From: a virus
Virus record (IMG/VR): IMGVR_UViG_3300033153_003999
Coordinates: 1-63,536 of that record
DNA length: 63,536 nt
Reading direction: 5' to 3' (one strand)
In this document: piece by piece, positions 1 to 63,536 of the stretch
Numbering within the stretch: the first letter of the stretch is position 1
How the letters are laid out: each line of letters opens with the position of its first letter
Translations under genes and position numbers: made by a program
The notes under the pieces: model-generated
Seen by the model: only the letters and a program-made list of their open reading frames with translations
Databases searched by the model: none
Told to the model about the DNA's origin: nothing

Positions 1-4
1 CATA

Positions 5-589
5 ATGGCTGATAAATCAAAAATCGAATGGACTGAGGCCACCTGGAACCCTGTCACCGGCTGCACCAAGGTTAGTCAGGGCTGCAAGAACTGTTATGCC
101 GAACGTACCTGGAATCGCCTGTCTGCGAATCCGAAAACAGTTTACTACGGTCGCAAGTTTACCGACGTGCAATGTCACCCTGAGCGCTTGGATCAGCCTC
201 TACGCTGGAAGAAGCCGCGCAAGATCTTTGTTAACAGTATGAGCGATCTGTTTCACGAGGATGTGCCGTTTGAATTTATAGCTGATGTTTTTAATGTGAT
301 GGCAGAGGCCAAGCATCACATATTCCAAGTGCTGACAAAGCGACCAGAAAGGATGTTGGAATTTTTCAAATGGTGGAGCACGATTATTGATAATAAATTT
401 ATGCAAGAGGAATTCCCGCACGTCTGGCTCGGTGTTTCAGTCGAAGACCAGGAGACCGCCAACGAACGTATCCCGCTGTTACTACAAACACCAGCTGCCG
501 TGCGGTGGTTAAGCATGGAGCCATTACTGGGGCCGGTTAATATCTGTCCTAAATGCTTGGGTAAAATGCCGAAAACTGGGGCCGGTTAA
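5..589 (+). pseudogene. DUF5131 (phage Gp37/Gp68) protein, 5' part, frameshifted
   Basis: The first 190 codons match the phage Gp37/Gp68 (DUF5131) family: a WNPVTGC start region followed by a Cx6Cx2C cluster ending in CYAE (residues about 20-31), reminiscent of radical-SAM-type iron-sulfur ligands. The biochemical role is unknown. The frame is lost in a 49-base tandem duplication (526-575 repeated at 575-624). Removing one copy restores a 319-codon gene continuing to 1013. The same gene recurs at the right end of the window, so this copy is probably an assembly-fused allele rather than a second gene. Confidence 0.85.
526..575 (+). repeat. 49-base tandem repeat, copy 1
   Basis: This 50-base segment is repeated at once at 575-624 (sharing base 575) and again as the last 50 bases of the window (63487-63536). 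The repeat unit is not a multiple of three and breaks the DUF5131 frame. A k-mer-length tandem copy identical to a contig end is typical of an assembly join. Confidence 0.95.
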
Positions 590-624
590 TATCTGTCCTA
601 AATGCTTGGGTAAAATGCCGAAAA
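575..624 (+). repeat. 49-base repeat, copy 2; left edge of the circular unit
   Basis: Identical to 526-575 and to 63487-63536. Joining base 63536 to base 625 gives one uninterrupted DUF5131 gene, so the true molecule is probably circular or circularly permuted with this as the overlap. Confidence 0.9.
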
Positions 625-1013
625 ATCTTTGTAGAGGTGATGATCGAGACAAAGGACATTACATGCCTCGGCTCTGGGGATATTCAAGCGACTGTCGATT
701 TAGAATGCTTGATTGGGTAGTAGTCGGCGGCGAATCCGGACCCAAAGCCAGACCCATGCACCCTGACTGGGTGCGGTCATTACGCGATCAATGTCTTGCT
801 GCCAATGTGCCGTTCTTCTTTAAGCAGTGGGGAGAATGGTTGCCGGGAAGCCCGGGGCATCATAACTGGATTAATTGGCAAGACGGATCTCAAGACAACA
901 AAACAGGAGTCATGGCCCAAGGTTTCGTTGATGGGGAAACCGTTGCCGCGCGCGTCGGCAAAAAAGCCGCTGGCCGTTTACTGGATGGCTACACTTGGGA
1001 TGGGATGCCATGA
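606..1013 (+). CDS. DUF5131 (phage Gp37/Gp68) protein, C-terminal part
   Basis: This frame holds the C-terminal half of the DUF5131 family, including [20 protein letters not shown] and FFFKQWGEW. It has no start of its own: on the closed circle it is the direct continuation of the gene that begins at 62909 (same codon phase across 63536/625), giving a 338-residue protein. Its TGA overlaps the next ATG (ATGA at 1010), so the two genes are translationally coupled. The neighbouring Cys-rich and ASCH genes suggest a small cassette of unknown, perhaps nucleic-acid-modifying, function. Confidence 0.85.
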
Positions 1014-1603
1014 ATAAGCCAATTCTCATAGAAGATGATCGGCTAACTCCAGACATGGGGCGCATCAGAAGCGGCAGCACTCAATTATTTAGACGAAAAG
1101 GTTTGGATAATAAATTTACTAGTACAGAAAATGCCGACGTCATTCTTGAGCCATCAAACAGGGAACTATATGCGGAGTTATTAGACGGCAAGTGGTATTG
1201 GATAAACGGTTGCGCTGAATGTAATGGCAAGCCACGAGACTGGACGACTTATATTGAATGTGAAAAACATAATGTCTGCCGAACGTGCAGCATTCCCAGA
1301 AAAGAATTAAAGGAACCCCCGTGGGGTGGAAAACATGGGTGGCAATGCAAACCCTGTGCCGATGTTGAGCGTAAAGCTAAAAAAATCGCAGCACTGGAGA
1401 CTATAGAAAAAAAAGAATACGACGCCTGGGATTACAAATATACAGACGAGGTTCTCTGTCCTCATTGTGGAACCGAGCAAAACACAGAATATGGTGATGG
1501 CGGGGAAAGAGAGTGCCGTCTGTGCAACGGTAAATTCTCTCTCGAAATTGATCATGCAGTAAAATATTCGACCGAAGTGATAGGCGACAGGATAATGCCA
1601 TGA
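1010..1603 (+). CDS. Cys-rich zinc-binding protein, unknown function
   Basis: A 197-residue protein with several CxxC pairs in the middle and near the C terminus (for example CAEC, CRTC, CPHC, CRLC), which suggests two zinc-ribbon modules. I do not recognise a family. The ATG overlaps the stop of the DUF5131 gene, and its own stop region overlaps the start of the ASCH gene (ATGA at 1600), so the three form one unit. A DNA- or RNA-binding partner of its neighbours is possible, but this is inference. Confidence 0.7.
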
Positions 1604-2283
1604 ACGACAAACCAATCCTATTCAACACCGATATGGTCTGCGCCCTATTGGATGGTCGGAAGACACAGACGCGGCGGATAGTTAAGCCGCAGCCAGAGCA
1701 TCGGGAAAATGAATCCTTGCCGGGAGAATTTGGCACATTCTTTCATGGTTGGAATCTAGATCATCCAGCCATGTCGATTAAAGACATCTTGCAGTATTGT
1801 CCCTACGGCAAACCCGGCGATCTGCTTTGGGTGCGGGAGAGCGCGATCAATCACAGCATCCTGAAGGCCCACGGTAGCAAGCGATATATGGACGTGAAAT
1901 ACGTCGCTGACGAATCAGTCACCAGAGACGTCCGCTATCCCAGCCGATTAGCTCGACCGATCCTTGACCACAAAATGCCCAATGGGTGCTACCGGGAGGC
2001 CTCACGCCTAACCCTTCGCATTACCAATGTAAGGGTGGAGCGGGTGCAGGATATATCCGAGGAAAATGCGAGGGCGGAAGGCGCTGAAAGTTATGACGTG
2101 AGCACGCTAAGCGACGACGAGATATTTCTGTTAGATGCTCCTGTCCTCAATCGATCTACGCCCTATAAAAATGGATTCTCGATGCTATGGGACTCAGTAA
2201 ATGGCCCCGACGCATGGGATCGCAACGACTGGGTATGGGTAATCGAATTTGAAGTGATAAAGCAGAATGTCGATGAAATATAA
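1600..2283 (+). CDS. ASCH-domain phage protein
   Basis: The N terminus PILFNTDMVCALLDGRKTQT followed by RRIVKPQP is the signature of a widespread phage and prophage family with an ASCH (PUA-like) fold, sometimes loosely labelled morphogenetic protein. ASCH domains are thought to bind RNA or modified nucleotides; no reaction is established for this family. The 227-residue length is typical. It overlaps both neighbours (4 bases upstream, 17 downstream). Later conserved features include GDLLWVRE and the terminal DWVWVIEF block. Confidence 0.8.
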   Translation: MNDKPILFNTDMVCALLDGRKTQTRRIVKPQPEHRENESLPGEFGTFFHGWNLDHPAMSIKDILQYCPYGKPGDLLWVRESAINHSILKAHGSKRYMDVKYVADESVTRDVRYPSRLARPILDHKMPNGCYREASRLTLRITNVRVERVQDISEENARAEGAESYDVSTLSDDEIFLLDAPVLNRSTPYKNGFSMLWDSVNGPDAWDRNDWVWVIEFEVIKQNVDEI

Positions 2284-2575
2284 CGACGACATCAACGACG
2301 AGACCGAGGGCGCTACGCACTTCTGCGAGATCTGCGGCCATGGCGATACCGCTGCCCAGGTTGGCGAGCACGTGCTCTGTCGCCGTCACAAACCGGTAGC
2401 CATTGAGGCGTGGAAAGCCGATGGCGCCATGACGTATGACCGGCGCGAGGCCAAGTGTGTCGAGGTCGCCAAAGCAGCTGGTCGTGAGGACTATGAGCAG
2501 GAGGACTGCGACAGCCCAGCGCAACCAAACTGGAAATGCCCGGGTTGTCCGTTCAAGCGGGGTTGGCATTATTAA
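2267..2575 (+). CDS. Small Cys/His zinc-binding protein
   Basis: A 102-residue acidic protein with CEIC, CRRH and a C-terminal CPGCP group, probably binding zinc. No family recognised. An in-frame ATG two codons downstream (2273) is an alternative start. It overlaps the ASCH gene by 17 bases. Confidence 0.65.
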   Translation: MSMKYNDDINDETEGATHFCEICGHGDTAAQVGEHVLCRRHKPVAIEAWKADGAMTYDRREAKCVEVAKAAGREDYEQEDCDSPAQPNWKCPGCPFKRGWHY

Positions 2576-2606
2576 CAACGATACGCTGCAGCCACGGGAG
2601 ATAGCA

Positions 2607-2768
2607 ATGTTGTGGATCGACAGCAGGGGCAAACCAGAGGAGGAGCGCCGTGCATTACTCGAGGAACAGATCCAGCAATATGCGAATCCCGAGGGCTGTC
2701 GGGCGATGGTGCGGCACTATGTCAATCAATACGTGGCGGAGGAGAAGAAGCGTGGACAAAATACTTGA
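2607..2768 (+). CDS. Small unknown protein
   Basis: A 53-residue, charged, probably helical protein. The start was chosen because a GGGAG sequence lies six bases upstream of ATG 2607, and because the next gene starts inside it with a GTG at 2752, as is usual in this operon. Function unknown. Confidence 0.55.
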   Translation: MLWIDSRGKPEEERRALLEEQIQQYANPEGCRAMVRHYVNQYVAEEKKRGQNT

Positions 2769-2925
2769 AATGTTGGACGAGATGATCGAAGGCGACCAGG
2801 AGGGCCTGACCGACTGGGAGAAAAAATTTATCAAGTCGGTCAATCGTCAGCGCAAGAAAGGCCTAACCGCCAGACAGAACATGCACATATCCCAGATCTG
2901 GGACAAGTGGAGAAAAATACAATGA
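2752..2925 (+). CDS. Small helical protein, GTG start
   Basis: A 57-residue protein starting with GTG preceded by GGAGGAG; an internal ATG at 2770 is possible. It contains LTDWEKKFIKSVN and ends in ISQIWDKWRKIQ, a pattern often seen in small phage proteins annotated as hypothetical. ATGA overlap with the next gene at 2922. Confidence 0.6.
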   Translation: MDKILEMLDEMIEGDQEGLTDWEKKFIKSVNRQRKKGLTARQNMHISQIWDKWRKIQ

Positions 2926-3215
2926 ACAAGGTTGAGTATCTGCTTACAGTTCTTGGCGAGGAGTGTGCCGAGGTTATCCATCGCGCGTCGAAGGTGAAGC
3001 GGTTTGGTCTGCATGAAGTCGAGCCCGGGCAACACAAGACGAATGTTGAGAGGTTGAATCTGGAGGTCAACGATCTCATGGGTGCCATCGAAGAGCTGCA
3101 AGATGCTGGTGTGGACATCGTTTTTAACATCAAAGCGATAGAGCGGAAGCGGGCCAAGATCCGGAAGTACATGCGCTACTCCCGTAAGTGCGGCTGCCTG
3201 GAAGCCGATGGATAG
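2922..3215 (+). CDS. MazG-like nucleotide pyrophosphohydrolase
   Basis: A 97-residue protein with the alpha-helical MazG/dUTPase-type pattern: LGEECAEVIHRASKVKRFG near the N terminus and LEVNDLMGAIEELQ in the middle supply the acidic metal-binding residues. Family members hydrolyse NTPs or dNTPs to monophosphate and pyrophosphate, cleaning the nucleotide pool or lowering alarmone signals in infected cells. Start ATG 2922 overlaps the previous stop. The substrate cannot be predicted from sequence. Confidence 0.7.
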   Translation: MNKVEYLLTVLGEECAEVIHRASKVKRFGLHEVEPGQHKTNVERLNLEVNDLMGAIEELQDAGVDIVFNIKAIERKRAKIRKYMRYSRKCGCLEADG

Positions 3216-3381
3216 GATCCATTGCGTGGCTGTCTTGTTGGCGTATTTTGCCAGCGCACACATATTCGCGGTAGCGATGGTGAGGCACGATTTTTGGTTG
3301 GCCGCGCTCTGGCTGGTGATTGGCATGTTTTACGTTCGTCAAAAAACGCTGTTAGAGGGGAGAAATGGCCGTCATAAATAA
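3208..3381 (+). CDS. Small membrane protein
   Basis: A 57-residue frame starting at ATG 3208, which overlaps the previous gene by eight bases, and ending 17 bases inside the next gene. It contains two hydrophobic stretches (VAVLLAYFASAHIFAVAMV and FWLAALWLVIGMFYV) joined by a short charged turn, so it is probably a two-pass inner membrane protein. Function unknown. Confidence 0.55.
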   Translation: MDRIHCVAVLLAYFASAHIFAVAMVRHDFWLAALWLVIGMFYVRQKTLLEGRNGRHK

Positions 3382-3907
3382 ACCAGGGCGCGAGCCAATC
3401 AAGTGGAATGAGCACAAAGCTCAGAACGAGCTTGCGTCGTATTGTATCCAGCGCCAGCACCAGATCTATGTCCCCAATTTTCAGGCCTTCCCTTATTTCG
3501 AGAACGATCTGGCCTCGATCACGAAGGCCGGTCTCTCGCACGTGTTTGAGATTAAATGTAGTCGCAGCGATTTTCTTAAAGAGTTTGGGCCAGGACGAGC
3601 GAGCCGCATAAAAAGTGACAGGCTGAATCAGTACGAAAGGCGAGACTGTCGAGGTGCTAATTATTTTTGGCTGGTGTGCCCGGAGAATATTATCAAGTCC
3701 ATGGACGAAATACCGGAGTGGGCTGGCGTTATTTGGCTACACCCAGACCGGGATCCGCGTGATAGCTGGTGCCGAGATCACACCGTTGAACGCACGGCGC
3801 CGAGGCTGCACGGTGAGAAGGCGAACCCCGAGGTTATTCTCAAAATGGGGCATGGTCTTGGCATTAGATACTGGGATAAGCGGAGGTTCGATCAAATAAA
3901 TGGCTAA
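3365..3907 (+). CDS. PD-(D/E)XK nuclease-fold protein (MmcB-like)
   Basis: A 180-residue protein whose centre reads HVFEIKCSRSDFLKEFG. The ExK followed by S-x-DF resembles the catalytic strand of MmcB/VRR-type restriction-fold nucleases; an upstream acidic residue in ENDLASI could complete the site. A DNA repair or recombination nuclease role fits its neighbours (Ref-like, NinB, RusA). GGGGAG precedes ATG 3365. Family membership is inferred from the motif only. Confidence 0.6.
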   Translation: MAVINKPGREPIKWNEHKAQNELASYCIQRQHQIYVPNFQAFPYFENDLASITKAGLSHVFEIKCSRSDFLKEFGPGRASRIKSDRLNQYERRDCRGANYFWLVCPENIIKSMDEIPEWAGVIWLHPDRDPRDSWCRDHTVERTAPRLHGEKANPEVILKMGHGLGIRYWDKRRFDQING

Positions 3908-4133
3908 GAGCACTATCACGCTGGCCTGTATGCCGGGTGAGATCAGAATTGGTGACGTGTTAACTGGGCTGAGCAGCGGTGAAGACGTGACCGTTTGGGA
4001 AATCACCAGCGAGACATCGTTTACGGTCAAGCCGTGGCGCTGGTATCACAAGTATCAGCTGGCGGTGCTGGCTGCTGGCTGGTGGTATTGGTTGTTGGCG
4101 GGTGTAATTTTTATCATGGAGAAACTGCAATGA
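3900..4133 (+). CDS. Small membrane-anchored protein
   Basis: A 77-residue protein: a soluble N-terminal part with beta character (residues 1-45) followed by one strongly hydrophobic segment rich in Trp and Ala (about residues 53-73). Probably an inner membrane protein with a cytoplasmic or periplasmic head. Overlaps both neighbours. No family recognised. Confidence 0.6.
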   Translation: MAKSTITLACMPGEIRIGDVLTGLSSGEDVTVWEITSETSFTVKPWRWYHKYQLAVLAAGWWYWLLAGVIFIMEKLQ

Positions 4134-4342
4134 GAAATATAGATTGGGAAACTTGGGGGCCGATGCTTGTCGCATTTGTGTTGGTGGTGCTGATGTTGAC
4201 CTATCTCGGGTCGTGGGCAAAGGCCGAGCGCAAATGCCTTGCTGCCGGTTACAAGTCTGGCAAGATTGATGTTCTGTTGACTGGCTACTGCATCAAGCGC
4301 GTAGACCAGACCGATGTCGTGGTACCGTTGAAAAAAATATAG
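4130..4342 (+). CDS. Small single-pass membrane protein
   Basis: A 70-residue protein starting at the ATGA overlap with the previous gene. One transmembrane helix (MLVAFVLVVLMLTYLG, residues about 12-28) is followed by a basic tail with two cysteines. Function unknown. Confidence 0.6.
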   Translation: MRNIDWETWGPMLVAFVLVVLMLTYLGSWAKAERKCLAAGYKSGKIDVLLTGYCIKRVDQTDVVVPLKKI

Positions 4343-4353
4343 AGGAGACCGTT

Positions 4354-4611
4354 ATGGAATTACATGAGCGAATAATACAGGCCAATGATTTGGCAACCTT
4401 GTTAAAGGACACGAAAAGCAGGCGTGTTGGCGCGTCACGATGCGGCAATAAGAATAATGCTGTTAGTTTTGGTACGAGAACTTTTGGTACTGGTGAGCGC
4501 GCCCAAAAGGTAGCAGATGAAATTACCGCTATTGCCGAAAAATACAACGCTGAATATATCAATGAGCTTGAAGAGCAAGTGGCGAAAGCATTTGCTGGGG
4601 TGGAAAAATAG
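4354..4611 (+). CDS. Unknown small protein
   Basis: An 85-residue protein preceded by the extended ribosome-binding site AGAGGAGACC seen before many genes here. The C-terminal third (ELEEQVAKAFAGVEK) is helical. No recognisable family. Confidence 0.65.
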   Translation: MELHERIIQANDLATLLKDTKSRRVGASRCGNKNNAVSFGTRTFGTGERAQKVADEITAIAEKYNAEYINELEEQVAKAFAGVEK

Positions 4612-4931
4612 CCCTTGATGGTCGGCCGCCAACAGTTGCGGAACAAAGATGGCTGGATCGGATCTGCGAGCCTGACATTGGTTGTATCGTTTGCAGGCTG
4701 TACTTGCGGGTGTACTCGCCGGCAGAGCCGCACCACCCCGAGGGCAAGACCAAGCCGGGGGCGCACGCCATGGCGTTCCCGCTGTGCCCGAACCATCACC
4801 GCAATCCGGGTGAAGGCTATGAGACCCGGCACGGTAACAAGGCAAGGTTCGAGGCTGAGTACGGAACTGAAACCGAACTACTGGAGGCCACCAGGAAGCT
4901 GGTGAAGATAATGGATGACGTGCAGGCATAA
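4590..4931 (+). CDS. Ref-like HNH nuclease, start codon unclear
   Basis: The open frame matches the P1 Ref (RecA-dependent HNH nuclease) pattern: GCIVC near 4660, then PHHPEGKTKPGAHAMAFPLC, PNHH, and RHGNKARFEAEYGTE. Ref family enzymes cut D-loops or RecA-coated DNA and stimulate recombination. The conserved N-terminal region lies upstream of any ATG, GTG or usable TTG. The frame is open from 4572, but only ATT (4590) or ATA (4608) codons are available, so either a rare start is used or an upstream frameshift or sequencing error separates it from the previous gene. The start given is a guess. Confidence 0.6.
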   Translation: MCWGGKIALDGRPPTVAEQRWLDRICEPDIGCIVCRLYLRVYSPAEPHHPEGKTKPGAHAMAFPLCPNHHRNPGEGYETRHGNKARFEAEYGTETELLEATRKLVKIMDDVQA

Positions 4932-5136
4932 GCGGCTGAAAGTGAAGGGCTGCAACACCATCCGATGTGGCCGGTGCGGTATCGTGATGGGATTCAAGAA
5001 GGAGACGAAAGATGCGAGAGCGACCACTGTTGACCCAGGACGATCTAAGAAAGGCGGCAACGGATCTGATAAAGCTGGGCGAGCACCTGCCGCTGCTGAT
5101 GACCCTTACCGAGGGGAAGGAGACACGACGGGGTAA
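4915..5136 (+). CDS. Possible zinc-ribbon protein overlapping ninB
   Basis: A 73-residue frame whose first 30 residues form a plausible zinc ribbon (CRH near the start, then CNTIRCGRCG). The rest runs 125 bases into ninB in another frame and has the look of a shadow. It may be real with an out-of-frame tail, or only partly translated. Low confidence. Confidence 0.4.
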   Translation: MTCRHKRLKVKGCNTIRCGRCGIVMGFKKETKDARATTVDPGRSKKGGNGSDKAGRAPAAADDPYRGEGDTTG

Positions 5137-5458
5137 GCAGAACGCGCGGTACTGGGCGACGTTGTCTGACTGGCGGGAGATGATTGAGAATTCGATTATG
5201 ATTACATCGGTGCACACGGGTTATACGCCGCTCGAGGTCAGACGACTGGCGGCAGACAGGTTGCCGCACGAGCAGGCCGCGATCTTGTTCATTCGTAAGA
5301 GCGAGGGTGTGCACGATGTCTTGAAGGCCTGCGCCGGGATCCCGACCAGCACGCGCCTGGGCACGAAAGAGTTTAGTAAATTTGACGCTGAAATGGAGCG
5401 AGTAATGGCCGAGATCCTTGGCGAAGTAAACGCAGTACAGATGAAGGCCGGAGCATGA
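5012..5458 (+). CDS. ninB: NinB-like recombination protein
   Basis: A 148-residue protein resembling lambda NinB (Orf): KETRRGKQNARYWATLSDW corresponds to the conserved QNARMWAML region, and STRLGTKEFSKFDAEMERVM to the C-terminal STSxMxxxEF segment. Lambda Orf binds single-stranded DNA and helps the annealing protein load, replacing RecFOR. This fits a phage that also encodes RecT and YqaJ exonuclease. GGAGACGAAAG precedes the ATG. Confidence 0.75.
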   Translation: MRERPLLTQDDLRKAATDLIKLGEHLPLLMTLTEGKETRRGKQNARYWATLSDWREMIENSIMITSVHTGYTPLEVRRLAADRLPHEQAAILFIRKSEGVHDVLKACAGIPTSTRLGTKEFSKFDAEMERVMAEILGEVNAVQMKAGA

Positions 5459-5646
5459 CGGACACGCACAGGGATCCAACGCTGGAAGCCGCGCAGCGAT
5501 CCGAGATTAAGGCAAAGGGTTGTGCCGTTTGTCGGCGAAGAAAGAAAAGTTTCTGGGGCTACTTCACCTGCACCATCGGCAGGCGGTTCCCGAAGTGTAG
5601 GAGCGAAGGTAAGTTTAAGTTGATTGTTGAACCAGAGGAGGCGTGA
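5455..5646 (+). CDS. Small Cys-rich protein
   Basis: A 63-residue protein that starts at an ATGA overlap with ninB. Cysteines in CAVCRRRKKSFW, FTC and PKC could hold one zinc ion; the pattern recalls NinF/NinX-type small ORFs, but I cannot assign it. Confidence 0.6.
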   Translation: MTDTHRDPTLEAAQRSEIKAKGCAVCRRRKKSFWGYFTCTIGRRFPKCRSEGKFKLIVEPEEA

Positions 5647-5789
5647 TGTTCAAACCAGACAGGAAGATGCATAAATGTAGTGACTGCAAACGCAAGGCGA
5701 CGCACGTGCGATCGTGGTTTCACCGGATCTGGCTGTGCAAGTGGGAGTGCACGAAATGTGGCAAGCAGGTTTGGAGGTTGGTGTTGTGA
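5646..5789 (+). CDS. 47-residue zinc-ribbon protein
   Basis: A short frame starting at a TGATG overlap, with CSDC and CTKCG knuckles about 25 residues apart, so a classical zinc ribbon. Rich in basic and aromatic residues, as in small nucleic-acid-binding phage proteins. Confidence 0.55.
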   Translation: MFKPDRKMHKCSDCKRKATHVRSWFHRIWLCKWECTKCGKQVWRLVL

Positions 5790-6172
5790 CTATGTTCGTT
5801 TGTCCCAAGTGTGGTGGCACCTGTTGGGTTACGAAGAACTCGGGCGCGCCAGTAGAGGAATGGGTTCGTTATTGCAAGTCTCCGGACTGTGATTTCTCGT
5901 GGCCTATTGCGGAGGATTCCGTTTACCTGGATACCGAGGGGTCGGCCTGGACTTCTTTTAAAGAGAAGCTGCCTGCAATTGATGAAGTGTTCGATGTTTG
6001 GGTGACGCGCCGGGATGCTGTTACGAAAAGCGACAGCGGTTATCGGGTTTGTGATTGTTGGCCGATGGATCCCATGGGGATTGTGCACACCAACGCCAAG
6101 ACTGGTCAGGTAGAAGTTGTGTACGGCGCAACCCACTGGATGATGCGTCCAGACGGCCCGGAGGCAGGCTGA
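5786..6172 (+). CDS. Zinc-ribbon protein, unknown function
   Basis: A protein of about 128 residues beginning with GTG 5786 (GTGA overlap; GGAGG eight bases upstream); ATG 5792 is the alternative. The N terminus holds CPKCGG and CKSPDCDF knuckles. The later part (IDEVFDVW, GATHWMMRPDGPE) resembles the DUF551-type domain found in many phage early proteins. Function unknown. Confidence 0.65.
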   Translation: MTMFVCPKCGGTCWVTKNSGAPVEEWVRYCKSPDCDFSWPIAEDSVYLDTEGSAWTSFKEKLPAIDEVFDVWVTRRDAVTKSDSGYRVCDCWPMDPMGIVHTNAKTGQVEVVYGATHWMMRPDGPEAG

Positions 6173-6378
6173 TGAACATGCTCGGATCGTACTTTGTTGC
6201 AGCTTATCGTCGAGCGATTAAGAAGCTGACGCCGCGCAAGCGAATTGAATTGCGTTATCTGACTTGGGCCGAGGCTGATGATTTAATCAAAGCGGATCCG
6301 CGTTGGCGTATCGCGCAAGAAGAGGATGATAACGCGACCATTGGCATGGTCTATCTCGAGCTGATGGAGGCCGACTGA
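6172..6378 (+). CDS. Small unknown protein
   Basis: A 68-residue protein, start in a TGATG overlap. A basic N-terminal half (RRAIKKLTPRKRIELRY) and an acidic C-terminal half. Not recognised. Confidence 0.6.
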   Translation: MNMLGSYFVAAYRRAIKKLTPRKRIELRYLTWAEADDLIKADPRWRIAQEEDDNATIGMVYLELMEAD

Positions 6379-6566
6379 TGGGCGATAAATCTATAATTTG
6401 GCGTGTCACCAGCGATCTGAGGTGGCGTCTTCATTACGCATCACCGACACAACATCACCACCAGCTGCAAGAGGTTCGTGTCCTCGAACAAAAATGGATT
6501 TCGGAGTCTGGTGAGGAAAGATGGGACGAGATCCCGACAGTTAATAGTGAAGGAAAGCCGGTCTGA
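6378..6566 (+). CDS. Small unknown protein
   Basis: A 62-residue protein starting at the TGATGG overlap. It has several Trp and His residues and a predicted beta-rich C terminus (QKWISESGEERWDEIPTV). Not recognised. Confidence 0.6.
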   Translation: MGDKSIIWRVTSDLRWRLHYASPTQHHHQLQEVRVLEQKWISESGEERWDEIPTVNSEGKPV

Positions 6567-6721
6567 TGGCTGAATGGTGGGACAGTTTCGTTTCTTCTGG
6601 CGGGATCTGGTTCTGGGGTTTTATTCTTCTCGGGATAGCGGCTGCCTGCGAGCGCGACGAGTTTGAGAACCGTGGCTGGCCGAAGAAGCCCGATGAATAC
6701 TGGAAGCCACCGAAGCGATAG
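6566..6721 (+). CDS. 51-residue membrane protein
   Basis: Starts in the TGATGG overlap. One hydrophobic helix (GIWFWGFILLGIAAA, residues about 13-27) is followed by a charged, proline-rich tail. Function unknown. Confidence 0.55.
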   Translation: MAEWWDSFVSSGGIWFWGFILLGIAAACERDEFENRGWPKKPDEYWKPPKR

Positions 6722-6723
6722 CC

Positions 6724-7032
6724 ATGGAGAAGGAAGAAGAACACCCGCAAATGTCTTTACCTGGAATTACTGGAGGATTGATGCACACGATTGAATTGCA
6801 CTGGCACTCGCTGATGGCTGGCGTTGTGATGGGAGGCATGGCTGTGCTTCTTGGATGGTTTATTGATGACTACTTGGAAGATGTTGCAGCCAAGGCCAGC
6901 CTACGGAAAGAGACGCTGGCCGTGATCGAGAAGGATTTAGCCACGAACGGTTGTATTCGGAAAAAAATCGATAGCTACACAATTACGCAAGTGCAATATG
7001 GTATTGCGATGGTTGCGAACTGTGCCCATTGA
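6724..7032 (+). CDS. Membrane-anchored unknown protein
   Basis: 102 residues from ATG 6724, or 83 from ATG 6781, which is preceded by TGGAGGAT and may be the true start. A transmembrane segment (LMAGVVMGGMAVLLGWFI) is followed by a soluble domain with two cysteines. Its end overlaps rusA by 35 bases. Confidence 0.6.
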   Translation: MEKEEEHPQMSLPGITGGLMHTIELHWHSLMAGVVMGGMAVLLGWFIDDYLEDVAAKASLRKETLAVIEKDLATNGCIRKKIDSYTITQVQYGIAMVANCAH

Positions 7033-7456
7033 GCGTGGCACGCCTGTCGTCATCACAGTACCCGAAGCAAGCCCGACCCTGAACCAGATTAAAGGCCTGC
7101 ACCACCAGGCTTACAAGCGGCTAAGGGACGGCTGGGCATGGAAGATCAAGGCCGCACTGATGAAGATGCGGTATCACGCGCCCGTCATCGAGTTCTGTTT
7201 CATTGATGTCGAGCGCTGGTCGTATCACTCGAGCGCCAAGAAACCGGACTGGGACGGTCTCTATGGTGGACTCAAGCCGGTGCTGGATTGTCTGGTGGTA
7301 GTCAGCAAGTCGAGTCCGAGTGGTCTCGGTGTTATCCGTGACGACGATCCATACCACATTATGTCGCTGACAGCTGAGCCATACCTTGCGGCAAAGGGCG
7401 AAAACAAGACCGTGATTACAATTACACCATTGATAACCGAGCAGGAGGAGACATGA
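6998..7456 (+). CDS. rusA: RusA-like Holliday junction resolvase
   Basis: A 152-residue protein with the RusA pattern: PTLNQIKGLHHQAYKR near the N terminus, KKPDWDGLYGGLKPVLDCLV carrying two of the catalytic aspartates, and GVIRDDDPYHI carrying the rest. RusA dimers cut four-way DNA junctions produced during recombination or replication and clear branches before packaging. GTG 7022 is an alternative start. It overlaps the genes on both sides. Confidence 0.85.
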   Translation: MVLRWLRTVPIERGTPVVITVPEASPTLNQIKGLHHQAYKRLRDGWAWKIKAALMKMRYHAPVIEFCFIDVERWSYHSSAKKPDWDGLYGGLKPVLDCLVVVSKSSPSGLGVIRDDDPYHIMSLTAEPYLAAKGENKTVITITPLITEQEET

Positions 7457-7824
7457 GAGAGATTAAATTCAGGGCTTGGGATTCTTTACACAACGATATG
7501 TCGCTGCCATTCGATCTTGGGGAAGATTTCAACTTCTTTTGCGAAGAGCATAAAAAGCACACAGTCCCGCATAATTGTGTAGTGAACCAACAATTCACCG
7601 TCATGCAATACACCGGACTAAAAGACAAGAACAGTGTGGAGATATATGAAGGGGATATTGTAAAGCTCATAGGCTGGAATTATACGGGCTATGTGGTTTT
7701 TGAGCATTGCGAGTTCATTACAAAGAACAATAGTGAAAAGTCATATTCGCTCTCTCCGAAAGAAGGTGAACAGCTAGAAGTAATCGGAAACATCTACGAA
7801 AACCCGGAGCTGTTGGGTGATTGA
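7453..7824 (+). CDS. YopX family protein
   Basis: A 123-residue protein with the family hallmarks: MREIKFRAWD at the start, MQYTGLKDKNSVEIYEGDIV in the middle, and VIGNIYENPELL at the end. YopX is found in many phages and its function is unknown. ATGA overlap with rusA. It is more AT-rich than its neighbours, suggesting recent acquisition. Confidence 0.9.
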   Translation: MREIKFRAWDSLHNDMSLPFDLGEDFNFFCEEHKKHTVPHNCVVNQQFTVMQYTGLKDKNSVEIYEGDIVKLIGWNYTGYVVFEHCEFITKNNSEKSYSLSPKEGEQLEVIGNIYENPELLGD

Positions 7825-8197
7825 GTGGGTGGACGATGAATTAAAGTCGTGGGCGCGCTGGGCCAGTCAACGCATTGACAGCGGTCTCGGCTACCCGAAC
7901 AAGACGCTCGAGGCCGAAATGATACGCATGGGCGGGATCCTGATAAGCGGGAGCGGCGCCTGGTCGTCACCGACTAACCCGCGAGCGGAGTTTGTGGAGC
8001 GGTGTATCAACAAGCTCGGTGAAAAGCATCGAGAGGTCGTGCTGGTCAGGTATCTGACGTTTGGGCCCCCGCTGGAAAAGGCCAAACAACTGCACTGCTC
8101 GGTCAAGCACTACTACCATCAGGTGCACAAGGCGCACCAGCGGATGGAGGAGATCTATTTCAAGCTGAAAACCCCGCTTGACGCCGTAGGTGAATGA
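7817..8197 (+). CDS. Q-like late antiterminator / sigma-region-4-like protein
   Basis: A 126-residue protein starting with GTG 7817. The second half (FVERCINKLGEKHREVVLVRYL, then a helix-turn-helix like region to MEEIYFK) resembles phage antitermination Q/ArpU proteins with a sigma-70 region 4-like fold. It is the last gene of the early operon, the position of lambda Q, followed by a terminator. The likely role is switching on the late genes from 9984 onward; the target site is not identified. Confidence 0.65.
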   Translation: MIEWVDDELKSWARWASQRIDSGLGYPNKTLEAEMIRMGGILISGSGAWSSPTNPRAEFVERCINKLGEKHREVVLVRYLTFGPPLEKAKQLHCSVKHYYHQVHKAHQRMEEIYFKLKTPLDAVGE

Positions 8198-8272
8198 ATA
8201 TAGTCTTTTTCTCCAGGATAACGGTTCTGCCCCCGCGGGGCCGGGATCCGGAATACCCCTGATGATGATCTT

Positions 8273-8302
8273 AAAACTCCTCGCCTGCCGGGGAGTTTTT
8301 TT
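8273..8302 (+). terminator. Intrinsic terminator of the early plus-strand operon
   Basis: AAACTCC pairs with GGAGTTT around a nine- to eleven-base loop and runs into seven T residues. It lies 76 bases after the Q-like gene. Confidence 0.8.
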
Positions 8303-8306
8303 ATGC

Positions 8307-8330
8307 AAAAAAAAGCCCGCCAGAGCGGGC
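8307..8330 (-). terminator. Intrinsic terminator of the minus-strand cluster
   Basis: Read on the minus strand, GCCCGC, a four-base loop and GCGGGC are followed by eight T residues. It ends the operon 8344-9904 and sits back to back with the plus-strand terminator. Confidence 0.85.
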
Positions 8331-8343
8331 TCAAGGTGAGCGG

Positions 8344-8541
8344 CTATCGCCGCAGCACAGAGGTTATGTCATCGGGATTGATCCAGATCTCTGACATGAG
8401 ATCGGTTACCCGGACTTTGGTTTTGCTGATGAAAGTCACAACTCCTTGCCGTTCAACGGCTGTGTTGTGGGTGTCACGGCCAAGTGGGTAAAACTTGACG
8501 CTGGATCCCATGCCGAAAGTGTTACCGGTATCAGGTTCCAT
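8344..8541 (-). CDS. Small unknown protein (SH3-like?)
   Basis: A 65-residue, beta-rich protein (VKFYPL, GVVTFISKTKVRVTD, EIWINPDDI), suggestive of a small barrel such as an SH3 or KOW-like fold, but no family is recognised. GGAG lies seven bases upstream of the ATG. Last gene of the minus-strand cluster. Confidence 0.6.
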   Translation of the reverse strand: MEPDTGNTFGMGSSVKFYPLGRDTHNTAVERQGVVTFISKTKVRVTDLMSEIWINPDDITSVLRR

Positions 8542-8800
8542 GATAGTGCTCCAGTATGTAGGCTTCGATTGCTTCTATCTGGTGGTGCGACAAAAGCGGA
8601 AAGATATCGATAACGACGTCGCTGAGTTCCACGGTAGCCGAGTCGAGATCCACTTTGGCTGGCTCTGCCGGTGATGTTTCCAGATCCCCTATGTGCCGGG
8701 TTGGTGGCAATGCCCTGTGATATTCATAGGATATGACAGCGTGCCATTCGCTGCCTTCACCCATGACATCAAGCTCAACGGTGACGGATGCGTTCATCAT
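8531..8800 (-). CDS. Unknown protein
   Basis: An 89-residue acidic protein; the N-terminal half is beta-like (ASVTVELDVM, WHAVISYEYH) and the C-terminal half helical (HHQIEAIEAYILEH). It resembles small phage proteins with a DUF-type single-domain fold, not further assignable. Start overlaps the stop of the upstream gene. Confidence 0.6.
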   Translation of the reverse strand: MMNASVTVELDVMGEGSEWHAVISYEYHRALPPTRHIGDLETSPAEPAKVDLDSATVELSDVVIDIFPLLSHHQIEAIEAYILEHYHGT

Positions 8801-9099
8801 AGCGAGAGCGCCTGTTGGCCGTGGCTTGTTTCAGACACGGCTGGCTCTTCGTTCTCCAAGGGCAGGATGTTATCGATCCGGGTATGGACGTTGATAACGA
8901 TCCAGCCACTATTCTGGAGTTCGATCATGCCGGAGTAGCCATCATAGAAACGAGACTCTTCGACTTCGCGCAGGATGCCGTCGAAGTTGCTGTTCTTCCA
9001 GTCGTCCACCTTGCGATTGAACCGTGCCGGTGGCTTGGGTGTGCCATCGCGTACTGATACGCGCTGACCGATCGCTGCTATTGCTTGTTCATGGTTCAT
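8797..9099 (-). CDS. Unknown protein
   Basis: A 100-residue protein preceded by AGAGGAGACGACC. RFNRKVDDWKNSNFDGILRE and SGWIVINVHTRIDNIL suggest a compact mixed fold. Not recognised. Confidence 0.65.
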   Translation of the reverse strand: MNHEQAIAAIGQRVSVRDGTPKPPARFNRKVDDWKNSNFDGILREVEESRFYDGYSGMIELQNSGWIVINVHTRIDNILPLENEEPAVSETSHGQQALSL

Positions 9100-9160
9100 G
9101 GTCGTCTCCTCTGTGATTACGGGTTAGATCCGTATGCCCCCTCCGAGAGGCATAGAGATT

Positions 9161-9553
9161 TTATTCGTAGTGTGGCCGCTCTTTCGGATAGTTCTTACCA
9201 TGGTGAGATTCGATAGCGATTCGGTACTGGCCCATCGACGATACGGACGAGATGCTTGGACGACCTTCGTTCATTTCGACTTCACGCATTTTGCACTCGG
9301 CCCTCCAGTGAGGGTATGAGCCGCCAGCAGGTAGGGGCACGGAATCAACCAGCTCGCTGGTGTTGAAGTACCAGCCACCTTCCTCTGGCCCACCGTATGC
9401 GCGGTCGTCCAGATAGGTGTTGATGTACAAGGGCATGGCGCGGATCTCGAGATCGAGCAAATGCGCGACGTGAGAGAAGGCACCGGCGCCGAACGCGTTG
9501 ATCGCCACGGCACGGTTAAAGGTGAGATTGTTTAGGTATTGCTGCTGGTTCAC
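9161..9553 (-). CDS. Unknown protein, GTG start
   Basis: About 130 residues. GTG 9553 is chosen because GGAGG lies five bases upstream; TTG 9565 would add four residues. The sequence is enriched in Tyr, Asn and Ala with no recognised motif. Confidence 0.6.
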   Translation of the reverse strand: MNQQQYLNNLTFNRAVAINAFGAGAFSHVAHLLDLEIRAMPLYINTYLDDRAYGGPEEGGWYFNTSELVDSVPLPAGGSYPHWRAECKMREVEMNEGRPSISSVSSMGQYRIAIESHHGKNYPKERPHYE

Positions 9554-9554
9554 G

Positions 9555-9644
9555 TCAGCCTCCAAAGGGGGCAGCGGCCAAGGCCACCACCACCCAAATG
9601 ATGATTGGGTAGAAATCTGCCCAGATTTTGCGGAGCGTGCTCAT
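9555..9644 (-). CDS. 29-residue membrane peptide
   Basis: A very short frame starting at an ATGA overlap with its upstream neighbour and ending just before the next start. A single hydrophobic helix (FYPIIIWVVVALAAAPF). Its tight packing between two genes supports it; function unknown. Confidence 0.45.
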   Translation of the reverse strand: MSTLRKIWADFYPIIIWVVVALAAAPFGG

Positions 9645-9904
9645 AAAGTCTCGAATACGCCGTTGTCATTCTCGTAATCGATGCGAGTACAGCCGGCATT
9701 GACCATGCCGAAATCATCGAGGGGATCGAATGCTTCCTCGGTGCACTGGCCTTGGTAGTACAGGATGTCGTCATCGTCATACATGCGGAAGCGATGCGGG
9801 TAGTTGTGCATCTTGTCTTCCTTTTTGGCGCCATTACTGTAGATGAAAGCCGGGCCTTCATCCTTGCAGGGGCCGTGGAAGTCGGTGATTATGAACTTAG
9901 CCAT
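9641..9904 (-). CDS. Unknown acidic protein
   Basis: An 87-residue protein starting at ATG 9904, which carries a perfect GAGGAGAC site. It has MAKFIITDFHGPCKDEGPAF at the start and a highly acidic RMYDDDDILY stretch. First gene of the minus-strand cluster. Not recognised. Confidence 0.65.
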   Translation of the reverse strand: MAKFIITDFHGPCKDEGPAFIYSNGAKKEDKMHNYPHRFRMYDDDDILYYQGQCTEEAFDPLDDFGMVNAGCTRIDYENDNGVFETL

Positions 9905-9983
9905 ATTGTCTCCTCTGTGTAGGGTATTATTACCCATGAGGTCATGTTGAACTTATTCCACAAGATAGTCAAGAGGAGACGCT
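9905..9983. promoter_or_regulatory. Divergent control region between minus cluster and late genes
   Basis: Seventy-nine bases between the divergently read genes. A plus-strand TTGAAC (9947-9952) and a minus-strand TTGACT (9972-9967) could be -35 elements, but neither has a good -10 at 16-18 bases. The late promoter or the Q-type loading site may lie here. Confidence 0.35.
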
Positions 9984-10061
9984 ATGCCTATAAATAGAGG
10001 GGTAAAAGCTAAATATCAGGAGAGGATCCATGAGCGACAATCAGCCGGAGAGAGCATATAA
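9984..10061 (+). CDS. Possible 25-residue leader peptide
   Basis: ATG 9984 has an excellent AGAGGAGAC site three bases upstream. The 25-codon frame ends 30 bases inside the next gene, so it could couple translation of 10030-10254. It might also be a relic or a leader; the product has no features. Confidence 0.35.
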   Translation: MPINRGVKAKYQERIHERQSAGESI

Positions 10062-10254
10062 CATCCAGGTTGATGCTACCGTTGTGTCCAAGGATCTTGG
10101 CGAGGCTCTCGGTGAAATGCTAACAGCTGTTACTCGCCTCGCAGACGAGAAAGGATCCGAAGTCGGTAACTACACGCTTATCAATCATGGTGCTATCTGC
10201 GGTTACCTGGATGTGACCGAAACCCGAATGGATGACCGCGAGGGAATGAACTGA
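10030..10254 (+). CDS. Unknown small protein upstream of terminase
   Basis: A 74-residue protein preceded by CAGGAGAGGATCC. Acidic, mixed fold (AYNIQVDATVVSKDLGEALG). TGATGG overlap with the small terminase gene. Confidence 0.65.
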   Translation: MSDNQPERAYNIQVDATVVSKDLGEALGEMLTAVTRLADEKGSEVGNYTLINHGAICGYLDVTETRMDDREGMN

Positions 10255-10787
10255 TGGCCGGCGGTCAACACCAGATACAGGACTTAACCTGTAAGGCAAA
10301 CATCAAGCTCACTCGTAGTGAGAAACGCTTCTGTGATCTATTGCGACTAAACCCAGGTTTACCACAGTACAAGGCCTATATGCAGGCCTTTCCCAGAACC
10401 AAGAAGGAAAACACAGCAAGTACGAGCGCTAACAAGCTTTTGAAGAAGCCTGAGATACACGCATATTTGCAGCTGAAGCTGCGAGAAGCCGAGGAAGCGA
10501 CTGATCTTGATGAAAAATGGGTGCTTCGCAGACTGCGAACTATCAGTGATCGTTGCATGGTTGCCGAAGCTGTTGAAGCGTTCGATCCCGACATGAAGAT
10601 GATGGTGCCCACTGGCGAGTATAAGTTTGATAGCAGTGGCGCCAACAAATCCACTGAGTTGATCGGCAAACACTTCAAGATGTTCACTGACAAGATCGAC
10701 GTGAATCAGAAGACTACCGTTCGCTTTGACCTGCATTTCGGTGGCGAGAAGCCAAAGAGCCCGAAGGATGCAAAATCCGATAAGTAA
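10254..10787 (+). CDS. Terminase small subunit
   Basis: A 177-residue protein with the Terminase_2-type helix-turn-helix region: LTRSEKRFCDLLRLNPGLPQ, KAYMQAFP and SANKLLKKPEIHAYL. These proteins recognise the packaging site on viral DNA and regulate the large subunit. The C terminus ends in a beta-strand and basic tail (TTVRFDLHFGGEKPKSPKD). The large subunit lies 3.4 kb downstream, separated by small genes, an unusual distance. Confidence 0.85.
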   Translation: MAGGQHQIQDLTCKANIKLTRSEKRFCDLLRLNPGLPQYKAYMQAFPRTKKENTASTSANKLLKKPEIHAYLQLKLREAEEATDLDEKWVLRRLRTISDRCMVAEAVEAFDPDMKMMVPTGEYKFDSSGANKSTELIGKHFKMFTDKIDVNQKTTVRFDLHFGGEKPKSPKDAKSDK

Positions 10788-10920
10788 ACTCTGGTGCTGG
10801 TTGCTCGGCCATAACTGGGCCAAGCACACGCAGTACGATGGTCGCAACGGTTACGGTTTTCCAATAGCAAAAGTTACAAGGTATCGATGTCTCCGTTGCG
10901 GGGACTGTCGGTATGAATGA
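10768..10920 (+). CDS. DUF1660-like small zinc protein
   Basis: A 50-residue protein overlapping the terminase small subunit by 20 bases. LWCWLLGHNW followed by YRCLRCGDCRYE fits the small prophage family DUF1660, with His and Cys residues placed for zinc binding. Confidence 0.6.
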   Translation: MQNPISKLWCWLLGHNWAKHTQYDGRNGYGFPIAKVTRYRCLRCGDCRYE

Positions 10921-11238
10921 GTTATGTCCTCCCCGATGCGGATCAGCTTCCGTCTCCTCGGGGCAATTGGCGGAGGGGAGGGCTCCAGTTTTGATTCTGC
11001 GATTAATACACATACCGGCGGATAGGGCGTTCGGCCAGAGTCAATTCAGTTTTCCCCCATAGGATATGGTGAACGTGAAAAGATACACGGCATCGGGGGA
11101 AATTCAGAGGTGTTATGGGTAGGGTCTGGTTGAGATCGCGGCTTGTGCTCGCTCTCACGAGGTCGAAATCTATCAACATCACCGAAAAGAGCACAAATGC
11201 CCGTTATGGGCGACATTCACCAACAAAGGAGATCCGTT
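10921..11238. other. 318-base stretch without a convincing gene
   Basis: Open frames here are short and lack ribosome-binding sites. A 53-codon frame from the ATG near 11115 runs into the next gene but is basic, low in structure and probably a shadow. GTCTCCTC at 10952 is the common ribosome-binding motif on the opposite strand, so a decayed minus-strand gene or a control element is possible. Confidence 0.4.
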
Positions 11239-11658
11239 ATGGACTCAGGCTTACCACCAGAACTCAGCTTCTATGAAGAAGTGCAAAACAAGACTCCATG
11301 GTTTTCAGACCTGGATGACTGGCTCACCAACCTGGGCAAGTTTACTGCCGCAAATGATATTGAATACCTCGAGCGCGACACGCCGGACATCATCCGGTAC
11401 AGGATTTACACGGACAACAACAGGTACACAATCATGGCTTGCCGGCCATTCCCGGGTAAGAAGGGGTATCTCGGCTGCATTGCAAGCAACCGCAAGACCA
11501 GAGCCGGTGAGGACTGGCATCGTGGCAACGATCTGGCCGATGGTTTCTACCATCCGGATACGTGGCACGAGATCCTGGCCGACATCGTGTCGTATGAATT
11601 GGTTAAGGTGCACACGCCCAAGGAAGATGGGCCCGTCACTGAAAGCGCACAGGCCTAG
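11239..11658 (+). CDS. Unknown protein
   Basis: A 139-residue protein; ATG 11239 is preceded by AAAGGAGATCCG. NRYTIMACRPFPGKKGYLGC and DWHRGNDLADGFY suggest a compact alpha/beta fold. Similar sequences occur as phage hypothetical proteins; no function known to me. Confidence 0.65.
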   Translation: MDSGLPPELSFYEEVQNKTPWFSDLDDWLTNLGKFTAANDIEYLERDTPDIIRYRIYTDNNRYTIMACRPFPGKKGYLGCIASNRKTRAGEDWHRGNDLADGFYHPDTWHEILADIVSYELVKVHTPKEDGPVTESAQA

Positions 11659-11703
11659 CCAACTGGCCTTTATTTAGCTGGCAACTACCGAGAGGAAAGA
11701 ATC

Positions 11704-11901
11704 ATGGGTAAATTCGATCAAATAGCTGGTGAGGAAATGCCAGTAATTGCTTTTGCAGACCTGGTTGCCGCTGCTGCCGCTAATATCGGCTATGTCGCAT
11801 GGTGTCCCACCGGCATTGCTGGCTCGGCTGGCCTGATTGTGTCTAATGGCACGAACTGGGTTCAGGTCGCAGACGGCACTACGACTGCCGCTGAATCCTA
11901 A
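11704..11901 (+). CDS. Small Ala/Gly-rich protein
   Basis: A 65-residue protein with GAGAGGAAAG upstream. Beta-like C terminus (GLIVSNGTNWVQVADGTTTA), of the kind seen in small capsid decoration or fibre-associated proteins. Possibly virion-associated. Confidence 0.6.
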   Translation: MGKFDQIAGEEMPVIAFADLVAAAAANIGYVAWCPTGIAGSAGLIVSNGTNWVQVADGTTTAAES

Positions 11902-12004
11902 CTGATTGTCTGGATCTCGGGCAGGAGCCCGGATCTAGGCTGTTCCCGAAATCTATACTTAGTGGCCAGGGATGGCTGGTTAGCGACCTTTGGAGGACGC
12001 AGAT

Positions 12005-12433
12005 ATGTCATGGCGTGAAAATCTTAACGTAAATCAACTGACTCTCGGCAGTAACATGGTCAATCAATCAGACGGCCCCCAGGGTGTCGTTATGACGGTT
12101 GGTACTCAAGCTGCCGATGTCATTACCGTCGCATGTCAATTCAACGACGCGAACGGCAAAGCATTGGAAGTGCCGGGGGCTTTATCCTGGTATCTGGCTG
12201 ACGATGCTGCTGGATTGACTCCAACCGCTGCTGCACCTGATGTCGGCACTGCTGCCGGTACAGATGGAGCAATAATCGAAAACGTGGCGAATGTCGCTGG
12301 CGTGGCAGTAAGCGAGGTTGATGGTGACGTCGACATTGCTATTGAAGACGCCACCGGTACGCCGACGTGGTACTTAGTATTTATATTACCGACTGGCAAG
12401 CTCGCCATCTCGGACGCGATTACCTTCGCGTAA
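12005..12433 (+). CDS. Probable virion (decoration-like) protein
   Basis: A 142-residue, beta-rich, acidic protein low in Lys and Cys. VITVACQFNDANGKALEVPG and TPTWYLVFILPTGKLAISDA look like an immunoglobulin-like or jelly-roll sandwich, as in phage surface proteins. TGGAGGACGCAGAT precedes the ATG. An intrinsic terminator follows, so it may be made in large amounts. Confidence 0.6.
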   Translation: MSWRENLNVNQLTLGSNMVNQSDGPQGVVMTVGTQAADVITVACQFNDANGKALEVPGALSWYLADDAAGLTPTAAAPDVGTAAGTDGAIIENVANVAGVAVSEVDGDVDIAIEDATGTPTWYLVFILPTGKLAISDAITFA

Positions 12434-12445
12434 GACTGACTGATT

Positions 12446-12470
12446 GCCCCCCCACAAGGGGGGCTTTCTT
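12446..12470 (+). terminator. Intrinsic terminator
   Basis: GCCCCCC pairs with GGGGGGC around ACAA or similar, followed by TTTCTT. Directly after the decoration-like gene. Confidence 0.75.
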
Positions 12471-12505
12471 CATGGCGAGCTAACTCTCAAGAGGAGGTAG
12501 CCGCT

Positions 12506-12673
12506 ATGAATGACGTACAGAAGGCACTTGTGCGCCTGGCACAGGACAAGAAAGTAGAAGTAGATACCCGACCAAAGGTCGTTACCTACATGGGCCAAGA
12601 TGGCAAAATGCACACCGTCAATGAGGGTGAGCGCGTGCCGGTTCTGCCTGTTCGTGACTGCCTGATAGTTTAA
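12506..12673 (+). CDS. 55-residue unknown protein
   Basis: ATG 12506 is preceded by AAGAGGAGGTAGCCGCT. Charged protein with KVVTYMGQDGKMHTVNEGE. The next gene's GAGGAGAC site overlaps its stop codon. Unknown function. Confidence 0.6.
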   Translation: MNDVQKALVRLAQDKKVEVDTRPKVVTYMGQDGKMHTVNEGERVPVLPVRDCLIV

Positions 12674-12684
12674 GAGGAGACGCT

Positions 12685-12894
12685 ATGGACGAAGTAATTG
12701 ACGTAACCGTTGTCAATTTCCCCGACGGAACTACGGTCTGGATCCAGACTGACGAGTACGAGGCCGATTACCTGGACAAATGCCTCGCTGCCTGGAAAGA
12801 GAGCAAGACCGAGCTTTACCTGATCGATCGTTTGCTCAAGATCGCAGAACGGGATCCGGTCATCATCAAGCACCCCGAGAGGAAGGTCGAATGA
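12685..12894 (+). CDS. Small unknown protein
   Basis: A 69-residue acidic protein with the GAGGAGACGCT site. EVIDVTVVNFPDGTTVWIQT at the start is beta-like, the remainder helical. Unknown. Confidence 0.65.
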   Translation: MDEVIDVTVVNFPDGTTVWIQTDEYEADYLDKCLAAWKESKTELYLIDRLLKIAERDPVIIKHPERKVE

Positions 12895-13031
12895 GCGCCA
12901 TAATCCGGTGGTTCAAATCTATTCATGCCAATGACCCGGTACATGCCTGCCATTTCTACAAGAAAAATGGCTGTTCCCATGTTGATGGAATGTTATGTGA
13001 CATGGATACCTGCACGATGAGGAAGCTATGA
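12891..13031 (+). CDS. 46-residue Cys-rich protein
   Basis: Starts at an ATGA overlap. Four cysteines and two histidines (HACHFYKKNGCSH, LCDMDTC) could bind zinc. Unknown. Confidence 0.55.
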   Translation: MSAIIRWFKSIHANDPVHACHFYKKNGCSHVDGMLCDMDTCTMRKL

Positions 13032-13375
13032 GCGGCTGGATAGGTGTAGATCTGGATGGCACGCTCGCCCACTACGACGAGTGGCGCGGTATCGAGCATA
13101 TTGGTGACCTGGTTGAGGCCATGCGGATCCGTGTCTTGCGTTGGTGTGCCGATGGCGTCGAGGTCAAGATCTTCACGGCTCGCGTTCACCCCGAAGATAC
13201 GAGGGAAGAGGTCATCGGCTACATTCATGCTTGGCTCGAGAAACATGGCATGCCAAAGCTGGAAGTCACCAACGTCAAGGACTTTGGCATGATCGAGCTA
13301 TGGGATGACCGCTGCGTGCAGGTGATCCCGAACCTGGGCTGCCCGGTGTCACCGATATACGCAGGCAGGAAGTAA
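13028..13375 (+). CDS. HAD-superfamily phosphatase-like protein
   Basis: A 115-residue protein with motif I GVDLDGTLAHYDEW at the N terminus, motif II KIFTAR and a C-terminal ELWDDRCVQVIPNLG acidic motif. HAD enzymes transfer or hydrolyse phosphate through the first Asp. Short, capless HADs of this type are common in phages; a nucleotidase or DNA-end phosphatase role is possible. ATGA overlap upstream. Confidence 0.75.
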   Translation: MSGWIGVDLDGTLAHYDEWRGIEHIGDLVEAMRIRVLRWCADGVEVKIFTARVHPEDTREEVIGYIHAWLEKHGMPKLEVTNVKDFGMIELWDDRCVQVIPNLGCPVSPIYAGRK

Positions 13376-13522
13376 ATGCCGGTCTATACCGACGAGACCT
13401 TTGCACAATGGCGAGCGAGGGCGACATGGCGAGACTGGATGGAAGAAGCCCTTTATTTCAACGTGTTATCGCTTTTTATCACCATGAGCGGGCTAATGAC
13501 CTATGTGCACGTAGGGGGATGA
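13376..13522 (+). CDS. 48-residue protein with hydrophobic tail
   Basis: Starts one base after the previous stop. The last 20 residues are hydrophobic (NVLSLFITMSGLMTYVHVG), so it may be membrane-associated. Unknown. Confidence 0.5.
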   Translation: MPVYTDETFAQWRARATWRDWMEEALYFNVLSLFITMSGLMTYVHVGG

Positions 13523-13523
13523 C

Positions 13524-13727
13524 ATGCGAACACCAGAAGAGATCTTGTCCAATATTAAGCAAGAGGTGGGGGCGGGGCTCCGCTTTCACGAGGCCACCGG
13601 TTTATGGTCAGAATATGTACAGTCCAGCTTCAAGGAGAATCTAGATGCACAAAACTACAAGCAAGAAAACAGAAGGCCCGCAGGCGAAGGCTGCCTCCCG
13701 GCCGAAGATGAAGCGCTTTCCCAATAA
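13524..13727 (+). CDS. Small unknown protein
   Basis: A 67-residue protein; TAGGGGGATGAC precedes the ATG. RTPEEILSNIKQEVGAGLRF begins it; the last 25 residues overlap the next gene in another frame and may be poorly constrained. Confidence 0.5.
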   Translation: MRTPEEILSNIKQEVGAGLRFHEATGLWSEYVQSSFKENLDAQNYKQENRRPAGEGCLPAEDEALSQ

Positions 13728-13812
13728 CGATGGTCTCAAGGCCGTGACACCGGCTGGTAAGGTGGAAGAGACAGGCACCGGCAATCGTCGCGGTAACCCG
13801 AGTCTGAGCTAA
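13645..13812 (+). CDS. 55-residue basic protein
   Basis: ATG 13645 has AAGGAGAATCTAG upstream. Lys/Thr/Ser-rich and low in hydrophobics, so probably disordered. Its TAA overlaps the next ATG (TAATGG), supporting translation. Confidence 0.5.
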   Translation: MHKTTSKKTEGPQAKAASRPKMKRFPNNDGLKAVTPAGKVEETGTGNRRGNPSLS

Positions 13813-14243
13813 TGGAGTTTGCTCAGGCTTTTCTCTGCGGCAAGCCGCATGACACCGACTTCGAGCCACCAATTCACTACAGATCGGCCAAGACCGGCGG
13901 TCTGGGGCGCAAGTACAATGGTGGTCGCAATCGATGGACGCCGGAAGAGAATCGGATCCTGGTCGAGAACTACCCGATCTCGGGCGTGGAGGGTTGTGTG
14001 CTGTTGCTACCGAATCGTAGCCCGCAGGCCATATCTGTCCAGGCCTGTAAGAAGCGGGTCACGAGCAGCTACAACAGTGGCGCCATTCGCGCGCCATGGT
14101 CAGTTCTTGAGAACGAGATCGTGGCCAAACACGATAGCCCGCAACTGGCCGTTGCCGAATTGGCTCGAGCCGGCTTCACCCGCAGTTACGCAGCCGTGAA
14201 TCAGCGCATAAGCCAGTACAGCAAAAAGCATGGCAATCGTTGA
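13812..14243 (+). CDS. SANT/Myb-like DNA-binding protein
   Basis: A 143-residue protein with WTPEENRILVENYPISGVEG followed by RSPQAISVQACKKRV, a Myb/SANT-type helix-turn-helix. A second weaker copy (APWSVLENEIVAKHD to AAVNQRISQYSKK) follows, so two tandem repeats. It overlaps the large terminase start by 14 bases. A role in packaging-site recognition or late regulation is plausible but unproven. Confidence 0.6.
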   Translation: MEFAQAFLCGKPHDTDFEPPIHYRSAKTGGLGRKYNGGRNRWTPEENRILVENYPISGVEGCVLLLPNRSPQAISVQACKKRVTSSYNSGAIRAPWSVLENEIVAKHDSPQLAVAELARAGFTRSYAAVNQRISQYSKKHGNR

Positions 14244-15702
14244 GAACGAGGAAAACGAGGAGCACGTCGAATACTGGGCAGAGCCCACAATGGAGGCATT
14301 TCACGCGGATGATAGCTATGTCCGTGGACTGAGAGGCCCAATCGGTAGCGGCAAGTCCGTTGCCATGGTGTTCGAGTGTATTGGCCGCGGCAAGCGACAG
14401 GCGGCTGGGCCAGATGGTATCCGGCGTAGTCGCTGCGCGATCATACGAAACACGTATCCAGAGCTGAAAACCACGACGGTCAACACCTGGAAGGACTGGA
14501 TACCGGAGAATCATTACCCGATTAATTGGGGAACACCGATTACCTGCCGTGTCGTGGTGCCACTCAAGGACGGCACCACCATGGACATGGAGGTAGTTTT
14601 CCTTGCGCTGGACAGGCCAGCCGATATTAAGAAGCTGCTATCGCTTGAATTGACCTTTGCCTGGATCAATGAGGCACGGGAATTGCCGCACGAGATCGTG
14701 GAGGCGGTGACATCCCGACTCGGTCGTTTCCCGGGCAAGAAATATGGAGCTCCAATTACGTGGACGGGCCTGTTCATGGACACCAACCCACCGGATGACG
14801 ATCACTGGTGGTATCGCATGTTTGAAGTCGAGAAGCCGCGCAACTGGCGCCAATTCTCGCAGCCACCGGCTTTGATTAAGTACGGCGAAGACTACATGCC
14901 CAACCCGGATGCTGAGAACATCAAGAACCTGCAGCTGGGTTATGACTACTATCTCAACATGCTGGGCGGCAAGACCTATGACTGGATCAAGGTCTATATC
15001 ATGGGTCAGTACGGCACCGTCCAGGACGGCAAGCCCGTCTACCCCGAGTACGTGGATAGTCTGCACTGTGCCGAGGAAGAGCTTGAGCCCATACGGGGCT
15101 TGCCGCTGCGGCTTGGCTGGGACTTTGGGCTCACGCCGGCTGTAGCCATATTCCAGCAGACGCCCGGTGGCGGCATTATCGTTATCGAGGAAGTGGTCAG
15201 CGAGGACATGGGTATACGCCGGTTCTCGCGCGATATGGTCAAGCCCGTGCTCGCCAACCGGTATGAGGGCATGATTCTCGTCAGTACCGGTGATCCAGCC
15301 GGTACTCAGCGCGTCCAGACCGAAGAAAACACGTGCATGCAGGTGCTCATGGAAGAAGGCATTGCCACCCAGCCGGCACATACCCAGGAATATATCGCCA
15401 GACGTGAGTCTGTTGCCGACTTCCTGGTATCAACGGATATCGACGGCAAGCCAGCTTTCCAGCTCTCGCCCAGATGCCGGATCCTGAGAAAGGGCTTTAA
15501 CGGCGCCTACAAGTATGAGCGCATCCAAGCCGCAGGACAGGGCTACGAGGTCAGACACAAGGATCGCCCGGGTAAGAGCCGGTTCTCACACGTGCACGAA
15601 GGCCTCCAATATGGAGTTATGGAATTGACCCGGGGCTACAAGATCGAGCGTCCGAAATCGAGACAGGTTCAACGCAGGACAAGCCGCGGCTGGGCCGCAT
15701 AG
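14230..15702 (+). CDS. Terminase large subunit
   Basis: A 490-residue packaging motor. Walker A GPIGSGKS at residues 36-43, a Walker B-like LTFAWINEAR at 141-150 with the catalytic acid, and the C-terminal RNase H-like nuclease with LGWDFGLTP near 295 and STGDPAGTQR near 355 supplying aspartates. It pumps DNA into the prohead through the portal and cuts concatemers. Family length is usual. Confidence 0.92.
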   Translation: MAIVENEENEEHVEYWAEPTMEAFHADDSYVRGLRGPIGSGKSVAMVFECIGRGKRQAAGPDGIRRSRCAIIRNTYPELKTTTVNTWKDWIPENHYPINWGTPITCRVVVPLKDGTTMDMEVVFLALDRPADIKKLLSLELTFAWINEARELPHEIVEAVTSRLGRFPGKKYGAPITWTGLFMDTNPPDDDHWWYRMFEVEKPRNWRQFSQPPALIKYGEDYMPNPDAENIKNLQLGYDYYLNMLGGKTYDWIKVYIMGQYGTVQDGKPVYPEYVDSLHCAEEELEPIRGLPLRLGWDFGLTPAVAIFQQTPGGGIIVIEEVVSEDMGIRRFSRDMVKPVLANRYEGMILVSTGDPAGTQRVQTEENTCMQVLMEEGIATQPAHTQEYIARRESVADFLVSTDIDGKPAFQLSPRCRILRKGFNGAYKYERIQAAGQGYEVRHKDRPGKSRFSHVHEGLQYGVMELTRGYKIERPKSRQVQRRTSRGWAA

Positions 15703-15726
15703 TCAACGGAATCAAGAGGGCAAAAA

Positions 15727-15876
15727 ATGGCTTACCCAGGTGAAAAAAAGCACACGCGTTACATCGATTACGCGACCAGTGAAAAAATGGAGGCCAGGCC
15801 TATGACCAAAAGCCAATGGTCGAAAGAACAGGCAGCTGCCGCCAAGGCAGCCAAAAAGGCGGCAAACAGCAAATGA
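15727..15876 (+). CDS. 49-residue basic protein
   Basis: ATG 15727 has AAGAGGG upstream. Lys/Ala-rich helical C terminus. ATGA overlap with the next gene. Unknown. Confidence 0.5.
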   Translation: MAYPGEKKHTRYIDYATSEKMEARPMTKSQWSKEQAAAAKAAKKAANSK

Positions 15877-16091
15877 AGCTCTTGAACGGAACCGTCGCCC
15901 ACGAGGCGCACAGCGGCCAGACCCATATCCGGCTGTATTTCAACAAAACCGGCGAATATACCGGTGAGCGGCATACGAGCGTGGACGGTGTCCTGTTTAA
16001 GGGCATGGGCCCAGCCGCGGCTGCGGCAATTTTGCGCGACATGGCCGACAAGATCGAAAAACTAGAGGAGACAGCCGTTGAAGCACTTTAA
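15873..16091 (+). CDS. Small unknown protein
   Basis: A 72-residue protein with a beta-hairpin-like first half (THIRLYFNKTGEYTGERHTS) and helical end. Start at the ATGA overlap. Confidence 0.6.
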   Translation: MKLLNGTVAHEAHSGQTHIRLYFNKTGEYTGERHTSVDGVLFKGMGPAAAAAILRDMADKIEKLEETAVEAL

Positions 16092-16365
16092 GAATATTGG
16101 CGTGCGCCCGATTGAGATGGAGCACGAGGAAACCGGGGAAAAGATTACGGGCGCGCTGCTGACCGTCATTTTCTCCGATACTGTCATTAAACCACCGGCT
16201 ACCAAGCTGGAAGAGCTGCCTCTGCACACGGCTATCCCGCAAGGGATTACTGCCGAGCAAATGGCAGATGTCTTTGAAGCATACGCGCAGGCGATCCGGG
16301 ATCAGGTGATAGACGAGCCTGTTCTCAAGCTGGCCGTAGACAACTCGGAACAAATAAATGGCTGA
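16078..16365 (+). CDS. Unknown protein with TTG start
   Basis: A 95-residue protein. The TTG at 16078 is chosen because the standard AGAGGAGACAG site is placed exactly for it and no ATG fits. Contains ITGALLTVIFSDTVIKPP and a helical end. It overlaps the portal start by eight bases. Confidence 0.6.
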   Translation: MKHFKNIGVRPIEMEHEETGEKITGALLTVIFSDTVIKPPATKLEELPLHTAIPQGITAEQMADVFEAYAQAIRDQVIDEPVLKLAVDNSEQING

Positions 16366-18811
16366 AGCCCTCCCTTCCAGTAATGGCGCCGTTCTAGGCA
16401 AACCGAAATCGTCACTCATTCGCATCACCGGCAACAAAGAGCTGATGAAAATGGATGAAGATCTCGAAGTCCTGCAAGACGAGGAGATCACGGCCGGGTT
16501 GACGCGCATTGTCCAAAAGGCGTGGGAGATCAATCGACAGGCCAAGGAGCGGGTCGAGGACGAAATGCTTGACGCCCTGCGCCAGCGCAACGGTATTTAC
16601 GACACGCAGACGCTCACCAGCATCCGCGAGCAGGGCGGGAGCGAGATCTTTATGATGCTGACCAGCACCAAGGTCAGAGCCGCTATTGCCTGGATACGAG
16701 ACATTCTCATGCCTGCCGGCGACAAGCCGTGGGGTTTGACGCCGACACCTATCCCGGAGCTGCCAGATTGGGCAAATCAGGCCATTGCCCAACGCATTGC
16801 CCAGACCATGCCGGAAGGCATGTCCGATGACGACGTCATGGGCCGAGCGTCGACCATGCGTGACGAGGTTATGAAGGCCTTGGACGAGATCGCTCGCAAA
16901 GCTGCTGAGGGCATGGAGGAAAAGATCGAAGACCAGATGGCCGAAGGTGGCTGGGAAGATGCCTTCGACGAGTTTGTGGACGATTTCTGCACGTTTAGCG
17001 CCGCCTTTATGAAGGGGCCGGTACTGAAAAATAGCCGCACCCTGAAGTGGAATATGGGTATCAGCGGCGAAGTCAGTCCCGACGTGCAGATGGAGAAAAG
17101 GCTTGAATGGGAGCGTGTCTCGCCATTCGACATGTATCCGAGCCCGGAATCGAGCAAGATCAATGACGGCAACCTGATTGAGCGTATTCGCTACACCAGG
17201 GCGCAGATCTATAACCTGAAAGGCCTGAAAGGCTATTCAGACGAGAATATCGAGAAAGTGCTGGACGAATATGGTCGAGGCGGTCTCCGTGACTGGCTCT
17301 GGCGTGACTATGAGCGGGCACAGCTCGAAGGCAAGGAAAACTGGTGGCTCAGAGCAGATACCAACACTATCGATGGCATCCATTACTGGGGATCTGCCCA
17401 AGGCTTGACCTTGCTCGAGTGGGGCATGGATCCGAAGAAAATCCCGGACCCGCTCGCCGAGTACCATGTTGACGCCATTCTGGTCGGTCGTCACATTATC
17501 CGAGCCGTGGTCAATAACGACCCGCTCAAGCGCCGTCCCTACCACAAGACCAGCTTCCAGAACATACCGGGCGCCTTCTGGGGCGTGTCCGTTCCCTACC
17601 TTATGCGAGACCACCAGCGCATATGTAACGCTACCGCGCGCGCTCTGTCCAATAATCTCGGCATGGCATCCGGGCCACAGATCGAGGTCAATGTAGATCG
17701 CTTGCCCGAGGGCGAGGTCATCGAACAGCCTTATCCGTGGAAGATCTGGCAGACCACCAACGACAAGACCGGCCAAAGCAAGCCCGCCATCAACTTCTTC
17801 CAGCCCAGCTCAAACGCTGGCGAGCTTCTAGCCGTGTTCGATGCCTTCGAGAAAAAGGCCGACGACGCTACCAATATCCCGCGCTACGCCTACGGCAATG
17901 AAAAGATCGGTGGCGCCGGTAACACAGCTTCCGGCCTGTCCATGCTGATGAACGCAGCCAGCAAAGGCATAAAATTGGCGATTGCCAACGTGGACAAGGG
18001 CGCGATTAAGCCCAATATCGAAATGGCGTTCACCCACAACATGCTCTTCGACCCGGACAAGACCATCAAGGGTGATGCCAAGATCATTGCCCGCGGCAGT
18101 AATGCCCTGCTTATGAAGGAAACCCAGCAGATACGACGTAACGAGTTCCTGGGCATGACCAACAACCCGGTAGACCTGCAAATCATGGGGCCGGAAGGTC
18201 GCGCCGAGATCCTGCGCGAGACCGTCAAGAACCTGGACGTGGATCACGACAAGGTGGTGCCACCGCGCGACGAGTTCCTGGCGCGCATGAAGGAGCAGAG
18301 CCAGGACGAGGGGCCAAATCCGGACATGGCGAAGATCGAGCTGTTAAAAGAGCAGGGCCAGCAGAAGTTGGATCAGGACAAGGCCCAGCACAAGGAGCGC
18401 ATGGACTTCGAGTACGAGCGTACCGATCAGCAGGCCGAGCAGGTCGTGGAACAGAACAAGGACAAGCTCGCCATGGAAGAGCGGATCTCTCAGGCCCGTA
18501 TGGCCGAAGACAGACGCAAGGCCGACGAGCAGATGAAGCTCGAGCGCTATAAGGCCCGTCTATCGCATTTGCGCGATCTCAAGAAGATCAAGAACGAGGT
18601 CAGGGCTGTCGAGCGTCAGGATAAGCAGAGCAGTGCTGTCGAGGCCAAAGCAGCATCGGCTCCGGTTCAGCAACCGGCTCAAAACGTGATTATTCACGTC
18701 GATACCAAGACGGGGGCGGTGGAGAAGATTATCGACGTCACTGGCCGTGATGCCGGCGGCAAGATCAAGCAGGCAAAAATGACAGAAATCCCAGCAGAAG
18801 CAACAACTTAG
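16358..18811 (+). CDS. Portal protein
   Basis: An 817-residue protein, long for a portal but usual for podovirus-type portals. Helical N-terminal part, a central region with IPGAFWGVSVPYLMRDHQRI and ARALSNNLGMASGPQ, PRYAYGNEKIGGAGNTASGL typical of this portal group, and a long charged coiled coil from about residue 640. Twelve copies form the DNA channel at one capsid vertex. It follows the terminase and precedes virion genes, as expected. Confidence 0.85.
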   Translation: MAEALPSSNGAVLGKPKSSLIRITGNKELMKMDEDLEVLQDEEITAGLTRIVQKAWEINRQAKERVEDEMLDALRQRNGIYDTQTLTSIREQGGSEIFMMLTSTKVRAAIAWIRDILMPAGDKPWGLTPTPIPELPDWANQAIAQRIAQTMPEGMSDDDVMGRASTMRDEVMKALDEIARKAAEGMEEKIEDQMAEGGWEDAFDEFVDDFCTFSAAFMKGPVLKNSRTLKWNMGISGEVSPDVQMEKRLEWERVSPFDMYPSPESSKINDGNLIERIRYTRAQIYNLKGLKGYSDENIEKVLDEYGRGGLRDWLWRDYERAQLEGKENWWLRADTNTIDGIHYWGSAQGLTLLEWGMDPKKIPDPLAEYHVDAILVGRHIIRAVVNNDPLKRRPYHKTSFQNIPGAFWGVSVPYLMRDHQRICNATARALSNNLGMASGPQIEVNVDRLPEGEVIEQPYPWKIWQTTNDKTGQSKPAINFFQPSSNAGELLAVFDAFEKKADDATNIPRYAYGNEKIGGAGNTASGLSMLMNAASKGIKLAIANVDKGAIKPNIEMAFTHNMLFDPDKTIKGDAKIIARGSNALLMKETQQIRRNEFLGMTNNPVDLQIMGPEGRAEILRETVKNLDVDHDKVVPPRDEFLARMKEQSQDEGPNPDMAKIELLKEQGQQKLDQDKAQHKERMDFEYERTDQQAEQVVEQNKDKLAMEERISQARMAEDRRKADEQMKLERYKARLSHLRDLKKIKNEVRAVERQDKQSSAVEAKAASAPVQQPAQNVIIHVDTKTGAVEKIIDVTGRDAGGKIKQAKMTEIPAEATT

Positions 18812-18826
18812 GTTCCACGTGGAACA
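18811..18826. promoter_or_regulatory. parS-like palindrome
   Basis: The 14-base perfect palindrome GTTCCACGTGGAAC (18812-18825), with flanks GG and A, matches the bacterial parS consensus TGTTTCACGTGAAACA at 13 of 16 positions and has the GTTCCAC half-sites I associate with Pseudomonas parS. It sits in the 29-base gap after the portal gene. No phage ParB gene is seen. Confidence 0.55.
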
Positions 18827-18840
18827 AACGGAGAACAGTA

Positions 18841-19344
18841 ATGTCGATTAAAAACGTAATTCAAGAGCTTGATGTCGCCACTATCGGCTTCACGGCGCCG
18901 GATACTATTTCCGACAGCGCCGACGGGCTCGGCATCTTTGCCGTTGGTGACAAGCTTACGATCACGAACACAGCCAGTAACCAGATCACTGTCACTGTCT
19001 TGTCCGTGACCGATGGCGTCATTACTACCGTCGAGCAGACGATCACCACCGAGGCGGAAGGCACGGTCACGTTGCAGAGCAATCTCACGTCCGAATGGAT
19101 CCAGCCCGACCACCTTGACCTGCGGTCTCCCAAATTGCCGTCTATTGCTGGCGTTGGTACCTGGGGCAGCGGCACGTTGCACATGCAGGTCAGCTTCGAG
19201 CAGGACAAGAGCAACCCGTTTACGATCACGACCGGACTTACGGCTGACGGCATTGAGGCCACTGATTTTGCCGGTGCCAAGTGGGCGCGCCTGCTCTTTG
19301 CCGGTGCCACGGCTCCGGATCTCACCACCTACATGGGCTTCTAG
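18841..19344 (+). CDS. Virion protein with FCCH-like beta domain
   Basis: A 167-residue, acidic, Thr-rich beta protein. Residues about 20-55 (FTAPDTISDSADGLGIFAVG then DKLTI) match a domain repeated in the 810-residue protein at 19655. Probably a structural protein of the head surface or tail. Confidence 0.65.
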   Translation: MSIKNVIQELDVATIGFTAPDTISDSADGLGIFAVGDKLTITNTASNQITVTVLSVTDGVITTVEQTITTEAEGTVTLQSNLTSEWIQPDHLDLRSPKLPSIAGVGTWGSGTLHMQVSFEQDKSNPFTITTGLTADGIEATDFAGAKWARLLFAGATAPDLTTYMGF

Positions 19345-19346
19345 TC

Positions 19347-19655
19347 ATGGTGAAATATGTCGCAAACATTCTTCGTGCCGTTGATTACCTCGGTAATGCA
19401 CTGGCTGGTGGCAACCCGCGCGAGACGATATCTAGTCGCGCCGGTCGCTGGGCTGCTAATCACGACAATGCTCTCGCTCATTTTGTTTGTGCCGTTCTGG
19501 ATCTGGTGGATCAGGGCCATTGCCGGCGAGCCGCAGCCAACCACGACAAGCCAACCGAGGCCTTCGATGACCGACCGGTTGCCGGACTGGTTCTATTAAT
19601 CATTGCGTGCGCTGTTGTGTACGTGCTGTACGGAAACTTATTGGGAGTTAAATAA
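19347..19655 (+). CDS. Small membrane protein of a phage-specific family
   Basis: A 102-residue protein with RAVDYLGNALAGGNPRETIS, SSRAGRW and DQGHCRRAA, a pattern I know from short proteins in Pseudomonas and related phages. A C-terminal transmembrane helix (AGLVLLIIACAVVYVLYG) is present. Function unknown. Confidence 0.6.
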   Translation: MVKYVANILRAVDYLGNALAGGNPRETISSRAGRWAANHDNALAHFVCAVLDLVDQGHCRRAAANHDKPTEAFDDRPVAGLVLLIIACAVVYVLYGNLLGVK

Positions 19656-22087
19656 TGGCATTAGTCACTAGCAGAACGTCGCTATCACAGGGAGATGTGC
19701 TCGGCGTTGCGAGCGCCATCTTTGCCACCGGTACGGGCGCCGACATACGCATCCATACCAGCGCGGCAAACAATCTACCAGCCCTTGCCGCGCTTGAGTA
19801 TTTCGAGGTACGAGACCACAGTCAGTCGGTCAACAACGGCCTGTATCAGGTCGTCACGGTCACGACTTCCACCGATGACTACGAGTGCGACAAGGTGACG
19901 CCGGGTACGCCTGTTGTAGCCGGTGCTGAGACCATCACCACCTTGGGCGCGACAGGCGCCAGCACAGAGAAATCTGTCCACCTGGATCTGGCTAATCTGG
20001 CGTGTTACGTCATCGAACAGGGCAACGCTGACTCGAATGGTGTCAATGGCGACGCCATGTATTCGTTCTTCATGCAGGAATGGAAGAACGACAACTACGT
20101 TATTGCTAACGCCCCCTTCCCTATGAATGCCATTGATAAGGACGCTGGCAAGTACATCATGGGTCAGGATTCATCCGGTAATAACAACGGGTGGACATGG
20201 GTAGATACAACCGCTTTTACCCCGAATATCCGTACCCGGAAATTGCTACGGAATATGGGCTGGGATGAGATTGACGCCAATGGAATAACGGTTGCACGTG
20301 AATTCTGCATGATTACGCTGGGCACGTTCGAGGACGCTGCCAACGACACTCCCTTTGGTCAGTTTGGTACTGACACAACTGTAGACGACACATTTGATCT
20401 GGATTTTGCTGGACCTGCCAACGAGGCTATCCGTTTCTACGAACAACAGGCACAGATCGATCTTGATATTACAGCAACCACGATCACTCGTGTCGGTGGG
20501 TCGTTTGTCACAGAAGGTTACAAGGTTGGCGGTCAGGTAAATATCAGGGCTGCGGAAGATGCTGGTAATGATGGTGACTGGACGTTGACAGCGGTCTCCG
20601 CTCTTGTGTTAACGACTTCTGGGCTTACGGCTAATGCTGCTGACACCGCAGCCAGATTATCTGTTAACAATGACAACGCTTTCCGAAATGGTATCCGGGT
20701 TCGGGATGGTGACGCTAACGGTAAGACATTCGGTGAATCCAACCTTGCCGGTGCTGGTAAAACTGCTCTCGGTAACTTCGTGTTCAGCTTCCCGCTGGCG
20801 AACGCAACCGATCTCAAGATCAGTGAGACCGACGCCAATATCGATGCCAATACGCCATACACCGGAATGAGTCTTACGTTCTATTCTTCTGGTCAATCCC
20901 GTGGTGGTCTGGTCGGTGGTCCGTACAACTTCGGCTTCATTATGGACGGCAACAACGGTACCAACATTGAGTGCTTCGAGTGGTTGCAACGCCAGTTGCG
21001 TAAACTGACCGACATCGATGCCGGAGCCGGGACTAACATGGGCAGAACCATTGAGTTGATGGCCAGGTTCAACGGCGATACCGCTGAGTTCGGTTCTGGT
21101 GACGGTGGTCTTAACTTCCCGACCAACCCGGAAGGGGGCGGCAGCGGTCTCTTTATCGACAGTCTGAACGCGGCCAGTGATAACGCCACCCAATTTTGGG
21201 ACAATACCGGTGCCCTGCGCTCCAAGCCAGAATCTATTGCGATCACGCTCGATGGTAACTCTATCGTCATCGATGACACCGCGTCTGAATACGATATGTA
21301 TTTTGACCGCACGATCCGCACCGCTCAAGCAACATTAACGGATCTGGTTATAGGCACAGCCGGCGGCGGACAATTTACTTCTGCGGGTAGCAATTTACCT
21401 AATAACTCCGAGCTTGGCGTAGGGTCTTATGTTCGCGTAGGCGGGTTGACAGGAGGCGATGACGCCATGAACGGAGTCTATCAAATCACCGCAGAGACCA
21501 CTCCCGGCAGTGATTGGACAGTCGTCAGATATGACGGGGCAACTATCGTCGCTGTCACCGCGACTGCGGCGGACATAGATCAAAACTGTGTTGATACACC
21601 AGACGCCCTTATCGTCCATACTAATGTCAGTGTGGCTACCAGTGCTGACGTTTCCTTTACTGCTACCGATACCATTACTTCTGCTGGTTCAGAGTTCGGC
21701 GTCTTTTCGGTTGGAGACCGTATCGAGATCGAAGGCTCGACATCAGGCCTGAATGATGGTCTTTGGGAAGTCCTGACTGCAAGCGCGACTACACTTACTG
21801 TCTCACCTGAGAGGGCAAGCCCGTCTGCGATCACGACGCAGGCCACAGGTCCGACCGTGACAATCACCACTCTGTTCTCCGGTGACTTCACGGCTGACAT
21901 CACTGCTAACTTTGCCTTTGATGACAATGTTCAGGGTGGCCGCACGGTTTCTACCACAACCTCTGTGAAGGCCAAGGCTATCGGCGCAAGTGGAGCGCAG
22001 TACATCGACTCACCTGTGTCCTCGATTGTTTCAGGAACACCGCTGACAATACCTCTCTTTAGTGCGACAGAGCGCAACTACTCATAA
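19655..22087 (+). CDS. Large virion protein with repeated beta domains
   Basis: An 810-residue, beta-rich, Cys-poor protein. At least two copies of an FCCH-like module occur (near residues 275-320 and 670-720, each with a GSF or SEFGVFSVGD start and an NDG core), and the central part has LNFPTNPEGGGSG and YNFGFIMDG. Such proteins form tail or capsid surface structures. Precise role unknown. Confidence 0.65.
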   Translation: MALVTSRTSLSQGDVLGVASAIFATGTGADIRIHTSAANNLPALAALEYFEVRDHSQSVNNGLYQVVTVTTSTDDYECDKVTPGTPVVAGAETITTLGATGASTEKSVHLDLANLACYVIEQGNADSNGVNGDAMYSFFMQEWKNDNYVIANAPFPMNAIDKDAGKYIMGQDSSGNNNGWTWVDTTAFTPNIRTRKLLRNMGWDEIDANGITVAREFCMITLGTFEDAANDTPFGQFGTDTTVDDTFDLDFAGPANEAIRFYEQQAQIDLDITATTITRVGGSFVTEGYKVGGQVNIRAAEDAGNDGDWTLTAVSALVLTTSGLTANAADTAARLSVNNDNAFRNGIRVRDGDANGKTFGESNLAGAGKTALGNFVFSFPLANATDLKISETDANIDANTPYTGMSLTFYSSGQSRGGLVGGPYNFGFIMDGNNGTNIECFEWLQRQLRKLTDIDAGAGTNMGRTIELMARFNGDTAEFGSGDGGLNFPTNPEGGGSGLFIDSLNAASDNATQFWDNTGALRSKPESIAITLDGNSIVIDDTASEYDMYFDRTIRTAQATLTDLVIGTAGGGQFTSAGSNLPNNSELGVGSYVRVGGLTGGDDAMNGVYQITAETTPGSDWTVVRYDGATIVAVTATAADIDQNCVDTPDALIVHTNVSVATSADVSFTATDTITSAGSEFGVFSVGDRIEIEGSTSGLNDGLWEVLTASATTLTVSPERASPSAITTQATGPTVTITTLFSGDFTADITANFAFDDNVQGGRTVSTTTSVKAKAIGASGAQYIDSPVSSIVSGTPLTIPLFSATERNYS

Positions 22088-22103
22088 GCCGCCGAACGTA
22101 AAA

Positions 22104-22511
22104 ATGACTACCGTTATCTTTCACTGGGAGACCCCGAAAGGGTTTGATAACCCTCACGCGAGAAAAAAACTTCTCGCTCGATGGGGGTTAACTTGTAAGG
22201 CGTTCGGTATCCATACGCTCTACTGTGTGACGGACGAACCGTTAAAAATGTCCGATGCCGAAATCACATTCAAGACATTTTCCACACTGAAAAAGGCTCT
22301 TGGGAAAGCCGAGGGTGAGGTCGTTTATATTGAACAAGGTGGCAGATCACTGGAAAGTCTCAAACATCCTGAGAACGCAGTTTATGTATTTGGTTCCGAT
22401 TATGGTGGCCTTGATGTGAAAGACGCGATCTCAATCAATACGTTGACACCACTGCACGCCGAAGTTGCTGCCGGCATTGTTCTTCATCATAGGGCGAGTC
22501 AATGGCGTTAA
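22104..22511 (+). CDS. SPOUT-like RNA methyltransferase-type protein
   Basis: A 135-residue protein. The C-terminal third, ENAVYVFGSDYGGLDVKDAI, then SINTLTPLHAEVAAGIVLHH, resembles the trefoil-knot region of SpoU/SPOUT 2'-O-methyltransferases (normally NFGSExxGL followed by SLNVSxA). The N-terminal half carries a Rossmann-like strand pattern. A methyltransferase among structural genes is odd. It could also be a structural protein that keeps the fold without activity. Confidence 0.45.
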   Translation: MTTVIFHWETPKGFDNPHARKKLLARWGLTCKAFGIHTLYCVTDEPLKMSDAEITFKTFSTLKKALGKAEGEVVYIEQGGRSLESLKHPENAVYVFGSDYGGLDVKDAISINTLTPLHAEVAAGIVLHHRASQWR

Positions 22512-24169
22512 CAGTCGCAAATGGAATGACGGTTTATGCTACTCAAGATGGCAATGCCGCCGATTGGGATGAGGGTACAACCTCTGATTATACCGAAGGC
22601 CAGCGTGAAGGTACGGGTTATGTCGGTTATGACGTTGATATTGAGACTCTTTATAATTTCAACACTGTAGCCGCCCCGCCAGCGGATATGACTGGCTACC
22701 ACATAGGCGTCTGGCTTCGTATCTCTAATGCGGGTGACGTAGATACCAAAGCCAATGGCGGCATCCAGATTGCCATCCGAGACATCACCAACGGTTATGA
22801 GTCTTATTTCTATGTTGGTGGCAGTGATACCTACTCAGGTGGCTGGGCTTATTTTGTGGTGGATGTTGGCAGAACGCCTGACGCCAATAATGGAACCAAT
22901 GCAGATATTACGGATGTTGACGATCTTGGTGTTGGGTTCAAAATGCTTACCAAAACACTGGACGATAATTGTCATATTGATTTAATGCACTACGGCACGT
23001 CTGGTCTGGTTGTTACCGGCACACCCGATACCGGCACCTATGGCACCGATAACGCCACGCAAGAACTTTACGATCTGGTGGATGCCGCCAACCATGGGTT
23101 GCTGGATAAGCAGGCCGGGGTCTTTGTGGGAAAGGGGCCGATTCAGTTCAATGATGACGCGACCGCAGCGTGTACGTTCAATGACGCTGGTTCGACTTTC
23201 GTATGGGCAGATCTGCCAGTATCTTCATCATGGTACAAATTTAGCCTCGGTAGTTCCTCGGGTATAACCGCATTACGTTTAGGCACAGTTGTTGGCTCTG
23301 GTGATGACCGACAAGGAGTGAATGGCGGCTCTATCCTGACAGCAGGACAGGCATGGAACATAGATTTTGCTACTAATTTGGGTGGCAACGCCAGCAACGC
23401 TATCAAGCTATATGGTTTGACGATTACCGACGCACAGGAGGAGCTGTCGTTTGATGATAATGGCAAGACTTCTATTGTTTCTGCATCTTTCGTCACCAGT
23501 GGCGAGATTGATCTCGGTACGACAAATGGTGGGGCAGAACTATTAAACAGCTCGATCATTGATCCAACAGGGCCAACAAACAACTACGGTCTCAATTTTC
23601 CGCAGACGCCAAGCGCGGGAGTGCTAACGCATAACGCGAAGAATCTTAACTTTATTACGTCAGGGGCTCCTACGACACAGTACATGCTGGATTTCCCATA
23701 CACAGGGGATTATTCCGTTGATCTGGTGGGATTCAAATTCTTTGGCGACTATTCGTCTGGCACTATTTGGCACGGCATCAATTCCGGCACAAATGCTGAC
23801 ATAACAATAAATGCTTCCGGTGGTTCAGACCCGGTACAAGCAGAATTTTCTAATACAGCTAGCGGAACTGTATCGGTAGTAAATACGATCAACGTCACCT
23901 TCGACAAGATGAAGGACGATACCGAAGTACGTGTTTATAACGCTGGCACAAATACAGAGATTGCCGGTGTCGAGGACGCGACCGCAGGGTCGGCTGATAA
24001 CAGGAATTTTGCATGGTCAGCATCGGCAGGAACGGTTGTGGATTATGTAATTCACCACTGGAGCGGGGATGAACCGTTTTATCAGACAATCCGCAAGGAT
24101 GGCTACACTGTGCCGAGTGCGGACACAACGATTGAAATAAACCAATTAGTTAACAGGAATGCAACGTGA
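22502..24169 (+). CDS. Virion protein, probable tail component
   Basis: A 555-residue, beta-rich protein (Gly, Thr, Asn, Asp abundant, almost no Cys) with a lectin-like N-terminal half (YHIGVWLRISNAGDVDTKAN, GWAYFVVDVG) and a beta-helix-like middle. Structural. Its stop overlaps the GTG of the HNH gene that follows. Confidence 0.6.
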   Translation: MALTVANGMTVYATQDGNAADWDEGTTSDYTEGQREGTGYVGYDVDIETLYNFNTVAAPPADMTGYHIGVWLRISNAGDVDTKANGGIQIAIRDITNGYESYFYVGGSDTYSGGWAYFVVDVGRTPDANNGTNADITDVDDLGVGFKMLTKTLDDNCHIDLMHYGTSGLVVTGTPDTGTYGTDNATQELYDLVDAANHGLLDKQAGVFVGKGPIQFNDDATAACTFNDAGSTFVWADLPVSSSWYKFSLGSSSGITALRLGTVVGSGDDRQGVNGGSILTAGQAWNIDFATNLGGNASNAIKLYGLTITDAQEELSFDDNGKTSIVSASFVTSGEIDLGTTNGGAELLNSSIIDPTGPTNNYGLNFPQTPSAGVLTHNAKNLNFITSGAPTTQYMLDFPYTGDYSVDLVGFKFFGDYSSGTIWHGINSGTNADITINASGGSDPVQAEFSNTASGTVSVVNTINVTFDKMKDDTEVRVYNAGTNTEIAGVEDATAGSADNRNFAWSASAGTVVDYVIHHWSGDEPFYQTIRKDGYTVPSADTTIEINQLVNRNAT

Positions 24170-24708
24170 CAGCTACATTCAAAGACATTATTGGTTATGA
24201 GGGATTTTATCAAATTTCAGATACTGGTTTTGTAAAATCGGTTAAGAGAATTGATTGCAGGGGCAGAAAGGTTGGTGGAAATATATTAAAGGCTGGAAAT
24301 AAAACTCAAAACGGTAGAACTGTATCTACCCATGTATCTTTAGCTAAGGACAGGAAGAATAAAATAGCTAAAGTTCATAGACTTGTTGCTAATGCTTTTT
24401 TAGGTGACAACAATGGATTGCTTGTACTGCATAAAGATGGTGACGCAACAAACAACGATATAAATAATTTATATTATGGTTCTCATAAGGATAATGGTGA
24501 AGATGCAAAAAGGCATGGTTCAACACTTAGAGGAGAGAAACAGCATTTTGCGATTTTAACCGAAAAACAAGTATTAGAAATATTAAAATCAAACCATAAA
24601 TATGGAACCGGAATAAAGCTGGCAAGGAAATTTAATGTTAGTCAATCAACCATATCCTCCATCCGTAAAGGCAGGAATTGGGGGTGGATAAATGCCTGTC
24701 TCGTTTGA
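24166..24708 (+). CDS. HNH homing endonuclease (NUMOD4)
   Basis: A 180-residue protein starting with GTG in the overlap with the tail gene. N-terminal NUMOD4 (FKDIIGYEGFYQISDTGFVK), HNH core (VHRLVANAFL, LHKDGDATNNDINNLYYGSH) and a C-terminal helix-turn-helix (GIKLARKFNVSQSTISSIRK). These free-standing endonucleases cut alleles lacking them. It is markedly more AT-rich than its neighbours and fits exactly between two structural genes with 4- and 17-base overlaps. Confidence 0.9.
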   Translation: MTATFKDIIGYEGFYQISDTGFVKSVKRIDCRGRKVGGNILKAGNKTQNGRTVSTHVSLAKDRKNKIAKVHRLVANAFLGDNNGLLVLHKDGDATNNDINNLYYGSHKDNGEDAKRHGSTLRGEKQHFAILTEKQVLEILKSNHKYGTGIKLARKFNVSQSTISSIRKGRNWGWINACLV

Positions 24709-25951
24709 CGGTGAAAATTTAATCATTACGCTTGAAGCAGGCGTAACAACTCTTGATGCCGAGAACGGGCTTTACGTGGCGTGGAAAAATTGGCAGCTTG
24801 CCGGGAACATGCGGTATCCGCAAGCCTTCCGCACTATTGGTGGTGATAGCCTGACTCCAGGCGTTGATGCCGGCGCTTATTTCTTTATTCAGAATGACCT
24901 TGGATGGAGGATCAAGCCGCCAGAAGAAGATATAGCTATTCTTCTTACTGGAAACTTGTCTCCAGAAGATTCATCACTGCCAATATTGATACCGACAACT
25001 GGCGCATTTACTGTGCTTGTTCAAGGTATACAGCCGATTACGCAGAACATCGATACCATTAAGACCACGCTGGAACTGGCCTCACTTAATGGTCAGGTCA
25101 TATACGACGAAGTGAACGGCGTACCGATTACCAGCGATCTGGCCGGCACCTATCTTGAGCCCGTCGCCAATATTACCGACGCCGTTACTGTGCTCGAAGC
25201 CCAGAATTTCGACACGATCAGGATCAAGGGAAGCGCTGGCTTCGATGCCACGAAGTCGCTCGATAACTACAAACTGATTGGCGATAACCAGTCTCAGACA
25301 GTTATTACCTTTACAAGTGCTGATACAGGCGATATGTCGGTTGAGGACGCCTGTATTCAGGGGTCAATGAGTGGTGCCCTGTTTGCCCACCATTGCGCTG
25401 TCAACGGCGTCACGGGCGTGGGCTGTACGACAAACATAAGCACATTTAAGGACGTGGTTTTCCTCGGAGATCTAACGCTCAGAGCCGACAACGATCAAGA
25501 TATTCATCTGCTTAGTACCGATAGTGGTGTTGCCGGCGTGACCACTTTCAGTCTTGACGTAAATGGAACGTCTGGAGATTTGATCGTGCATCATCACAAG
25601 GGCGGCATAAAGCTGCTCAACATCACGACGGCGATCAACGTCACCATCGATGGCACAGGTACGCATGTGACAATCGACGCCAGTTGTACGGCGACAGCAT
25701 CAAATATTGTAATACGCGGAGCGACCAAGATTACGAACAATTCATCAATAGAAGTTGTTGACCAGACAAGATTCACTACCCTGGAAAAACTGTTAAGAAA
25801 CAAGACTGTCACCGATCCAGTGACGGGCATTATGACTGTCTATGACGATGACGGTACGACCGTGCTCTACACTGCCAATATCTACGAGAACGTGGGCGGT
25901 ACAACGCCGTATCAGGGTAATGCCGTTAATCGCAGAGACAGGCTGGGCTAA
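24692..25951 (+). CDS. Virion protein, probable tail or fibre component
   Basis: A 419-residue protein. MPVSFDGENLIITLEAGVTT at the start is beta-like, the centre forms a repetitive beta-helix pattern (SVEDACIQGSMSGALFAHHC), and the end (TVYDDDGTTVLYTANIYENV) resembles the C terminus of phage tail-associated proteins. No enzymatic motif. Confidence 0.6.
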   Translation: MPVSFDGENLIITLEAGVTTLDAENGLYVAWKNWQLAGNMRYPQAFRTIGGDSLTPGVDAGAYFFIQNDLGWRIKPPEEDIAILLTGNLSPEDSSLPILIPTTGAFTVLVQGIQPITQNIDTIKTTLELASLNGQVIYDEVNGVPITSDLAGTYLEPVANITDAVTVLEAQNFDTIRIKGSAGFDATKSLDNYKLIGDNQSQTVITFTSADTGDMSVEDACIQGSMSGALFAHHCAVNGVTGVGCTTNISTFKDVVFLGDLTLRADNDQDIHLLSTDSGVAGVTTFSLDVNGTSGDLIVHHHKGGIKLLNITTAINVTIDGTGTHVTIDASCTATASNIVIRGATKITNNSSIEVVDQTRFTTLEKLLRNKTVTDPVTGIMTVYDDDGTTVLYTANIYENVGGTTPYQGNAVNRRDRLG

Positions 25952-26448
25952 TGCTGACCACCAGGGGTCTTGGCCCCAGCTCAGCCCTGTGTACGTTTGG
26001 TCTCGGCCCCTACGTGGTGATAGCGGTCGAAGTCGAGGATGTGGCCGGTGTTGGTGGTGGCAAAGCCCAGTTTGAGGTCGCTGCACACAAGATTTGGATC
26101 AGAAAAAAGAAGGGGCCACCCACTTTCCGGGCGAAGGACGTATTTGTGCCTGTGGAGCGCGCTCCTGTCCCGGATAAGGTGCTGTTACGGATCGAAGGTG
26201 AAGAGTACGCGATCCTCGAGGGCAAGCCTCCTACGGCGTTTCAGGCGCTTAAACTGCTACCCAAGGCCGAGCTGGAAAAGCGGATAGACATGGCCAGGAA
26301 AGAGCTGGCGGTCGGCAGGAAGGCAGCACGCAAGGCGCTGGTGACGAGAGCGATCAAAGAGATCCGCGCAGCCGAGAGGTTGAGGCGCGAGCTTTTTGCC
26401 GATGATGAAGAATTTTTACTACTGGTGATGATGGCCGATGACGATTAG
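25951..26448 (+). CDS. Unknown protein
   Basis: A 165-residue protein: a hydrophobic Gly-rich N terminus (LGPSSALCTFGLGPYVVIAV) and a basic helical C terminus ending in acidic residues. TAATG overlap upstream. Minor virion protein or chaperone possible. Confidence 0.6.
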   Translation: MLTTRGLGPSSALCTFGLGPYVVIAVEVEDVAGVGGGKAQFEVAAHKIWIRKKKGPPTFRAKDVFVPVERAPVPDKVLLRIEGEEYAILEGKPPTAFQALKLLPKAELEKRIDMARKELAVGRKAARKALVTRAIKEIRAAERLRRELFADDEEFLLLVMMADDD

Positions 26449-26656
26449 AAAAGCAGACGATCAGGTATTACGGGCATTGACCCAGGTAGATTCTCATATC
26501 GTGGAGTGGCTCCAGAAGTCACTCAACGATACCAGAATTGAAAATGACAACCAGCTTGATGAAGCTCTCTTGCGACAGGTCCAAGGCTCGGCGCAGACCC
26601 TTCAAGAGCTGTTGGACAAGATAGAGAAATCGAAAGAATTAGTGCATAGGCACTAG
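26438..26656 (+). CDS. Small helical protein
   Basis: A 72-residue, fully helical, charged protein with coiled-coil character (ALLRQVQGSAQTLQELLDKI). Overlaps the previous gene by 11 bases. Possibly a virion assembly factor. Confidence 0.6.
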   Translation: MTIRKADDQVLRALTQVDSHIVEWLQKSLNDTRIENDNQLDEALLRQVQGSAQTLQELLDKIEKSKELVHRH

Positions 26657-26801
26657 CTGATTTTTTCCGACCAGATCCCGTATGCGTTACACGCATAACG
26701 GCACTGGCTGGATGAAAAGGCGGCCTTCGGGCTTTATAGCAACTCCCGTCTGGTAGACCCGCGAAAGCGACCCCCAACCGAGACGGCCTTGCGAGGTTAT
26801 T

Positions 26802-27887
26802 ATGGCAACTCCAAAAAACGTAAAGAAACAAGCGAAAGAAGCTGCAAAATTGCAGGAAGATCTAGTCAAGGCACGCACACCGGAGGCCAAAGCCGGTGGA
26901 GCCCCTGAAGAGATCGACAAACAGAAGGCCCAGACAGGCTCCGAACCTGCCCCCGGTGAAGAAACCGGAGGTAAGCCCGCGACTGATGCTGGTGCCATCG
27001 AAGGTGAAGGCGTCAAGTCCAAGGAAGCTGAAGGCAAATTGCCGGAAGCCACTCAAGAGGACTGGCGCAAACGCTACGAAGGCATGAAGCGTAAGTACGA
27101 TGATACTGTCCCCCCTCTGCGTGAGCAGGCGAAAACCCAGCAAGCTAGGTTGGATACGCTGGAAACTGAACTAAACCAGCTGCGTGACCAGATCACCGAC
27201 GCTGCCGCTACTCCAAGTGCTGACGAATCTCGGAAAGTCGAGGTCACTGAAGCTGATGTGGACGAGTACGGTCAGAAGTTGATTGACCTGATTACGCGTG
27301 TGTCTGGTGGCGCCCAGGATCCGACTACCGACCTGGCAAAGCAGGTTATCGACCTGAAATCACAACTTGAATCAGTGCAGCGGTCTTTCAGCACTATCGA
27401 AGAGACGGCCACGAAAACGACGAAGCAGGAGTTTTACGAAGGTCTTGACGGTATTTGCGCCAATTGGCGCGAGGTAAACCGTCATCCCGGATTCTTAAGC
27501 TGGCTTGAGGAAGAACACGCAGGTACCGGCGAAATCCGACACGTATTTCTGCAAAAGGCGTTTAGCGATGGTGACGTTAATCGTACTGCGAAATTCTTTA
27601 CCGATTGGCTGGAGTCGCGCGAACAGAGTCCCTCTGTCACCGCGGCTGATCTGGAAGAACATGTGCACCAGGACACTGCTGGCGCTGGGCAACCGGTTGT
27701 TGGCGACGAAGAAGAAGTAATGGCGCGCATTTGGTACACCGACGAGATAACGCAGTTCTATCGCGATAAGCAGTCGGGTCTGTACAAAAAAACCAAAGAA
27801 GGAAAAGCCGAGGCTAAGAGGATTGAAAAAGACATTCTCGCAGCTGGCGCACAAGGGCGTGTACGCGAGAGACGACACGCCTCATAA
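26802..27887 (+). CDS. Scaffolding protein
   Basis: A 361-residue, acidic, low-aromatic protein with a disordered Pro/Glu/Lys/Ala N terminus, a coiled coil (REQAKTQQARLDTLETELNQ), and a basic C terminus (GRVRERRH). Its composition and its place immediately before the major capsid gene fit a scaffold that organises capsid assembly and leaves before packaging. The 145 bases upstream hold the palindrome ATGCGTTACACGCAT. Confidence 0.75.
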   Translation: MATPKNVKKQAKEAAKLQEDLVKARTPEAKAGGAPEEIDKQKAQTGSEPAPGEETGGKPATDAGAIEGEGVKSKEAEGKLPEATQEDWRKRYEGMKRKYDDTVPPLREQAKTQQARLDTLETELNQLRDQITDAAATPSADESRKVEVTEADVDEYGQKLIDLITRVSGGAQDPTTDLAKQVIDLKSQLESVQRSFSTIEETATKTTKQEFYEGLDGICANWREVNRHPGFLSWLEEEHAGTGEIRHVFLQKAFSDGDVNRTAKFFTDWLESREQSPSVTAADLEEHVHQDTAGAGQPVVGDEEEVMARIWYTDEITQFYRDKQSGLYKKTKEGKAEAKRIEKDILAAGAQGRVRERRHAS

Positions 27888-27924
27888 AGACAGGCAGTTG
27901 CGGGACTAACCATGGAGAAATAAC

Positions 27925-28066
27925 ATGGCTGGTATTACTCGCAGTTCGGGTTACACAGACCTAAGCTCAGCCTCTTCTGGAAAATTTATTCCGGAAATTT
28001 GGGCGGGAAAACTTGTTGAGAAGTTTTATGACGCAACGGTTTTTGGGTCTATCGCCAACACTGACT
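27925..28066 (+). CDS. Major capsid protein, exon 1
   Basis: Encodes the first 47 codons plus one base (MAGITRSSGYTDLSS to IANTD). The continuous frame stops at a TAG a few codons later inside the intron. Joining after T28066 to A28939 gives TAC, restoring IANTDYEGEI, the usual sequence of this capsid family. Confidence 0.9.
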
Positions 28067-28938
28067 TACCTAAATAGGTCACTTGAGGAGAAATCCTCTC
28101 GATTAAATTAGGTGAATTGCGGGAACCCTGAAATGGGAATCCGCAGCCAAGCCTTGAAAGAGGAAGGTTCAACGACTAATGTAATGGAATAAATACTCCA
28201 AGCCATGAGGTTGTTATGGAGCAAAGAAAGAAGGCGTTGCTAATCGCTTTAGTAATTGGTGATGGTTATATCCATATAGATAAACGCAGACCTAACGCAA
28301 AAAAGTTAGCTCTAAAATTATGTCACACAGCAAAACAAAGGGCATACCTTGAGCATAAGGTGTCCCTGCTACATTCTTTATTGGGTGGCAAAAAACCATC
28401 TATTGTTGATTGTAGGCATGTGTGGCCTGATGGCAGTTGGTATAACCAAGTAAGGGCTGAAAAGTCTCATAGGTATTTTAGGGTTCTTCGGAAATGGATG
28501 TATCCAGATAAATACAAACCAAGGATGCTTAAATATCTGACACCAGAAGCACTAGCAATATGGTATATGGATGATGGTTCAATTGTTGCGAACAACAAAT
28601 ACCTTGACGGTACCTGCAGTTCGGCAAGAACTAATATTCACTTGTGTTGCACTAAAGAAATCGCTGAGAATGTTTGTAAATATTTTAAAGATACATGGAG
28701 TATAAAATTTACAACATTTAAAGATAATGGGACTTACTCTATAAGATGTTTTCACAAAGAGGGTAAGAAATTCCATGAGATAGTGCATCCGTTTGTCATA
28801 CCAAGCATGTCTTATAAACAAAGATTCTATTACAACAAGAGCGCCTAACCCCATTATTGGGTGATGAGATAGTCTGAGCTTGCGGGAATTAAAACCGCAA
28901 GAACGTAAAGATAAAAAACTTTACGGATAACAAGACTG
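28067..28938 (+). ncRNA. Group I intron in the major capsid gene
   Basis: An 872-base intron. P1: exon UGACU pairs with intron GGUCA with the U.G at the splice site. P2: GAGGA/TCCTC at 28085-28098. P4-P5 lie around 28119-28145. P7: GACTA (28174-28178) with TAGTC (28870-28874). P9 hairpins: 28879-28901 and 28904-28925. The terminal G is 28938. A LAGLIDADG gene fills the P8 loop. Splicing restores a 310-residue capsid protein. Confidence 0.88.
28216..28848 (+). CDS. LAGLIDADG homing endonuclease in intron
   Basis: A 210-residue, single-chain enzyme with two dodecapeptide motifs: LLIALVIGDGYI (residues about 8-19) and LAIWYMDDGSI (about 113-123), each ending in the catalytic acidic residue. It cuts the intronless capsid gene and so spreads the intron; it may also act as a maturase. 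AT-rich compared with the exons. No strong ribosome-binding site (TGAGGTTGTT). Confidence 0.9.
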   Translation: MEQRKKALLIALVIGDGYIHIDKRRPNAKKLALKLCHTAKQRAYLEHKVSLLHSLLGGKKPSIVDCRHVWPDGSWYNQVRAEKSHRYFRVLRKWMYPDKYKPRMLKYLTPEALAIWYMDDGSIVANNKYLDGTCSSARTNIHLCCTKEIAENVCKYFKDTWSIKFTTFKDNGTYSIRCFHKEGKKFHEIVHPFVIPSMSYKQRFYYNKSA

Positions 28939-29729
28939 ACGAAGGTGAAATCCGTAACATGGGCGACAACGTGGTGATTCGCACCACACCTACGATCACG
29001 ATTCGTGATTACACTATCGGTGGCACTTTGAACTACGAAGAGCCAACCAACCCAGCAGTCGAACTGCCTATCGATACAGGCAAGTACTTTGCCTTCCGCG
29101 TTGATAACGTGGACGAGATGCAGGCCGACATTGACATCATGGATGATTGGGCTGGTGATGCCGGTGAACAGATGAAGATCGCCGTAGACCTGGATGTACT
29201 TGCAGGTATCTACTCCGATGTTCATGCGGAAAATAAAGGCTTAACCGCTGGTCGCAAGTCCAGCAGCTACAACCTTGGCACAACCGGTTCTCCTGTTTCG
29301 CTGAACAAGGCCAACGTCCTCGATTACATCGTGGATATGGGCTCTGTTCTCGACGAGCAGAACGTGCCGGAAAGTGGCCGCTGGTTGGTGCTGCCGGCTT
29401 GGGTTTGCGGAATGATTAAGCAGTCTGACATCAAGGACGCAAGTCTTTCCGGTGACAGCACTTCTATTCTCCGTAACGGCCGTATTGGCATGGTTGATCG
29501 CTTCATGATCTACATGTCCAACAACATTGCGACGACCAGTGATGGAGGTACTGTTTACAACATTATCGCCGGTCACAAGGCTGGTCTGACCTTTGCTGCA
29601 CAGATGACCAAGATGGAAACATTGCCGAACCCGAACTCGTTCGGTCAGTTGATCCGTGGTCTGAACGTTTACGGTTTTAAAGTCGTAGAGGGAAAATACC
29701 TCACTCACCTCTATGCAAAAAAGGGCTGA
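28939..29729 (+). CDS. Major capsid protein, exon 2
   Basis: Continues from exon 1 as Y48, then EGEIRNMGDNVVIRTTPTIT, to the end AKKG, for a 310-residue spliced product (142 + 791 bases = 311 codons). The sequence resembles a P22-like or HK97-fold coat group with IRDYTIGGTLNYE, and DWAGDAGEQMKIAVDLDVLA. It builds the icosahedral shell. An internal ATG gives the 256-residue fragment if splicing is ignored. Confidence 0.9.
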
Positions 29730-29749
29730 GTTAGGGTAAAATCCTGACC

Positions 29750-30295
29750 GTGAAAACGTGCAGTATATGTAAGAAAGTTCTTCCTCCCGCAGATTTTTGC
29801 GGGGGGAAGAGTTCTTATTCTTGTAAACCTTGCATGAAGACATACAAGCGTAAGAATCATTTGGCTAATAGAGAAAAGCGGAACGCTCAATCGAAAGCTA
29901 GCCATCAGCGCCGGATGCAAAATCCTGAGTATCGGGCCAAGCACAATGGTGCCAACAGCACAAAACAGTTTTTATCTTGGTACCACCGCAACAAAGATAA
30001 GGCCAGGGCCATTCGCGACCGTTATCGCGCCAAACCAGAAACGAAGATTATGCGCGCAGCGCATACTCGAAATCGGCAAGCGCAACTGATAAGCGCCCAA
30101 CCAAAATGGGCCAATACCAAATACATAGCTTTATTTTATAGGTTCGCAAAACTTGAGCAGGAACGTACAGGAAAGAAGGTTGAAGTAGATCATATCGTTC
30201 CTCTACAGCATTCAAGGGTTTGTGGATTACATTGTGAACACAACCTGCAATTACTAACGGCGCGAGCCAATAAAATAAAGAACAATACTTTTTAG
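29750..30295 (+). CDS. HNH endonuclease downstream of capsid gene
   Basis: A 181-residue protein starting with GTG. N-terminal zinc ribbon (CSICKKVLPP, CKPCMKTYKRK), then a basic helix, and HNH core VEVDHIVPLQHSRVCGLHCE with HNLQLLTARANKIKN. Probably a free-standing homing endonuclease. It is followed directly by a terminator. Confidence 0.88.
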   Translation: MKTCSICKKVLPPADFCGGKSSYSCKPCMKTYKRKNHLANREKRNAQSKASHQRRMQNPEYRAKHNGANSTKQFLSWYHRNKDKARAIRDRYRAKPETKIMRAAHTRNRQAQLISAQPKWANTKYIALFYRFAKLEQERTGKKVEVDHIVPLQHSRVCGLHCEHNLQLLTARANKIKNNTF

Positions 30296-30296
30296 G

Positions 30297-30318
30297 CGGC
30301 TCCGTAGGGGCTTTTTTT
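30297..30318 (+). terminator. Intrinsic terminator after HNH gene
   Basis: GGCTCC, GTA, GGGGCT forms a six-pair stem with two G.U pairs, followed by seven T residues. It separates capsid and adaptor transcripts. Confidence 0.7.
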
Positions 30319-30344
30319 ATATCAACACAATAGAGGAGACAGAA

Positions 30345-30695
30345 ATGGCTCTAAGAAAACCTGAAGAAATGCCGGAGAAGACACCTTATTTGAAAGGGCC
30401 GGATGGTTATGTCTATGCGTGGACGGATTCGCTTGCAAAGCGTACTGACATGACGCCATGCCATGACGTGCCGGCATCACAAAACCCGAACCAGGAAGCG
30501 CCGGAAGCGCCAGTCGCAAAGAACAATATCAAGATGATGCGGAAAGACGATCTGATTGAATTTATGGCGGCTACCTATGATTTCAAACTGGATCCTGAAA
30601 ACAATTTGAACACGCTGCGACATCAGGCGCGTCAGATTGTTGACCAGCACAAGGAAGCAGCTGCCGCACTTACGGCAGGTAACGGAGAGGATTAA
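30345..30695 (+). CDS. Unknown protein, head-associated
   Basis: A 116-residue protein with AGAGGAGACAGAA upstream. YLKGPDGYVYAWTDSLAKR at the start and a helical C terminus resembling a SAP-like or small four-helix unit (KDDLIEFMAATYDFKLDPE). Its position after the capsid gene is where many phages encode a minor head protein. Confidence 0.6.
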   Translation: MALRKPEEMPEKTPYLKGPDGYVYAWTDSLAKRTDMTPCHDVPASQNPNQEAPEAPVAKNNIKMMRKDDLIEFMAATYDFKLDPENNLNTLRHQARQIVDQHKEAAAALTAGNGED

Positions 30696-31364
30696 ATGAC
30701 GACAGCATCGGAAGTTATTATCCAGGTACAAGAAGAGCTGAACGATGATGACAAGGTCACGTGGGATGACGCGGACATGCTCCGCTACATCAACGCGGCT
30801 CAGCTCCAAGTCGTGCTTGTGCGCCCCGATGCGAACTCTGTTATCGAGAATGTGACACTGACCCCTGGCAACACAAGGCACTCGCTCGCCAGCGGTCAGT
30901 TACGCTTGCTTGATGTAATCCGAAACATGGGCGCAGACGGGCTCACGCCCGGGCGCCCCATCCGAATGGTGGATCGTGCCAGTCACGACCTGTTTAATCG
31001 TAATTGGCACTCGGCTGTGGGTAAGACTGTCATCCGTGAGGTCATGTATAACGAGAAGGTGCCAGCCTATTTTTATACAGATCCGGCTGCACACGCGATA
31101 ACGGCAGTCACCATCGAGGTAGCTGCATCGAAAGCGCCAACAGATGTGGCCGATGTCGATGCCGGCGTGCTTGGCATTGCCGATATTTATCAGCAACCCG
31201 TTCGTCAGTATATGCTGCACATGGCCTTCGCAAAGGAAGTCGAATCAAGAACGAGCGTGGCAAGATCACGCGGCTACTTACAGGATTTCTACAACAGCCT
31301 TGGCATCAAGACCAAGGTTGACGCCATGTACTCACCCAGTAAAGAGGTAAAGCCGAATGTCTAA
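30696..31364 (+). CDS. Head-tail adaptor-like protein
   Basis: A 222-residue protein: EVIIQVQEELNDDDKVTWDD, MLRYINAAQLQVVLVRPDA and RQYMLHMAFAKEVESRTSVA follow the helical pattern of podovirus adaptor proteins (DUF6682-like) that attach below the portal. Followed by a paralogous-looking gene with seven-base overlap. Confidence 0.65.
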   Translation: MTTASEVIIQVQEELNDDDKVTWDDADMLRYINAAQLQVVLVRPDANSVIENVTLTPGNTRHSLASGQLRLLDVIRNMGADGLTPGRPIRMVDRASHDLFNRNWHSAVGKTVIREVMYNEKVPAYFYTDPAAHAITAVTIEVAASKAPTDVADVDAGVLGIADIYQQPVRQYMLHMAFAKEVESRTSVARSRGYLQDFYNSLGIKTKVDAMYSPSKEVKPNV

Positions 31365-32016
31365 AAACTGGGAAGATTATCTGCCAGAGGTGTTGATCGA
31401 GGCCGACGGCTGCCCTGAACAGGTGGCAATCAACGCCGTCCGCAATGCTGCAATTGAGTTCTGCACCATGAGCGAGAGCTGGCGTGCAGAGCTGGATCCA
31501 CTCAATATTGCTGTCGATGAAGCCGAGTATCCGCTCGATATTCCTTCTGGGTCGCAGGTTATTATCTTGCGCTGGGGCAGGTTGATCGATGCCAATGGCG
31601 GCAAATCCAAGTTAACGACTACCGACGAGGATATGCTCGACGCCAGTGAAGGCCGGCTAGTCTGGCGCACGCTGACCGGCACAGTGGAGTGGATTTATAT
31701 GATCGACGAGTCCACGGCCAGAATTGTGCGGATACCGGAGACGGCTGTTACCAACGGCTTGATTGTAGGCGTTACGCTTGCGCCGACGCGCGATAGCTAT
31801 GAAGGCCCGGACTATCTCTATAACAAATGGGTGGAGGAGATCGCGCACGGCGCCAAGATGCGGCTCCTAAACATGAAAACGCGTGACTGGTATAACGCGC
31901 CTGCAGCTGCACAGTGCAAGACCGCGTTTTATCGTGGAGTGAATCGGGCCAAGATTCGCGCCAGTCGTAATAGCACGAAAGGCAGACGTCAAGCTGCCAT
32001 GAGGCCTATCGCATGA
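31357..32016 (+). CDS. Head-tail adaptor or stopper-like protein
   Basis: A 219-residue protein: NWEDYLPEVLIEADGCPEQV, AAIEFCTMSESWRAEL and a C-terminal KWVEEIAHGAKMRLLNMKT block. This pattern is common in phages next to the first adaptor and suggests a tail-tube-entry or stopper role. Basic C terminus. No enzymatic motif. Confidence 0.65.
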   Translation: MSKNWEDYLPEVLIEADGCPEQVAINAVRNAAIEFCTMSESWRAELDPLNIAVDEAEYPLDIPSGSQVIILRWGRLIDANGGKSKLTTTDEDMLDASEGRLVWRTLTGTVEWIYMIDESTARIVRIPETAVTNGLIVGVTLAPTRDSYEGPDYLYNKWVEEIAHGAKMRLLNMKTRDWYNAPAAAQCKTAFYRGVNRAKIRASRNSTKGRRQAAMRPIA

Positions 32017-32372
32017 GTGAAGTAATTGAGCTTGTACAGGGTGACGCGCTTCCGAGTCTCGAGCTTACTCTGAAAGATGCCAATACCGGCGATCCTTCTG
32101 ATCCTGATAGCTGGGATCCTATTGATCTGTCTGCCGGCACCACGACTGTTAACGTACTTTTCCGTGCGCGCAATAGCGATGTCCTTCTTTCCACGATGCC
32201 TTGCACCAAGGTTGGCGGCGGATCCACCGGCCAGTTGACAATGCCCTGGCCTGCCGGCGTACTGGATAATGATGTCGGTCGTTATGAAGGTCAGATCGAG
32301 ATCGATTTCGATGGTGATACGCAGACCGTTCCCGAGGAGCTTGAGTTTAAGATAATCGAAAGTTTTAACTAA
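32013..32372 (+). CDS. BppU-like Ig-fold baseplate or fibre adaptor
   Basis: A 119-residue beta protein (VIELVQGDALPSLELTLKDA, LSAGTTTVNVLFRARNSDVL, GRYEGQIEIDFDGDTQTVPE) resembling the N-terminal immunoglobulin-like domain of BppU-type baseplate proteins. Likely a virion surface adaptor. ATGA overlap upstream. Confidence 0.65.
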   Translation: MSEVIELVQGDALPSLELTLKDANTGDPSDPDSWDPIDLSAGTTTVNVLFRARNSDVLLSTMPCTKVGGGSTGQLTMPWPAGVLDNDVGRYEGQIEIDFDGDTQTVPEELEFKIIESFN

Positions 32373-32968
32373 TGATTTCAGCGTCCGCATCCTATGTTAG
32401 ACCAAGAGCGGTTGATGTAAACCAGGATCCGATTTCACCAAACAATTATAAGGCTGTTGTTAATTATCAGAAGCCACGGCCTGTCAACGTATCTCTGGCA
32501 CAAAACAGTCTGAATTATCGACTGATATTAAATTATGTGAATCCTGCATTTGAAGCGACTTATCGTAAGTTGTTTGCCGAAGTATATGCAGATTACGACA
32601 GCAGGCATCGTTCGTTTTCAGATGATGCGGTATTGCTAGAACAGGTTGCAAAAACCTTCACCAAAATTATTCAGGATTCGGTGGATCCTGTTGATACGCT
32701 GTATTTCAATTTAACCAGTTTTCCCGATGATTATGCCGGGGCATCTGACGCTATCGTATTCACGATAAGCTGGTTCCGGTCATTTGATGATTCGGTGGCA
32801 GGAGTCGATCAGATTGCAAAGAACTTCAACAAAGAACTGGACGACACAGTTACACCATCAGACGGTATAAGCAGCATGGTTCTGAGTGAATCCGGTGCCG
32901 GTGCCGTCAACGGTAGTTTTGTTAATCGCTTGCCAGTAAACGGAAGCAAGCAAGAGGTAATAATATGA
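32372..32968 (+). CDS. Virion protein, unknown
   Basis: A 198-residue protein with two similar Asn/Tyr-rich N-terminal strands (YKAVVNYQKPRPVNVSLAQ and LNYRLILNYVNP) and three DDSV or DDAV-like repeats later (FSDDAVLLEQVAKTF, SFDDSVAGVDQIAKNF, ELDDTVTPSDGI). The repeats suggest a fibrous or elongated protein in the tail. Confidence 0.6.
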   Translation: MISASASYVRPRAVDVNQDPISPNNYKAVVNYQKPRPVNVSLAQNSLNYRLILNYVNPAFEATYRKLFAEVYADYDSRHRSFSDDAVLLEQVAKTFTKIIQDSVDPVDTLYFNLTSFPDDYAGASDAIVFTISWFRSFDDSVAGVDQIAKNFNKELDDTVTPSDGISSMVLSESGAGAVNGSFVNRLPVNGSKQEVII

Positions 32969-33423
32969 GAAACAGATCAAAAGTAGTCGAGAGCGTTCGC
33001 ATGAAGGGTGCGCCCAGGATCCGGCTTTACGATCCTTATGGTGAACTGAAAGAGGACATTCTCGCCACAAACCTTGTCGTTACTGCCGGTAAGGCTTGGA
33101 TCGCGCAGCGCATCGATGACGATACAGACCCGGCAGACATGTCTCACATGGCGGTTGGTACCGGTACCACTTCTCCGGTGGTGGGTAATACCGCTCTCGA
33201 GACAGAGAGCGCGCGCGAGGCCCTAGATTCAACTGGCGTGGCTTCTGCCACCACGACATACACGGCTACGTTCGGGCCGGGAGTTGGAACAGGTGCTCTG
33301 ACTGAGGCCGGGATCTTTAATGATCCAAGTGCAGGAGAGATGCTTGCTCGCGTCACTTTCAGTGTCGTTAACAAAGGTGCCCTCGATACGATGGTCATTG
33401 ACTGGGATGTTTCCATTACTTAG
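32965..33423 (+). CDS. Tail fibre-associated protein
   Basis: A 152-residue protein with MSHMAVGTGTTSPVVGNTAL and LTEAGIFNDPSAGEMLARVT, VNKGALDTMVIDWDVSI. This sequence pattern occurs in phage tail fibre and baseplate modules from many phages. Structural; not an enzyme. Confidence 0.65.
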   Translation: MRNRSKVVESVRMKGAPRIRLYDPYGELKEDILATNLVVTAGKAWIAQRIDDDTDPADMSHMAVGTGTTSPVVGNTALETESAREALDSTGVASATTTYTATFGPGVGTGALTEAGIFNDPSAGEMLARVTFSVVNKGALDTMVIDWDVSIT

Positions 33424-33431
33424 GTGAAACC

Positions 33432-34283
33432 ATGACTGATAAATTCTTAATTAATAATCGGGCGTTTACGACCCTCAACGGGGCGCATGACGACACGACA
33501 ACCACCATCAATGTTAATCCCGGCGATGGCACATTGTTCCCGTCACCAGGAGCCAATGAACATTTCGCCATTACTATTCAGAAGTCGGATGGTACTGCCG
33601 AGGTTTGTTACTGTACTGGCCGATCTGTTGATGCGCTGACCGTTGTTCGTGGGCAGGAAACTGCTCTTGGCGCTCCTGCGGCACAGACCTATGTTGGCGG
33701 TGAAGCAGTTGAGCTTCGAGTTACGGCAGGGCTGCTAACTGAGTTCAGCCAGAAAACAGTCGCGGAAACGATCTCTGGCGAGAAAGACTTTACCGGCGGG
33801 GTTAAGATAGGCGGGACATTACTTACATCAACTGCCGCCGAGTTGAATAACATCGATGGTGCTACCGGCATGTCGTCTACCGGTAATAAAATTGATGCCA
33901 TTGATACCGGTACGTTGGCTGTGTGGCAACAGACTGCCGCACCAACGGGCTGGACGAAAGAAACCACTCACAACGATAAATCGCTTCGTGTCGTTAGCGG
34001 GGCAGCTGGATCAGGTGGTGCAACTGCATTTAATAGTGTGTTTGGCTCTGGTAAAGTGGTTGGTGCCCGGTCATTGTCAGTTGCACAATTGGCGGCACAT
34101 ACTCACGCTATTTTAGTTCGTACCACTTCTGACAGTAGTACTTCTGTTGCTATACAGGATTTGTATAATACAGCATGGTCTACTTCTTATAGTGGAAGTC
34201 AGGGTAGCGGCAATACCCATGACCATACTCTGTCTCTTGATCTGCAATATGTCGATTTAATTATCGCCTCGAAGGACGCTTAA
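33432..34283 (+). CDS. Tail fibre protein
   Basis: A 283-residue protein: N-terminal INNRAFTTLNGAHDDTTTTI, a repetitive DFTGGVKIGGTLLTSTAAEL middle (typical of fibre shafts), and a collar-like C terminus with AAHTHAI and NTHDHTLSLD, whose HxH motifs bind iron in related fibres. It would contact the host receptor. Confidence 0.75.
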   Translation: MTDKFLINNRAFTTLNGAHDDTTTTINVNPGDGTLFPSPGANEHFAITIQKSDGTAEVCYCTGRSVDALTVVRGQETALGAPAAQTYVGGEAVELRVTAGLLTEFSQKTVAETISGEKDFTGGVKIGGTLLTSTAAELNNIDGATGMSSTGNKIDAIDTGTLAVWQQTAAPTGWTKETTHNDKSLRVVSGAAGSGGATAFNSVFGSGKVVGARSLSVAQLAAHTHAILVRTTSDSSTSVAIQDLYNTAWSTSYSGSQGSGNTHDHTLSLDLQYVDLIIASKDA

Positions 34284-34284
34284 T

Positions 34285-34716
34285 ATGAAAATTACAATTA
34301 TTCCAGAAGATGACATGGTAACAATTGATGGTGAAAGTCGTGCCGTTGATTGTTCTTCTTTACCGCCGAATATCCACGCCGTTCAATATGATTCTGTAGC
34401 CGAAGAAGGCATGATTGAACTGAAAAATGTTGATGCTGTAACCAAGCATTTTGAGCGTCCCATTAAAAATGCGGGTCAGTTTCAATTATTTCAAAGCATG
34501 GTCGCTGCCTGGGAGACAACAACTCTTGAAACTCCTCCCTCTCCAGCCAAAAATCCTTCCAAGGATGTTAATTTGGGTAATGCCGAAGCTCAATATATTT
34601 CCAATCCGGTTGTTCGCGGGATAGTTATGTATATAGCGAAGAAAGAAGGGCGGCCAACGCTGGATGTCTGGAGTGACATCAAAGACGAAATTTCAACCTG
34701 GGTTGACACGGTGTAA
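34285..34716 (+). CDS. Tail fibre-associated or chaperone-like protein
   Basis: A 143-residue protein. The first 80 residues (VHAVQYDSVAEEGMIE-like region, DGESRAVDCSSLP) match the DUF4376/fibre assembly type; the rest has a Pro-rich linker and a helical end. Lies directly after the fibre gene. Confidence 0.6.
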   Translation: MKITIIPEDDMVTIDGESRAVDCSSLPPNIHAVQYDSVAEEGMIELKNVDAVTKHFERPIKNAGQFQLFQSMVAAWETTTLETPPSPAKNPSKDVNLGNAEAQYISNPVVRGIVMYIAKKEGRPTLDVWSDIKDEISTWVDTV

Positions 34717-34718
34717 AT

Positions 34719-35024
34719 ATGAAAAGAGTAATAGGGCAATGCCCGTTGGGCAGTAAGTGTGAAGAAGCGGGCGAAGTAAATGGCGAGCAAGTGCTTATTG
34801 TTTGCCCATGGTACATACAATTGCGTGGTAAAAATCCGCAATCCACAGAGGAGATAGACGAGTTTGGATGCGCAATATCTTGGGGGCCAGTTCTAACGAT
34901 TGAGAATACTCAAATGCAGCGCCAGACCGGTGCAGCAGTTGAGTCTTTGCGAAACAATATTGTTAAAGAAAGCCAGCGGCTTTCCAGTAAAGGTGGGCCT
35001 AAAAAGGAAATTGTTTCTGGCTAA
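34719..35024 (+). CDS. Small Cys-containing protein
   Basis: A 101-residue protein with QCPLGSKCEEAGE, VCPWYIQLRGKNP and DEFGCAISWGP; four cysteines may bind metal. Not recognised; a short helical tail follows. Confidence 0.6.
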   Translation: MKRVIGQCPLGSKCEEAGEVNGEQVLIVCPWYIQLRGKNPQSTEEIDEFGCAISWGPVLTIENTQMQRQTGAAVESLRNNIVKESQRLSSKGGPKKEIVSG

Positions 35025-35055
35025 TAACAGTTAACAATCAAACAAGGATAATTTT

Positions 35056-35292
35056 ATGGGTGGGAAAAAATACGATGGCCCTGAACGGAGGCATTATCAT
35101 GAAATCCCGGACGAATTCATTGAAATTATTGCCGAACGAGCGGCAGACAAAGCCGCCGACAAAGCCGCCGATAAAGTTTTCAACAAAATCTACCAAGAAG
35201 TCGGCCGTAGTGTCCTTAGAAAGCTGGCTTGGGCAGTCGGTATTACGGTTATTGCTATAGCGGTCTGGTTCACTGACGGGAAGATAGGATGA
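35056..35292 (+). CDS. Small tail-anchored membrane protein
   Basis: A 78-residue protein with three AADK repeats (about residues 30-41), then a helix and a transmembrane segment (LAWAVGITVIAIAVWF). In the lysis region. It could be an additional holin or antiholin. Confidence 0.6.
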   Translation: MGGKKYDGPERRHYHEIPDEFIEIIAERAADKAADKAADKVFNKIYQEVGRSVLRKLAWAVGITVIAIAVWFTDGKIG

Positions 35293-35813
35293 TTGAAATC
35301 ATTCCAGATATACTTCCGCTAAAATGCTGGAGTCAGGAAACACTCGATCCCACGAGCATCACTATTCACGCGATCTCGGCACGCAACACCAACAGGGAAG
35401 ATCCATATAACTATGCCTCGATCCGCAAGATACTTGTTGATTACGGATTCAGTGCCCACTTCGGCGGTATGCGTAATGGCAAAATCATTCGCTGGGTGCC
35501 AGAGGATAAGATCGCCTTTCATGCTGGCCGGTCTCGGTTCAGAGACGAGAGCGGTCTCAATGATTCATCGATTGGTATTGAGATCTTTGGCATGGACGAT
35601 ACCCCGTTTGAGGACATTCAATACCACTCTGCCGCACAGCTGGTGGCCGAACTCATGCAAAGGTACAACATGAAATCAGATGTCTGCCGGATGCACAGCG
35701 AAGTCTCGAGCCACTTGGTTCGCAAGGACCCAAAATGGGATCCCGGTCTGTATTTCGACTGGGTTTACTTCGGTTACTTGGTAATGACATACAGGATGAA
35801 ATTGGCGGCATAA
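35289..35813 (+). CDS. Endolysin, N-acetylmuramoyl-L-alanine amidase
   Basis: A 174-residue Amidase_2-type enzyme. Zinc ligands fit H27 (TIHAIS), H136 (MHSEVS) and the KDPKWDPG region (D151); also AHFGGMRNGKIIRWVPED and SIGIEIFG. It cleaves the amide between muramic acid and L-alanine in peptidoglycan. No signal peptide, so it needs the holin next door. Confidence 0.9.
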   Translation: MIEIIPDILPLKCWSQETLDPTSITIHAISARNTNREDPYNYASIRKILVDYGFSAHFGGMRNGKIIRWVPEDKIAFHAGRSRFRDESGLNDSSIGIEIFGMDDTPFEDIQYHSAAQLVAELMQRYNMKSDVCRMHSEVSSHLVRKDPKWDPGLYFDWVYFGYLVMTYRMKLAA

Positions 35814-36028
35814 TGGATCCTAAAAAATTAGATGAATGGCGGATAGTCCCGCGCCTGATGGTCATCCTTTATGGTTGCCTGATGTGGTCTGTCACATACT
35901 GGTTCATGGGTCTCGTTGCTCCAACCAATTCACAAGCTGCTTTCGTGTCTACGATTGTTGGTGCTGCTAGCATGATCTTCGGTTTCTATGTGAACAGCGG
36001 TAATAAAGGTGGTGGTAACGGGCCATGA
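35813..36028 (+). CDS. Holin
   Basis: A 71-residue protein with two transmembrane helices (LMVILYGCLMWSVTYWFMGL and AAFVSTIVGAASMIFGFYV) and a short charged N terminus, the class II holin layout. TAATG overlap with the endolysin gene. It would permeabilise the inner membrane at lysis time. Confidence 0.75.
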   Translation: MDPKKLDEWRIVPRLMVILYGCLMWSVTYWFMGLVAPTNSQAAFVSTIVGAASMIFGFYVNSGNKGGGNGP

Positions 36029-36159
36029 AGGACATTCCAAAATACCTGTTCTATGCCTTCGTTGTCGCCATGATGGCCTATGGATTTCAAGCCGGCTGGT
36101 TCAAACAATTCGGCGGCAAACTCAGTAAAGACTCGATAGAGATTGGAGTAAAAAGATGA
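36025..36159 (+). CDS. 44-residue membrane protein in lysis cassette
   Basis: One transmembrane helix (LFYAFVVAMMAYGFQAGWF) and a charged tail; overlaps the holin and Rz genes. Possible antiholin or accessory lysis factor. Confidence 0.5.
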   Translation: MKDIPKYLFYAFVVAMMAYGFQAGWFKQFGGKLSKDSIEIGVKR

Positions 36160-36494
36160 TCGGCGCCCTATTTTCAAAATTCAAGATCTATATTATTGCT
36201 GCCGCGATTGTTGGTGCTTTTGCCGGTGGCGTCACTGTGACCAACTGGTATCACAAGGCACAGAAGGCGTCTGCCCTGGAGAAGGTAATCAAGAAGCACG
36301 GCGCCGAAGTGGGGCGACTGGAGGCTGTGATTGCCGTATCCGCTACCGAAAAGAAAGGGATTAAATTGAAATTCCGCAACCTGAACAAGAGGCTCACCAA
36401 TGTTAAAGCTACCTGCTCTATTCCTTACGATAGTGATGTTATCCGCGTGTGGGACGACTCCGGTAACTGGGCCGGTGGAGCAAAAACCGATTAG
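36156..36494 (+). CDS. Rz-like inner-membrane spanin
   Basis: A 112-residue protein with an N-terminal membrane anchor (IYIIAAAIVGAFAGGVTVT) and a periplasmic coiled coil (ALEKVIKKHGAEVGRLEAVI). Typical i-spanin. The outer-membrane partner starts inside its 3' end. Confidence 0.8.
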   Translation: MIGALFSKFKIYIIAAAIVGAFAGGVTVTNWYHKAQKASALEKVIKKHGAEVGRLEAVIAVSATEKKGIKLKFRNLNKRLTNVKATCSIPYDSDVIRVWDDSGNWAGGAKTD

Positions 36495-36654
36495 CTGTAT
36501 GGACGAGTGCATCAAGCCGGCGCCGCTCCCGAAAAAGCCGTTTATTACTGAAAAGGATCTGACCTCCAACCACAAAGATGCGATGGAGGATTATCAGGTG
36601 TGCGCTACCGACAAAAAATGCTTGGTTGACTGGATCAATAAGAGGGACAGGTAG
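36400..36654 (+). CDS. Rz1-like outer-membrane spanin lipoprotein
   Basis: An 84-residue frame beginning 95 bases inside Rz, in another reading frame. It has a lipoprotein signal with lipobox LSAC, Pro-rich patches and a short helix. It would span to Rz and fuse the membranes for lysis. The embedded arrangement is known for Rz/Rz1. Confidence 0.8.
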   Translation: MLKLPALFLTIVMLSACGTTPVTGPVEQKPISCMDECIKPAPLPKKPFITEKDLTSNHKDAMEDYQVCATDKKCLVDWINKRDR

Positions 36655-38694
36655 TTGCCAACAATAGACATCACATCCTTTCGCGGTATTCGGCCAAGAG
36701 CCAGCTCAAGACATATTAAAAATGAACAGGCACAAATAGCGCAAAATTGTCGCATTACTTCCGGTGCCGTAGAGGCATGGCGTAATAAAAAACTTATTTC
36801 CACTCTTACCCTTGCTGGTGAGATTAAGACGATCTACCAGTTTCCTGATGGAAAATGGCTACAGTGGAATGAGGAAGTTGATGTTGTTGAGGCGCCTGTT
36901 GCTGGCGACACGACAGATCGTATTTATTTCACCGGTCTGGATAAACCGAGGGTAACAAACAGCACGCTTGTTGATGTCAGTGCTCCTACGACCGGATCTA
37001 TTACTGGCGCCAGTAAGGCCAGCCCTTGTGTAATTACTGACGTGGCTCACGGCCTATCATCCGGAATGTTTGTCGATATTGCCGGCGTTGGTGGCATGGT
37101 TGAGCTGAACGATCTTCGTTACAAGATCACTGTAATTGATGCCGACTCTTTCTCTCTGGATGGTATCGATAGCACGACGTTCACCACTTATACTTCTGGC
37201 GGTACCTGGACTCGTGTCGAGAATATTTATCCAGAAGATTCCTACGTTGTTGGTGTCCCTGCTCCTGTGACTGCTCCAACAGCAGCTTTAGTTAGCACAC
37301 ATACTACCCCTGAAAATACGGCCTACGTTTATACCTATGTGAACGCGTGGGGAGAAGAAGGCCCGCCTTCGCCGGCATCAAACATTGTGTTGGCTGATTT
37401 TTCTACCGGTTCGGTGGATCTCACGACCATGGATGCGGCCCCCGCTGATTATCTGGATTATGTCCCGATAACAAAATGGCGCATTTATCGTGTGGCAACT
37501 GGCACGGCTGGCGCCGATTATCAATTCGTGGCTGAGGTCACGATTAACGTCAGCAGTCCGCAATATAATGACGCCATTCTGACTGCCAACCTGGGCGAGA
37601 TTCTTTCGACCACGGATTATGATGTTCCGCCTGCCGGCCTCATGGGCATAAAGTCTATGGCGAACGGTATCGTTGCCGGCTTTACCGGGAACACAATCTA
37701 TTTCTGTGAACCATTCCTGCCGTATGCGTGGCCTGACAAGTACACGCTGGTAACCGATTTCGAGATCGTCGGCCTCGGTACGTTTGGTAATTCGCTTGTT
37801 ATTACGACTGAGGGGCCACCTTATTTAGCAACCGGTACTTCTCCTGATGCCATGAGCATGGATAAGTTGCCTCACCCGCAACCCTGTATCCAGAAGCGCG
37901 GCATAGTCGATGTCCAGGGCGGGGTGCTTTATCCAACATCAAATGGCCTGTTCTTTATCGGTGATGGTGGCGCACGACTGGCCACTGAGAAATATTATAC
38001 TCGTCGTGAATGGCAGGACATGGCGCCCAATACCATGGTCGCCATCTGGTATGACAACCGGTATTTTGCCTATCTTCCCACCGAACAGTATGTGCTTGAG
38101 TATCAGCCTCAAGAAGATGAATTAACCACCATCAACATGAATGGTGCCGTAACAGCTTTTTACCTAGATCAAATAAGCGATTATCTATATTTCTGCCAGC
38201 AAGAAAACGGTGACAACGATATATATCAATTTGCGGCAGAAGCTACGCGCATGACTTTTCTCTGGCGCTCAAAGAAATTTGAAATGCCAATGAATTTGAC
38301 TCTTACTGCTGCGAGAGTGGTGGGAGATTTTGAAGCGGCTTTAACTCAAGACGAACTTGATGCGCTGACAGCGGCGAGAACGACAGCACTTGCCAACAAT
38401 GCTGCAAAAATAGCTGCTGGCACTGTTGGCGGATCAGTCAACTCATTTGCTGTGAATGTTCAGGAAGTGAATGGCGACGATCTTGAGATCGTTCCACCGT
38501 TACCAGAGGATACGAAGTATTCTTTCCATTTAATCGTGGATGGCGTAAGCAGATATGATGGTTACTTTACTGATAACGAGCCAATGAGATTGCCGGCTGG
38601 CTATCGTGGTCGAACTGTTGAAATTGAAGTTGATGGCAGCTTTCCGCTGCATAGAGTAATTTTAGGAACATCGGTTCAGGACGTGATGCGATGA
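36655..38694 (+). CDS. Large tail protein (beta-rich)
   Basis: A 679-residue protein starting with TTG right after the Rz1 stop. N terminus TSFRGIRPRASSRHIKNEQA is typical of a podophage tail protein family; an FCCH-like module (HGLSSGMFVDIAGVGG, residues about 130-180) and a fibronectin-like segment follow. Presumably part of the tail tube or distal tail. Confidence 0.65.
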   Translation: MPTIDITSFRGIRPRASSRHIKNEQAQIAQNCRITSGAVEAWRNKKLISTLTLAGEIKTIYQFPDGKWLQWNEEVDVVEAPVAGDTTDRIYFTGLDKPRVTNSTLVDVSAPTTGSITGASKASPCVITDVAHGLSSGMFVDIAGVGGMVELNDLRYKITVIDADSFSLDGIDSTTFTTYTSGGTWTRVENIYPEDSYVVGVPAPVTAPTAALVSTHTTPENTAYVYTYVNAWGEEGPPSPASNIVLADFSTGSVDLTTMDAAPADYLDYVPITKWRIYRVATGTAGADYQFVAEVTINVSSPQYNDAILTANLGEILSTTDYDVPPAGLMGIKSMANGIVAGFTGNTIYFCEPFLPYAWPDKYTLVTDFEIVGLGTFGNSLVITTEGPPYLATGTSPDAMSMDKLPHPQPCIQKRGIVDVQGGVLYPTSNGLFFIGDGGARLATEKYYTRREWQDMAPNTMVAIWYDNRYFAYLPTEQYVLEYQPQEDELTTINMNGAVTAFYLDQISDYLYFCQQENGDNDIYQFAAEATRMTFLWRSKKFEMPMNLTLTAARVVGDFEAALTQDELDALTAARTTALANNAAKIAAGTVGGSVNSFAVNVQEVNGDDLEIVPPLPEDTKYSFHLIVDGVSRYDGYFTDNEPMRLPAGYRGRTVEIEVDGSFPLHRVILGTSVQDVMR

Positions 38695-38876
38695 GATCCA
38701 TTCCATCGATTGATTTAACTGCCCCGGCATGGTTTCGCAGCTGGGCTCTTGCTGTTAAGGAAATGCTGGAGACACGTGAGAACACGATCCCGAACGGTGA
38801 CATCAGGAAAAAGACTGTTACCTATCAAGAACTAATTGACCTTGGCCTTATTACCAAGGATGACCTGCCCTCTTAG
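38691..38876 (+). CDS. Small virion-associated protein
   Basis: A 61-residue protein starting at an ATGA overlap. PSIDLTAPAWFRSWALAVKE and a helical tail. Common as a small ORF between tail and ejection genes. Unknown role. Confidence 0.6.
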   Translation: MRSIPSIDLTAPAWFRSWALAVKEMLETRENTIPNGDIRKKTVTYQELIDLGLITKDDLPS

Positions 38877-38885
38877 GAGCAAACA

Positions 38886-39671
38886 ATGTTAAAGCCACAC
38901 AATATAATGCGGAAACTGCTTTGCCCCTGGGAGCTGTACCTGTTTCCATTTTGGGGGCAAATTATCGGCAGTGCGCTTAGCGCGCTTGGCAGCGCTGAAT
39001 CAGGACGCAAGGCCGGTGAGGCCCATGCAACCGGAAAAGAGTTCCTGAAAAAATACGAAGGCAATCTCGAGTCAATGAACCAGATTGCTGACACGTGGAT
39101 GAAGCGCTATCAGGATCTCGGTTACGGTGAGATCGAGGAAGGTTTGGCCGAACGCGTACGCGAAGGCCCGGACATAGCCGGTGCTGAAGGCGAGGCCGCT
39201 GCAGACGTGGCCCAGGTCTACGACAAAGAGGCGGGCATGCGTGAGCGCAGGCTCAAACGATACGGTATCGATCCCGGGTCTGGGCGGTTCCGTGGCGGCA
39301 TGCGTGAAATAGGTCTTGACCGGGCCAAGGCTGAAGTCATGGCCAGGAACAAGGCGCGCGAGGAAGCCAAGGATAAAGACTGGTCGCGGAAACTGGCGTT
39401 TACCCAGATGGGTCGCGGCCTGGAAGCTGGCAGCGCAGATCTCTATGGATCCGCCGGCAAGGGTTATCAGGCCATTGGTGACGAATATTCCGGCATGTCC
39501 GGCGATTACGCCAAGAGCGCAGGCCGTGGCATGGCTACGGCGGGCAAATTATTTAGTGGTGCCATGTCCAGCTGGGGTGGCGGTGGTGGTGGTGGCAGTA
39601 CAGCCATACCAGATCCGACGCAGACGCCGGAAGGCATGCAGGCCTTTTATGAAGAAGGCGCGAATCTTTAA
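38886..39671 (+). CDS. Probable internal virion / ejection protein
   Basis: A 261-residue, Ala/Gly/Glu-rich helical protein with a hydrophobic N terminus (FPFWGQIIGSALSALGSAES), coiled-coil middle and Gly-rich end (GGGGGGGS). The layout resembles small ejection proteins of podoviruses that are released into the envelope with DNA. ATG at 38907 or 38886 could start it. Confidence 0.6.
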   Translation: MLKPHNIMRKLLCPWELYLFPFWGQIIGSALSALGSAESGRKAGEAHATGKEFLKKYEGNLESMNQIADTWMKRYQDLGYGEIEEGLAERVREGPDIAGAEGEAAADVAQVYDKEAGMRERRLKRYGIDPGSGRFRGGMREIGLDRAKAEVMARNKAREEAKDKDWSRKLAFTQMGRGLEAGSADLYGSAGKGYQAIGDEYSGMSGDYAKSAGRGMATAGKLFSGAMSSWGGGGGGGSTAIPDPTQTPEGMQAFYEEGANL

Positions 39672-39683
39672 CGGAGACACGAT

Positions 39684-40652
39684 ATGCCAGAGTACGGAAT
39701 AGCGGATACGATGGCCGACCTCGAGGGCGGCGTCCAGGCTGGTCGAGAGCAGACGGCCAGAAATGAGGCGACCGACCAGGCCTTGCAGGGTGGGCGCAAC
39801 AAGCTCGCGCAGGAAGGCATGAAGGAAAGCCTTCAACGTCTTGTCATGGGCGATCCACAGGGCGCCATGGATACCTGGAACAAGACCGGCAAGCAGCGTA
39901 TGTCCGAACCGCCGTCCTACGATAAAGAGACTGGCATGGTGTCATGGCTGGAAGAAGGTGATGACGAGCCTACGCAGGCACCGCTCCGCATGATGGCCTC
40001 CATGGTTGGACTCAAGCTGCCTGAGGGCGGTGAATGGAAGCACGGCTATCGTGGGCAGTATTACAAGAGCGATACCGGTGAGACCCGCGGTATTCCTGCT
40101 CCTGAGAGCGGTGGCGCCGGCCAGCAACGACAGAGCTATAAAGCTGTTACCGACGAACTTGCGCGCCAGATGGGCGGTACCATGGACGCCATGGGCAAGT
40201 GGTCGCTACCTGCCGGTAATCAGGAAAAGTACGGCATGTTTGCGTCGATAGCCCAGCAGATTGAACAACAGGTACCTGGACGTTATCCTCCTGCCCGTAT
40301 TGCTCAGCTGGTGATGAAAGCCGGCAAAGGTTTTATCTCCGAGAAAGAGGCGCTGAAACAGGCCCGCGCTGAGGCAAAGAAGAAGGCCGGCGTGCTTACT
40401 ACCGATAAACAAGATTTCGGCATGCCGCGTGACCAGTGGGCGCAGCAACGTGCAAAAGAGATCATGCAGACTTCCAGACAGGATCTCATGCAGAAGGTCA
40501 TGGGCCAGATGGGCGCCAAACCCAAGGCTAAAGCTAAGGCCGAGAAATTGCCGCCACGCGCCATGAAGCTGCTGAAAGAAGGCAAACAAACCAGATTCCA
40601 GAACGGTCAGGTCTGGACTCTCAAAAACGGTAAAGCCGTAAAGGTTAAATAA
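39684..40652 (+). CDS. Probable internal virion / ejection protein
   Basis: A 322-residue, helical, Gln/Lys/Ala-rich protein without Cys. It precedes the giant protein (TAATGG overlap), so the three genes 38886-52921 look like an ejectosome operon. It ends in a basic tail with a small beta hairpin (TRFQNGQVWTLKNGKAVKVK). Confidence 0.6.
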   Translation: MPEYGIADTMADLEGGVQAGREQTARNEATDQALQGGRNKLAQEGMKESLQRLVMGDPQGAMDTWNKTGKQRMSEPPSYDKETGMVSWLEEGDDEPTQAPLRMMASMVGLKLPEGGEWKHGYRGQYYKSDTGETRGIPAPESGGAGQQRQSYKAVTDELARQMGGTMDAMGKWSLPAGNQEKYGMFASIAQQIEQQVPGRYPPARIAQLVMKAGKGFISEKEALKQARAEAKKKAGVLTTDKQDFGMPRDQWAQQRAKEIMQTSRQDLMQKVMGQMGAKPKAKAKAEKLPPRAMKLLKEGKQTRFQNGQVWTLKNGKAVKVK

Positions 40653-43600
40653 TGGCGCAAGATCCATGGGCAGTTGTTACCGATGAGGGGCAAGACGATC
40701 CATGGGCTGTGGTCGTAGAAGAGAAGCCTGCCGCCGAACCCCTATCTCTATCCTTCGATCAAGGCGAAGCCGTCACCCCTGCCGGTGAAGAAAAGGTACC
40801 GTTTGGTGTCGTCCCCACTGGCTACAAAGAAGAAGTCCCCTATCTCCCGTCTGGCGAGACCATTGGAAAGGTGATCTCGACTGAAGGCGACCCCATCGGC
40901 ACCACCATCCAGAAGTCACTCACCCAAATTCCTCCACTATTACAGGCCACGGCTGGCGGCCAACTCCAAGCCCTTGGCGAGGACGTTCCCGATATTGAGC
41001 GCCTGACCGCGATTGATGTTGCTGGTGATGGAGACGAGTTCGAGATCCCTGACTATTTGCAAGACAAGCCTTCCGTAGATGCGGCTGAGTTGCTGCGCGA
41101 GACCGGCAGAAAGACCTATATGGCCGGGATGAAGGAAGCAGGGCGTCGAGCTCCAAACGTGCCGGAGGGGTCGTTCAAAAAATATGTTGCTGACGTGACG
41201 GTTGCGACAGGCCTTATGTTGCCTTCGCTCGCGGCCGGCGTTGTCACCAAGAACCCTAACGTGGCGCTGGCCGTCATGTATCCGCAGGTAGCAGGGCAGG
41301 AATACGGTCGCCAGCGGGCTGAAGGCCAAGACCGTGACGTTGCCCATGCCAGAGCCCTGGTTATCTCGTTATCAGAGATCGTCACCGAAAAGCTGCCGTT
41401 CGACCAGTTTATTAAAGGCAAGGGCAAGAACATCCTTGGCCGTATATTTAAGGCCATAGGGCTTGAGGGCGGGCAGGAGTATGTCCAGGCCGGTGTCGAG
41501 GTGTTGGTTGATGAAGGCCTGCTCGAGTGGGATATGCCTGCTGCCGAGGCTCTGAGCAAGATAGGTCAGCTCCTTGCCGACCCTGAGAATCAGAAGAAGA
41601 TGCTGTATCAGGCTCTTGTCGGCGCCGGCATGGGCGGTGTTCTCGGTACCCCCGCTGCCATTGCACAGGGTTTCCAAAAGCCGGGAGAGGCCATACCAGA
41701 TGACGTGGAGCCAATACCGGGCTTTAAGGCCGAGGATTTGTTTGGTGCCGTGGAAGAGGAAGAGGTTGCCCCGGCCCCTGAACTTGAAGCACCTGTTGAC
41801 GAGTGGGCGGAAGAAGAACCGCCAGCTCCGGAAGAGGACTACACCGAGCCAGAGCCCAGCTACGGGATCCCCGAACCAGAGGCAGTGGCGCCGCCAGAGC
41901 CGGAGATCGTGGAGCCAGCTGCAGAGGAGCGTGCTCCAACCATCAAACCGTGGAAGGGTAGAAAGCGGTATGGTATGCAGCCGGTAGACGCGCGCTATGA
42001 CGACCTTCTTGCCGTTGCTGCCAAGAGTGGCGGTATCAATATCGACGCCGCTACCAGCGAGGGCATAGATCCTGCCATCTTGCGAGACCGCTTGGGCGGC
42101 GGCAAGATGCCGGTATTCCGCAAGGAAGGCGGAATGACTATCGATTCCTTGGCTGAAAAACTGGAAGAGCTGGGCTTTATCGATGAACGTGACGCCAATG
42201 CGGCGCTCGATGTTCTGACCGACGCCGTGACCAAGGAGGCTGCTGGCGAACGCGTGTACTCGAATCAGGTCGATGCCGACATGCTGGCCGAGACCAGGAA
42301 AGAGCCGACCCCGGAAGAGGAGGCCTTCGAGCCCACCGACGTTAAGCAGGATCTCGACGATCTCATGGAGCAGGCCCAGGAAGCGGCCACCACGCAGGAG
42401 CAAGAGCTTAGGCTCGAGCGCATATTGTCCCGCGACATCGAGACTCCTGACGCCGAAATGCAGCAGGCTCTCGCCGACTTTATCGACGAGACCCGCACCC
42501 TGGCACCAAAGGCGTCAACTACCGCTATCCCTGAACAGGAAAGCCGTCGTCGTAATATCGCCTACCGGAAAGATCTTGAGCAGTTGACGCCTGACGAAAT
42601 GCGCGAGGCCGTTGCTAAATTGCGCGAGGACGCGACCCGCGATCCCATGACTGGGGCGCGCTCGTTCTCAGCTTTTGAGGATGATGCCGACCTGGGCTGG
42701 GAATATGTTGGCGCTGCCGACATGGACGGCATGGGCTGGTACAACGATAACTGGGGCCATCAGGCCACCAACGATCTGCTTAAATCTGTGGCAGACGCTA
42801 TGAATACAGTGGAAACGGAGCAAGTGCGTTTCTACCGGCTGCATGGTGACGAGTTTGCCGTGCGAGCCACCAGCGAGGAATTTGCCCGGTCTGCACTGGA
42901 AGAGGTACAGAAATTGCTTGCCTCTTCACCCGTGGAAGTGAGCGGGCTCAATGAAAAAGGTGAGCGCCAGACTTTCAAAACGGAAGGATTAGGCATAACC
43001 TACGGTGTAGCGAAGAGCTACGAGGAGGCTGATAGTGAAGCAAATGAATGGAAGCAAAAGCGCCAGCAGCGCGGCAAGCGGGCTGCAAAAGGTAAGGAAC
43101 CTGTTGGTCTGGGCAAAAAGCCTGCCGCCGTTGAAAAACGTCCGCGTGAAGGTATCCCTACCGAAGAAGGCGTAGCCGACACCGAGATCACAAAACAGGT
43201 AGACGCTAAGAAGAAAAAGAAGGTTGTATCAAGGCCGGCACAAAGGAAAGCCAAGGTCTACCAGCCTATTAGTGATGGTGTTCTTACTCACACCAAGCTC
43301 TTTGGCGATAGCTCTGGTGCTAAGTCCTTGAAGTCTCAAAGTTTTAAGTCTCTCAAGAGGGACGAACAACATGTGGTGCTCACGAAGATGAGAGCTGCGT
43401 TTAACGACGACAAGATTTTCAGGGCTGTTATCAATACCATTCCCGTTGATATGATGAACGTCCTCATCGGGAAGAAGTGGTCTACCAAGGATCTCCTCCA
43501 TAACAAGTCTATGCTCACCAATAGGCTTACCGTCTCGCGTAACGTACCGATAACGAAGTCCATAATCAGCGTCATCGATGAGCTTTCTGCCGCGATCGAA

Positions 43601-46600
43601 GGTAGACCTACACAGGCGGTTACAAAAAAACCTAGTTTGCGTGGCCGCCCTAGCCTTGTTGAGCTTCCTGGTGACAGGGGTGCCGCAGTTAAGGCAATTA
43701 GCGGTGATATTTGGCATGGAAAAATAGCTGGTCAAGAAGTAGAAGTTGACCTTAACCCAACAGAAGCACAAAAGGAAGCAGGGAATTATTCCAAAGGGGC
43801 AATCTCAATTCAAGGCCTAGACATTACCATTGAGAACCCGAAGGGCAGCCGGCGCCGTCCCGAGTGGCCGGAACTCACAGCCCATTATGGTTACATCAAG
43901 CGCACCGAAGGCGCTGACGGAGACCATGTCGATGTGTTCCTTGGCGACAATGCCGAGACTGCTGGCACCCTGTTTATCATCGACCAGAACGACCCCAAGA
44001 CAGGCAAGTTTGACGAGCACAAGGTCGTCATCGGCCCGTTCAATGAGGTCGATGCGGTCAATCTGTACAACTCAAATTATGAGAAAGGCTGGCGTGGTGC
44101 CGAGGCCGTCAATGAACTGGATATTGCTGACTTCAAGGTATGGCTGGAGAAGGGCGATACCACCAAACCATTCGCAGACCAGGCAAATGCCGCATGGTCG
44201 CAGGAGAAGCCCACAAAATACGATAAATATGCCGATGAACTGAAAACTTTGATTCGCGTGGAAGGCATTAAGGAAGCTGCCCTGGCGCTGATTAAGAGTG
44301 GCAAGGATCCGCGCACGATGACGAAGCCAAAGGCTTTGTCTGATTCGCTTAACAATCAGTCGGTGTTGAGTTATGTCTTTGAGCAGAGCGAAAAAGCCAT
44401 CGAGACCGAGCTGGATAAGGTTGAGAAAAAAGAGGGCAAAGCCTTTGCAGATGAAATGCAGCGGCACGTTGTCGCTACTTTTCTCGAAAGCACTGAACCA
44501 ACCATGCTCAGCGGCGAAAATCTGCGCCTATTGGTGAAGGAGTATGAAGCTGCGCTGGTCAAGATAGATCTTGTTGAGCCGGAGGTTATTGCAAAACCAG
44601 AAGCGGTCGCACCAGAAGGAAGCGAGGAAATTTATACCAGGATCCGCGCCTACAACGAGAAAGACTTCCAACAGGAGCGCGTGGAAAATCTGCGCCTGAT
44701 GGCTAAAGCACTCGGTTTCAGCAAAGTATCCACCAAGCCAAAACAGGATCTCATTAAGGAACTGACGATCTGGCGTGATGCCAGCGCGATCAGCAAACTG
44801 CCAATCCCTGGCGATATAACCCTAATTCAGGAGGACCAGGAAACGATTGCCGGAGAAGCTATCACCCTGGTTACCGTGCCAGAAGGCACTAAACCCGAAA
44901 CCGTTGAAAAGCTGGAAATAATCTCCAGGCATTTCGGTGGAACAGGCTATACTGAGAGCAAGGCAGTCAAGGGAAGCACTGAAAAGGGGCTCCGGTTCCG
45001 TGATAGAACCGGCCTCGATAACTTCCTCGACTACGTGGAGACCGCCCATGAACCTACAGAACTGGAAAGACCAAGCCCGCGACCACTGGAAGGAGCACCT
45101 GCCGAAAAGGTACAAGGCGTTGCTCCAGAAAGGGGCGCTCGAGGCGTCACTGAACGAGGCCGTGATCGCGACAGAGCGCGAGATGAACGCGCTGACGAAC
45201 GCGGGCCAGGAAGAGTGGGAGGCGTGGGAGCAGGTCAGGCAGAGCTATCTCTTCCTGTCGCCCGAGCAGACACCGGCCACGACTACGTAATTACTGCCGA
45301 AGACAGTCTCGGTGCCGGTGGCGCCAAGACCAAGGCCGCGGCCAACATCGAGGCAATTCGCCTCCTCAAACAAATCGAAGTCGAACAACGTCAGGCCACG
45401 CCCGAAGAGCAGGCTGCCCTCGTTAAGTACGTGGGCTGGGGCGGAATCCCGCAGATCTTCGACAAAGACAACACTGGATGGGCCAATGAATATTTCGAGC
45501 TGAAGAACACGCTGACAAGCGAAGAGTATGCTGCTGCCCGTCGTTCTACCCAGGACGCGCACTACACGTCACCGACTGTGGTTAAGGGCATATTCGACGC
45601 CCTGCACCGGTTCGGGTTCAAGCATGGTCGCATCCTCGAGCCATCAATGGGCACCGGCAACTTCTTCGGCATGATGCCGGTCGAGGTTCGCGGCAAGTCC
45701 AAAATGACCGGCGTCGAGCTGGATCACATCACTGGCGGTATCGCCAAACTCCTGTACCCCACCTACGATATTCACTCTCCCAAGGGATTCCAGGAAGTAG
45801 ACGTTCCCGAGGGCTACTTCGATATTGCTATCGGCAATCCTCCCTTTGGATCCCAGAAGGTGTTCGATGCCAAGCACAAGGATATTTCCGAGTTCTCGAT
45901 CCACAACTATTTCTTCGCCAAGTCGCTGCTGAGTGTGCGGCGGGGTGGCGTTATCGCCATGGTGGTCAGCAACTCCCTGCTGGACAAGTTCGGTGGCGCC
46001 CAGCGTGCGTGGCTGGCAGAGCGGGCTAGATTCCTTGGCGCCATTCGTTTGCCGAACAACGCCTTTAAGAAAAATGCGGGCACAGAAGTCACGACCGACA
46101 TCATCTTCCTGCAACGCAAGGCCAGTATCGGAGCACCGACAAAGGGTAAGAGCTGGGCAGACATCAACGACACTGTTTCGGATCCGGCGACCGGCAAGCC
46201 GATACCGATGAACGAGTATTTTGTTGCGCGCCCGGAAATGATGCTTGGCGAAATGACGCTCGGCGGCACGATGTATCGTGGCGAAATGGCGGCATTGATC
46301 GCGCCCGAAGGCCAGAACCTTGAGAAGGCGCTTGCCGACGCTGTCAAAAACCTGCCTGAGTTTATCTACGAGGAAAGCCATGGTCGGGTAGCGGAGATTA
46401 CGGAAGCTGATTCCGTCATGCCGCTGGACGAGATCAAGGTCTACAGCTACTTCGTAAACGAGAAGGGTGAGGTCAGTCGCCGTCTGCCGGATCAGATGGA
46501 CAAGGCGCAGATGGAGGTCATGGATTTATCGCCAACGGTGTCGGCCCGCATGAAGGGGTTGGTCAAATTGCGGGATCTCGTCCGTCGTCAGATGCACGAC

Positions 46601-49600
46601 GAAATGAGCGTCGATGCCACGGAGAAGAACCTGGACGGCTTCCGTATGCGATTGAATCTTGAGTACGATCGCTTCACCAAGAAGTACGGCGCCATCCACG
46701 CCGAGGGCAACAAGCGCGCCTTCCGTGACGACCCGGATTATGGTCTGTTGCAGGCGCTTGAAGTCGATTATGACAAAGGCATAAGCAAGGCCGTTGCCAA
46801 AAAATCTGGTGTCGAGGCCGTTAAGCCCAGCTGGAAAAAGGCTGACATATTTACCAAGCGCGTGCTCGTACCTTACAAGCCCGTCGATTCTGCCGAGACA
46901 GCCGAAGATGCGTTGCTCGTCACCCTGGCTGAGAAGGGTTTTGTCGATATTGAGCACATGGCGAAGCTGACCGGGCAGGAAGAGGTTGATCTTGTTGCCG
47001 AACTAAAAGGCATCATTTTTAATGATCCCGAGCTGGGGTGGACGACAGCTGATGATTATTTGTCTGGCAATGTTAAGCATAAGCTCAAAATTGCACGTGA
47101 AGCCGGGTTATCAGACTACGCAGAAGCTCTTGAGAAAGTGCAGCCAGAAGATACTGAGGCTATCGACATCGATGCCAGCATGGGTGCCCCGTGGGTGCCT
47201 GCTGCTGACGTGAAAGCCTTTGTGAAGGAATTGCTCGACGTTGATGCAGCCCTGTCATATCAGCCTACTGTCGGCGCATGGTTCGCCAAGATCCCGACCG
47301 CCTACGGTGTGGCCGGTACCGAGGTATGGGGTACACCGAAAGCCAACGCCAGCTATCTGATTGAGCAGGCGCTCAAGGGCAAGAACGTGGTCGTGCGCGA
47401 CAAGGTCAAAGGCCCGGACGGTGATATTTCCGTTATCAACCAGCCCAAGACTGCTGCGGCACAGCTGAAAATGAAAGAGATCAAGCGCGAGTTTGCTGAC
47501 TGGCTCTGGCACGATCAGGCAAGGCGCACCCGCTTGGCGAAGTATTACAACGACACGTATAACACTAACCGCGTGCGTGAGTTCAAGGATCCTGGCCTGC
47601 AATTCCCGGGCATGAACCCAGCCATTACCTTGCGGCCGCACCAGAGAGATTTGGTTTGGCGTATTATTCAAGAAGGCCGGGGATTGCTCGATCACGTTGT
47701 CGGCGCGGGCAAAACTTTTGCCGCTATCGCTGCCGTTATGGAAATGCGTCGCATGGGTCTCGTTCGTAAGCCGATAATTACGGTGCCGAATCATTTAGTG
47801 ACCCAGTGGGCAGGTGACTTCCATCAGCTCTACCCGGGGGCCAAGATCCTGGCAGCTACCAAGAAGGATTTCCAGAAGGCTAATCGTCAACGCCTGTTCG
47901 CCCGCATTACTACCGGTGACTGGGACGCGATTATTGTCGCTCACTCCAGTTTCGAGCGTGTGCCGGTTCCACCTGAGTTCGAGGCCGAGCTGTTAAAGCA
48001 ACAGATCACCGACATTGATGCTGCCATGACCTCCCTCAAGGAAGAAACCGGCGACCGGATCTCGGTCAAGCAGCTCGAGAAACAGAAGGATCGAGTCAAG
48101 GAAAAGATGGAGCGCGCTGCCAAGGGCAAGGAAAAGGACACGGGCGTTAACTTCGCTGAAATGGGTATCGATCAGCTTATCGTGGACGAGAGCCACGTGT
48201 TTAAGAACCTGTTCTTCTCCACCAGCAAGACTCGTGTCGCCGGCATTGGCGACGGTACCGGCAGTCAGCGTGCCTTCGATATGTTCGTGAAGAATCGTTA
48301 CCTGCAAAAACTGAACAACGGTAAGGGCACGATCTTCCTTACCGGTACGCCTATCAGCAACACGATTGCCGAGATGTACACCGTTCAACGCTATCTCCAG
48401 TACGACGAGCTTGCCAGTCGTGGTCTCGCCCACTTCGATGCCTGGGCCAACGTATTCGGCAATGTCGTCAGCGGGTGGGAGCTGGATGCTACCGGCGTGA
48501 ATTACAAGATGAACAGCAGGTTTGCCGAGTTCGTCAACATGCCGGAATTGATGACGCTCTATCGCAGCGTGGCCGACGTCGTGAATCAGGAAGATCTCAA
48601 GCGTCAGGCTAAGGCTGCCGGCAATGTCTGGCCGGTTCCAGACATTAAAGGCGGCAAGCCTGAGTCCGTGATCGCGCCCAGGTCGGACTATCAGACAAGG
48701 TATATGATGGACATCGTTCACCGCGCTGAGAATATGCCGACGGATTCCAGCATAGACAATATGCTCAAGGTCACGAACGACGCCAGAAAGATGGCGCTCG
48801 ACATGCGTCTTATCGATCCCGTGGCTGAGGACTTCCCGGACAGCAAGGTCAACAAGGCTGTTGATCGTGTCTACGATATTTATAAGAAATGGGATAGTCG
48901 TAAAGGCACGCAATTGATCTTCTCGGATCTGTCCACACCGAAGGGGGCCAAGAAAGTTGTGGTCATTACCGGCGAAGAGGTCGAGACCGAAGGCCTGTCC
49001 ATGGACGATATCCTCGCAGCTGGCTCTAAATTCGATGTCTATAACGACATTAAAGCCAAGCTGATTAAGAAGGGTATCCCCGAAGCCCAGATCAGGTTTA
49101 TCCACGACGCCAACACCGATCTGCAAAAAGATCAGCTATTCAAGGACATGAACACCGGCAAGGCGCGCGTGCTCATAGGATCCACGGAGAAGATGGGCAC
49201 TGGCACGAATGTACAGCGCAGACTCGTTGCCCTTCATCACCTGGACGCGCCTTGGCGGCCGTCAGATATTGAACAGCGCGAAGGCCGTATCGTGCGCCAG
49301 GGCAATGAATTCTTTATGCAGGCGCTCGAGGCCGGGGATCCTTCCAGCTTTGAGGTCGAGGTATTGCGCTACGCCACCGAGCGAACCTATGACGCTCGCA
49401 TGTGGCAGACCCTTGAGGTTAAGGCCAAGTTCATCGAACAGCTTCGCAAGGGAGACACCAGCCTGCGTAAAGTCGAGGACGTGGCCGGCGAGGCTGCCAA
49501 CTTTGCTGACCTGAAAGCTGCTGCTACTGGCAACCCGCTTATATTGGAGCAGGTCAAACTCGCTGCCCAGGTGCAGAAGTACGACCAACTCAACACCCAG

Positions 49601-52600
49601 CACAAGCGCAAGATCATGCGCCTGCAAGACACGGTCTCACGATTGGCTGATTTTGATTCTCGTTTCGATGCTGACCTTGCCAACGTGCAGGCCGACATAA
49701 AGACAAGGGACGACAATACGGCGAAGGATTTCGACGACAAGGGCTTTGTGGTCACGATCAAGGGCAAGAAAGTTACGGACAAGGCCGAGGCCGCCAAGCG
49801 TCTCGAGGTCGAGGCCGTGAAGTTCATTAAAGTGGCTCCGATTATGATGCACGTCGGTACCTATCGCGGGTTCCCAATGGAGTTTGAGAAAGGCGTGTTC
49901 GGCTTCAAGGTTCTGCTGGACGGCAAGGGCCACGACTATGTCTCCTCTTACAAAGTGACGGACAAGATCAGCGGCAGCGGCATGCTTACGCGCTTGAACA
50001 ACCGGCTCGACGAGATCGACAAACGGGAGGACTGGCTCAAGGATCGCCGCGACCAGGAAGCCATCAACTATAAAAAAGCGCAGGCAGAGGTCGAGAAACC
50101 GTTTAGCGAACAGGCTGAAATGGACAGGGTCAATAAGCAGTTTGGCTACGTCATGGCTGAGCTGGAACGGATGAAGGATCCGAAATACGATCCACAGGAC
50201 ATGGAGACCGTGCTGGAAGGCAAGGTGCCCGAGAAACCAGAGGGGCCGATTCTGTACGCCAATCCGCTGCCGCTGATCGTGAAAGAAATGTGGAAGCAGG
50301 CGAAGAAGGGGCAACCGCTCGAGCGCTTCATGCGGATCCCGTTTCATATCATTGGTCACATCGATCCCAAGGGTGTGTGGCATGCGCCGCTATCAATTCA
50401 GAAAGCTGCCGGCGCTGCCCGTGGCGCTATCGATGCCGCTGCCAAGGCGACCGGGGAAAAGATCCCGTGGCTGGCGCACCAGGTCGAGAACGCGAGGGTC
50501 GGGCTGATTGATCGCTATGGCCTGCCCGAGGACTATAAGAAACGAGACATCGAGCGCGAGACCCAGGAGCGCGAGCTTTTGATTACTGCTCGTGACTTCA
50601 TTCAGGAAATGGAGCGCCGTGGCATGGATGCCAGAGAGGCGGAAGTCTTTCACTCCATGGTCACTGGCGAGGATATTCCGAGCGAGAAGTGGAACGATCT
50701 TTCTGACGAGATCCGGCTCGCCATCGATGAAATGGGCCGCGAGGCTGTGCACCTGGGCCTGATCTCGGAAGAGTCGTACCAGAAGAATAAAGGCGCCTAC
50801 CTGCATCGTGTCTATCTCAAGCACGAAGGCGGTGGCGGCAAATTGATGCGCTGGGCTCACGGTCTCGAGACAGTCAAACGCAAAAAGTTTATCGGCAACG
50901 AACTCAAGGGCCGCGGCATCGACATGGAGGTAACCATGGAGAAGCTGCTGACGCTCATGCCGCAGGACTGGTGGGGTCGGAAGATGCAGAAGGAAGAGGC
51001 TGACGCTGCCTTGCGTGGAATGAAATTCCACGTGTTCGACCGTCTGTCAAAACCGAAGGGTGAGACCAAGCGCAAGATCGTAGAACGTGTTTACTGGCCG
51101 TCAACCAAGCCGGTGCCGATTAGGTTCGACGCCTGGGAGAGTCGCGGCGAGTACGAGGTCAGATCCGTTGGCAAGAAGGTGCGGCTCTGGCGTGACTTCA
51201 CCAAGGCTGAGCGTGAATCCATGGGCGAGATCTTGGACGCACGCTACACCATTGGCAAGACGTTCATGCTTATGTCGCACGATCTGGCTGTTGGCAGGTT
51301 CTATCGTGACATCGCGCTTAATGAGGCGTGGTCTCGCAAGGATCCTCCGCCTCCCATGGATGACGGACACCCGAGCTGGACGACGCCGAGACACCGTAAC
51401 GCTACCTACACCGATGTTGAGTGGGTGCTCGTGCCCAGCGACAAGATCCCGGGCGCTGCAGCTGCCAAGTGGGGCGGCATGGCCGGCATGTACGTGCGCA
51501 AAGAGATCTGGATGGATCTCAACCAGCTGGACATTATGAACACACCGGCTTTCTGGCGCCGGCTAATGACCATGTGGAAGGTCAATAAGACTGCCCGCAG
51601 CCCGGTCGTGCACATGAATAACGTGATGTCGAACTTCGTCTTTATGGATATGGCCGATATTAGATTCCGTGATCTGGTCAAAGGCCTCCGGGAATATGTG
51701 AAGAAGGGCAAGCACTACGAGGACGTCAAACTCCATGGCGGTTTCGGTGGATCCTTCGCCGACCAGGAACTACGCCGGGAAGTGCTCGAGCCCATTCTCC
51801 GGGATCTGCTCAAGAGCATGGAAGGCGAACTTGTTGCCGGCGATCAAGGCCCGAGAAACGCCATGGGCGTGATGTGGAAGTTCTTGGATGATGCCTACCG
51901 CATGCTGAGAAAGGTCGATAATAAATTCATTGATCTATATCAACTCGAGGACGAAGTTTTCAGGATGGCTACCTATATGCGCCGCATCGATCTCGGCGAC
52001 ATACCGTCTGAGGCCGCGATCACGGCCAGGGATCAATTCCTGAACTACGACATCAGGGCGCCATGGGTTAACACGGCTAGATCTACCGTGCTGCCGTTCA
52101 TCGGTTACACCTATCGAGCTGTGCCCGTGATCGCCAAGAGTCTGGCCCAGAGGCCGTGGAAGCTCGCCAAGTACGCGACCGTGGCTTGGATGGCAAACTA
52201 CCTGGGATACATGTTCGCGCCAGGTGACGAGGACGAGGAGCGCAGATCCATGCGCGAGGAAGTCGCTGGCCGGACATGGCTCGGCACCTATCGCATGATT
52301 CGCATGCCGTATCGTGACGCCTATGGTAATCCGGTGTTTCTCGACGTCCGTCGCTGGATCCCGGCCGGCGATATTTTTGATACGAATCAGGGACAGGTCT
52401 CGTTCATACCGGCGCCGCTGCAATTTGGCGGGCCGCTGATGATCGCCGCCGAATTCCATTTGAATAAGGTGGCCTTCACCGGGCGCGAGATCGTGAACCC
52501 GGACGTTGATTCCGGCATGGAGCAGGCCGCCAACTACGCGGACTGGCTCTGGAAGTCGTGGATGCCGTCGGCGCCATGGGTTCCAGGTGGCTGGTACTGG

Positions 52601-52921
52601 GATAAGATTGGCCGTTCCGTCAGAGGTGGCCGGGACATGATGGGCCGCCCCTACAGCTTGCCACAGGCCGGCCTGTCATCATTTGGCATTAAAGTGCAGC
52701 CGCACGATGTCCAGATGGGTCTCCAGTTCCATGGCCGTCGCTACAAGAAGGAAGAGTCTGCGCTCGATTTCCAGATGCGGAGGGCTAGTGGCGACCGCGA
52801 TCGCGGGATCATTAGCGAGAATGAGTACCTGAAAATTAAGAACTCGAACGAGAAGAAGCGCCAGCGCTTAATGCGGCGTGCAGCTAAGACCTTTGGTCAG
52901 GGCGCTGTTGCCAATGATTGA
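40652..52921 (+). CDS. Giant polyvalent protein: GGDEF-like, PPase-like, methylase, SF2 helicase
   Basis: 4089 residues. In order: an N-terminal region with hydrophobic helices (about 170-240); a Pro/Glu linker; a GGDEF-like domain (DPMTG 664-668, DMDGMGWYND, HGDEF 731-735); a region opposite an HNH gene (860-1022); a pyrophosphatase-like domain (DGDHVDVF 1089-1096); an adenine-methylase domain (EPSMGTGNF 1663-1671, NPPFG 1729-1733); an SF2 helicase (GAGKT 2351-2355, DESH 2512-2515, LTGTP 2563-2567, EQREGRIVRQGN from 2874); and a long C-terminal part (3190-4089) typical of phage polyvalent proteins. DarB-like methylase-helicases are packaged and injected to counter host defence. Its place after ejection genes suggests the same. 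Confidence 0.85.
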   Translation: MAQDPWAVVTDEGQDDPWAVVVEEKPAAEPLSLSFDQGEAVTPAGEEKVPFGVVPTGYKEEVPYLPSGETIGKVISTEGDPIGTTIQKSLTQIPPLLQATAGGQLQALGEDVPDIERLTAIDVAGDGDEFEIPDYLQDKPSVDAAELLRETGRKTYMAGMKEAGRRAPNVPEGSFKKYVADVTVATGLMLPSLAAGVVTKNPNVALAVMYPQVAGQEYGRQRAEGQDRDVAHARALVISLSEIVTEKLPFDQFIKGKGKNILGRIFKAIGLEGGQEYVQAGVEVLVDEGLLEWDMPAAEALSKIGQLLADPENQKKMLYQALVGAGMGGVLGTPAAIAQGFQKPGEAIPDDVEPIPGFKAEDLFGAVEEEEVAPAPELEAPVDEWAEEEPPAPEEDYTEPEPSYGIPEPEAVAPPEPEIVEPAAEERAPTIKPWKGRKRYGMQPVDARYDDLLAVAAKSGGINIDAATSEGIDPAILRDRLGGGKMPVFRKEGGMTIDSLAEKLEELGFIDERDANAALDVLTDAVTKEAAGERVYSNQVDADMLAETRKEPTPEEEAFEPTDVKQDLDDLMEQAQEAATTQEQELRLERILSRDIETPDAEMQQALADFIDETRTLAPKASTTAIPEQESRRRNIAYRKDLEQLTPDEMREAVAKLREDATRDPMTGARSFSAFEDDADLGWEYVGAADMDGMGWYNDNWGHQATNDLLKSVADAMNTVETEQVRFYRLHGDEFAVRATSEEFARSALEEVQKLLASSPVEVSGLNEKGERQTFKTEGLGITYGVAKSYEEADSEANEWKQKRQQRGKRAAKGKEPVGLGKKPAAVEKRPREGIPTEEGVADTEITKQVDAKKKKKVVSRPAQRKAKVYQPISDGVLTHTKLFGDSSGAKSLKSQSFKSLKRDEQHVVLTKMRAAFNDDKIFRAVINTIPVDMMNVLIGKKWSTKDLLHNKSMLTNRLTVSRNVPITKSIISVIDELSAAIEGRPTQAVTKKPSLRGRPSLVELPGDRGAAVKAISGDIWHGKIAGQEVEVDLNPTEAQKEAGNYSKGAISIQGLDITIENPKGSRRRPEWPELTAHYGYIKRTEGADGDHVDVFLGDNAETAGTLFIIDQNDPKTGKFDEHKVVIGPFNEVDAVNLYNSNYEKGWRGAEAVNELDIADFKVWLEKGDTTKPFADQANAAWSQEKPTKYDKYADELKTLIRVEGIKEAALALIKSGKDPRTMTKPKALSDSLNNQSVLSYVFEQSEKAIETELDKVEKKEGKAFADEMQRHVVATFLESTEPTMLSGENLRLLVKEYEAALVKIDLVEPEVIAKPEAVAPEGSEEIYTRIRAYNEKDFQQERVENLRLMAKALGFSKVSTKPKQDLIKELTIWRDASAISKLPIPGDITLIQEDQETIAGEAITLVTVPEGTKPETVEKLEIISRHFGGTGYTESKAVKGSTEKGLRFRDRTGLDNFLDYVETAHEPTELERPSPRPLEGAPAEKVQGVAPERGARGVTERGRDRDRARDERADERGPGRVGGVGAGQAELSLPVARADTGHDYVITAEDSLGAGGAKTKAAANIEAIRLLKQIEVEQRQATPEEQAALVKYVGWGGIPQIFDKDNTGWANEYFELKNTLTSEEYAAARRSTQDAHYTSPTVVKGIFDALHRFGFKHGRILEPSMGTGNFFGMMPVEVRGKSKMTGVELDHITGGIAKLLYPTYDIHSPKGFQEVDVPEGYFDIAIGNPPFGSQKVFDAKHKDISEFSIHNYFFAKSLLSVRRGGVIAMVVSNSLLDKFGGAQRAWLAERARFLGAIRLPNNAFKKNAGTEVTTDIIFLQRKASIGAPTKGKSWADINDTVSDPATGKPIPMNEYFVARPEMMLGEMTLGGTMYRGEMAALIAPEGQNLEKALADAVKNLPEFIYEESHGRVAEITEADSVMPLDEIKVYSYFVNEKGEVSRRLPDQMDKAQMEVMDLSPTVSARMKGLVKLRDLVRRQMHDEMSVDATEKNLDGFRMRLNLEYDRFTKKYGAIHAEGNKRAFRDDPDYGLLQALEVDYDKGISKAVAKKSGVEAVKPSWKKADIFTKRVLVPYKPVDSAETAEDALLVTLAEKGFVDIEHMAKLTGQEEVDLVAELKGIIFNDPELGWTTADDYLSGNVKHKLKIAREAGLSDYAEALEKVQPEDTEAIDIDASMGAPWVPAADVKAFVKELLDVDAALSYQPTVGAWFAKIPTAYGVAGTEVWGTPKANASYLIEQALKGKNVVVRDKVKGPDGDISVINQPKTAAAQLKMKEIKREFADWLWHDQARRTRLAKYYNDTYNTNRVREFKDPGLQFPGMNPAITLRPHQRDLVWRIIQEGRGLLDHVVGAGKTFAAIAAVMEMRRMGLVRKPIITVPNHLVTQWAGDFHQLYPGAKILAATKKDFQKANRQRLFARITTGDWDAIIVAHSSFERVPVPPEFEAELLKQQITDIDAAMTSLKEETGDRISVKQLEKQKDRVKEKMERAAKGKEKDTGVNFAEMGIDQLIVDESHVFKNLFFSTSKTRVAGIGDGTGSQRAFDMFVKNRYLQKLNNGKGTIFLTGTPISNTIAEMYTVQRYLQYDELASRGLAHFDAWANVFGNVVSGWELDATGVNYKMNSRFAEFVNMPELMTLYRSVADVVNQEDLKRQAKAAGNVWPVPDIKGGKPESVIAPRSDYQTRYMMDIVHRAENMPTDSSIDNMLKVTNDARKMALDMRLIDPVAEDFPDSKVNKAVDRVYDIYKKWDSRKGTQLIFSDLSTPKGAKKVVVITGEEVETEGLSMDDILAAGSKFDVYNDIKAKLIKKGIPEAQIRFIHDANTDLQKDQLFKDMNTGKARVLIGSTEKMGTGTNVQRRLVALHHLDAPWRPSDIEQREGRIVRQGNEFFMQALEAGDPSSFEVEVLRYATERTYDARMWQTLEVKAKFIEQLRKGDTSLRKVEDVAGEAANFADLKAAATGNPLILEQVKLAAQVQKYDQLNTQHKRKIMRLQDTVSRLADFDSRFDADLANVQADIKTRDDNTAKDFDDKGFVVTIKGKKVTDKAEAAKRLEVEAVKFIKVAPIMMHVGTYRGFPMEFEKGVFGFKVLLDGKGHDYVSSYKVTDKISGSGMLTRLNNRLDEIDKREDWLKDRRDQEAINYKKAQAEVEKPFSEQAEMDRVNKQFGYVMAELERMKDPKYDPQDMETVLEGKVPEKPEGPILYANPLPLIVKEMWKQAKKGQPLERFMRIPFHIIGHIDPKGVWHAPLSIQKAAGAARGAIDAAAKATGEKIPWLAHQVENARVGLIDRYGLPEDYKKRDIERETQERELLITARDFIQEMERRGMDAREAEVFHSMVTGEDIPSEKWNDLSDEIRLAIDEMGREAVHLGLISEESYQKNKGAYLHRVYLKHEGGGGKLMRWAHGLETVKRKKFIGNELKGRGIDMEVTMEKLLTLMPQDWWGRKMQKEEADAALRGMKFHVFDRLSKPKGETKRKIVERVYWPSTKPVPIRFDAWESRGEYEVRSVGKKVRLWRDFTKAERESMGEILDARYTIGKTFMLMSHDLAVGRFYRDIALNEAWSRKDPPPPMDDGHPSWTTPRHRNATYTDVEWVLVPSDKIPGAAAAKWGGMAGMYVRKEIWMDLNQLDIMNTPAFWRRLMTMWKVNKTARSPVVHMNNVMSNFVFMDMADIRFRDLVKGLREYVKKGKHYEDVKLHGGFGGSFADQELRREVLEPILRDLLKSMEGELVAGDQGPRNAMGVMWKFLDDAYRMLRKVDNKFIDLYQLEDEVFRMATYMRRIDLGDIPSEAAITARDQFLNYDIRAPWVNTARSTVLPFIGYTYRAVPVIAKSLAQRPWKLAKYATVAWMANYLGYMFAPGDEDEERRSMREEVAGRTWLGTYRMIRMPYRDAYGNPVFLDVRRWIPAGDIFDTNQGQVSFIPAPLQFGGPLMIAAEFHLNKVAFTGREIVNPDVDSGMEQAANYADWLWKSWMPSAPWVPGGWYWDKIGRSVRGGRDMMGRPYSLPQAGLSSFGIKVQPHDVQMGLQFHGRRYKKEESALDFQMRRASGDRDRGIISENEYLKIKNSNEKKRQRLMRRAAKTFGQGAVAND
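43229..43717 (-). CDS. HNH endonuclease antisense to the giant gene
   Basis: The minus strand encodes an intact HNH protein: zinc ribbon (CLNCGTPV, CNRLCRSTF), HNH core (EHRLVMEEILGRPLLPDEDV, HHINGNGIDNSPENL, HLREHH) and a C-terminal helix-turn-helix (STRAIAKELGVSKNTITNRL). Such ordered domains are not expected from a shadow frame. No good ribosome-binding site precedes ATG 43717; the open frame extends to 43771. The plus-strand frame stays open across it, so it lies within the giant protein's linker. Confidence 0.75.
   Translation of the reverse strand: MPNITANCLNCGTPVTRKLNKARAATQTRFFCNRLCRSTFDRGRKLIDDADYGLRYRYVTRDGKPIGEHRLVMEEILGRPLLPDEDVHHINGNGIDNSPENLVVVKRSSHLREHHMLFVPLERLKTLRLQGLSTRAIAKELGVSKNTITNRLVDLGFPLCRP
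45048..45290 (+). CDS. Nested 80-residue gene inside the giant gene
   Basis: In another frame, ATG 45048 has GTGGAG seven bases upstream and encodes a well-formed helical protein (NLQNWKDQARDHWKEHLPKR, EAWEQVRQSYLFLSPEQTP) like small proteins accompanying polyvalent genes in other phages. The giant protein's own frame here (residues about 1466-1547) is low-complexity Arg/Gly/Glu, as expected when the other frame is under selection. Confidence 0.7.
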   Translation: MNLQNWKDQARDHWKEHLPKRYKALLQKGALEASLNEAVIATEREMNALTNAGQEEWEAWEQVRQSYLFLSPEQTPATTT

Positions 52922-53140
52922 CATTATGACGGTGGTGGTGGCGAGGGCGAGGATCATGGCAACGCCTTCGTAGGCCAGTCGCCGGTTGTGGTGCTCGGGG
53001 CCGGCATACCGGTGCCCGATCAATTTGCTCAACGACAGGAACACGATCAGGCCGACGCCGGCAGAGGGAATTATAATTATCGCCGTCTGGGTAAACTCAA
53101 GAACAGATATGCTGAAGTTGCTCATTGTGCTGCAATTCAT
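52868..53140 (-). CDS. Two-pass membrane protein
   Basis: A 90-residue protein (or 85 from ATG 53125) with two transmembrane segments (AIIIIPSAGVGLIVFLSLS and VAMILALATTTVIMSIIG). It converges with the end of the giant gene, overlapping it by 54 bases. Unknown; holin-like topology but away from the lysis cassette. Confidence 0.6.
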   Translation of the reverse strand: MNCSTMSNFSISVLEFTQTAIIIIPSAGVGLIVFLSLSKLIGHRYAGPEHHNRRLAYEGVAMILALATTTVIMSIIGNSALTKGLSCTPH

Positions 53141-53150
53141 CCACTAATAT

Positions 53151-53176
53151 TAAAAGAAAGGGGCGCGCTTGCCCCC
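53151..53176 (-). terminator. Intrinsic terminator (minus strand)
   Basis: Read on the minus strand GGGGC, a six-base loop and GCCCC precede TTTCTTTTA. It ends the gene 53184-53426. Confidence 0.7.
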
Positions 53177-53183
53177 ACGAAAT

Positions 53184-53426
53184 TTACTTTGTAACCTGTT
53201 CTTTTCTCTCGGCTTCTGCTTTTCTCGCCTCTTCCACTTCCTCGTCAGTGTAGATATAACGGTGCACTGGCGCCTCGCCTTCTGCTTCCCTGCCAAACGA
53301 AACCATCCAGGCCGGCACATCATCGAAATTGCTGTAGGCCTCCTTCACCAGCGTTGCCTCGCCTTCAATAATGACGTTGCCGTTAAGGTCTTGGTTCAAG
53401 ATTGTTTTCTTGTCGCCTGCTTTCAT
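53184..53426 (-). CDS. Small unknown protein
   Basis: An 80-residue, acidic protein with a GAGGAGACAGCT site. The C-terminal half is helical with repeated Glu/Ala/Lys (DEEVEEARKAEAERKEQ); the N-terminal half beta-like. Resembles small phage proteins with a KTV-like beta hairpin. Unknown. Confidence 0.65.
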   Translation of the reverse strand: MKAGDKKTILNQDLNGNVIIEGEATLVKEAYSNFDDVPAWMVSFGREAEGEAPVHRYIYTDEEVEEARKAEAERKEQVTK

Positions 53427-53453
53427 AGCTGTCTCCTCGTTGTTGGAATCCCC

Positions 53454-53484
53454 ATTGTACCAAACGGCTTTTTGAGAATTTCAA
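53454..53484 (-). promoter_or_regulatory. Candidate minus-strand promoter
   Basis: TACAAT (-10, complement of 53454-53459) and TTGAAA (-35, complement of 53479-53484), spacing 19. It would drive the 53184-53426 gene. The 133-base gap 53427-53559 contains nothing else recognisable. Confidence 0.35.
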
Positions 53485-53559
53485 AATCTCCCTATGGCTA
53501 TAGCGTTTGCGGAAAGCCGGGCATTGATTTCATTAAGAAAAGAAAATGCTTGGCGGGAT

Positions 53560-53772
53560 TTACGGCATTGAGAGCACGCCCATTACGAGAGCGCCATTCC
53601 ACTTGGAGTGAACCTTCCCGTCCTTGATAACCTCGAACCATGGAACGCCGGCCATTTGTCCGTTTTCCATGACGACAACGATCATGTCGCAAGTTTTGCC
53701 GGCCTCAAGCTCCCCGCCGTCCGGAAAGACTACTGCCTTCACTAAATCGCCTTCTTTAAATCTTTCGTGCAT
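53560..53772 (-). CDS. Small beta-rich unknown protein
   Basis: A 70-residue protein; ATG 53772 has GAGGAG just upstream. DLVKAVVFPDGGELEAGKTC and AGVPWFEVIKDGKVHSKWN suggest an SH3-like barrel. Unknown. Confidence 0.6.
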   Translation of the reverse strand: MHERFKEGDLVKAVVFPDGGELEAGKTCDMIVVVMENGQMAGVPWFEVIKDGKVHSKWNGALVMGVLSMP

Positions 53773-53780
53773 AACTCCTC

Positions 53781-54008
53781 CTACCAGATCCGGTGCTTGT
53801 ACATGTAAACCCATGGCCGTGGCGGCCATGGATGGCCCAGCGTCAGCAGCTCGTCTTTGACGTTGACCAGCTCTTCCCGGATCCTGTTCATAAACGGATC
53901 GGGATCGTTGATGTCGGTGCCGCGCTCGATAGCGGTATCGATCAAATAGAGAAATAATTTGCGATACCGCCATGTGAGCTTGGATGTGGCTGGATCGATG
54001 CCTGTCAC
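53781..54008 (-). CDS. Small unknown protein
   Basis: A 75-residue protein starting in an ATGA overlap with the coiled-coil gene. Helical (LFLYLIDTAIERGTDIN, MNRIREELVNVKDELLTLG) with a Pro/Trp tail. Unknown. Confidence 0.6.
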   Translation of the reverse strand: MTGIDPATSKLTWRYRKLFLYLIDTAIERGTDINDPDPFMNRIREELVNVKDELLTLGHPWPPRPWVYMYKHRIW

Positions 54009-54655
54009 CTGATGACGGCTTGCTCGTCATTCCAGATTTTAATGCCGGGGATCTCGCGCACGCCGCTCTTGATCGCAGCCTTTACGGCAGACTCATTTAC
54101 CATGAGGTATTTACTCGGTATGAGATCCGGATCCAAGACTTCATGCACCCAGTTTGCCCGCATGGAAGTCGAAGACCCAAGGCCTCCTCGAGCAATCGTC
54201 TTTTCCTGCGGTTTGCTCGTAACTTCGGCAGCCGTCTCAAGAATGGCGTTAGCCGTAGCGTCGTCGCCCTTGTCCTCAGCCTTCGTGGCCGCATCCAGGG
54301 CAATTTTCTCCGCCTTGCGAGTTTCCTCAGCAGCTTCTTCTTCCTTGCGTTTTTTCTCTGCTCTAAGGAAGGTCGAGATCTTCTCTTTAATGAGGGCTTT
54401 GGCTTTTTCAAGGGGAGCGCTCCTTTCTTTGAACATGGTGTTCAGGCGCGTGACCTGACCGTTCAGCGGCTTGACCCAACTCTTCCGTTCTTCCTCCAGC
54501 TTTTTAAGCTGGGTTTGGATCAGCTTGCCAAGATCGCCGGCCTTCTCGCAGATCTCCATGGTGCCGATCTCGGCCTTGCCTGATTGGGTGACCAGACTTT
54601 TAATCTTTTCGTCGAAGCCGGCCAGCTTCTCGATTACTGCAATTTCATTTTCCAT
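54005..54655 (-). CDS. Coiled-coil protein of the recombination operon
   Basis: A 216-residue protein from ATG 54655 (GGAGAG upstream). Long helical N-terminal two thirds (QLKKLEEERKSWVKPLNGQV, a highly charged KKRKEEEAAEETRKAEK), then a small folded end (WVHEVLDPDLIPSKYLMVNE, GVREIPGIKIWNDEQ). Proteins with this layout usually accompany phage RecT or Erf-type recombinases. Precise role unknown. Confidence 0.7.
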   Translation of the reverse strand: MENEIAVIEKLAGFDEKIKSLVTQSGKAEIGTMEICEKAGDLGKLIQTQLKKLEEERKSWVKPLNGQVTRLNTMFKERSAPLEKAKALIKEKISTFLRAEKKRKEEEAAEETRKAEKIALDAATKAEDKGDDATANAILETAAEVTSKPQEKTIARGGLGSSTSMRANWVHEVLDPDLIPSKYLMVNESAVKAAIKSGVREIPGIKIWNDEQAVIR

Positions 54656-54665
54656 CGTGCTCTCC

Positions 54666-54872
54666 TTATCCCCAGACAAGATCGTCGGGATTGGTTGATT
54701 GAACTGTTCGGCCCTTGCAATACAAGACCATTACCGAGGTCACTCTGATTTCCACGATAACGCCTTGCTCACAATCTTCATGGCCGGCGTTGCCATTCGC
54801 GTGGCTCGGAACATAGGTGACAGGATCGAGATAATGCTTATCGATATTCAGCGTAGTGTTTTGTATGTCCAT
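54666..54872 (-). CDS. Small unknown protein
   Basis: A 68-residue protein in an ATGA overlap with the exonuclease. Beta-like C-terminal half (VIVEIRVTSVMVLYCKGRTV). Unknown. Confidence 0.6.
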   Translation of the reverse strand: MDIQNTTLNIDKHYLDPVTYVPSHANGNAGHEDCEQGVIVEIRVTSVMVLYCKGRTVQSTNPDDLVWG

Positions 54873-55510
54873 CAGAATAGCTCCGGTACTTTGTCGCTGT
54901 TGAGGTCGAATCGCTCCCCGCTCTCCAACATGCCGAGGAACATCGTTATCTTGCTTTCCATTTCATGGATATAGACCGGGTCTGCCTTGACCGGGATCAC
55001 GACAATGCGCTTGTCTGGATCCGGGTAACGTCGGTCGAACGAAACGAAGTCACACTCATGCGACATCGTTATCATGTTGCCGAACTGCATCTGTGGCTGG
55101 TAATCCTTTACGCCCTGTCTGTAGAGCACGTTGGCGCCATGGTTTACTGTACGGTACGGGCATTTGATCTCCACCAGCCTGCCATATTGCGGCAGGGGCC
55201 AGCGCCCGTCAGGACTGTAACCGCAGCCTGGGTAAGCCGAGTTGGTGATAAATGCTGGCGTATCGAGTTCGATGTTGTACATCAGCTCGTAGGTAGCTTT
55301 CGCTATCGGCTCGTATTTGCGCCCCCAGCTGAGAGAAGCCGCGTCTATCTGTTTGGCGGCAAGCTCGGCGCCGGTCATGGTCTTTTCCTTCGCCAGCTTG
55401 TTGAGCATGGTATTCCATGCGCGAGGGCCACCATTGACCACTGTCGCTACACGGGATCCGGTAATGAGACCGCGACGGGCCTCGAACCATTCTTCGTCGA
55501 GTTGTTTCAT
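54872..55510 (-). CDS. YqaJ/lambda-type exonuclease
   Basis: A 212-residue protein; ATG 55510 has GAGG seven bases upstream and overlaps the stop of 55507-55605. The PD-(D/E)XK core reads GYSPDGRW then LVEIKCPYR, with WFEARRGLITGS at the start. It digests one strand of double-stranded ends so RecT can anneal the single strand. Forms the Red-type pair with the RecT gene of the same operon. Confidence 0.85.
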   Translation of the reverse strand: MKQLDEEWFEARRGLITGSRVATVVNGGPRAWNTMLNKLAKEKTMTGAELAAKQIDAASLSWGRKYEPIAKATYELMYNIELDTPAFITNSAYPGCGYSPDGRWPLPQYGRLVEIKCPYRTVNHGANVLYRQGVKDYQPQMQFGNMITMSHECDFVSFDRRYPDPDKRIVVIPVKADPVYIHEMESKITMFLGMLESGERFDLNSDKVPELF

Positions 55511-55605
55511 TTTTTCCTCGGATAGTATCGCCGGCCACACTTAGTGCAGTAATAGCGTGGGGGCTTCCCTCTTCGGTATCGTGGCTTAAATACATGTTTT
55601 TTCAT
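55507..55605 (-). CDS. 32-residue zinc-ribbon-like protein
   Basis: Starts at ATGA overlap with the preceding gene and ends in the ATGA of the exonuclease. Basic, Tyr-rich, with CTKCG. The four-base overlaps on both sides support translation. Confidence 0.45.
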   Translation of the reverse strand: MKKHVFKPRYRRGKPPRYYCTKCGRRYYPRKK

Positions 55606-55823
55606 TTTCTGTTCCACCGTTTCAATGAACCATATTTAGGTAATAATTTACCGTCTGATTGATAAACAGACTTTCTGTTAATAGTTTTTACCTCAACCCA
55701 CCCAGCAGGTATTGGTTCGTCTGGATGAAGTCTCATTAAATACTTATATCCTTCAAGAGAAGATTTATGCTTCCCCCCTTCTTTTGCAATCAACTTATAC
55801 ATAAAAGGATCTCTTGAACACAT
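55602..55823 (-). CDS. Small unknown protein
   Basis: A 73-residue basic protein; internal ATG 55802 (MYKLIAKEGGKHKS) is an alternative start. AT-rich relative to neighbours. Contains LMRLHPDEPIPAGWVEVKTI. Unknown. Confidence 0.6.
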   Translation of the reverse strand: MCSRDPFMYKLIAKEGGKHKSSLEGYKYLMRLHPDEPIPAGWVEVKTINRKSVYQSDGKLLPKYGSLKRWNRK

Positions 55824-55841
55824 GGCTATCCAATCCTTGAG

Positions 55842-57464
55842 TTATGGGAAAAGGCTCTCGCTGGCAACAATGTTATTTCTGTTTACCCTGATTAATTCTG
55901 GTTTTTTCAGGTCGCCAAGGTAGGTTGTAAACGTCCCGCTGGTGACGGATATATTTGCCGCATCAGCTATCTCGTTTCGTGTGATTCCTTCCGGGCCAGC
56001 ATCAACGATGGCCTGCAACATACGGCAGGCGCCGGCTCGCAGTTTCCTTTTCCACTGGCTCATAATCTCGTCGTGCGTTGCTGGCTTGCTTGGAATATCG
56101 GATCCAAGATATTCAATGCCGGCGTCGTTTGTTGCTATGCCGGGGCCGCTCTCATACAGATAGCCAAGCGCGCGAATATCTCCCAGATAGGTTGTAAATG
56201 TTCCGGAAGTTGGGCTGATGTCGGCCAGCATGCCGAGCTGGTTGCGTGTCAAACTGTCTGGATAGGCTGCGGCCAGCTGTTGAAGCATGCGGCGCGCGCC
56301 TTTTCTAAGAGTGGTGTCAGTTACCACGCTTTCCCGTTTAACCTGTTTTTCTTCCTGCCCTGCTTTTTGCCGGTGTCTGGCAAGAACCCGCTCTACTTCG
56401 TTGATTAGTTTTTTGCTATCACCAGGAATTACCACCTTTTCCCGTTTGATCTTAGCCACGGCTTTGGCAATTCTTTTCTGGACTTCCTGCTCTGGTATAC
56501 CAGTCTTATCGGCCTTTCTGAGGGCTATTGTCAGATCGCGCCTGATCCTCGCGTTTTCTGTTTTGAGTTCGGCAAGGGATTTGGCCTCACGCTCCGCTTC
56601 TTTTGGGAGATCAGCCAGTTTTGCCAGCACCTTCTTGATTTTGGCAGAGGGCGCGGGAGGGGTTTCTATCAGGCGTTGACCGACTTTCGGGTGTCTGGTT
56701 ACGACCGGGCCGACAAGAATCCTGGTGACTTCCCGGGTAAAGGCTGGGCCAAAAACAAAAAACTCGCCTTCGTTGAAATTGCGTAAAGTTTGCGTGGCTT
56801 CTTTTGGTGACATGCCCAGCTCGTCGGCTGCTCGTTTTACGTCAATATCCAAGCCTGTGCGCCCAATCAGCTTGTTTATACACTCTGCGGCAACATCTTT
56901 GTGCAGCTTGGATAGTCTCTGAGTGGCCGTTATCAGGCATTGGCCGCGCTTGCGACCACGGGTGGCGACATCTATCACGGCGCCAGTGCTTTCAGATTTC
57001 CCCTTCTCCGGGGCGTAGACATGGGCCTCGTCGAGGATAATGCAGACCGGGCGCCATAATTTTTTGGGGGCGTTCACCAGGGCGTCGAGGAAAAGCCTGA
57101 CAAATGCTTGCCGCTCGTGGGCTTTGAGATCATAAATATCAAGGACTGCCGAGACGCCGGTTTCCAGTAGACGCTTTGCCAGCATGGCCGCCGTTCTCGG
57201 GTGCGCCAGGGCGTCGCCATCGTGCTGGGAGCAAATTACGAAGTCGTATTTCTCGCGCAGTGTGCTGAATTCTCCCTCTGGATCTATAACCAATACCTGC
57301 ACATGATTTACTATCTGCTCGATAATCCGGCGCAATGTCCAGGACTTGCCGCCACCAGAGTTAGCCTGAATCAATAGACGTGTTTCCAGTAGGCGCGGTA
57401 TATCGATAGATACTTTTATCTTTTCTTTTGCTGGCCCTACGGTACCTATGAATGGTTTAGTCAT
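55842..57464 (-). CDS. HerA/FtsK-like ATPase with tandem winged-helix repeats
   Basis: A 540-residue protein. Walker A GGGKS (37-41, in ANSGGGKSWTLRR), Walker B CIILDEAHVYAP (141 on), GRKRGQCLITATQRLSKLHK sensor region: HerA/DUF853-type ring ATPase. A Lys/Arg/Glu coiled coil (about 275-385) precedes two copies of a winged-helix-like repeat, each with TSGTFTTYLGD. HerA-type pumps work with nucleases in end resection; here likely with the YqaJ exonuclease or in replication. Confidence 0.8.
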   Translation of the reverse strand: MTKPFIGTVGPAKEKIKVSIDIPRLLETRLLIQANSGGGKSWTLRRIIEQIVNHVQVLVIDPEGEFSTLREKYDFVICSQHDGDALAHPRTAAMLAKRLLETGVSAVLDIYDLKAHERQAFVRLFLDALVNAPKKLWRPVCIILDEAHVYAPEKGKSESTGAVIDVATRGRKRGQCLITATQRLSKLHKDVAAECINKLIGRTGLDIDVKRAADELGMSPKEATQTLRNFNEGEFFVFGPAFTREVTRILVGPVVTRHPKVGQRLIETPPAPSAKIKKVLAKLADLPKEAEREAKSLAELKTENARIRRDLTIALRKADKTGIPEQEVQKRIAKAVAKIKREKVVIPGDSKKLINEVERVLARHRQKAGQEEKQVKRESVVTDTTLRKGARRMLQQLAAAYPDSLTRNQLGMLADISPTSGTFTTYLGDIRALGYLYESGPGIATNDAGIEYLGSDIPSKPATHDEIMSQWKRKLRAGACRMLQAIVDAGPEGITRNEIADAANISVTSGTFTTYLGDLKKPELIRVNRNNIVASESLFP

Positions 57465-57742
57465 TTTGTCCCTTGTCTATTGCGGTTCTTAACCGCTATG
57501 TACGATATGTCTGATGCTGGGAACTTTCGTTCTTTTCCGGTTTTGGTGTTTGTTTCATGGACATATGTAGGATCGCACCACCAGCTTTCGCTATATCCGG
57601 TTATTTGTATAAGCAGGTTCCGGCCCCCGAGGGAAACCGACACGGTACTGTATATGGGATACTGCTCCTTGATCACAGACATTAAATGCTCTGCAGTGTC
57701 TTGGTGTTTCTTTTCGGCACGTTCGATTGTTTTATTCATCAC
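57461..57742 (-). CDS. Small unknown protein
   Basis: A 93-residue protein; two ATGs in a row at 57742 and 57739. Overlaps both neighbours by four bases. TVSVSLGGRNLLIQITGYSE is beta-like. Unknown. Confidence 0.6.
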   Translation of the reverse strand: MMNKTIERAEKKHQDTAEHLMSVIKEQYPIYSTVSVSLGGRNLLIQITGYSESWWCDPTYVHETNTKTGKERKFPASDISYIAVKNRNRQGTK

Positions 57743-58515
57743 TTCTCCCCTGGCATATGTGATAACAATGGTTGCTGGCTTTCTATCGCCTTAATGACGT
57801 TGTCCTCGTCACCAAAGAAAGTCTCAATCTTGTGCGCCATTTGGCAAATGTTCATCATCACGTTGTAGAAAAACTTGGCGGCCTCTTCGGTGTATGGCAT
57901 TTCCATGAAACTGTCTGGCAGGGATGCCCCTACAAGGCTGTTGAGCATTTCGCCATAGAGCCGATCATCGTCGAATTGTTGCGTCTCGTACTTGACGCTC
58001 TCGTATGATGCTCGCTTGTAGACAATCTTTTTGCGCACTTCGGCGTTGATCCCTATCGAGAAGTGACTGCTGGTATTAAAGTGGCTGCCGCGCCGAAGCG
58101 TGCCAATCCATTCGCTCTCGCCGCCGTTATAGTTTTTGGAGTAGTTCCCGTTTGGGAAAAGCTCGCCAGTAGCTTTGTTTCTGACGCACGCGTATTGAAC
58201 CTTATGGCTGTATGCGATAACGATTGACTCGGTGGTTTCACAATCCATGTGATCCTTCATGGCAGCACTGATAAATATTTCTATTTTTCTCAGGTCTTTG
58301 CTGGAGATCCGTTTCTTCATCTTCGTGTCGTTTCCCCAAACCTCTGACGTATCTATTTCCTTGTTTCTAAATCTTGCCACAACAGTGCTCCCTAGCTCGT
58401 CCGGGTATGACACACTAAAAACACCGTCATTTAATACCGTTACTTCTGACATGAACTCATAAAGCTCGCCGGCTTCGTTCCTGTGAGAAAACCCTTGCGA
58501 TTTTAGTTTTGGCAT
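57739..58515 (-). CDS. Unknown protein of the recombination operon
   Basis: A 258-residue protein coupled to RecT (TAATG at 58515). Mixed alpha/beta; no zinc or Walker motifs. SIVIAYSHKVQYACVRNKAT and SEWIGTLRRGSHFNTSSHFS recur in phage proteins of unknown function. Could be a single-strand-binding or accessory recombination protein, unproven. Confidence 0.6.
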   Translation of the reverse strand: MPKLKSQGFSHRNEAGELYEFMSEVTVLNDGVFSVSYPDELGSTVVARFRNKEIDTSEVWGNDTKMKKRISSKDLRKIEIFISAAMKDHMDCETTESIVIAYSHKVQYACVRNKATGELFPNGNYSKNYNGGESEWIGTLRRGSHFNTSSHFSIGINAEVRKKIVYKRASYESVKYETQQFDDDRLYGEMLNSLVGASLPDSFMEMPYTEEAAKFFYNVMMNICQMAHKIETFFGDEDNVIKAIESQQPLLSHMPGEK

Positions 58516-59552
58516 TATTGTTTCGCCAGACAGGAATCGCAGGTATCGACGCCCTGCTCCACTTCAACCGGGTTAACGCCGCAGAGGGTACACATACCGG
58601 GCGGGATCTCTGCCGGTGGCTCTTCTTGTTCTGCCTCAACGGCCGCGACCTCGGGCTTTGACTGGATTGTGATCGCGTCGTTGAGTCGGGCCACGCACTC
58701 GTCGTAATCAGTTTTTGCCAGATCCGACAGGCTCTCGATCTCGAAGGCGGACAGTATCTTGTCGGGAGCGACTCTGGCACGCAGCACCAGATCTGTGATG
58801 TTGTTGAGTTGCTCCTCGCCAATGACTTCCACGACATCGTCAGTGATGTCGTGCGTAATGCCTTCATGCTGGTTGAGCACGTCGATAGCCGTGTCCAGGC
58901 GGGGGCTGCCGCTCGAGCGCGGCCACAACTTGGCAGCGCGCTTGACCAGCGTTTTTTTCATCATCTGGATGGTGTGGTCTACCCACGGGCCGGCTTTCTT
59001 CCTTTTGTAGTACTCGGATTTGTCCCGGATCCGGTACAGCTCGTCAACGCCCATGCGGGTTGCCATCACGGATCCGTCCTGCAAGATGGCGACAACGTAA
59101 CCGCCCTTAATGCTGTCCACGCTGTCATCCCATGGATCGGCAACAGCGTGTTTGGGATAGGTGAAGCCGTCGATCCATTCAAAAGCGTCGGCCTCGCGCA
59201 CCATTTCCACAGTCAGCGTCTTGAGAACGCCGCTATCGGTAGCGAGCTTGTACAGTCCCTTGTATGAAATATCGAGACAGCACTTGCCGTCACGAGGTAC
59301 GAGGTAGGTCAGGGCTTCGGCTGGGTTGAGCGTGAGACCAATGGCAGCCACGTTGGTAATGGCGTCGATGATCGTCTCCTGCGGCATGCCGGCGAGATAA
59401 TCGTTTCCCCTCATTATCTGCATGGCGAAATTGGACTCTGTTCGCCAGTCAACGAGGTCGCCGCTCTTGTGCGCGATCTGTATAAATTTCGGTTCTGCCT
59501 GCTGGACAAGACCTGAAACCACAGCCATTTGATTACTGCTTGTTTTCGCCAT
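58515..59552 (-). CDS. recT: RecT-family single-strand annealing protein
   Basis: A 345-residue protein. DAITNVAAIGLTLNPAEALT, YLVPRDGKCCLDISYKGLYK and the WVDHTIQMMKKTLVKRAAKL block are RecT signatures. It coats single strands and anneals complementary sequences. The C terminus adds two zinc-like CxxC pairs (CTLCG, CDSC), unusual for RecT but seen in some phages. Preceded by GAGGAGACGATA. Confidence 0.9.
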   Translation of the reverse strand: MAKTSSNQMAVVSGLVQQAEPKFIQIAHKSGDLVDWRTESNFAMQIMRGNDYLAGMPQETIIDAITNVAAIGLTLNPAEALTYLVPRDGKCCLDISYKGLYKLATDSGVLKTLTVEMVREADAFEWIDGFTYPKHAVADPWDDSVDSIKGGYVVAILQDGSVMATRMGVDELYRIRDKSEYYKRKKAGPWVDHTIQMMKKTLVKRAAKLWPRSSGSPRLDTAIDVLNQHEGITHDITDDVVEVIGEEQLNNITDLVLRARVAPDKILSAFEIESLSDLAKTDYDECVARLNDAITIQSKPEVAAVEAEQEEPPAEIPPGMCTLCGVNPVEVEQGVDTCDSCLAKQ

Positions 59553-59785
59553 TATCGTCTCCTCGATAGAATTAGTTTCGGGCGAAGGGAGATTCCCCTC
59601 CCAAGCGCCCTCCCGGCTTTGTTCAGCATCACGGCCTTGGCTTACCGTACCGGTATGGATCGTCTACCTTACTCCGATGGATTGTTCTTCGGAGCGTGCC
59701 AGCGTTCTGTGCCTACTCGTGTGTCCAGGCCGGGTCTTCCTCCGGCAAGGCAGATCTAACAACGACACACTTTCGGCAAATCGGT
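59553..59785. other. Leader-like region upstream of recT
   Basis: About 230 bases between the tRNA-like gene and recT. Contains CCGG-AGGAAGA-CCCGG and the recT ribosome site, no recognisable gene. Probably an untranslated leader of the minus-strand operon. Confidence 0.4.
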
Positions 59786-59890
59786 GGACAGGGCAGGACT
59801 CGAACCTGCAAATGTCATGGTATCCGGGCGTATTCGCCCCATGCGGCTAGTGCACGACCCCGGAGCGTTTTCCAATTTCACCACCTGTCC
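59786..59890 (-). tRNA. Aberrant tRNA-like gene (Leu-type class II?)
   Basis: Acceptor GGACAGG/CCTGTCC and the T arm GCAGG-TTCGAGT-CCTGC are perfect, and the D arm (GTG/CGC with a TTGG-containing loop) resembles tRNA-Leu. But the element is 105 bases, about 20 longer than class II tRNAs. The middle forms either a six-pair stem TCCGGG/CCCGGA closing a 30-base loop, or a compound hairpin. No clear anticodon loop with U33 is seen; CCA is not encoded (ACC then G). Confidence 0.55.
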
Positions 59891-60025
59891 ATAAATAAAT
59901 ATCTTGCAAAGCAGCCTCCTGGCCTGAGATCCCGTCGTCTGTCTACGGGCAACCCAATATCTCTACTGGGAGCAGCCTCTAAGGAGGATTTTCAATTACC
60001 TTTGACCGTTCAGGGTTCAGAGTTG

Positions 60026-60047
60026 AAAAATTGAGGTTTCAATTTTT
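60026..60047. terminator. Symmetrical hairpin between the two tRNAs
   Basis: AAAAATTGA, loop GGTT, TCAATTTTT: a nine-pair stem with terminal T-run readable on either strand. Could separate transcripts or guide tRNA processing. Confidence 0.5.
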
Positions 60048-60073
60048 AGCTTTGAACTTCTTACTCGGCCTAT

Positions 60074-60149
60074 TGGCTTTTCCAATGGGAATCGAACCCA
60101 CGACATTACGCCTAAACGCGTATGCTCTAACCAGCTGAGCTATGGAAAG
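60074..60149 (-). tRNA. tRNA with short anticodon loop, possible UUA anticodon
   Basis: D arm GCTC-AGCTGGTTA-GAGC, T arm GTGGG-TTCGATT-CCCAT, variable loop ATGTC and encoded CCA are standard. The acceptor has a C1-A72 mismatch, as in initiator tRNAs. The anticodon arm TACGC-GTTTAG-GCGTA gives a loop of six, not seven. If the first T is U33, the anticodon is UUA, which would read UAA stops. Other readings are UUU or UAG. Confidence 0.65.
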
Positions 60150-60213
60150 GTGCAGGTAAGCGACCTGCGCGCACAAACATTATTCTCACTTCGCTAGACA
60201 AGATAAAACCTTT

Positions 60214-60753
60214 CTAAAATAGATAGTTGTCGATGCTGGTCGTAGCATTGGTCATGGACAGCATGCCATCCAGCTGACCCAAGGTCTCAACCATGTCCTC
60301 AACCTCACAAACGAGATCGCGCTCGTTAATGTTGATGATGACGTTTTCCGGGTTTTCCGTCTCTTTATCGGAGACAGGGGCACCTTTGTTGATTGCTTCC
60401 TGACGGATCTTGCGAATACTGTTCTGCATTCCGGTCAGGTTTGCCTGTACCCGTGGCGCAATGTCTCGGCGCCAGACAATCCACTCAGAAATTGAGCGAT
60501 CAACGCCGTTTATGGTGATCCTGTTGCTCTCGTTGGCGCGATTGATGGCGATCCGGAGTTTCAGGGCGCGGTCATTGAGGTCGTCCATGGCCTGACGTTC
60601 TCTTTTAATCTCGCCGGCCTGGCCGCCCTCTTTAATGAAGGGGTCGGAGAATTTTTCCTGGCGGTACAGGTGCTCGTTAACAAAGCTGGCCTTCTTTTTC
60701 AGCCGTTTGCCGATGGTTTTAATCTCGGCCAGAGCTTCAGTGATAGTGCTCAT
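60214..60753 (-). CDS. Unknown helical protein
   Basis: A 179-residue, mostly helical, charged protein; ATG 60753 has GAGGAGACGAC. RKIRQEAINKG and EDMVETLGQLDGMLSMTNA; no motif recognised. First gene of the minus-strand operon, which suggests an early role. Confidence 0.6.
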   Translation of the reverse strand: MSTITEALAEIKTIGKRLKKKASFVNEHLYRQEKFSDPFIKEGGQAGEIKRERQAMDDLNDRALKLRIAINRANESNRITINGVDRSISEWIVWRRDIAPRVQANLTGMQNSIRKIRQEAINKGAPVSDKETENPENVIININERDLVCEVEDMVETLGQLDGMLSMTNATTSIDNYLF

Positions 60754-60831
60754 GTCGTCTCCTCGGTTTTAGTTGAACTTTGATGGTTGTTGAGGTTAAA
60801 CTCCATCGCAGACAAATGCAAGGGGATCTCG
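60754..60831. promoter_or_regulatory. Divergent control region with operator-like repeat
   Basis: AGTTGAAC (60771-60778) and GTTAAACT (60795-60802) form an imperfect inverted repeat (7 of 8 positions). A plus-strand TTGAAC (60773) has a weak -10 at 60796. Between the minus operon and the replication operon, this is a natural place for early promoters and an operator. Confidence 0.4.
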
Positions 60832-61107
60832 ATGCGAGGAAGAAGCAGGAACGCCGTCAAATTGGAGGCGATCTATAAACGTAATAGAAAGGTGCTTGTC
60901 GATGCCGTCAAGAAATTCCCGAGAGGGTGGGCTGGTCTGGCAGACGGTCTAAATACCTGCGGCTTTAAGGGTATAGGACGTGACAATTGTCACTCATGGA
61001 GCAAAACACAGGGTACGCCACTGGAATACCTGGAAATGGTCGAAGCCCTGCTCCGGATTCCGAGAGAGAAGCTGCGCCAAGACGTACCCTGGAGGCAGCA
61101 CCCTTAA
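60832..61107 (+). CDS. Small possible regulatory DNA-binding protein
   Basis: A 91-residue basic protein; ATG 60832 has AAGGGG upstream (longer frame from 60787 exists). The centre (VDAVKKFPRGWAGLADGLNT to NCHSWSKTQG) is compatible with a helix-turn-helix, like Cro/CII-type early regulators. Its TAA overlaps the next ATG. Confidence 0.55.
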   Translation: MRGRSRNAVKLEAIYKRNRKVLVDAVKKFPRGWAGLADGLNTCGFKGIGRDNCHSWSKTQGTPLEYLEMVEALLRIPREKLRQDVPWRQHP

Positions 61108-61919
61108 TGTATGGGAAGGTATTTGAAACTATCTATGAATCCACGGTAGCTGATGACTGGCGGTCGTTAATCACCATGATTCAGTTGATTGTTCTGGCCG
61201 ATCACCGTGGCGAGGTGCATCACAGTATACGTGGCCTGCACCGGATCACCGGGATTCCACTTGAGCACCTCAAGGCCGGCATTGAAATGCTTGAGTCACC
61301 AGATCCCGAGAGCCAATCAAAAACAGAGGAAGGTAGGCGAATTATCAGGTTCCCAGAGGTTGATGGTCGTCAACCCGTAGGCTGGAAGCTCGTCAATTAT
61401 GAGTATTACCGAGACCTGGGCTCACGATACGAAAACAAGGAAAAGGCAGCGGCCAGACAAAGAAGGAAAAGAATCAGAGATGGTGACAAGTCACAGAAAA
61501 ACACAAATAAGCGTGACACGTCACAAGCTGTCACGGACAGTCACGCATGTCACGGTGATACAGATACAGATACAGATTTTAATAATATATGGGTTCATTA
61601 CCCAAAAAGGGCAGGATCAAATCCGAAGAAACGAGCCCGTAAAGCGTTTAGCGCCAGAATTACAGAGGGCTCCACTTTTGATGGAATCTCACAGGGAGTA
61701 GACCGTTACTATGCCTACTGTGAAGCTACGGGAAAACTCAACACCGAGTACGTCATGCAGGCCGTTACTTTTTTTGGGCCTGAACACCATTATGCGAACA
61801 AATGGGAGTTACCCAATGAAACACGCGGGAAACTATCTGCCCCAGAAAGGGTTGAAGCAGCAATCCGGAGGAGAGATGGGGAAAAACCAATCGAAGGAGA
61901 GTTTGGGCCAGATAACTGA
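61107..61919 (+). CDS. Replication initiator, O-like
   Basis: A 270-residue protein; ATG 61107 with GGAGGCAGC upstream. The N-terminal half (LITMIQLIVLADHRGEVHHS, RGLHRITGIPLEHLKAGIEM) is the winged-helix replisome-organiser pattern of phage O/DnaD proteins. A Thr/Asp-rich linker (SHACHGDTDTDTDFNN) lies over origin iterons, and the C-terminal part (WVHYPKRAGSNPKKRARKAF) resembles phage primosomal proteins. It would bind the origin and recruit the P-like loader encoded next. Confidence 0.8.
   Translation: MYGKVFETIYESTVADDWRSLITMIQLIVLADHRGEVHHSIRGLHRITGIPLEHLKAGIEMLESPDPESQSKTEEGRRIIRFPEVDGRQPVGWKLVNYEYYRDLGSRYENKEKAAARQRRKRIRDGDKSQKNTNKRDTSQAVTDSHACHGDTDTDTDFNNIWVHYPKRAGSNPKKRARKAFSARITEGSTFDGISQGVDRYYAYCEATGKLNTEYVMQAVTFFGPEHHYANKWELPNETRGKLSAPERVEAAIRRRDGEKPIEGEFGPDN
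61483..61592 (+). other. Putative replication origin (iterons plus AT-rich stretch)
   Basis: Two GTGACnnGTCAC palindromes (61483-61494, 61513-61524) and further GTCAC copies at 61530, 61540 and 61549, about ten bases apart, so on one face of the helix. They are followed by GATACAGATACAGATACAG and the AT-rich TTTTAATAATATAT. Iterons then an AT-rich block inside the O-like gene match the lambda ori layout. Confidence 0.65.
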
Positions 61920-62412
61920 GAAACATATCGACGAGCTGTGGCGCAAGATGACCAAGATGTACGGCGCCACGTTCACCAACCAGTACGGTGAGATCGATGA
62001 CGGTACTTGGTTGCGGGCGCTGAAAAACCTGACGCCACAGGAGTTGGGTATAGGGCTCGATAAATGTTTGGACAGGGACAGCGAATTTCCTCCTGGACTG
62101 GGAGTTTTTCGCCGGCTCTGCCGACCAAAGCAGTATTCGTACCACCAGATTTATCGGGCACTGCCGAGTCCGCCGCCAGATATTGAAATGGGATCCGCGG
62201 CGCTGACCGAGATACGAAACATTCTTAAACGAGGAGACGTTTATGAAAAAGGCAAAAAAGAAGCTATCGAACCGGGAAGCGATCCGGCGACTGATGATGT
62301 CGGGCAAGTGGTGGACGATTCCACAACTGCGGGCGACGCTGAAGCTCAGGCACCGCCTGCGTCCGATGGAGACCACAGTCTCGGCCAAGATCCGGGATCT
62401 CAGGAAGAGTGA
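61876..62412 (+). CDS. Replication protein P-like helicase loader
   Basis: A 178-residue protein starting at ATG 61876 (GGAGGAGAG). It has the lambda P-type core IDELWRKMTKMYGATFTNQY, TWLRALKNLTPQELGIGLDK, and FPPGLGVFRRLC. Lambda P removes DnaB from the host loader and delivers it to the O-origin complex. The last 40 residues are acidic and Ala-rich. Overlaps the O-like gene by 44 bases. Confidence 0.8.
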   Translation: MGKNQSKESLGQITEKHIDELWRKMTKMYGATFTNQYGEIDDGTWLRALKNLTPQELGIGLDKCLDRDSEFPPGLGVFRRLCRPKQYSYHQIYRALPSPPPDIEMGSAALTEIRNILKRGDVYEKGKKEAIEPGSDPATDDVGQVVDDSTTAGDAEAQAPPASDGDHSLGQDPGSQEE

Positions 62413-62485
62413 GTACGGCGGCTACAACATCAAACGCCAGTCTGTGCCCGGTAGCAAGTTGCGTCGTTACAGGATGGTGTCGTAA
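62243..62485 (+). CDS. Small winged-helix-like protein
   Basis: An 80-residue basic protein with ACGAGGAGACGTTT upstream. NREAIRRLMMSGKWWTIPQL, then TTVSAKIRDLRKSEYGGYNI looks like a winged helix-turn-helix. Probably DNA binding. Overlaps P-like by 170 bases in another frame; the last base is the first of the next ATG. Confidence 0.6.
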   Translation: MKKAKKKLSNREAIRRLMMSGKWWTIPQLRATLKLRHRLRPMETTVSAKIRDLRKSEYGGYNIKRQSVPGSKLRRYRMVS

Positions 62486-62919
62486 TGGCTGATAAATCAA
62501 AAATTGAATGGACTGAGGCCACAAAGTGGTGCACAGCCTGTAAAACTGAGCATCCCGTTTCAAAGTTCGGCAAAGATATATCTCGCGGCGATGGGTTAGC
62601 TGCTTGTTGTCTCGCTTCCCGTAGAGTGAAGGTACGCAAACCGCAACTCGGTAGCTTAGGTCGCAGAAAATGGCTTGTTCCTACTCGCGATGGAGATAAA
62701 AAACAGGCTCGTAGACGGGTCAATTACCTTGTTGAGCAAGGAAGAATTCCGCGTCCAGATGATCTGCCGTGCATGGATTGTCTTGATGAAGTTTATGTCA
62801 ACCAATACCGGCATGAATACGATCACGCCAAAGGATATGACGGTGAGAATCAGCTTTATGTAGAAGCTGTTTGCTCTCGTTGCCACCACAACCGAGAGGA
62901 CGCACGCCATGCCGGGTAA
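62485..62919 (+). CDS. HNH endonuclease fused to DUF5131 N terminus
   Basis: A 144-residue protein. Its first 13 residues (MADKSKIEWTEAT) are identical to the DUF5131 allele at position 5, then the sequence switches to zinc-ribbon CTACKTEHP and HNH-like CMDCLDEVYVNQYRHEYDH, CSRCHHNRED. The HNH gene has inserted after codon 13 and uses the target's start. Confidence 0.8.
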   Translation: MADKSKIEWTEATKWCTACKTEHPVSKFGKDISRGDGLAACCLASRRVKVRKPQLGSLGRRKWLVPTRDGDKKQARRRVNYLVEQGRIPRPDDLPCMDCLDEVYVNQYRHEYDHAKGYDGENQLYVEAVCSRCHHNREDARHAG

Positions 62920-63536
62920 AACAAAGATTGAATGGGCTACCGATTCATGGAATCCGATTACCGGCTGCTCAAAAGTTAGTCAAGGCTGCAAGCACTGTTA
63001 CGCCGAACGTGACTGGGCGCGACTGTCTGCGAATCCGAAAACAGTTTACTACGGTCGCAAGTTTACCGACGTGCAGTGTCACCCAGAGCGACTAGATCAA
63101 CCACTACGCTGGAAGAAACCGCGCCGGATCTTCGTAAACAGCATGAGTGATCTGTTTCACGAGGATGTGCCGGATGATTTTATCCAAGAAGTGTTTGCTG
63201 TTATGGCATTAGCAAACAATCACGTATTCCAAGTCCTCACTAAGCGGCCAGGGCGCATGCGTGATTTCATGGCAAATTTGATGAACAGCGCGATGGCCGA
63301 GGGTATGGCGCAACGCCGGTACTTCGAGAAAACCGGGGAAGATCCGTCGATGTGGCTGGCAGTAAATTTCCCTCTTCCTAACGTCTGGCTCGGCGTATCT
63401 GTTGAAGACCAGGAGACCGCAGACGAACGTATCCCGCTGTTACTACAAACACCAGCTGCCGTGCGGTGGTTAAGCATGGAGCCATTACTGGGGCCGGTTA
63501 ATATCTGTCCTAAATGCTTGGGTAAAATGCCGAAAA
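62909..63536 (+). CDS. DUF5131 (phage Gp37/Gp68) protein, continues at 625
   Basis: Starts at ATG 62909 inside the HNH gene and reads off the window end in frame with 606-1013. KIEWATDSWNPITGC, a Cx6Cx2C cluster and CYAE as in the family. Compared with the allele at 5, residues about 75-135 differ (longer insert), while the flanks are near identical, a mosaic pattern. Confidence 0.9.
   Translation, partial: MPGKTKIEWATDSWNPITGCSKVSQGCKHCYAERDWARLSANPKTVYYGRKFTDVQCHPERLDQPLRWKKPRRIFVNSMSDLFHEDVPDDFIQEVFAVMALANNHVFQVLTKRPGRMRDFMANLMNSAMAEGMAQRRYFEKTGEDPSMWLAVNFPLPNVWLGVSVEDQETADERIPLLLQTPAAVRWLSMEPLLGPVNICPKCLGKMPK
63487..63536 (+). repeat. Terminal repeat copy (circular overlap)
   Basis: Identical to 526-575 and 575-624. 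With 64 further identical bases upstream (63423-63486 = 462-525) it marks the point where the circular map closes. Confidence 0.95.

What the first reader, a model, noticed from the sequence alone, without database searches (positions are those of the whole stretch)
61483..61592. Lambda-like origin inside the O-like gene
Phased GTCAC/GTGAC iterons, at about ten-base spacing, followed by a repeat (GATACA three times) and an AT-rich tract lie in the linker between the two domains of the O-like protein. This is the lambda ori design with a different iteron.
Basis: partly seen in the sequence, partly recalled or inferred. Interest (0 to 1): 0.6.

Follow-up and report, generated by a model that had tools for sequence, protein, structure and literature searches.

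The report
Phage origin inside its initiator gene
A phage replication gene carries, in its own middle, seven short repeats plus a six-letter repeat and an AT-rich stretch that together look like the start point of DNA copying (as in phage lambda), and comparison with hundreds of other phages suggests that a short basic stretch of the protein, rather than its usual DNA-binding domain, decides which repeat is used.

Summary
Seven GTGAC/GTCAC sites lie at 61483-61553 in the O-like gene (61107-61919), in all three reading phases. Synonymous recoding never reproduces the cluster (0 of 20,000). Then come (GATACA)3.5 at 61557-61577 and an 81% AT stretch at 61574-61600. The repeats code for the disordered linker between a winged-helix N-domain and a C-domain shared with phage initiators; a P-like loader gene follows. 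A lambda-type origin is by far the best reading; function is untested.

Comparison goes further. GTCAC arrays occur in initiator genes of phages with otherwise unrelated N-domains. The shared feature is a short basic helix just before the array (AERQRRYR-like; window AAARQRRKRIR). Of 87 ORFs found by that peptide alone, 50 carry GTNAC arrays, against 0.17% of control regions. In a second family, queried by winged helix only, RKQxQR pairs with GTSAC (9/9) and RVxKHR with GTWAC (16/16), switching together repeatedly on the winged-helix tree. So the basic helix, or a helix-plus-array cassette, appears to set the iteron. The hexamer tract recurs in two reading frames; its bottom strand is rich in CTG in the window's family and CTA in Gram-positive-type relatives, the reported primase start triplets.

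The parts
61107..61919 (+). O-like replication initiator gene (270 aa), start codon overlaps the stop of the gene before it
   Evidence: ORF; C-domain matches PHROGs 26426 (8.5e-28), 1701 (1.5e-26), 270 (1e-19)
61107..61397 (+). N-domain, winged helix (residues 1-97)
   Evidence: AlphaFold2 model; weak generic winged-helix matches (CodY, MarR, plasmid initiators; no E below 0.1)
61398..61490 (+). long helix 98-128 that holds the basic motif KAAARQRRKRIRD (residues 113-125, 61443-61481), proposed iteron reader
61483..61494 (.). iteron pair 1, GTGACaaGTCAC
61513..61524 (.). iteron pair 2, GTGACacGTCAC
61530..61553 (.). three direct GTCAC iterons at 61530, 61540, 61549
61557..61577 (+). hexamer tract GATACA x3.5 (ACAGAT); bottom strand carries repeated CTG
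61574..61600 (.). AT-rich tract, 81% AT, presumed unwinding site
61560..61814 (+). C-domain of the O-like protein (residues 152-236), presumed loader contact; conserved in phages with other N-domains and no GTSAC cluster
61876..62412 (+). P-like helicase loader gene
   Evidence: PHROG 109 P-like helicase loader 1.7e-8
60980..60993 (.). extra palindrome GTGACAATTGTCAC in the upstream small gene (60832-61107); possible outlying binding site
   Evidence: function unknown

Best explanation
This is the phage's replication origin, placed inside the initiator gene as in lambda. The O-like protein binds the GTGAC/GTCAC array. Shown: the array, its DNA-level constraint, its place in the linker, and the P-like loader next door. 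Inferred: binding, melting and loading. Most likely the base-reading part is the basic helix (residues 113-125) that extends the winged helix, one helix per GTNAC half-site, with half-sites at about 5, 7 or 10-12 bp. The assembled complex strains the adjacent hexamer and AT-rich tract, the C-domain brings P, and P loads host DnaB. The hexamer tract, with CTG on the bottom strand, would be melted and may give host primase its first start sites for the rightward leading strand (exploratory). Sub-claims: origin in this gene about 0.85; read by the basic helix about 0.6; hexamers as primase sites about 0.25.
For: Array and codon-shuffle test. Linker position. O C-domain and P-like loader. The N-domain family keeps an iteron array plus hexamer tract in the linker while the C-domain varies, and in L020 the next gene is a DnaB-like helicase instead of a P-like loader. 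C-domain relatives with other N-domains lack GTSAC clusters. The peptide AERQ[RA]RYR alone predicts GTNAC arrays: 50 of 87 against 7 of 4080 control regions. In a second family queried by winged helix only, motif type predicts the central base, 9/0 against 0/16, Fisher 4.9e-7, with the rule written down beforehand; on its winged-helix tree the GTSAC label changes 11 times and the motif label 10 times. The window's winged-helix sister L184 has another basic helix and no GTNAC array. The downstream tract is purine- and AT-enriched in 32 genes (P 8e-5 and 2e-7), with 6-nt periodicity and CTG/CTA enrichment by group, matching published primase specificities (PMC5204125). Lambda, TP901-1 and Tuc2009 initiator genes show their own, different repeats by the same method.
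Against: No binding, footprint or replication data. Motif and array are adjacent in DNA, so exchange as one cassette could couple them without direct recognition. In the window's own family the motif-to-base rule is imperfect (L190, L192, L194). The rule for the residue before AERQ did not reach 0.05 in its validation set (5/1 against 5/11, P 0.056). The CTG/CTA contrast is partly confounded with base composition. Many relatives are metagenomic with unknown hosts. The AlphaFold2 model has moderate confidence (mean pLDDT 70.7).
Confidence: 0.8

Rival explanations
1. Same origin, but the iterons are read by the winged-helix domain as in classical lambda O, and the basic helix only adds non-specific affinity.
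For: The model shows a winged helix before the basic helix and linker; lambda-type O proteins are the best known case, with O binding to characterised iterons (PMC7466680).
Against: Within one winged-helix family different iterons occur, and unrelated N-domains carry the same GTNAC iteron, tracking the basic motif.
Confidence: 0.25
2. The array is an operator or autoregulatory site for early transcription, not an origin.
For: An extra GTGACnnnnGTCAC palindrome lies about 490 bp upstream; small motif proteins of unknown role also carry arrays.
Against: Array and hexamer tract stay inside the initiator linker, next to an AT-rich tract, across phages; no promoter-like site was found by consensus in 60700-61700.
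Confidence: 0.08
3. The array is a packaging or other site; the same motif occurs in terminase small subunits.
For: Seven members of the motif set match each of two terminase small subunit PHROGs.
Against: In the window the gene is an initiator followed by a P-like loader, not a terminase.
Confidence: 0.03
4. Chance or a low-complexity protein linker with no DNA role.
For: DTDTDT-like linkers can arise from repeat slippage; the hexamer alone has P 0.019.
Against: Seven sites in three codon phases, 0 of 20,000 synonymous shuffles; the hexamer is kept in two reading frames in relatives.
Confidence: 0.02

Closest known systems
Phage lambda ori in gene O (and Stx phage origins)
   Same: Iterons then AT-rich tract in the linker of a two-domain initiator; loader gene P next
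   Different: Short GTNAC half-sites instead of the longer lambda iterons; N-domain unrelated by sequence; tandem hexamer between iterons and AT tract
Tuc2009 Rep gene, annotated as containing the origin of replication
   Same: Initiator gene with 11-bp-phased repeats followed by a purine-rich short-repeat tract
   Different: Iteron CAACCA; another initiator
Phage_rep_org_N and DUF1376 initiators of many phages
   Same: Basic motif and a GTCAC or GTAAC array in the linker; six-periodic tract in the Phage_rep_org_N set
   Different: N-domains unrelated by sequence to the window's; no curated description of the array or motif found
Eukaryotic bZIP basic region and the bZIP-like repressor RptR (PMC12255303)
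   Same: Basic helix proposed to read a short site (the bZIP half-site TGAC lies inside GTGAC; own knowledge)
   Different: No zipper after the basic region (disordered linker instead); RptR reads TAGCTA

Membership tests
Lambda-type origin embedded in the initiator gene | Phased repeats inside the initiator gene, between its two domains | tested here: met
Lambda-type origin embedded in the initiator gene | AT-rich tract directly next to the repeats on the C-domain side | tested here: met
   61574-61600, 81% AT
Lambda-type origin embedded in the initiator gene | Initiator C-domain of phage O type and a P-like loader gene next to it | tested here: met
   (PHROGs 26426, 1701, 270; PHROG 109 for the loader)
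Lambda-type origin embedded in the initiator gene | Initiator binds the repeats and the segment works as an origin | not testable with these tools
   needs footprinting and a replication assay
Lambda O protein family (Pfam Phage_rep_O) | Sequence match of the N-domain to the family | tested here: not met
   no hit to that Pfam family at E 1; no PHROG for residues 1-124
GTNAC / basic-helix initiators (group described here) | Basic motif immediately before a GTNAC array in the same gene | tested here: met
bZIP proteins | Leucine zipper continuous with the basic region | tested here: not met
   basic helix is followed by a disordered linker
bZIP proteins | Long basic helix | tested here: met
   helix 98-128, (model only)

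The most novel reading that the evidence does not exclude
A portable reader-plus-site cassette is used across unrelated phage proteins (replication initiators and terminase small subunits): a short basic helix of AERQRRYR / RKQxQR / RVxKHR type reads GTNAC half-sites encoded nearby in its own gene, with a simple code (RKQxQR to GTSAC; RVxKHR and often N-AERQ to GTWAC), in initiators beside a six-periodic tract whose bottom strand carries the host primase start triplet.
Probability: 0.5. Interest if true: 0.8.

Novelty: new variant of a known kind. Interest (0 to 1): 0.6.

Why it matters
If right, origins of very many uncultured phages can be read straight from sequence, and a small DNA-reading motif with a testable motif-to-base code is exposed in a class of phage proteins now annotated mostly as hypothetical or by loose family names. 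The hexamer tract gives a direct test of whether phage origins carry arrays of host primase start sites.

Tried and rejected
GC skew as origin evidence: confounded by gene orientation. Transfer of the iteron through C-domain relatives: these have other N-domains and no GTSAC cluster. N-domain matches in annotated phages and plasmids: none. The rule for the residue before AERQ was found on one set (P 1.6e-4) and only trended in the validation set (P 0.056). Literature searches for the motif peptide, for GTAAC repeats with phage origins, and for DUF1376 origins found nothing relevant; the library lacks most subscription papers, so an earlier description cannot be excluded. Fold search gave only weak generic winged-helix matches.

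Full report
What is there. The O-like gene runs 61107-61919 on the + strand; its ATG overlaps the stop codon of a small gene and it is followed by a P-like loader gene at 61876-62412. Seven GTGAC/GTCAC sites lie at 61483-61553, two pairs as GTGACnnGTCAC 30 bp apart and three direct repeats at 9-10 bp. They occupy all three codon phases, so they are not a by-product of a peptide repeat; 20,000 synonymous recodings under each of two nulls never reached seven. GATACA x3.5 (61557-61577) and an 81% AT stretch (61574-61600) follow.

The protein. AlphaFold2 (15-sequence alignment, mean pLDDT 70.7) gives a winged helix, one long helix 98-128 containing the basic motif KAAARQRRKRIRD, a disordered stretch 129-150, and a helical C-domain. 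The iterons encode residues 126-149. The C-domain matches several phage replication PHROGs; the N-domain matches no PHROG, and no Pfam family at its cut-off.

Who shares what. C-domain relatives with other N-domains have no GTSAC cluster. N-domain relatives (L184-L203, found without regard to DNA repeats) have varied C-domains, and where the next gene was examined (L020, a DnaB-like helicase) it also differs; nearly all carry a repeat array in the same place. The iteron is GTCAC in the window, L186/L187 and L195; GTAAC or mixed GTNAC in L185, L188-L190 and L192-L194; and GTCAAC, GTGGAC or GTCRAC in others. The N-domain is therefore linked to having an array but not to one sequence.

The basic motif. 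GTCAC arrays found by DNA pattern lie largely in replication proteins with unrelated N-domains, but most show a basic stretch of the type AERQRRYRER near the start of the array. Turning the search round, DNA coding for AERQ[RA]RYR was collected without selecting repeats: 50 of 87 nonredundant ORFs have at least five GTNAC in 110 bp, against 7 of 4080 control regions. Among the 16 self-complementary abNcd families GTNAC ranks first. These ORFs include replication initiators and terminase small subunits.

A prediction tested. In four named phages of the Phage_rep_org_N family the motif RKQKQRE went with GTCAC and RVxKHRE with GTAAC. The rule was written down and tested on loci collected by winged helix alone: RKQxQR gave 9 GTSAC and 0 GTWAC, RVxKHR gave 0 and 16 (Fisher 4.9e-7); 3 further loci with these motifs had no array, and loci with other motifs were mixed (5 GTSAC, 13 GTWAC, 12 none). 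On a tree of the winged helices the array type changes 11 times (at least 4 forced by well-supported branches) and the motif type 10 times (at least 5), close to random placement, while the two labels stay coupled. In the window's own family the closest winged helix, L184, has another basic helix and lacks the GTNAC array. The winged helix therefore does not set the central base. Either the basic helix does, or motif and array travel together as a cassette; the second alone does not explain why a similar pairing holds across unrelated families.

The downstream tract. Fifteen of 17 N-domain relatives (window included) have two or more tandem RCA(G/A)AN hexamers after the iterons, thirteen in one reading frame and two in another, so the DNA rather than the peptide is kept. 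Across 32 GTCAC-bearing genes the 48 bp after the array are richer in purine and in AT than the gene. Period six is plain in both families, and the bottom strand is enriched for CTG (3.6-fold) in the window's family and CTA (2.6-fold) in the Gram-positive-type family. Primases of Gammaproteobacteria start at CTG and those of several Firmicutes at CTA (PMC5204125). This is exploratory and partly confounded with base composition. In lambdoid phages the AT-rich tract is needed for unwinding and not for O binding (PMC7466680).

Limits. No experiment was done; host and phage are unknown; relatives are mostly metagenomic; the literature library is partial. The verdict on the window itself is that it is a lambda-type origin with another iteron, a new variant of a known kind. 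The wider motif-to-iteron code is the more novel and still unproven part.

Noticed in passing
window 526-624 and 63381-63536: A 49-bp exact tandem repeat at 526-623 recurs at the very end of the window, and 420-575 matches 63381-63536 at 96%; the record is probably circular with a mis-joined end.
   Followed up: partly
window 5-347 and 62909-63251: A DUF5131 (Gp37/Gp68-type) gene is present in two diverged copies (80% DNA identity).
   Followed up: partly
L209, L289, L293, L311, L347: Proteins resembling terminase small subunits carry the same basic motif, most of them with GTNAC clusters in their own gene, which could be packaging sites (PHROGs 1496 and 26270).
   Followed up: partly
L397, L410, L427, L275, L277: An HNH-nuclease-like domain follows the basic motif directly and the array is then missing.
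   Followed up: no
L018, L024, L082 and similar: Small 112-115 aa proteins beginning MAKS(A/P)AERKAAQRARQ with a four-site GTSAC array covering their gene, in many related contigs.
   Followed up: no
L155; L144 and L176: The scrambled-pentamer control picked up initiator-like and primase-type linkers with CAGTC arrays, so repeat arrays in linkers are not limited to GTNAC.
   Followed up: no
window 55842-59552 (- strand): RecT-type annealing protein (58515-59552) and a HerA/DUF87-type ATPase with weak C-terminal HTH matches (55842-57464) in a leftward block.
   Followed up: no
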